Assembly (NCBI GenBank): GCA_947176355.1
Contig: CAMWQY010000005.1
Coordinates: forward strand, 1 to 21,891
Reading direction: 5' to 3'
Origin: an uncultured Porphyromonadaceae bacterium
GTDB taxonomy: Bacteria > Bacteroidota > Bacteroidia > Bacteroidales > Muribaculaceae
DNA: 21,891 bases
Shown here: piece after piece, positions 1-21,891 of the stretch
Position numbering within the stretch: position 1 is the stretch's first letter
Layout: the number at the start of each line of letters is the position of its first letter
The notes under the pieces: generated by a model
Database searches by the model: none
Seen by the model: the letters and a program-made list of their open reading frames with translations, nothing else
What the model was told of the DNA's origin: nothing
Program-made: the position numbers and the translations under genes

Positions 1-118
1 CGACATGAACGGCGTCATGCTGAAGAAAGGTTGCTCACGCGAGGAACTGAAACAGCTGAAGCCTGCACTTTACATCCTCCGCAGCGGAAACACCGTAGTG
101 AAGGCCATATTAAAATAA
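1..118 (+). CDS. C-terminal end of a T9SS cargo protein (5' partial)
   Basis: Only the last 38 codons are visible, read in the frame starting at base 2 and ending with TAA at 116-118. The tail has the sequence pattern PALYILRSGN followed by VVKAILK. It matches the end of the type A T9SS sorting domain (GxYIxxxxGKxxKxx): a Gly/Ala-Tyr-Ile strand, a short turn, then a basic hydrophobic strand. Such proteins are exported by Sec, cross the outer membrane through the type IX system and are released or anchored on the surface. The passenger part lies outside the window, so its function cannot be given. The three large genes at 3114-11372 end in the same kind of domain. Confidence 0.75.
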   Translation, partial: DMNGVMLKKGCSREELKQLKPALYILRSGNTVVKAILK

Positions 119-144
119 CGAGCTGGACATAGCTATTTTTATAG

Positions 145-179
145 AGCCGGGTGCATAGCGATATGCATCCGGCTTTTTT
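145..179 (+). terminator. Rho-independent terminator after the first T9SS gene
   Basis: The arms 145-156 and 163-174 form a 12-bp stem, with one G-U pair and the loop AGCGAT. A run of six T follows directly (174-179). It lies 26 bases after the stop codon at 118, so it should end that transcript. Confidence 0.88.
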
Positions 180-186
180 CGTCCCC

Positions 187-227
187 CCGAGTCAAACCAA
201 CGTAATAAAGCATGCTCCGCATGCGCC
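187..227 (+). repeat. Short palindromic repeat, type 1, copy 1
   Basis: This is a 41-bp unit beginning CCGAGTCAA and containing the hairpin GCATGC-TCC-GCATGC preceded by GTAATAAA. A copy with one mismatch lies at 231-271, and an identical one lies at 1642-1682 on the other side of the abiF gene, in the same orientation. It has no coding potential that I believe. It resembles REP-type dispersed palindromes; the link to a REP-associated transposase is inference. Confidence 0.85.
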
Positions 228-230
228 CCA

Positions 231-271
231 CCGAGTCAATCCAACGTAATAAAGCATGCTCCGCATGCGCC
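231..271 (+). repeat. Short palindromic repeat, type 1, copy 2
   Basis: This unit has the same 41-bp layout as 187-227 and differs by one base (GTCAAT in place of GTCAAA). It is separated from the first copy by only 3 bp. The stem GCATGC/GCATGC and the loop TCC are unchanged. Confidence 0.85.
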
Positions 272-279
272 CCCGCGCG

Positions 280-377
280 TCCATCTGGAAGCTCGCAATG
301 CGCAGCGCCAGCAAGCTTCTGCGCCCCTCTGCCAGTTCCCCTCAATAGGCAGCGCAACAAGAAAGTTCTGCGCCTAA
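280..377 (-). repeat. Left copy of ~95-bp inverted repeat flanking abiF
   Basis: Read on the minus strand from 377, this starts TTAGGCGCAGAACTTT, continues to AACTGGCAGAGGGGCGC (337-321) and ends near CTTCCAGATGGA. The plus strand at 1769-1861 has the same start, the same middle block and a similar end (CTTCCGAGTGGA). The first 16 and the middle 17 bases are identical; the parts between and the outer third are diverged. The two copies face each other across the abiF locus. They could be the ends of an inserted cassette or two copies of a dispersed intergenic element. Confidence 0.75.
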
Positions 378-412
378 GAATCCTTTAAGCATCCCTCTCA
401 CGATTCCCCACC

Positions 413-449
413 GCGTCTAACAGAGTAGTTAGCACTCTCCGAGTGCGTC
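413..449 (+). repeat. Short palindromic repeat, type 2, copy 1
   Basis: This 37-bp unit has the hairpin GCACTC-TCC-GAGTGC preceded by GTAGTTA. A near-identical unit sits at 1688-1725. Compared with the type 1 repeats, the TCC loop and the outer stem pairs are the same. Two inner pairs differ with compensating changes on both arms, so the two types are relatives whose pairing has been kept. Confidence 0.8.
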
Positions 450-488
450 GAGCCTCGTCAAAAAGACTAATCAACTAAAACTTCACAT

Positions 489-513
489 AAAAAAAACGAT
501 GATGGGCATTATC
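489..513 (-). terminator. Possible weak terminator of abiF
   Basis: On the minus strand a 6-bp stem with one mismatch (513-508 with 503-498, loop GCCC) is followed by eight T (496-489). It lies about 30 bases past the abiF stop codon. The U-run is good but the stem is weak, so this is tentative. Confidence 0.4.
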
Positions 514-540
514 AGAGCGAAGCCATTCTGACCTCTAAAC

Positions 541-1440
541 TTATTTCCAAAGAGGTTCAGAATACCAATGATCTGGGAATCCCATTGCTTTTGTATCAAC
601 CATTGGATATTGGCTTATCAAACTTTTCAAATCTGATACAAATTGAAATTTACCATTTATTGCTTCTAACCAGTAGGCTATGCAGCATAATACGGCATAA
701 AGACGGTTGGGATCAATATCCAAATTACTTATCCAGAGTCCTCTATATTTACCATTTATTTGTGGAGTGGCTGATAGCCTTCTGTTCCAGATGCGAGCAT
801 GATGTGCGCAAAAATTCCTTAATGATGCAATGCTACGCATCCAACTTTCCAGAGTTTCATGATTTGGTAAGTTAAACTCGCGCGCGATATTTTTTTTGAC
901 CTTATTGTCAGAAAAATTATAATATAGTTTTGATAGAGTACCCAAAGAAGCCAGTCCCAATGTCTTCCACGCAGGAGGGAATGTCGGTTTTTTATACTTT
1001 TTGTAATGCTCTTTGATGAAATCTTCACGAGATCGATCTAATTCTCGGTCAATAGATGAGAGATTTTGTGCAAATAATCGTTCATTCTCTGAAAGATTAA
1101 CATCCATAAACCAGAAAGGACCATATTTCAATGAGAAGTGTTGGATGATTTTGGTGCGTAAAGCAATTTCAATCTCCTGTATCGCTGAAAAAACAAGCTG
1201 TCGAAGCCTTGTGTCAAATTCATATAAGGCAAATGCGTTTTCTAAAGTGCTTCCTGCTTTAAAATAGTGCGATTCCTTATCTTCCTCCATAGGTCGAAGG
1301 TAAGAGGCAATCCTAAAATAACTTACTAAACCTAACTTTCGTTGGGCTTCTTTTTCATCAATGATGATTAATCCGTTTGCCTTGAGTTTTTCAATTATGG
1401 CAAATGTATTTAAGGCGGGTTTGGAGTATTCTTTGTTCAT
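541..1440 (-). CDS. abiF: AbiF/Abi_2 family HEPN RNase toxin
   Basis: The 299-aa product fits the Abi_2 (AbiD/AbiF) family over its full length. Recognisable blocks are LGLVSYFRIASYLRPM near the N-terminus, FALYEFDTRLRQLVFSAIQEIEIALRT in the middle, then PPAWKTLGLASLGTLSKLYYNF and LRNFCAHHARIWNRRL. RNFCAH is a HEPN motif (R-x4-H), the catalytic signature of many RNA-cutting toxins, including the nuclease sites of Cas13. Proteins of this family act in phage abortive infection and as toxins held in check by a neighbouring RNA. Here the start codon directly abuts the U-tract of a structured leader (1441-1498). There is no protein partner. The gene looks AT-richer than its neighbours and is enclosed by repeats, which suggests acquisition. 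The RNase activity is inferred from the motif. Confidence 0.9.
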   Translation of the reverse strand: MNKEYSKPALNTFAIIEKLKANGLIIIDEKEAQRKLGLVSYFRIASYLRPMEEDKESHYFKAGSTLENAFALYEFDTRLRQLVFSAIQEIEIALRTKIIQHFSLKYGPFWFMDVNLSENERLFAQNLSSIDRELDRSREDFIKEHYKKYKKPTFPPAWKTLGLASLGTLSKLYYNFSDNKVKKNIAREFNLPNHETLESWMRSIASLRNFCAHHARIWNRRLSATPQINGKYRGLWISNLDIDPNRLYAVLCCIAYWLEAINGKFQFVSDLKSLISQYPMVDTKAMGFPDHWYSEPLWK

Positions 1441-1498
1441 AAAAATAAAAGACCCGCCCTGGTTCGCTGGTCTTTGGGAAGCGTGGCGGATTCTGTCA
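1441..1498 (-). ncRNA. abiF-associated leader RNA with H-type pseudoknot, candidate antitoxin
   Basis: The minus strand between the promoter and the abiF start codon can fold as an H-type pseudoknot. Stem 1 pairs CCGCC (1489-1485) with GGCGG (1458-1454). Stem 2 pairs AAAGAC (1475-1470) with GTCTTT (1453-1448). The two 3' arms are adjacent with no base between them, which allows coaxial stacking. The U-rich run 1450-1441 then leads straight into the abiF ATG, so the RNA could also act as a terminator/attenuator that limits toxin readthrough. As I recall, a conserved 'abiF' RNA motif upstream of Abi_2 genes has been described; this locus has that position and style. The exact ends are estimates from the promoter and the U-tract. 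Confidence 0.72.
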
Positions 1499-1501
1499 AT
1501 G

Positions 1502-1533
1502 CAAAGATAATGCTAATATTTCAATTTTGCAAA
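1502..1533 (-). promoter_or_regulatory. Bacteroidota-type promoter for the leader RNA and abiF
   Basis: On the minus strand TTTG (1533-1530) is followed after exactly 20 bases by TATCTTTG (1509-1502). This matches the -33 TTTG / -7 TAnnTTTG consensus of the Bacteroidota primary sigma factor. Transcription should begin near 1498-1494, just before the pseudoknot. Confidence 0.85.
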
Positions 1534-1641
1534 TATTTTCACAAAAAAATTGAATTTTTACTCATTTATTTGATGTTCGATCTGTCGCGTCTTGAGACAA
1601 CAGCATGAAATAGGGCCAAGAAGAGATTGCAATAACTAAGA

Positions 1642-1682
1642 CCGAGTCAAACCAACGTAATAAAGCATGCTCCGCATGCGCC
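1642..1682 (+). repeat. Short palindromic repeat, type 1, copy 3
   Basis: This unit is identical over 41 bp to the one at 187-227, with the hairpin GCATGC-TCC-GCATGC. It lies upstream of abiF, so the gene has type 1 repeats on both sides in direct orientation, about 1.4 kb apart. Confidence 0.85.
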
Positions 1683-1687
1683 AGCGC

Positions 1688-1725
1688 GCGTCAATCCAGA
1701 GTAGTTAGCACTCTCCGAGTGCGTC
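1688..1725 (+). repeat. Short palindromic repeat, type 2, copy 2
   Basis: This is the hairpin GCACTC-TCC-GAGTGC with GTAGTTA in front, almost the same as 413-449. It starts 5 bp after the type 1 unit, and a truncated start of another unit (GCGCGTCAATC) follows at about 1729-1739. The 5' part (GTCAATCCA) is shared with type 1, which shows common ancestry. Confidence 0.8.
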
Positions 1726-1768
1726 ATCGCGCGTCAATCACACCTGACAAGGAAAGATATTATAGAAT

Positions 1769-1861
1769 TTAGGCGCAGAACTTTTTATTTGCTCCGACGA
1801 TGGTTGGAACTGGCAGAGGGGCGCAGCGAGCGAGCCTCAGCGCTCTTTGCTTCCGAGTGGA
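1769..1861 (+). repeat. Right copy of ~95-bp inverted repeat flanking abiF
   Basis: This is the partner of the element at 280-377, in opposite orientation. TTAGGCGCAGAACTTT at 1769-1784 and AACTGGCAGAGGGGCGC at 1808-1824 are exact matches to the reverse complement of 377-362 and 337-321. The end CTTCCGAGTGGA (1850-1861) is a looser match. Confidence 0.75.
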
Positions 1862-1870
1862 GAAATGATC

Positions 1871-1904
1871 ATTCATAATTCATAATTCATAATTCATAAT
1901 TCAA
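1871..1904 (+). repeat. AT-rich 9-bp tandem repeat
   Basis: The 9-bp unit ATTCATAAT is repeated nearly four times without interruption. Similar ATTCATAAT and GCATTAT runs occur at 16285-16312 and 21503-21610. It contains no gene. Confidence 0.8.
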
Positions 1905-1990
1905 ATTGCCCTCAGCGAGCCCTTTGCGCCTTTGCGTGAGATTCCCTCTCCAGAATATGCCAAAATTAAAACTATTTTTTCTCGAAATAA

Positions 1991-2022
1991 TTTGCACGTC
2001 ACAAAAAAAATCATTAACTTTG
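1991..2022 (+). promoter_or_regulatory. Bacteroidota-type promoter for the TPR gene
   Basis: TTTG (1991-1994), a 20-base spacer and TAACTTTG (2015-2022) form a near-consensus Bacteroidota promoter. The start site should fall near 2027-2031, which gives a 5' leader of about 75 bases that is A-rich just before the ATG at 2104. Confidence 0.85.
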
Positions 2023-2103
2023 CGCTTCGAATGGGCTAAGGATGTAGAAATCCTGTCAATAACTCCCATATTTTAAAGAAAATTAAAGAAATATAATAAT
2101 AAA

Positions 2104-2781
2104 ATGGCATCAACCAACCAGACACCAGAGCAGCCTGACCAGCTCGAAAATATCAACAATAGGCTGACAAACCTCGGTCGTAATATAGAGACTAACAAAA
2201 AAGCTATGGGTATCGCAATGGGTGCTATCCTCGTTGTGGCTTGCCTCACTTTCGCTTGGCTATATCTCTATAAGATCCCAAAGAACAATAAGGCTATGGA
2301 GGCCTACAATAAGGTAGAACTCACAGCTCTGGGCAATGACTCCACCACCGCTGCTATGTATAAGAAAGTAGCTGATGAATATGGTGGTACTAATGCCGGC
2401 AAACTCGCAGCTCTAAGCGCAGCCGAGACCCTCTATAACTCCGGCAAATACGAAGAAGCTGCCAAATATCTTAAGGATTTCAGCACCGGCGACAAGGTGC
2501 TGGCTGCTAATGCCCAGGTTCTCCTTGGCGACTGCTACGTAAACCTTAAGAAATACGACGAAGCTATCTCCGCTTTCAAATACGCTGAAAAGAAAGCCGA
2601 CAAGAATCCTCAGATTGCTCCCCGTGCGCTTCTGAAGATGGCTGTTGTATACGATGAGCAGAAGAAATACGGTGATGCTCTCAAATGCTATGAGACTATC
2701 AAAAAGGATTATCCTCAGTTCTCTCTCGGCAACGGCCTCTCAATCGATTCCTACATCGAACGCGAAAAAGCCCGCCTCTAA
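2104..2781 (+). CDS. Membrane-anchored tetratricopeptide repeat protein (YfgM-like layout)
   Basis: This is a 225-aa protein. A charged N-terminal segment (1-35) is followed by one transmembrane helix at about 36-56. The rest is helical repeats with TPR signatures near 101-130 (NSGKYEEAAKYL), 137-166 (LGDCYVNLKKYDEAISAF) and 174-205 (VVYDEQKKYGDALKCYE). One helix followed by periplasm-side TPRs is the layout of YfgM, an ancillary partner of the SecYEG translocon and periplasmic chaperones. Related TPR proteins in Bacteroidales are annotated only as TPR proteins. It has its own promoter and a terminator at 2866-2900, so it is a single-gene unit. The role in protein-protein contact is inferred from the fold; the exact partner is unknown. 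Confidence 0.85.
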   Translation: MASTNQTPEQPDQLENINNRLTNLGRNIETNKKAMGIAMGAILVVACLTFAWLYLYKIPKNNKAMEAYNKVELTALGNDSTTAAMYKKVADEYGGTNAGKLAALSAAETLYNSGKYEEAAKYLKDFSTGDKVLAANAQVLLGDCYVNLKKYDEAISAFKYAEKKADKNPQIAPRALLKMAVVYDEQKKYGDALKCYETIKKDYPQFSLGNGLSIDSYIEREKARL

Positions 2782-2865
2782 AAATTATCACTTATTGTTC
2801 ATTGTTTAATGTTCAATACTTTAATTTGCCCCATAAAATAATAAAACATACCTGCTTATTTTATG

Positions 2866-2900
2866 AAAGGGAAGTTCGCTGCTGCGGCCTTCCCTTTTTT
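2866..2900 (+). terminator. Rho-independent terminator after the TPR gene
   Basis: AAAGGGAAG (2866-2874) pairs with CTTCCCTTT (2889-2897) around a 14-base loop, and the T-run continues to 2900. The 331-base gap 2782-3113 otherwise holds a low-complexity stretch (CACTTATTG...TTTAATGTTC, 2789-2812) and AT-rich DNA before the next gene. I see no additional gene there. Confidence 0.85.
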
Positions 2901-2928
2901 CTCTTTTTTATTTTTTAACATTTTATTT

Positions 2929-2960
2929 ATCAAGATTTTCAAATTATTTTTATACTTTTG
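2929..2960 (+). promoter_or_regulatory. Possible promoter for the T9SS cargo cluster
   Basis: TACTTTTG at 2953-2960 fits the -7 element TAnnTTTG. The sequence 20 bases upstream (ATCA at 2929-2932) is a poor -33 box. If used, it gives a 5' leader of roughly 145 bases before the ATG at 3114. It is the best candidate in the gap but not a strong one. Confidence 0.4.
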
Positions 2961-3113
2961 TAAAATTATTGGTAATTTTTATGTAATTTGTATCCATATT
3001 CTCATCCTGTGCTTATGTCTATGCTGACTTCCAAAAGATGCTTTGAGCACTTGATTTTTGAGAATCAAATATTTTAAACTAATCAATTTAAAACCTAAAA
3101 AGGGTCTATTTAT

Positions 3114-4679
3114 ATGAATCTTAAATATTTACTTGCTTCTGTCATTGTGTCTGCCACTGTTTCGGCAAATGCCGCTGACACTATTGATCTTGGCGAAATA
3201 CAGCCCGGCGTAGTATATGAATACGATATGTTGGTTCCTGTAATGGGACATTATACTCCTGTTGAGTCCGGCGTTTTGAAGAGTTATTACACCGGTGATG
3301 AATTAGGTGTCTATAAAGATGCTGCTCATGAGGATGAAATTTTCTCGCAACAGAGCTTCTATACAGCTTCCGGCGAGAAAGCCCGTGTTTATTCTGTCAC
3401 AGAAGGGGAGACTTTATATTTCTACCATCCCAATCCTATTTCAGGGGGTGTTTTCCGTTTTGTCGTAGAAAAGGAGCAGATTGAGCTGGGCTTGGTGGAG
3501 CCCTCTCCTGAGAATGTCCTTTCTATAAGCTCTGCATATAGACTCGAACTTGCTTTCAATATGTCGATAAAGTGCACGAGGTGTGTCGCCGAAGTCAATG
3601 GTGTGTCTGCAGAGATATCGCCGACTGTGGTTGACTCATACATTGCCGTTAATTGGTTTAATACCCTGCGTCAGTGGTATCATGATGGTAAAATAAATGC
3701 CGGTGATGAATTGACCCTGACTCTTACCGGAATCAGGGATGAATATAACTCATCTAATCGTCCTGATTTTGGCGACGGCCCCGGAAAACTGGTGCTAAAA
3801 TATAAGATGGCCGGTGCTCCGGTGGAGCTTATCAGGGAAGTCGGTACCCCTAATAGCGGTGTTACGGATTTCTTTACATATTATCTTCCCGGAAGCAACG
3901 AGGGTATAGTGACCCTATTATTTAATGGGGAGATTGATCCTGACTGCCATCCATCAGCAGAGATTGAATACGGCGACCCGGATAATATCGATGCCGGCAT
4001 GTATCACGAAAAAGTGCCTGTAAATATTGACAGGAATAAAGTGACTGTTAATCTGCAGGGTGTCACTCGTTTCCCGGAAGAGATGATTCCGGGACTTCAG
4101 CCGCAGAATACCATCTCATTGATCGTTTCCAATATCAAGAGTGCTGATGGCCAGAATGTCCTGACGGGGTATGCCGCAAGCCCTTACTCTTTTGGATATT
4201 CCTACAATCTAAAAAGTGTGGTTTATAGTATTGCAGCTGACTGGATGCCGGCAGCCGGAAGTCCTCTCAAAAGCGGTGATGATATGGAGATGTGGGTGCT
4301 CAACGGACAGAAGATACGGTTTGAATCAGTCGATTTCTCTTTCATTAAGGATGGCGTAGCAAATAAAGTTTCTGTTCCTTACAGTGATCTTACTTCTTCT
4401 GTCGATTCTGCCGATGCGATGCTGTATAATTTCAAAGCCCCTGCCATTGATGCAGATGTCGATACAGAAATCACCGTCACTCTTGGTGGTCTTCTTTGTG
4501 CCGACGGCCTCGATCATTCTTCCGACATTTTCGTAAGATATAAATCATCACCTTCGGCTGTAGAAGGAATTCAGGCAGCAGACTCCGACAATATATTCTA
4601 CGACCTCACCGGCCGTAAGGTAAAGACTCCTTCAAAGGGCATCTACATCACCAACGGCAAGAAAATCGTCGTCCAGTAG
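3114..4679 (+). CDS. Secreted T9SS cargo protein of unknown function (521 aa)
   Basis: The product begins with a clear signal peptide (residues 1-20, ending ANA before ADTIDLG). It ends with a type A T9SS sorting domain; the last ~30 residues contain FYDLTGRKVKTPSKGIYI and then NGKKIVVQ. The ~460 residues between are rich in beta-forming and acidic residues, with segments reminiscent of Ig-like folds (for example LELAFNMSIKCTRCVAEVNG, about 148-167), but I recognise no named domain. It should be exported through Sec and then across the outer membrane by the PorSS/T9SS machinery. The next two genes encode cargo of the same general type, with gaps of 53 and 130 bases, so a co-regulated surface protein cluster is likely. 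Adhesion or glycan binding is possible but not shown. Confidence 0.82.
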   Translation: MNLKYLLASVIVSATVSANAADTIDLGEIQPGVVYEYDMLVPVMGHYTPVESGVLKSYYTGDELGVYKDAAHEDEIFSQQSFYTASGEKARVYSVTEGETLYFYHPNPISGGVFRFVVEKEQIELGLVEPSPENVLSISSAYRLELAFNMSIKCTRCVAEVNGVSAEISPTVVDSYIAVNWFNTLRQWYHDGKINAGDELTLTLTGIRDEYNSSNRPDFGDGPGKLVLKYKMAGAPVELIREVGTPNSGVTDFFTYYLPGSNEGIVTLLFNGEIDPDCHPSAEIEYGDPDNIDAGMYHEKVPVNIDRNKVTVNLQGVTRFPEEMIPGLQPQNTISLIVSNIKSADGQNVLTGYAASPYSFGYSYNLKSVVYSIAADWMPAAGSPLKSGDDMEMWVLNGQKIRFESVDFSFIKDGVANKVSVPYSDLTSSVDSADAMLYNFKAPAIDADVDTEITVTLGGLLCADGLDHSSDIFVRYKSSPSAVEGIQAADSDNIFYDLTGRKVKTPSKGIYITNGKKIVVQ

Positions 4680-4694
4680 CGATAAATAATTTAT

Positions 4695-4722
4695 CGTTAA
4701 TCGTTAATAGTTAATAATTAAT
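4695..4722 (+). repeat. AT-rich 7-bp tandem repeat between T9SS genes
   Basis: Four consecutive heptamers (CGTTAAT, CGTTAAT, AGTTAAT, AATTAAT) fill most of the gap before the ATG at 4733. A small palindrome GATAAAT/ATTTATC (4681-4695) precedes them. No U-run follows the palindrome, so it is unlikely to be a strong terminator. Confidence 0.75.
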
Positions 4723-4732
4723 ATATCCGCCT

Positions 4733-7510
4733 ATGAAAATTAGACATTTACTTGTTATGGCAGTTGCTTCGGCTTCCGTGGCAAGTGCTTCCGCTTTCGA
4801 CTGGGATCCGGCTATTCAACAGCCGAATCCGTATGCCGACGTAACTCAAGCTTACGCGCTTGAAACTTTGAGAATCAATGCTGATTACAACTTGGTGGCT
4901 ACCGATGTAATGCCCAAGTGGATTGATGAAGATGGCAATGAGATTGTCGGCTCTTACTCTTCATTTAGCGACCCGAGTTGGGGTGAGTATTCCTACAACT
5001 TTATATTATCCGAATTCAAGAGCAACGGTGAGTACATACTTCAGTTCCCTGAGGGTATGCTCAAGAATGCTGCAGGAGAACTCAGTGATCCGAAAGAATT
5101 CTATTACACTGTACAAATCCCTGAACTGGCTGCCGGTATGTTTGATGATTTCGAAGTCCTGTCAATGACTCCTGACTTGTCACAGCCTCAGGGTGTATGG
5201 GACGAGCAACCAGTGACTATCAATACAAATCATAATGATGCAATCGGGCTTACTCTGCTTTTCTTGACTGATAAGACCACTGGCGAAAGCGTCACTATTT
5301 CTTCAAACTACACTACCGGTCGCACGCTTGGTAATGCCTCCGCAATCAGTTGGAATGTTGTAGGCTACTTCAAGTTCTTTGAAGGTCATGACTATACGGC
5401 TGAGTTCGTATTCTACAATGGCTCTGACGAGGTCTCCGAAGAAGGTGTCCCAACTCCGATAGTTGCCAGGAAGTCTTATAGTTTCACCGGTACGTTGGAA
5501 GGATATAAGTATTCCGATTTGACTCTACTGAGCATTTCGCCTGCCCCCGACTCTATGACTATAAGCCAGCCGTCTCAGGCTGTTTTCACCTATACATTCT
5601 CCGGCCCCGTCAATGTATATAAGGCTCTTACTCCTCTTGGTCAGAATGGCAATAATGTTTATCCCGAGACTTGCCTGTCGTCTAACAGTGATAAGACTGT
5701 CTGGACCCTCAATCTATCAAACGATTCTTACGTGAAGACTATCGATGCAGAGCTTGCAATCTCAATATATGCCCGTGATTTAGATGGCTATCAGCTGAAG
5801 GGTGATTTTGGAGACGAGGCTGAATCTTGCTTCACTGCTGCTTGGCCATGTGATCTCGGTGGTAAGCCAATCGTTATGGTATCTCCGACTCCAGGCGAAA
5901 GCCTTGACCGTCTTACTGAAATTGTCGTGAAATCAGAAAATGGTGAGAATATGTCTTGGTCTTGGAACGGAGAGGCTAAGGTAGTAGATAGCCAAAATGA
6001 GACAATTGCTTATCTTGAATATGATAAGACACAGGAAGACGAAAATAGTGCAGCTAAGGAATTCCACTTTACTTATTGGAAGGATGATGATCAGGTGGTT
6101 GCCCCAATCGATCTCGTAAAGAAGGGTTCTTATAAAATTGTTTTTGGCCCCGGTTGTTTCGTCTTTGGCGACCAGTTTGAGTCTCACTACAGCCGTAGCC
6201 TTACTTCGACATTCACCATCACCGGCAATGCCGATGACACTCCGGATGATCCCGTTGTAGATCCATCTGAGCAAGAAGTGTTCAACTATACAAGCGTTGA
6301 GCCCGAATCCGGCGCTACCCTGAATTCTCTTGATGTGATTACTCTTAAATATCCTGAATTTGTAAACACCAACGGCAAGGATGCGATTGTCTACAATAAA
6401 GCTGACCAATCTTTTGTATCCGATGTTCAAATATTGGGTGATGAAGATTGGACTGTAATCAAATTGGAACTTATCGATCCTGTCAAAGTTGCCGGAGAAT
6501 ATGAGATCGTGATTCCGGCTCGTGCCATCTGTAATGACGAGTTCTTCAATACAAGCGGTGAAAAAGGTATCTGCAATCCTGAGTTCCGCCTCTCTTACAC
6601 TGTAGATCCTAATGGAGCGGACGATCCTGTAGATCCACAGGAAGCTCTTGCATACTCAAGCGTTTATCCTGAAGTGGACTCCGAAGTTGAGTCTCTTGAT
6701 ACTATCGTGCTCACATTCTCTGAGCCTGTCACTTGCGAAGACTTCCCTGTAGAAGTATTCGGTGTATCCCGTAATGTGGTGGCTACAGGTGTAGGTCGCT
6801 GTGACTATATGGAGCCAACTCGTATCGTGATAGAATTTAATGAGCCTATCGTGGAAGATGGTCTATACGAAGTGGTAATTCCTAATCATGTCATAGTCAA
6901 TGAAGCATATTATGATTCAGAGGGAGCTGCCGGTCTTTGCAATCCTCAGTATAAGCTTTATTATACAGTGACTTCCAAAGGTTCTGATGATCCTGTTGAC
7001 CCCACTGTGCAGGAAGTGTTTAACTTTACTTCTGTCGATCCAGAATCAGGATCAAAGGTAAGTGAACTTAGCCACATCTCACTCACATTCCCTGCTGTTG
7101 TGGTGACTTGGAATACGACAGCATACGTATATGGTGCCAATGCTTCCGACGCTGATCCCGTGACCGAGGCTGTTATAAACTGGGACTGGGATGATGAGTA
7201 TAAGATCAATGTCGATCTCAATACCCCTGTCACTGTGGATGGAGAATATGTAGTGGTGATCCCGGCTCGTAGCATCTGTGATGATCCATTCTTCATGACT
7301 GAAGGCAAGTCCGGTATCTGCAACCCGGAAATCCGTCTAAGCTACACTGTAGATGGTGGTGCCGGCGTAGCATCTGTTTCTGAGGTGTCAGATTGCGATG
7401 TGTTCGACATCCAGGGTCGCATTGTGCTCCGTAACGCTTCTTCTGCCGATCTGAAGACTCTTTCTAAGGGTATCTACGTAGCAGGCGGAAAGAAACTCGT
7501 AATCAAATAA
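4733..7510 (+). CDS. Secreted T9SS cargo protein with three repeated beta domains (925 aa)
   Basis: A signal peptide covers residues 1-21 (ending ASA). Ig-like segments follow, with starts such as LTLLSISPAPDSMTISQPSQ near 263 and VMVSPTPGESLDRLTEIVV near 382. Three homologous ~115-aa domains lie at about 512-627, 636-748 and 760-873. Each opens with xYxSVxPExxSxxxxLxxIxLxF and closes with IPAR(S/A)IC...GxCNPxxRLSYTV or a variant. Short Asp/Pro linkers (DDPVDP) separate them. The C-terminus is a T9SS type A sorting domain (CDVFDIQGRIVLR ... GIYVAGGKKLVIK). The domains resemble bacterial Ig-like (Big_5-type) modules found in surface adhesins and glycan-binding proteins. A stalk or binding role is an inference, since no catalytic motif is visible. 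Confidence 0.82.
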   Translation: MKIRHLLVMAVASASVASASAFDWDPAIQQPNPYADVTQAYALETLRINADYNLVATDVMPKWIDEDGNEIVGSYSSFSDPSWGEYSYNFILSEFKSNGEYILQFPEGMLKNAAGELSDPKEFYYTVQIPELAAGMFDDFEVLSMTPDLSQPQGVWDEQPVTINTNHNDAIGLTLLFLTDKTTGESVTISSNYTTGRTLGNASAISWNVVGYFKFFEGHDYTAEFVFYNGSDEVSEEGVPTPIVARKSYSFTGTLEGYKYSDLTLLSISPAPDSMTISQPSQAVFTYTFSGPVNVYKALTPLGQNGNNVYPETCLSSNSDKTVWTLNLSNDSYVKTIDAELAISIYARDLDGYQLKGDFGDEAESCFTAAWPCDLGGKPIVMVSPTPGESLDRLTEIVVKSENGENMSWSWNGEAKVVDSQNETIAYLEYDKTQEDENSAAKEFHFTYWKDDDQVVAPIDLVKKGSYKIVFGPGCFVFGDQFESHYSRSLTSTFTITGNADDTPDDPVVDPSEQEVFNYTSVEPESGATLNSLDVITLKYPEFVNTNGKDAIVYNKADQSFVSDVQILGDEDWTVIKLELIDPVKVAGEYEIVIPARAICNDEFFNTSGEKGICNPEFRLSYTVDPNGADDPVDPQEALAYSSVYPEVDSEVESLDTIVLTFSEPVTCEDFPVEVFGVSRNVVATGVGRCDYMEPTRIVIEFNEPIVEDGLYEVVIPNHVIVNEAYYDSEGAAGLCNPQYKLYYTVTSKGSDDPVDPTVQEVFNFTSVDPESGSKVSELSHISLTFPAVVVTWNTTAYVYGANASDADPVTEAVINWDWDDEYKINVDLNTPVTVDGEYVVVIPARSICDDPFFMTEGKSGICNPEIRLSYTVDGGAGVASVSEVSDCDVFDIQGRIVLRNASSADLKTLSKGIYVAGGKKLVIK

Positions 7511-7520
7511 ATATCAAGCT

Positions 7521-7580
7521 AAATCATGATTAATCCTGATAAATCTTGAAAAATCATGATTAATCCTGAATAAATCCCAT
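7521..7580 (+). repeat. 10-bp tandem repeat, six units
   Basis: Six successive decamers follow one another: AAATCATGAT, TAATCCTGAT, AAATCTTGAA, AAATCATGAT, TAATCCTGAA and TAAATCCCAT. Units 1-2 and 4-5 form a 19-bp exact direct repeat (7521-7539 and 7551-7569). The period is close to one helical turn. It lies between the stop codon at 7510 and the hairpin at 7581-7610. Confidence 0.75.
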
Positions 7581-7610
7581 TCCGCAGCAGGAGTGAAACC
7601 CTGCTGCGGA
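7581..7610 (+). promoter_or_regulatory. Strong intergenic hairpin in the leader of the 1243-aa gene
   Basis: The arms 7581-7591 and 7600-7610 are perfectly complementary over 11 bp (TCCGCAGCAGG / CCTGCTGCGGA) around the 8-base loop AGTGAAAC. No T-run follows on either strand; an A-rich stretch follows on the plus strand. It therefore looks more like an mRNA stability or processing element, or a weak terminator, than a standard intrinsic terminator. It ends 30 bases before the ATG at 7641. Confidence 0.65.
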
Positions 7611-7640
7611 ACCAAAACAAAAAAACGAAACCTTACATTT

Positions 7641-10600
7641 ATGAATCAGATTAGTAAAATCAAGTCTATTATGATGGGCGTGTTTGCTGCAGTCTCTTTC
7701 ACTGTTGCTGCTGAAAATGCCCCTAAGATATTGTCGGTGCAACCCCTTTATGGTGGTTCCCTCAATTCAATGTCTGCCGATGGCAACTGGGCTGTCGGCG
7801 ATGCTCCCAACCCTGCCAACAGTACCTTCCCTGCTTTCCCAAGACTCGTGAATACAGCCACCGGAGAGTCGAAGGTGCTTTATTCAGAAAGCGAAGGCCT
7901 ACAGTCGGCTGCCATGGGTGCCACTTGCGTAAGCAATGACGGCAAGACAGTTGGCGGAAGTTATTATGGATATCCAGCGGTGTGGAAAGAAGGTTCCGGA
8001 TGGTCTTCTCTTCCGTGTCCTAAGGGGGGGTATAATGGTGGCACAGTATCGGCTATAACTCCTGATGGCAAATATGCTGTAGGACGTGTAAGCATTGAGC
8101 TATTTCACGAATATCCTTGTATGTGGGATCTTGAAAATATGACGCTCGTAGACCTTCCGGGGATGATTGTGTCTAATCCTCGCAATCAGGATATGATCGA
8201 CCAAGGTGGAGATCCTAAAGAGTGGAGCGACGCCGACCTTAATGTGCGCCTGACAGGTATTTCTCCGGATGCAAATACAATTATCGGTACAGTCGATTTT
8301 GCATTCCCTGAGATCACTTGGGAGTTTATGTATCGCAGAGATGAAGCGAAATGGTATCCTCTGGGGCTGAAGTATGAAAATGGACGTCTCACGGTTCTAA
8401 ATGATGAGATAGCAGGCGTCGGCGATTGTGTTCTTTCTGCCGATGGTTCGAAAATTGGCGGCTTATGCATGACTGTCTCTGATGCATCTGTACCATTTAC
8501 ATGCCCTGTGACAGATCCGGAAAATTTCACGCTTCACGGCGATGGTGACGGATATGGAGTCTGGGCTATTGGTTCAGATGGCGTGATCTACGGATCTACT
8601 CCCACAGCCACTCCCGTACGTAACTGGGCTGCTAAAGTCGGAAATTATTGGTATGACTGGAAATCCGTCATCAAACAGCTTTATGGCATTGACTGGATGA
8701 CCGGTGTCACAAAAGATGATCTTGGCCTCTCAGGAACGCTTATGTCCGTATCTTCCGACAATCTAAAGCTTCTTGCTTGCGATTATGCTCAAGGTTTTGC
8801 TTATATTATTTCACTCCCTCGTCCGATGGCTGAGATCTGCCAAGATGTCGACCTCCTCGGAGATTATAGGGTGTCGCCTGCTAACGGTGCAGAGTTCTCT
8901 ATGCTTCAGAAAATTGTTCTCGATATGGGGCGTCCGGTTGAAGTGAAGGGAGAAAAGGCATGTGTGCAGCTTCTTGATGCTGAAGGAAATGTAGTGCGCA
9001 GTTCCATCAACTTTGCTGTTCAGGCTGACAATAACAGAAGAGTGGAAGTGATATTCCGCAATTATAATCTCGAACCGGAAAAATCTTACACTGTAAAGAT
9101 TCCTGCAGGCTCTATGTGTATAGCCGGAGATCCTGGACGTGTCAATAAGGAGATCACAGTCCGCTATCGCGGTCGTGAAGCCGGACCTGTGAAGCCGGTC
9201 GCTTTTGCGCCTGATAATGGTGCAAGTGTAGCACGTATAAATTTGACAACTAATCCTGTGACCGTAACCTTCAATGCTCCTTTGAGTGTGGGTGAGCATC
9301 CCGACATTCGCCTTTACCAGATCAAGGATGGTGTAGAGGAATTCCTTTATGCCCTCAATGCATCAGTAAGTAATAATCAGGTGATGATCTATCCTGTCAC
9401 TGAGCAGCGCCTTGCTGAAGGCACTGACTATCGCATCGACTTTGGCGCCGGAACCGTAGCTGACCTTTCAGGCGACGGATTGAACGAAGCGTTCTCTATA
9501 ACTTACCATGGCAGCTACGTCCCGGAGATCGACCCGACTTCCAACACCATCTTCCGTGAAGATTTTTCTAATAGACTTACAAGAATGCTGTTGTTTGACG
9601 GTGATAATAATACCCCCACCGATGAAATGGCGAGTCTCGACTTTGTAGTAGAAGGCGTTTCATATCCATGGATACCTACTCGTGATGAGGATGATTCCAA
9701 CTTTGCCGCAGCTTCACATTCATGCTATGATCCTGCAGGTAAGTCTGATGACTGGATGGTGACTCCACAGCTATTTATTCCCGACGATAAGGCTACGCTT
9801 TCATTTAAGTCGCAAAGCTATAGAAATGCTAAAAACGATATTTTGAAGGTGTATGTTTGGGAGTCTGAGGATGTGGTGACTATTCTGACCCAGAATGTCG
9901 TAGATAAAATCCGTGGCAACGGAAAGCTCGTCTACAGTAAGAAGCAGACTCCCGGAGCGAGTGAAGCAAATCTTGCCGACGACTGGACTCTCAACACTGT
10001 CGACCTTTCAGAGTATGCCGGCAAGTATATCTATATCGCTTTTGTCAACGACAACCAAAACCAATCCGTAATTTTTGTCGACGACATCGTTGTAAGCCGT
10101 GAGATGGCGGCTGTATTGAGTATTGATACTCCGCAGGTTGTCGTAGATGAAGATGACATTCGCCTTAAGGGTCGCTTCGTGGTCATGAAAGAATTCGGTA
10201 TTGATGGTTATCAGTTGACGCTTTCTGATGCCACCGGAAATCTGATAGAGACAATTTCTTCCGACGAGCATCTCGAGAAAGATGAGATCAGCTCTTTCTC
10301 ATTCGAAAAGCCGATTGTGCTTGAGAAGAGTGTAGTGAATTCATTCCTCCTTAATTTCACTACCGGCTCTGAGTCTATTGAAATGAAGTATGATATCAAG
10401 AATCTTCTTTTCGAGCCTACTAAGAGAGTAGTGCTTGAGGAAATGACCGGTACTACTTGTCGGTTCTGCCCACAAGGTATCATTGCCATTGAATATATGC
10501 AGGAACTTTTCGACGACCTCTTTATCCCTGTAGCCATCCATAGCTATACAGGCGATAAGTTAGGTGGTGCCGAGCAGACTGCATACGCTTCTTTCCTTGG

Positions 10601-11372
10601 ACTTCCCGCTGCTCCAACAGGCCGAATTGCACGTGGTGCCGTTAGCTCACCGATGTATAATAATAAAATAGACTACTTATTCACATCCCCCGACGGACTC
10701 ACTTGGCTCCAGAAAGCTGAAGAAGCACTCAGCGAAAAGGCTATTGTTGATATTGAAATCAAAGCTGCCAATATTAATCAGGATAATAAGAAAGTTTCAG
10801 TAGATGTGTCGGTCAACCCTGCTATCTCCCAAAACGACGCTAATATCAATGTATTTGCCATCTTGATGGAAGATGATATCATGGGTTTCCAGACCAACGG
10901 TCTATACACTACTGAGGCTCCTGGTCTTGGCGAATGGGGTAAAGGGGGTGCTAATAGCAAGGAAACTGTATTGTGGTATTACGATGATGTGGTGAGAGGC
11001 ACAAGTGCAGTGGAGACCGGTGGCATTTATTCCGGCTTCAATGGAAAGGGAGGATACATCCCGTCTGAAATAAAGGCAGGCGAACCTATTGATTTCACAT
11101 TTGATTTCACACTTCCTTCCGGTATTGCTAATGTCGACAATACTAAGGTATGCCTGATGCTGATTGATGCGAACACCGGAGAATACCTCAATGCCGATGT
11201 CTTCAGCGATATTGCAACATCTGTAGAAGGCCTCGGTGCTGAAAATGCAGCTTCCGCTGATGTCTACGACCTGGCAGGAAGAATTGTTTTGCGCGCTGCT
11301 GCCGCTGCTGACCTTTCAGGTCTTCAGCCCGGTATCTATATTCGTGCAGGAAAGAAATTCATCGTACGTTAA
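7641..11372 (+). CDS. Large mosaic T9SS protein: HAF-like repeats, Ig-like, choice-of-anchor J-like and Omp28-like domains
   Basis: I start the gene at the ATG at 7641 because it opens a signal peptide (residues 1-24, ending TVAA before ENAPKIL). A GTG at 7593 is in frame but sits in a hairpin loop. The product is 1243 aa. Residues ~43-390 hold HAF-like repeats (VSNDGKTVGG, ITPDGKYAVG, ISPDANTIIG, LSADGSKIGG). Residues ~410-625 hold two Ig-like domains. Residues ~637-815 resemble a cleaved-adhesin/choice-of-anchor J domain (DDWMVTPQLFIPDDKATLSF ... YIAFVNDN ... VDDIVV). Residues ~925-1150 resemble Omp28, a thioredoxin-related outer-membrane family, with VLEEMTGTTCRFCPQG including a C940-x-x-C943 pair. 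The end is a type A T9SS sorting domain (VYDLAGRIVLR ... GIYIRAGKKFIVR). It is probably a surface protein; redox activity is possible but untested. Confidence 0.85.
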   Translation: MNQISKIKSIMMGVFAAVSFTVAAENAPKILSVQPLYGGSLNSMSADGNWAVGDAPNPANSTFPAFPRLVNTATGESKVLYSESEGLQSAAMGATCVSNDGKTVGGSYYGYPAVWKEGSGWSSLPCPKGGYNGGTVSAITPDGKYAVGRVSIELFHEYPCMWDLENMTLVDLPGMIVSNPRNQDMIDQGGDPKEWSDADLNVRLTGISPDANTIIGTVDFAFPEITWEFMYRRDEAKWYPLGLKYENGRLTVLNDEIAGVGDCVLSADGSKIGGLCMTVSDASVPFTCPVTDPENFTLHGDGDGYGVWAIGSDGVIYGSTPTATPVRNWAAKVGNYWYDWKSVIKQLYGIDWMTGVTKDDLGLSGTLMSVSSDNLKLLACDYAQGFAYIISLPRPMAEICQDVDLLGDYRVSPANGAEFSMLQKIVLDMGRPVEVKGEKACVQLLDAEGNVVRSSINFAVQADNNRRVEVIFRNYNLEPEKSYTVKIPAGSMCIAGDPGRVNKEITVRYRGREAGPVKPVAFAPDNGASVARINLTTNPVTVTFNAPLSVGEHPDIRLYQIKDGVEEFLYALNASVSNNQVMIYPVTEQRLAEGTDYRIDFGAGTVADLSGDGLNEAFSITYHGSYVPEIDPTSNTIFREDFSNRLTRMLLFDGDNNTPTDEMASLDFVVEGVSYPWIPTRDEDDSNFAAASHSCYDPAGKSDDWMVTPQLFIPDDKATLSFKSQSYRNAKNDILKVYVWESEDVVTILTQNVVDKIRGNGKLVYSKKQTPGASEANLADDWTLNTVDLSEYAGKYIYIAFVNDNQNQSVIFVDDIVVSREMAAVLSIDTPQVVVDEDDIRLKGRFVVMKEFGIDGYQLTLSDATGNLIETISSDEHLEKDEISSFSFEKPIVLEKSVVNSFLLNFTTGSESIEMKYDIKNLLFEPTKRVVLEEMTGTTCRFCPQGIIAIEYMQELFDDLFIPVAIHSYTGDKLGGAEQTAYASFLGLPAAPTGRIARGAVSSPMYNNKIDYLFTSPDGLTWLQKAEEALSEKAIVDIEIKAANINQDNKKVSVDVSVNPAISQNDANINVFAILMEDDIMGFQTNGLYTTEAPGLGEWGKGGANSKETVLWYYDDVVRGTSAVETGGIYSGFNGKGGYIPSEIKAGEPIDFTFDFTLPSGIANVDNTKVCLMLIDANTGEYLNADVFSDIATSVEGLGAENAASADVYDLAGRIVLRAAAAADLSGLQPGIYIRAGKKFIVR

Positions 11373-11392
11373 GAATAAGAATATGTCTTGAC

Positions 11393-12883
11393 ATGAAAGA
11401 ATTGGCTTCAAGGGCTTTTACCCCGGAAGAAGAAAAAACTATTGACCTTGTCTACGATACGCTTCTCCGTTCATACGTAGAGAGCCGGCATCGAAGGAAG
11501 GTGGAACTTGTGGGCAAAGCATTCCGCTTTGCCCGCATGGCGCATCAGGGTTGCCGTCGAAATGACGGCAGCCCATATATTCTTCATGCCCTTTTTGTCG
11601 CTCTGATATGCAGCCGTGAGCTTGGCCTTGGTTCTACCACTATTGTCTGCGCGCTGCTTCATGACATTGTGGAGCACTCTGACCGTACTATAGAGGATAT
11701 AGAAGCAAATTTTGGACCCCAGATTTCATCGATAGTAGCCGGTATCAACAAACTTTCCGGTGGTATTTTCGGCCATGCAGCCGAAACCCAGGCACTGAAG
11801 CTTCGGGATATGATGATGTCGATGAGCACTGATGTGCGCGTGATTCTCGTAAAGATGGCTGATCGCCTGCACAATCTCCGCAACATCTCGACGCAGCGTC
11901 CCGAACGCCGAAGGAGAGTGGCACGCGAATCGCTTTATGTATATGCGCCACTTGCCGAGAGGCTTGGCTTATTCTCTTTGAAGACTGAGTTTGAAGATCT
12001 TGGTTTTCGTTGCGAAGATCCGCAAAACTATGAGATGATATGCCGAAAGTTGGAGCAGAGTGTGGAGCAACGTCAAAGATTGATCGATTCATTTGTAACC
12101 CCTCTTCGCATACGATTGGAAGAAGAAGGATTGCAATGCGAGATCAAGGCAAGGGTAAAGAGTGTATATTCTATTTTCCGCAAGATGCAGAAAAAAAATA
12201 TTCCTTTTGAAGAAGTTTTCGATGTCTATGCTGTCAGAGTCATTTATGAGAATGACGATGATGATTTGGAAGAACCCATTGCCCGCCGTATAGCCGAAAT
12301 TCTTAAAGAAGACTATTCAGTGCATCCTGACCGTACCCGCGACTGGCTGCGTACGCCCAAGGATAATGGATATAGGGCTTTGCATCTTACCTTGCGTGAT
12401 AATCTTGGAAGATGGACAGAGGTGCAGATTCGAAGCCGAAAAATGGATGATATCGCCGAACTCGGCTATGCCGCCCATTGGAAATACAAGGATGGTGTGC
12501 AGACGGATACGGAGCGTCTGGATAATCTTGTCAACTCTGTCAAAGAAATTCTTGCAAATCCCGAACCGAATGCCGTCGATTTCTTGGATTCTCTGAGATT
12601 CAATATTTTTGCAAAGCAGATATATGTATTCACTCCCGATGGAAATTTGATTGAACTCCCTGCAGGCGCTACAGTGCTCGATATGGCATACGCTGCAGAT
12701 GATGAGCTCGGCAATCATTGTATCGGGGGAAAGATCAATCACAGATTGGTAAATCCTGATCATGTTCTCGATAGCGGCGATTTGGTCGAGATCATTACTG
12801 TCAAGTGTGCGGCTCCGGATGAAAATTGGCTAAGTATGTGCGTCACTGCACATGCCCGTAATATTATTAAGTCTAAAATATGA
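11393..12883 (+). CDS. Short RelA/SpoT-family (p)ppGpp enzyme with altered hydrolase site
   Basis: This 496-aa RSH protein has an HD hydrolase domain (about 40-190), a synthetase domain (about 230-365) and a TGS domain (about 408-470). It stops after ~25 more residues and lacks the helical, zinc-finger/CC and ACT regions that bring standard long RSH proteins to about 730-750 aa. The synthetase motifs look complete: IKARVKSVYSIFRKM, FDVYAVRVI, RTPKDNGYRALH and EVQIRS. In the hydrolase site H65, H90-D91, E94, D157 and N161 are present. The HDxxED motif reads HDIVEH, with His95 for Asp, and the Thr normally following DRLHNxR is Asn164. Hydrolysis may therefore be weakened, making this mainly a synthetase; this is inference. 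It lies 20 bases after the T9SS gene and overlaps the next gene by 4 bp (ATGA). Confidence 0.88.
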   Translation: MKELASRAFTPEEEKTIDLVYDTLLRSYVESRHRRKVELVGKAFRFARMAHQGCRRNDGSPYILHALFVALICSRELGLGSTTIVCALLHDIVEHSDRTIEDIEANFGPQISSIVAGINKLSGGIFGHAAETQALKLRDMMMSMSTDVRVILVKMADRLHNLRNISTQRPERRRRVARESLYVYAPLAERLGLFSLKTEFEDLGFRCEDPQNYEMICRKLEQSVEQRQRLIDSFVTPLRIRLEEEGLQCEIKARVKSVYSIFRKMQKKNIPFEEVFDVYAVRVIYENDDDDLEEPIARRIAEILKEDYSVHPDRTRDWLRTPKDNGYRALHLTLRDNLGRWTEVQIRSRKMDDIAELGYAAHWKYKDGVQTDTERLDNLVNSVKEILANPEPNAVDFLDSLRFNIFAKQIYVFTPDGNLIELPAGATVLDMAYAADDELGNHCIGGKINHRLVNPDHVLDSGDLVEIITVKCAAPDENWLSMCVTAHARNIIKSKI

Positions 12884-14964
12884 AAATCAAAGACCTCATT
12901 GCAAATGCCACCATGCTGAAGATTGCAGTAGCGCTGACGTCTTCAGTAATTGTGCTTCTTCTGCTTATGAAGAGTGATCATCAAAATTTTAGCTATGAGC
13001 TAAACCAACCATGGCGTTATCCTCTTCTTACGGCTGAATTTGATACCCCTATCATGCGCGACTCTATTTCCGCACAGCTAATGCGCGACAGCATTGACAA
13101 GGCATTTGTGCCTTTCGTAGTCCGTGACTATAGGGCGGCAGCTCGTAATGTGGACAGGTTTTCTAAGATTGTAAGCAACTATGTAAGCCCTGCTGATGCG
13201 GCTTTTCTCTCAAAAAAACTTTCAGAAGTATATGGTAGGGGAGTGGTCAGTGCCGAGCTTTATGACCGCATACATTCTTTCTCGCATTCCCAACTCAGAA
13301 TGAGCGACGAGTCGGAGGATATGAATGCTGTAAAGGTCATTGACGCATCCGGAATGATGTCGCCGAATATGGCGTACAAGGCAGTCGATTCTGCATATAT
13401 GGCTGCGAAATCAACTGCTACCCATGAAGCCAGACTTAGTGCCGACGTGGCGAAAGCTCTCAATGCGAGCCTTTCTCCCAATATTGTGAGCGATTCTATT
13501 TCGGATTCCCGTTTTCGTGATCAGGAATACCTTAACGTCAATTCTGCACTTGGAGTGATCAAGAAAGGGCAAAGGATAGTAGACCGCGGAGACATAATCG
13601 ATGCCCAGATATTCACAAATCTCAACAACTACATCGATATGCTCGACAAGACGGAGTCCAAGACCCTGTCAAAGAAATTTTTCACTACGGCTCAAGCTAT
13701 CTATATTGCAATCCTCTTTACTCTGCTCTATCTCTTCCTGGCTCTTTATCGGAAAGATGTGTTTGAAGATTTCAAGACTGTCACTTTCATTGTCACTCTT
13801 ATCACACTTTTTGTGGTCATTGCAATCGAGACTTCCGAAGTATTCAACGGAGGCCTTTACTTGATTCCTTTTGCTGCCGTACCGATTATAATTACGGTTT
13901 TCACCGATGCCCGCACCGCTATTTTCTCTCTTCTAATTTGTATACTGATGACGGCGCTTGCGGCTCCGTTCCAATTCCAATTTGTCGTCATTCAGTTTGT
14001 GGTAGGTATTTGTGCCACTCTAAGCATTCATCATCTTGCGCGCCGAAGCCAGCTCTTGCGCACTGCCCTTATCACATTTGTGATGTACAACGTCTGCTAT
14101 GCGATGATGCTGACTCTTTCCGAGGGTACGATAACATCCTTTTCTTTACGTATGGTAGGGGTATTCGGCATCAACTGTGTGCTCCTTTCTTTCGCATATC
14201 TGCTGATTCTCGTCGTTGAAAAGGTATTTGGTTTCACTTCGATGGTGACACTCGTCGAACTTAGCGACATCAACAATCCGATTTTGAGAAATCTTGCGGA
14301 GGTAGCGCCGGGCACATTCCAACACTCAATGCAAGTCTCAACCCTTGCAGCTGAGGCTGCTCGTGCCATTGGAGCCAACACTACACTTGTGCGTACCGGT
14401 GCTCTTTATCATGATATAGGGAAAAGTGATTCTCCGATTTTCTTTACAGAAAATCAGCATGGTGTAAATCCACATGCCGGTCTCGACCCTGAGACAAGCG
14501 CCCGCAAGATAATCAGCCATGTCACCCAAGGGCTTTCGATTGCTTCACGTGAGAAACTCCCTCAGGTGATAAAAGACTTTATAGCGGAGCATCATGGCAA
14601 GGGGGTGGCAAAATACTTCTACAATACAGCCGTCAACCAGAGTGCCGATGGAATTGTAGACAAAGACGCCTTCCAATATCCGGGACCCAACCCTCAAAGC
14701 AAGGAGACTACTATCCTGATGATGGCTGATGCAATCGAGGCGGCTTCCCGGTCTCTGAAGGATTACAGTCCTCAGTCGATTAATGCCCTGGTCGATAAGA
14801 TAATTGATTCCCAGATGGCTGATGGCCTTTATAACGAATCGCCCATTAATTTCAGGGATATAAATATTATTAAAGATACATTTAAGAAAAGGTTGGCCAC
14901 TATTTATCATTCAAGGATTGAGTATCCGGAGATACAGAAAAGGGACAACACTCACAAACAATAA
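12880..14964 (+). CDS. pgpH: 7TM-HD family c-di-AMP phosphodiesterase (PgpH-like)
   Basis: This 694-aa membrane protein has the PgpH/YqfF layout. A first transmembrane helix (about 15-30) is followed by an extracytoplasmic 7TMR-HDED domain (about 40-260). A multi-helix 7TM block follows (about 268-450), then a cytoplasmic HD domain (about 478-640). The metal-binding residues are visible: H482, H511-D512 (ALYHDIGK), H547, H571-H572 and D617 (MMADAIEAASRSL). Their spacing matches, as I recall it, that of Listeria PgpH, whose HD domain cleaves c-di-AMP to pApA. The start codon overlaps the stop of the RSH gene (ATGA), so translation is probably coupled. In Firmicutes ppGpp inhibits this enzyme class. 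That makes the pairing meaningful, though inhibition here is not shown. The substrate assignment rests on family membership. Confidence 0.88.
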   Translation: MKIKDLIANATMLKIAVALTSSVIVLLLLMKSDHQNFSYELNQPWRYPLLTAEFDTPIMRDSISAQLMRDSIDKAFVPFVVRDYRAAARNVDRFSKIVSNYVSPADAAFLSKKLSEVYGRGVVSAELYDRIHSFSHSQLRMSDESEDMNAVKVIDASGMMSPNMAYKAVDSAYMAAKSTATHEARLSADVAKALNASLSPNIVSDSISDSRFRDQEYLNVNSALGVIKKGQRIVDRGDIIDAQIFTNLNNYIDMLDKTESKTLSKKFFTTAQAIYIAILFTLLYLFLALYRKDVFEDFKTVTFIVTLITLFVVIAIETSEVFNGGLYLIPFAAVPIIITVFTDARTAIFSLLICILMTALAAPFQFQFVVIQFVVGICATLSIHHLARRSQLLRTALITFVMYNVCYAMMLTLSEGTITSFSLRMVGVFGINCVLLSFAYLLILVVEKVFGFTSMVTLVELSDINNPILRNLAEVAPGTFQHSMQVSTLAAEAARAIGANTTLVRTGALYHDIGKSDSPIFFTENQHGVNPHAGLDPETSARKIISHVTQGLSIASREKLPQVIKDFIAEHHGKGVAKYFYNTAVNQSADGIVDKDAFQYPGPNPQSKETTILMMADAIEAASRSLKDYSPQSINALVDKIIDSQMADGLYNESPINFRDINIIKDTFKKRLATIYHSRIEYPEIQKRDNTHKQ

Positions 14965-15022
14965 ATCTCAATTAAATCTCGTTAATATTAATAGGGATTT
15001 TCTTGCTATCCCCTCTAAAGAT

Positions 15023-16207
15023 ATGACAGATTTGAAGTATAGACTAAATAAATGTAAGATTTTTCAGCAGGTTCCCTCCAAATGGAGTGCCTGTCGTGCC
15101 GTCTTGTGGTCGTTGATCATGGTGCTTATGATTTCGGTGGCGTTCCCTACTGAAGCAGATGCTGCAAAAAAGAGAAGATCAAAAGCTAAAACGACTGCGA
15201 CCACGAAAAAAAAGTCTACCTCCGCCTCCGGTAAGTCTACTTCAAAAAAGAAAACCGCTAAGAGTAGGAAGCGGACTTCTACCCGCCGTCGGTCTTCTTC
15301 TTCTTCGCGTGGAGCAAATTGGGCACTCACGGCTGCAGATGTCAATCCTGAGTCTACAAGCCCGGAAGTGAAAACGAAAAAAAAGACATCCAAACGTCAG
15401 GTCACTGTAGAACGTCCGGACTTGGAAGCAATCCGTGTTGCCACACTCGATCCCTCAAATCCGATGTATTTCCCAAAGTTGATGAAGAAATTCAATCGGA
15501 ATGATACTACCATGAATGCCGAAGAGTTTCGTCATCTTTATCTCGGATATATGTTTCAGGAGGACTATGACCCATATCGTGAATCCCCTTATTCGAGTGT
15601 GACTGATGCTTATCGCAATAAGACCTCTCACACTAAGGAGGAAATAGATACAATCCGAAAATATGCAGAGTTGACTCTACTCGACAATCCATTCGACCTG
15701 CGGCAGATGTCGTTTCTCGTCCATGTGCTGAAGGAGCGTCGGAAAGATATGAGCGCTAAGATTTGGGAATATCGATTGGAGCATCTCTTAGGTGCTATCA
15801 AAAGTACGGGGACGGGGGAGAGCCAGGAAAACGCTTGGTTTGTCATATATCCTGCCCATGAATATGATATGGTGCAGCTCATGGGGTATCATGCCGTAGA
15901 CGCAGATTTTATAGAGCCCGGTTTCGACTATCTAATGGTGGAGCCGGAAGAAGAGACTGCTCGTCGTCTCCGCGACAAGGTCCAGAAAGGATTCTACTTC
16001 GATGTGCGGCAGATACATCAGCAATACGAACTCAAGCATCCGGAAGACTCTGATGAGGAGGAAGAAGATGCTGTATCGGAAGAGGAAGAGGTAGAAGAAG
16101 AGCCTGATGACATGCCGGCTGAGGAAGATCCCGATGATGTCCCGGCAGAGGAAGATCCGGATGATATCCCCGCTGAGGAAGTCGTAGAAGAAATTCCTGC
16201 TGATTAA
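15023..16207 (+). CDS. DUF4919 family exported protein with basic and acidic tails
   Basis: I choose the ATG at 15023 because the upstream in-frame start is a TTG inside the previous gene. The protein has 394 aa. A hydrophobic export segment spans about 25-42 (LWSLIMVLMISVAF), with AxA-like cleavage near 48. A Lys/Arg/Ser/Thr-rich stretch follows (49-95). The region 130-338 resembles the Bacteroidota family DUF4919, with LDPSNPMYFPKLMKKFNRND, LYLGYMFQEDYDPYRES and ending KGFYFDVRQI. The C-terminus (341-394) is extremely acidic and contains a 9-residue repeat of the form EEDPDD(V/I)PA. The molecular function of DUF4919 is unknown to me. The strongly basic N-terminal and acidic C-terminal tails look like additions to the core domain. 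Confidence 0.78.
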   Translation: MTDLKYRLNKCKIFQQVPSKWSACRAVLWSLIMVLMISVAFPTEADAAKKRRSKAKTTATTKKKSTSASGKSTSKKKTAKSRKRTSTRRRSSSSSRGANWALTAADVNPESTSPEVKTKKKTSKRQVTVERPDLEAIRVATLDPSNPMYFPKLMKKFNRNDTTMNAEEFRHLYLGYMFQEDYDPYRESPYSSVTDAYRNKTSHTKEEIDTIRKYAELTLLDNPFDLRQMSFLVHVLKERRKDMSAKIWEYRLEHLLGAIKSTGTGESQENAWFVIYPAHEYDMVQLMGYHAVDADFIEPGFDYLMVEPEEETARRLRDKVQKGFYFDVRQIHQQYELKHPEDSDEEEEDAVSEEEEVEEEPDDMPAEEDPDDVPAEEDPDDIPAEEVVEEIPAD

Positions 16208-16284
16208 CACGGCAATTAAAACATGGGCTTCTTATAAATCTTATAATGCCCTATATGCGTTATAATATTAGAAATAACAAATAA

Positions 16285-16312
16285 GCATTGTGCATTAAGC
16301 ATTATGCATTAT
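16285..16312 (+). repeat. AT-rich 7-bp tandem repeat before slyD
   Basis: Four consecutive heptamers, GCATTGT, GCATTAA, GCATTAT and GCATTAT, end 13 bases before the slyD start codon. The same GCATTAT/ATGCATTA words recur near 21575-21610. Confidence 0.78.
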
Positions 16313-16325
16313 AATAGAAATTGAT

Positions 16326-16925
16326 ATGGAAAATAAAGAAATAATCGACGATGGCAAATTCGTTGCCTTCGCATATACTGTCAAAGACGCTGATTCAGGC
16401 GAAATATTATTTGAAGCTAAACCGTCTGCTCCCGATGTGATGGTTTATGGCGTAAGTAATGAAGTTATCCCGGGTCTGCTCGCGACGATAAAAGGACTCG
16501 GCAAGGGGGATCGCTTTTCTGTGACCCTTCCTCCGGAGGTGGCATTTGGACCCCGCAACGAGGAGTGGATTCAGCAAGTGCCCGTGGAAGCATTTATGCG
16601 TGATGGTAAGATGGCTGTTGACGTCAAGGAAGGAATAGTACTTGACATGATGACCAATACTGGCGAAATCGTAAGCGGCAGGGTAGTGAAAGTCACTCCT
16701 GAGATAGTAGAAATGGATTTTAACCATCCCTTCGCAGGAAAAACTGTTGATTTTGATGGCGAGATCATTGAGGTGCGCGATGCTACTGAGGAAGAACTTC
16801 ATCCAAAACATTCATGTGGATGCGGATGCTCTCATCATGGCGATTGCGGCGACGGTTGCGGTTGCGAAGGCAAAGATGGTGATAATGGAGCCTGCGGGTG
16901 TGGCGAAGGGTGTAACTGTCATTGA
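16326..16925 (+). CDS. slyD: FKBP-type peptidyl-prolyl isomerase SlyD with Cys-rich metal-binding tail
   Basis: The 199-aa protein follows the SlyD plan. An FKBP half covers residues 1-70 (VAFAYTVKDADSGEILFE, VIPGLLATIKGLGKGDRFSV, LPPEVAFGPRNEEW). The insert-in-flap chaperone domain is about 72-122. The second FKBP part (to ~155) contains MDFNHPFAGKTVDFDGEIIEV. The last ~40 residues are a tail with ten Cys and four His (CGCGCSHH ... CGCGEGCNCH), expected to bind nickel, zinc or copper as in E. coli SlyD. It should act in the cytoplasm as a proline isomerase, folding helper and metal carrier. The stop codon overlaps the start of the next gene by one base (TGATG). This suggests coupled translation with the sigma-54 activator, although the two functions have no obvious link. 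Confidence 0.93.
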   Translation: MENKEIIDDGKFVAFAYTVKDADSGEILFEAKPSAPDVMVYGVSNEVIPGLLATIKGLGKGDRFSVTLPPEVAFGPRNEEWIQQVPVEAFMRDGKMAVDVKEGIVLDMMTNTGEIVSGRVVKVTPEIVEMDFNHPFAGKTVDFDGEIIEVRDATEEELHPKHSCGCGCSHHGDCGDGCGCEGKDGDNGACGCGEGCNCH

Positions 16926-18091
16926 TGATTCAAATGCCCGTTAAGACTGAAATTTCCGAAGAGATTCTCCGGGTCAAGCAGAGACTTTCGATTATCGGCG
17001 ATTCTCCTGCTCTTATTGAGGCTATCAAAAGAGCGGTGACAGTCGCCCCTATTGATTTGTCTGTGCTTGTGACCGGACCATCCGGTTCCGGTAAGGAATT
17101 CTTTCCCAAGATTATTCATCAGTTTGGCGCAAGGAAACACAAAAAGTATATTGCCGTCAACTGTGGCGCCATTCCTGAAGGTACAATCGACAGTGAGCTG
17201 TTCGGCCATGAGAAAGGGTCGTTCACCGGTGCTGTTTCATCGCGAAAAGGATATTTCGAGGAGGCTGACGGGGGAACTATATTCCTTGATGAAGTTGCCG
17301 AACTTCCACTGACAACCCAAGCGCGTCTTCTGCGTGTGCTTGAGACCGGCGAATTCCTGAAAGTTGGTAGCAGTGTAGTTCAGACCACCGATATTAGGGT
17401 GGTGGCTGCAACAAATGTCGACCTCTTAAAGGCAGTTGCGGAGGGCAGATTTAGAGAAGACCTTTACTATCGTCTCTCGACAGTTGTCATCAATGTCCCT
17501 CCTCTAAATGAAAGAGGGGAAGACATTGTATTGCTCGCACGTAAGTTCGCGGCGGATTTTGCCGAGAAATATATGACCAAGCCTATCTCCTTCAGCGATG
17601 AGGCAAAACGCGCCTTAATGCTTTATAATTGGCCCGGAAATGTCCGTCAGCTTAAGAATGTCATTGATCAGCTTGCTCTCTTTGAAGCCGGCGAGGAAAT
17701 CTCTCGCCGTCAGTTGCTGGAATCTCTTCCCATTAATCGCGATTCGATGTCGACGCCCATGATCGCTCCTTCAGATGATTCTTCTGAATTGGAAAGAAAG
17801 ATGATATTCCAGATGCTTTTCTCGATGCGAGACGAAATTGAGAATCTGAAAAAAGTGATCAATGATAAGTCCGGAGAGGTTTCCTCATCTTCGTATACGG
17901 ATGTACGCGCACTTATGGCTCCTGAGCATGTCTCTGACCAATTTGCCAATAATCCACTTGATCTCTCGGAGAAGAAGGTGATTGAAGATACCCTTGCCCG
18001 ACATAATGGCAATAAGAAGCAGGCGGCGGAAGAACTTCAGATATCACTTAGGACACTTTATCGAAAAATGCAAGATCTTGGGATTTCTTGA
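16925..18091 (+). CDS. Sigma-54-dependent Fis-family activator lacking a sensory domain
   Basis: The 388-aa protein is an AAA+ enhancer-binding activator. Walker A is GPSGSGKE (51-58). The sigma-54 contact loop is GSFTGA (98-103), a Ser variant of GAFTGA. Walker B is TIFLDEV (118-124). REDLYYRL (177-184) carries the arginine-finger region and WPGNVRQLKN (236-245) is sensor II. The C-terminal Fis helix-turn-helix covers about 347-388 (HNGNKKQAAEELQIS, LRTLYRKM). There is no receiver, GAF or PAS domain in front; the AAA+ core begins about 20 residues after the start, so control must come from elsewhere. I use the ATG at 16925, coupled to the slyD stop; ATG 16934 is possible. Targets are unknown. 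Its place before lptE hints at envelope control. Confidence 0.9.
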   Translation: MIQMPVKTEISEEILRVKQRLSIIGDSPALIEAIKRAVTVAPIDLSVLVTGPSGSGKEFFPKIIHQFGARKHKKYIAVNCGAIPEGTIDSELFGHEKGSFTGAVSSRKGYFEEADGGTIFLDEVAELPLTTQARLLRVLETGEFLKVGSSVVQTTDIRVVAATNVDLLKAVAEGRFREDLYYRLSTVVINVPPLNERGEDIVLLARKFAADFAEKYMTKPISFSDEAKRALMLYNWPGNVRQLKNVIDQLALFEAGEEISRRQLLESLPINRDSMSTPMIAPSDDSSELERKMIFQMLFSMRDEIENLKKVINDKSGEVSSSSYTDVRALMAPEHVSDQFANNPLDLSEKKVIEDTLARHNGNKKQAAEELQISLRTLYRKMQDLGIS

Positions 18092-18105
18092 TCACATTAT
18101 TCTAC

Positions 18106-18621
18106 ATGAGACGTATTCTTTCACATATTTCAATTGCTCTGTCGATGCTTATCCTGCTGGCAGGATGCACTATAAGCTATAAGTTTAACGGTTCGGCTCT
18201 TAACTACGACATATATAAGACCATACATGTCTCAGAGTTCCCGATACGCGCTGCTTTAGTCTACGCTCCACTGCAACAAACATTTGAGAATAAACTTCTT
18301 AATACGATTACGAGGCAGACACGCCTGCAAGAGGTAAGCGGCACTTCCGATCTTGAGATGAGTGGTGAAATCACCGGATATTCCCTCTCTCCTCAAGCGG
18401 TAGGCACTGATGCATACGCTACTGAGACCAGACTTACCATCACTGTTAAAGTAAAGTATACTGACCATATAAATTCTGCCAATGATGTAGACCAGACTTT
18501 TTCTGCATATCGTCAGTTTGATAGTTCGCTTATGCTCAATGATGTCCAAGATGGTCTATGTGAAGAAATTTGCGATGAACTGGTAGAACTCATTTTCAAT
18601 GCTACTCTCGGCAACTGGTAA
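18106..18621 (+). CDS. lptE: LptE family lipoprotein, LPS assembly
   Basis: This is a 171-aa lipoprotein. The first 21 residues form a lipoprotein signal with lipobox LLAGC, so C21 should be lipidated. The mature part (ISYKFNGSAL, then a domain with EMSGEITGYSLSPQAV and ETRLTITVKVKYTD) fits the Bacteroidota LptE family. LptE is the outer-membrane plug and partner of LptD, which inserts lipopolysaccharide. I choose ATG 18106 because an upstream in-frame TTG (18088) would overlap the activator gene and add residues before the basic n-region. It follows the activator stop by 14 bases and precedes the TPR-like gene by 13, consistent with one operon. The assignment rests on lipobox, size, sequence feel and context. 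Confidence 0.82.
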   Translation: MRRILSHISIALSMLILLAGCTISYKFNGSALNYDIYKTIHVSEFPIRAALVYAPLQQTFENKLLNTITRQTRLQEVSGTSDLEMSGEITGYSLSPQAVGTDAYATETRLTITVKVKYTDHINSANDVDQTFSAYRQFDSSLMLNDVQDGLCEEICDELVELIFNATLGNW

Positions 18622-18634
18622 AAAAATATAGATT

Positions 18635-19309
18635 ATGACGGACAACATTGTGCTGAAGACGAAATCCGATGAAAATAAATCCGGAGGAGACAATAAGTCA
18701 GGAATTTTCCCTTATTATATCATTCCTGACATTGAGGCACTTGCTTATGAGCGAGATCCTGAACTTTTGCGTCGGCATCGCCGTAGGATTGCCGCTAATG
18801 TAGGGGACCCGGATGCTCTTAAGTCTATTTTGGGTGAAGCCTCCGAAGACTTCCGGGATTTCTACGGCACTTCTTCACGCCCTATTCTTTCCACTGCCGA
18901 TACCATTGATTCTTTCCTTGAGAAATTCGGATCAAAAATGGAAATAATGGAAGAGGCGGAAGAGAATATACCCGTCGCCCCTCGTGCCATTGACTATGCC
19001 TCTATTCTTGAAAAGGAAGAAGCCGAATCAGGCACTCCGTCTCTTCTCCCCGCAGACGACACTCTTGGTGCAATTGATGCTTTTCTCAGTCAACAGCCGG
19101 CTCCGAGAATTAAACCCAAAAAGAGTCCAAAAGAAGAAGAAAAACCATCACTGACGGAGAGTTTTGCCAAAATTATGATAAAAAATGGCAATTATAAGCG
19201 TGCTTTGGAAATTATTACCCAAATAAGTTTGAATAATCCAGAAAAAAGTATTTACTTTGCAGACCAAATACGATTCCTTAAGAAAGTAATTTCTCTGGAG
19301 TCGTTATAA
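18635..19309 (+). CDS. Conserved protein with C-terminal TPR-like segment
   Basis: This is a 224-aa soluble protein without a signal peptide or membrane segment. The N-terminal half is charged and has the segment PELLRRHRRRIAANVGDPD. The middle (about 100-165) is acidic and probably disordered. Residues ~166-220 (SLTESFAKIMIKNGNYKRAL ... SLNNPEKSIYFADQIRFLKKVI) form a single TPR-like helical hairpin that I associate with hypothetical proteins between lptE and secG in Bacteroidales. It may be a cytoplasmic adaptor for the envelope or secretion functions encoded next to it. No function is known to me, and the call is based on the repeat motif and gene order. Confidence 0.75.
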   Translation: MTDNIVLKTKSDENKSGGDNKSGIFPYYIIPDIEALAYERDPELLRRHRRRIAANVGDPDALKSILGEASEDFRDFYGTSSRPILSTADTIDSFLEKFGSKMEIMEEAEENIPVAPRAIDYASILEKEEAESGTPSLLPADDTLGAIDAFLSQQPAPRIKPKKSPKEEEKPSLTESFAKIMIKNGNYKRALEIITQISLNNPEKSIYFADQIRFLKKVISLESL

Positions 19310-19375
19310 ACGTGTATTTATAAATCAATGCGGAGGGTCTAATAGGGCTCCAAGCAATTAAACAAACACTATAAT

Positions 19376-19744
19376 ATGTACATTTTTCTCAGCATTCTTA
19401 TCGTGATCGCTGCGCTCCTTCTCATCGGCGCTGTTCTCATTCAGAAGTCTAAAGGAGGTGGTCTCGCCTCTGATTATAGCCAGGGCAACCAATATATGGG
19501 CTATCGCAAGACTACTGACTTTATTGAAAAGGCTACTTGGAGCCTCGCGATCTTCATTTGCGTGATCAGCATCTGTGCTTCATTCGCAATCAAGACTCCG
19601 GTCACTCGTTCAGGTATGGCTCCTGCTCCTGCTGCCACTACAGCTCCTGCTCCTGCTCCGACTACAGCTCCTGCTGCTACCCCGGCTCCTGCAGCTGCTG
19701 AAACTCCTGCCGCTCCCGCTGCAGAGGCTTCCGCGCAGCAATAA
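19376..19744 (+). CDS. secG: Preprotein translocase subunit SecG
   Basis: The 122-aa protein has two transmembrane helices (about 2-22 and 54-73). They are joined by the SecG loop with IQKSKGGGLASDYSQGNQYM and KTTDFIEKATW. SecG is the small accessory subunit of the SecYEG channel in the inner membrane. A low-complexity Ala/Pro/Thr tail (about 81-122) extends beyond the core. Tails of this kind are seen in Bacteroidales SecG, but this one is long. A 66-base gap separates it from the TPR-like gene, and a strong terminator follows, so secG closes the operon. Confidence 0.93.
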   Translation: MYIFLSILIVIAALLLIGAVLIQKSKGGGLASDYSQGNQYMGYRKTTDFIEKATWSLAIFICVISICASFAIKTPVTRSGMAPAPAATTAPAPAPTTAPAATPAPAAAETPAAPAAEASAQQ

Positions 19745-19792
19745 GACACTCTCGAAGATTAAGGTCTTGTTTTAAAGAAATAAATGGACCTG

Positions 19793-19829
19793 AAAAAGGC
19801 TGGAATCACCATGGATTCCAGCCTTTTTT
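19793..19829. terminator. Bidirectional Rho-independent terminator between secG and ribF
   Basis: A perfect 15-bp stem (19793-19807 with 19814-19828, AAAAAGGCTGGAATC and its complement) has the 6-base loop ACCATG. It gives a T-run on the plus strand after secG. On the minus strand the A-run at 19793-19797 supplies the U-run for transcripts coming from ribF. The two operons converge here. Confidence 0.93.
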
Positions 19830-19866
19830 GTAAGATTATGCCTTACAATAATCGATTATAAGATAC

Positions 19867-20787
19867 TTAAGGCTTATTTTGAATTGTGGCTTGAGCATTG
19901 TGTATCTTTGCTAAAGTCGCTTTTCTGTCCTTTTCAAGCTGACTCTTCAGCTCCTCGACCGATTCAAATTTCTTCTCATCACGCAGTCTTCCCACAAATT
20001 CCAACCTTATTCTTTTGCCATACATTTCCCCCTGCACCGCGCCGATGATATGTGCCTCTACGGTCAGTTGATTAGATTCCTTTTCCGTACCCTTAAACGT
20101 TGGTCGAAACCCGATGTTTACCATAGCAGGCACTCCTTTATCCGAGTCATCTACGTATGCCAATGTAGCATATACTCCCGTTGCAGGAAGCGCCGTTGAT
20201 GGTCCTATCTGAAGATTGGCTGTGGGAAACCCTATCTCACTCCCGACATGGAATCCCGGCAACACCTTACCTTCTATTTCCGGTAAGTGACCTAATAATT
20301 GTATCGCTTTATCAATTTCCCCGGCTTTGACTGCTTTCCTGACAGCACTGCTGCTCACACCCTCTTCCTCTGCTGCCGAGATGACTTCAATTCCAATGGC
20401 ATCTCCCATAGCCTTATAGTCGGCTATGCTCATATCTAAGCCATCACTTCCGAAAGTATTGTCATAGCCTGCCACGAGTAAGTCGACGTCATATTTGCGA
20501 TGGATATAGTCAAGCCATTCAAATGCACGCATACTACGTAGTTGTTCTGTAAAAGGAAGCACAAGAGGTTGCACTCCTTGTCGCCTTATATTCTCAGCTT
20601 TGCGCTCCGGGCTCATGAGATTCCCCGGAGCTCGCTCCGGAGCGACCAGTTCCAAAGGATGGCGGTCGAACGTGATTGCCACCGGTTGCAGTCCTCTTTT
20701 TGCAGCCTCCTTCTTCAAAGTGTCAAGCACAAGTCTATGTCCCCTATGCACTCCATCAAAAGTCCCTATAGTCACCGCCTTTCTCAT
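19867..20787 (-). CDS. ribF: Bifunctional riboflavin kinase / FAD synthetase
   Basis: The enzyme phosphorylates riboflavin to FMN and adenylylates FMN to FAD in the cytoplasm. From ATG 20787 the product is 306 aa, the usual size. The N-terminal nucleotidyltransferase (1-~165) has GTFDGVHRGH (8-17), FDRHPLEL (40-47) and SSSAVR (145-150). The C-terminal flavokinase (~170-290) has GFPTANL (186-192), GVYA, NIGFRPTF (224-231) and VEAH. The family often starts with ~15 residues before the first strand; here GTFDG comes almost at once. In-frame starts at 20796 (ATG) and 20814 (GTG) are possible, and I prefer 20787 for its AAA-ATG context. It follows the HAD phosphatase gene on the same strand, 48 bases away, and ends at the shared terminator. 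Confidence 0.93.
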   Translation of the reverse strand: MRKAVTIGTFDGVHRGHRLVLDTLKKEAAKRGLQPVAITFDRHPLELVAPERAPGNLMSPERKAENIRRQGVQPLVLPFTEQLRSMRAFEWLDYIHRKYDVDLLVAGYDNTFGSDGLDMSIADYKAMGDAIGIEVISAAEEEGVSSSAVRKAVKAGEIDKAIQLLGHLPEIEGKVLPGFHVGSEIGFPTANLQIGPSTALPATGVYATLAYVDDSDKGVPAMVNIGFRPTFKGTEKESNQLTVEAHIIGAVQGEMYGKRIRLEFVGRLRDEKKFESVEELKSQLEKDRKATLAKIHNAQATIQNKP

Positions 20788-20835
20788 TTTAAGCATCCGA
20801 GAATATATTAACACTTATTGTTTAATGTTCCACAC

Positions 20836-21489
20836 TTATTGTTTTACTTCAAGTAGAGCCTCGCAGATCGCCATCATGTCATCATCCGCGCTCTTTCCTA
20901 TCTTGAACGCGTGTGCCCCTGCCTCGGCAGCTGCCTTGCAGTTCTTGTCGGAATCATCAAGCATCAACGTCTCTGATGGATTGAGTCCGTAACGGCGCAT
21001 CAGATTCTTGAATATATTGACATCCGGCTTGCATGTCAGTTCCTGAAACGACACAACTATGCCATCAAAATAATCATTTACTGATCCTCCTTCCTGACGG
21101 AAAGCTCGGTCGATCCATGTATGATACATCACTGGATTTGTATTGCTGAGCATAAAGATACGATAGCCTGCCATCCGCATCCTGCGCAACATCTCAAGCC
21201 TTTTTGCAGGAAGCTCCACAAGAAATTGATTGAAGGCTTCCGTTATCTGCGCATCTGTCACTCCCGGATTCATTTGGGAGCGCATAATGTCGAAAAATTC
21301 ACCGGCAGGACGTTCTCCGGTCTCAAGTCCGAAGAATGGCTCTTTCTGTCCATATAATCCAAGCATCGAGTCTGCATTCTTAAGTCCAAGACCCTCGAGA
21401 GCCCTGACAGCCCTGTCTCTGTCAAGATCTATCACAACGCCCCCAAGATCAAATATCACATTTTGTATTTTATATATCCAATCAATCAT
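20836..21489 (-). CDS. HAD-superfamily phosphatase (subfamily IA, YihX-like)
   Basis: This 217-aa HAD hydrolase has all four motifs: FDLGGVVID (13-21, nucleophile D14), LSNT (114-117), Lys154 in CKPD, and LDDSDKN (177-183). As in YihX-type members, motif I reads DLGGV, with Gly at the usual second Asp. A helical cap lies at about 25-95. It should dephosphorylate a small phosphorylated metabolite; the substrate cannot be told from sequence. It is the first gene of a two-gene minus-strand unit with ribF. HAD phosphatases supply the dephosphorylation step in riboflavin synthesis in several bacteria, so a flavin-related substrate is possible, but proximity is the only evidence. Unlike abiF, no promoter of the TTTG/TAnnTTTG type stands out upstream. 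Confidence 0.88.
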   Translation of the reverse strand: MIDWIYKIQNVIFDLGGVVIDLDRDRAVRALEGLGLKNADSMLGLYGQKEPFFGLETGERPAGEFFDIMRSQMNPGVTDAQITEAFNQFLVELPAKRLEMLRRMRMAGYRIFMLSNTNPVMYHTWIDRAFRQEGGSVNDYFDGIVVSFQELTCKPDVNIFKNLMRRYGLNPSETLMLDDSDKNCKAAAEAGAHAFKIGKSADDDMMAICEALLEVKQ

Positions 21490-21502
21490 AATCTTTCAAG
21501 TT

Positions 21503-21612
21503 AATTCATAATTCATAATGCAAAATGCATAATTTTCATTCAATACATGATTCTTAATAATTCTTAGTGCATAGTCAATTATGCATTATGAATTGTGCAT
21601 TATGCATTAATA
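21503..21612. repeat. AT-rich repeat cluster with inverted symmetry upstream of the HAD gene
   Basis: The words ATTCATAAT, ATGCATAATT, ATTATGCATTATG and GTGCATTATGCATTA are packed between the HAD start codon and the hairpin at 21618-21654. The left half (21503-21533) is roughly complementary to the right half (21575-21612), so a long imperfect hairpin could form. No gene is seen here. Confidence 0.6.
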
Positions 21613-21617
21613 AAAGA

Positions 21618-21654
21618 AATCGATGCAGACCCCCCATAAGGGAATGCATCGATT
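21618..21654 (-). terminator. Probable terminator of the minus-strand lipoprotein gene
   Basis: AATCGATGCA (21618-21627) pairs with TGCATCGATT (21645-21654), with an inner CCC/GGG pairing. Read on the minus strand, the stem is followed by TCTTTTATTA, a short broken T-run. It lies about 50 bases after the lipoprotein stop codon at 21707. Confidence 0.65.
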
Positions 21655-21706
21655 GTCTTTTCGACGTGTCTCATCTATTGAGATACGTACTCAGCTTCTC
21701 TGTTGA

Positions 21707-21891
21707 TTACTCAGCAACGGGAGCTTCTGCAACTTCAGCTGCAACTGCAACAACAGTGTCAACAGTTGAGTCATTAACTGCTACAGTGTCTTCTACAACT
21801 GCTACTTCTTCTACAACTGCAGTGTCTTCAGCGGCTGCCTGCTTGTTGCCGCAAGATACGAGTGCTACGCTGAATACAACAGCGAGAGCGA
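21707..21891 (-). CDS. Small Val/Ala/Glu-rich lipoprotein (5' partial)
   Basis: The gene runs off the right edge; 60 codons are visible before TAA at 21709-21707. The readable start is the end of a lipoprotein signal peptide, ALAVVFSVALVSC, with lipobox VSC so that this Cys should be lipidated. The mature chain is low-complexity and acidic (repeats like AVVEEVAVVEDTVAV) and ends in EAPVAE. Such short lipoproteins with disordered acidic tails are common in Bacteroidales and have no known function. It is not a shadow of another gene: the frame is open, has a lipobox and has a plausible terminator downstream. Confidence 0.72.
   Translation of the reverse strand, partial: ALAVVFSVALVSCGNKQAAAEDTAVVEEVAVVEDTVAVNDSTVDTVVAVAAEVAEAPVAE

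Follow-up and report, generated by a model that had tools for sequence, protein, structure and literature searches.

A two-stem leader RNA upstream of abiF as a candidate RNA antitoxin of the AbiF/AbiFr family

Does the short stretch between a promoter and the start codon of an abiF gene encode an RNA antitoxin, and which structure and which relatives would such an RNA have? The question is raised by a 21,891-nt stretch of DNA from a gut bacterium (hereafter the window), for which an initial annotation had proposed that a compact pseudoknot RNA, ending in a terminator at the abiF start codon, restrains a HEPN toxin. We examined the gene, its leader and their homologs in order to establish which parts of this proposal stand.

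The abiF gene and its leader

The gene (positions 541-1440, minus strand) encodes a 299-aa HEPN protein whose only Pfam match is Abi_2 (PF07751; 181.1 bits, 3.6e-53, with a gathering cut-off of 25.6) and which is matched by the AbiD model of PADLOC (252.2 bits, 1.9e-75); an NCBIfam search of the protein gave no useful result. Its sole convincing solved relative in a PDB search was chain A of 8VZ6 ('Abi family protein'), which aligned over near-full length (E 1.2e-62). According to PMC12373285, 8VZ6 is the dimer of PbAbiF solved with two ncRNA copies; the PbAbiF/AbiFr system is that of Zilberzwige-Tal et al. (Cell 2025, as cited in PMC12373285 and PMC12737573). The HEPN ribonuclease motif R-x4-H is present as R208-N-F-C-A-H213 (802-819, minus strand): R208 and H213 are invariant across nine aligned sequences, that of the window included. 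The motif also aligns with 8VZ6, and the two residues correspond to R210 and H215 of PbAbiF in the naming of PMC12373285. Both Pfam and this alignment thus agree with the original reading of an Abi_2 protein with an RNFCAH motif. A protein search of the same genome, which is 74% complete, identified two abiF genes, the second lying on contig C162 behind a leader that we designate L002.

Upstream of abiF and on the same strand, a -33 element TTTG (1533-1530) and a -7 element TATCTTTG (1509-1502) lie 20 nt apart, and the sequence bears out the Bacteroidota-type promoter TTTG-N20-TATCTTTG that had been read here; a sigma-70 promoter scan of the window gave nothing useful. We infer that transcription starts at about 1497-1494. 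A U-rich tail (1451-1441, minus strand), a candidate intrinsic terminator, begins directly after the outer stem described below and reaches the abiF ATG at 1440, again as originally noted. The hairpin was not listed by a simple terminator scan of the window, its loop exceeding the length that the scan permits.

The same geometry was observed in 125 homologous leaders, a stem-filtered set in which some loci are counted twice (overlapping loci are, for example, L033/L047, L034/L088, L002/L035, L013/L037, L003/L104 and L004/L105). The -7 box lies 9-12 nt upstream of the stem in 107 of the 125, against 1.5% by chance; both promoter elements are present in 86 leaders, the -7 box alone in 21 and neither in 18. 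At least six T are found within the 12 nt 3' of the stem in 124 of the 125, and the distance from stem end to ATG, 11 nt in the window, has a median of 17 nt (115 leaders measurable, 86 of them with 20 nt or less). The spacing of the -7 box, the T-rich tail and the short distance to the ATG together point to an RNA that starts just 5' of the stem and possibly ends in the U-tract. The fusion of terminator and start codon is therefore present as described but not peculiar to this locus, being common across the family. To judge from its sequence, the window hairpin looks like an element that doubles as an attenuator, 11 nt upstream of the start codon.

Fold and homology of the leader RNA

A protein search in 397 genomes of the host's family gave matches in 129, and the leaders of selected matches were fetched together with those of some loci from an Rfam search. 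Among the 96 leaders so collected, 93 were parsed into stems and 3 were unparsable; 78 passed the filter (score of at least 7, with L077 removed by eye), 59 of which were distinct. We also used 80 named loci, chosen by protein similarity, of which 75 were parsed (50 with a score of at least 7) and 5 were without a leader on the contig. Applied to shuffled leaders, the stem parser passed 5 of 74. L152, L160, L175 and L077 were taken out by eye ahead of the within-class loop/tail, geometry, Mantel and 98-leader folding analyses.

In the sequence-only MAFFT alignment of the 59 leaders (A1), an outer stem encloses an inner stem of CGC/GCG or AGC/GCU; the apical loop is variable, and the 3' bulge differs from class to class. 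Within the window, the candidate abiF-type antitoxin RNA maps to 1497-1441 on the minus strand (RNA about 1496-1441, ~56 nt). Its outer stem pairs 1491-1485 with 1458-1452, U1490-G1453 and A1491-U1452 included, and its inner stem pairs CGCU (1483-1480) with AGCG (1468-1465). The inner stem closes an apical loop UCCCAAAGACC (1479-1469), which is variable in homologs and contains the supposed pseudoknot strand, and between the two 3' arms lies a 6-nt bulge AACCAG (1464-1459), which is class-specific and conserved within its class. The CCGCC/GGCGG helix (1489-1485 with 1458-1454) of the initial annotation was correct and forms part of the outer stem; the inner stem and the bulge had been overlooked. 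The bulge is probably a site of protein recognition, and in PbAbiFr the inhibitory nucleotides are placed in a bulge (PMC12737573).

In A1, 78.9% of the pair cells are paired, which is an underestimate because 14 rows belonging to the ACUUACCC/GGGUAAGU class have their outer stem off by one column. We therefore also considered an alignment of 39 homologous leaders (A2), which is A1 minus these 14 rows, minus L041, L014 and L059, and minus the held-out leaders L001 (the window), L003 and L004 (its relatives with ~80% protein identity). In A2, 98.7% of the two-stem pair cells are paired, compared with 27.9-47.0% in slid controls, a percentage that is inflated because the stem parser had preselected the rows. 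Better evidence is provided by compensatory changes and by the held-out search reported below. Two-sided changes occur at 6 of the 10 pairs, the outermost pair of the inner stem changes from C-G to A-U in 13 of the 39 rows, and the covariation score is 0.491, against at most 0.080 with slid partners. The comparison of homologous leaders for covariation, a check that had been suggested from the start, thus supports the two stems with their 3' bulge.

Folding energy alone does not set the window sequence apart (z -0.65; an equally good fold is reached by 48 of 200 shuffles); the structural evidence for its RNA is comparative. The lowest-energy fold of the window differs inside the outer stem, and the computed pairing probability is 0.98 for the outer and 0.30 for the inner stem. 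The lowest-energy fold has at least four outer pairs in every one of 98 distinct filtered leaders, and in 73 of these folds the inner stem has two pairs or more.

The initial annotation had envisaged a different fold, in which the loop strand AAAGAC (1475-1470) pairs with GTCTTT in the tail (1453-1448) to give an H-type, ToxI-like pseudoknot that inhibits AbiF. The two strands are indeed complementary, and six consecutive Watson-Crick pairs could form between loop and tail; such a six-pair match arises by chance in 0.35% of cases when the loop is shuffled and in 0.6% when loop and tail are shuffled, too often to carry weight for a feature that was singled out by eye. All six pairs are found in only one of the 59 aligned leaders, that of the window itself. 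L068 retains five of them on A1, but L003 retains four and L004 three, even though both share the window's outer stem, bulge and tail. Moreover, the conserved inner stem closes the loop, and in L112, which has an identical outer stem and tail start, the apical loop can itself fold into a small hairpin. Pairing between a leader's own loop and tail is no stronger than with tails swapped within the class (8.41 vs 8.45; 88 combinations, the cognate value being equalled or exceeded in 619 of 1000 shuffles), the tail in this comparison beginning one base later than the helix proposed earlier. A class-blind comparison gave a small excess (8.37 vs 7.81; equalled or exceeded in 7 of 2000 shuffles), which we read as relatedness because it is gone once shuffling is done within classes. 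The six pairs being private to the window and having no comparative support, the pseudoknot was rejected and can be given next to no credence; the analogy with the ToxI pseudoknot falls with it.

The homology of the two-stem RNA was assessed with a covariance model (R2) built from the 39 leaders of A2; some RF03085-positive leaders are among these, whereas the window and its two ~80%-identical relatives are not. R2 matched the window at 1497-1444 with 53.8 bits (E 4.1e-16, E-values of such models being rough), with no further match at E ≤ 1 in the rest of the 21.9 kb. The window RNA is by this result homologous to RF03085-positive leaders, and so is an abiF-type leader RNA in the wide sense. 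Genome-wide, R2 found two places, each just 5' of one of the two abiF genes; the second of these leaders, L002, belonged to the training set.

The Rfam abiF model RF03085, a search that had likewise been suggested at the outset, gave no match to the window at its gathering score (37 bits), nor at E ≤ 10 in 1300-1800, but detected the genome's second copy L002 (38.5 bits). On 19 loci of the family it gave 10 matches at E ≤ 10 in 9 loci, 6 of which (in 5 loci) reached the gathering score, that of L002 among them. At that score it called 3 of 18 named loci, whereas R2, at a looser threshold and trained in this group, matched all 18 at E ≤ 0.1 and 17 of them at E ≤ 0.01. Both RNAs have two stems, a 1-nt spacer, an 11-nt loop, a 6-nt 3' bulge and a position 5' of Abi_2 genes, whereas the window RNA has an extra inner pair (U1480-A1468) and another loop and bulge. 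Because RF03085 shares this architecture and detects the second copy while missing the window, the window RNA is, on sequence grounds, a divergent relative of RF03085 that lies beyond the present limits of Rfam.

Distribution, variants and genomic setting

Searched with R2, the 80 named loci gave 66 matches at E ≤ 0.1, and in 58 of the 80 a match lies within 250 nt upstream of abiF. No match was found near the abiF start in 17 loci with a usable leader, and 5 more had no leader on the contig; among the 17, a hairpin is visible by eye in L133 and L134, and L129 and L153 have an R2 match that could not be placed relative to the start. Fibrobacter, Verrucomicrobia/Akkermansia and Lentisphaeria are among the groups represented. 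In the host's order, R2 matched 40 of 295 genomes (own genome included, under stricter filters and counted on the RNA match alone). Across 110 loci, identical protein starts having been removed, RNA distance is correlated with protein distance (Mantel r 0.72), whereas the DNA further upstream, which is nearly saturated, gives r 0.21; the window and L003, for instance, have an RNA distance of 0.10 and an upstream distance of 1.0. RNA class therefore tracks the protein, as expected for a binding pair.

Several single loci deserve mention. In L131 and L132, from records named Fibrobacter, AbiF and its RNA occur in another phylum at ~45% protein identity, which suggests horizontal transfer or a misbinned contig. 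L140 has two tandem abiF-type motifs (1892-1946 and 1987-2041) ahead of one gene, as in the RCd22 leader discussed below, and L103 and L104 have a second R2 match ~95 nt 3' of abiF. In L015 and L042 (G079:C137), two AbiF genes from different clades lie side by side, each accompanied by an RNA of a separate class, and this pair offers a natural test of specificity.

Six AbiF homologs of the family, carrying RNICAH or RNLCAH, gave no leader match with R2 (L197, L198, L199, L200, L202 and L206). Each has instead, 3' of the AbiF gene, a Bacteroidota-type -7 box followed by a conserved hairpin (L197:2123-2188, L198:1851-1916, L199:3295-3360, L200:3180-3245, L202:1479-1544, L206:1438-1503), a candidate relocated antitoxin. 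In the alignment of these six hairpins (A5), from which a further model (R3) was built, 4 of the 15 predicted pairs change on both sides; Rfam gave no match at E ≤ 5 at the hairpin position. The R3 match begins 77-92 nt past the end of the aligned abiF coding region. On 394 genomes of the family, under stricter filters, R3 gave 21 matches in 18 genomes, 9 of which lie 3' of a same-strand AbiF homolog (the six of the training set and three new ones, two of these from one genome). The neighbour of the match in L209 is Abi_2 by Pfam, the match in L218 precedes a weak Abi_2, and two matches from two genomes lie 184 nt 3' of an ORF, which is DUF3800 in L220 and has an identical start in L221. For the remaining nine matches, two AbiF queries gave no tblastn hit in the fetched stretch; two of these nine are one site on both strands, L214 lies near a contig end, and Pfam was run on the neighbours of L211, L216 and L222. 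The AbiF homolog of L201 showed neither a leader RNA nor a downstream hairpin of the R3 type.

Another AbiF branch (L083, L086, L089, L092 and L096-L099) has a leader hairpin that, judged by eye, seems to lack the 6-nt bulge (CCCGUUAGCA..UGCUGGCGGG), and in several of its members a second hairpin precedes the first. R2 gave one weak match (L205) on three loci of this branch.

The abiF cassette of the window is flanked by two copies of a direct repeat, D2 (421-461 and 1697-1737, plus strand), both of which match, at ~80%, one stretch of the abiF-less site of a close relative, G384 (L186). Where the window has 462-1696, G384 has the same flanking genes (96% identity for the TPR gene, 81% over 37 aa for the left gene) with about 450 bp between them and without abiF, and no homolog of the window AbiF was found in its 81%-complete genome. 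These observations fit the view that the locus gained a ~1.28-kb cassette when dispersed repeats recombined, the alternative being a deletion in G384; the full length difference between the two sites is ~1.5 kb, other repeats included. Dispersed intergenic repeats surround the cassette at 187-292, 421-461 and 1642-1737, and the core of D2 occurs at 8 sites of the genome with up to 3 mismatches. That these repeats specifically delimit the abiF module was considered and rejected, since 54 matches to the stretch 183-292 occur in the genome, which is incomplete.

Relation to known systems and mode of action

The closest characterised system is PbAbiF/AbiFr, with which the window shares a full-length homologous protein, the HEPN motif and, as compared through the leader of the PbAbiF homolog L042, the architecture of two stems and a bulge. 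L042 is 89% identical to PbAbiF, and RF03085 matches its leader with 58.5 bits, a score obtained on the overlapping locus L015. Its protein is 37% identical to that of the window, and the two leaders differ in loop (CUCU type in L042, UCCC..GA.C type in the window) and bulge (CAAAUG type vs AACCAG). A second counterpart is AbiF_Cd/RCd22 of the C. difficile phi027 prophage, likewise an Abi_2 toxin with a leader RNA ending in a terminator before the gene; the RCd22 transcripts, however, are 88-132 nt long and carry two abiF motifs followed by a separate terminator hairpin (PMC12373285), whereas the window has one motif whose own stem adjoins the U-tract.

With the type III systems ToxIN, AbiQ, CptIN and TenpIN, the locus shares the order of RNA antitoxin, terminator and RNase toxin gene (PMC12373285). 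It differs from them in that its predicted toxin is, by sequence family, HEPN/Abi_2 and not ToxN-like, and in that tandem repeats, a key feature of type III antitoxin RNAs according to PMC12373285, are absent at the window, which has a single R2 match; a pseudoknotted antitoxin, finally, is unsupported for the window RNA by the leader comparison. What stands of the initial annotation is that an AbiF HEPN protein is accompanied by a structured RNA, the two forming a candidate RNA-antitoxin/toxin pair from a known family; the pseudoknot is abandoned, and in its place stands a two-stem hairpin with a 3' bulge. The link of this family to the origins of Cas13, also mentioned in that annotation, is already in print (PMC12373285, PMC12165695, PMC12737573). 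A literature search combining AbiF, type III toxin-antitoxin and Bacteroid found no paper.

The AbiF/RNA pair is part of an already described toxin-antitoxin family, and we consider it highly likely that the window locus is a two-component AbiF/AbiFr RNA-antitoxin system that works like type III. At the locus itself, the basis for this reading is the conservation and fold of the RNA, the promoter geometry, the U-tract, the intact catalytic motif and an RNA class that follows the protein. Binding, neutralisation, toxicity and attenuation are ascribed to it by analogy with relatives, and by the same analogy the conserved hairpin very probably holds the AbiF toxin in check. One promoter would give rise to a ~56-nt RNA with two stacked stems and a 6-nt 3' bulge; most transcripts would, as in relatives, end in the U-tract after the outer stem and provide free antitoxin RNA, and occasional read-through would yield abiF mRNA. 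The RNA would then bind the AbiF HEPN dimer and block its RNase site, again as relatives suggest. We further propose that AbiF bound to its own leader could block translation (autorepression), given the distance of 11 nt between the hairpin end and the AUG, and that AbiF would be released when a phage disturbs the system or the locus is lost, leading to RNA cleavage and growth stop.

The evidence from C. difficile bears directly on whether the leader acts in trans. The homologous abiF pair of this species was reported as toxin and RNA antitoxin with premature termination, and its leader RNA lowers abiF expression in cis (PMC12373285). Together with the position of stem and U-tract right next to the ATG, this could be taken to mean that the leader is only a cis-acting attenuator or autoregulatory operator of abiF and no free antitoxin. 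The RCd22 leader, however, also neutralised AbiF in trans and bound AbiF, and its stems are required (PMC12373285), and 8VZ6 holds a homolog of the window protein, PbAbiF, with two RNA copies (PMC12373285). Loop and bulge are, moreover, conserved by class along with the protein, beyond the needs of a terminator, and we regard a purely cis-acting leader as unlikely. More improbable still is that the RNA guides AbiF to target RNAs in the manner of a pre-Cas13 guide: AbiD/F is related to the HEPN domains of Cas13 and RNA guidance predating Cas13 has been proposed as possible (PMC12165695), but the bulge and much of the loop are class-conserved, whereas a guide would vary, and the relatives function as antitoxins. 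An AbiF/AbiFr-type antitoxin acting in trans is thus the reading that we retain.

A wider possibility, which we put forward tentatively and hold to be rather doubtful, is that a single ~56-nt element may combine the roles of free antitoxin, intrinsic terminator and translational operator, and that these roles may have been uncoupled in another AbiF branch, in which the R3 hairpin lies downstream of the gene behind its own promoter and is also found by DUF3800 or without a recognised partner. If this is true, AbiF-type RNAs would be portable antitoxins that can be relocated and re-partnered.

The structure of the RNA is here corrected, a two-stem hairpin with a 3' bulge replacing the pseudoknot, and many such RNAs in Bacteroidota are missed by the Rfam abiF model (3 of 18 named loci called). 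Class-specific loops and bulges that track the protein make the specificity between RNA and toxin testable, including with the two AbiF pairs of this genome, and they are relevant to the possible route from an antitoxin RNA to the guide of Cas13.
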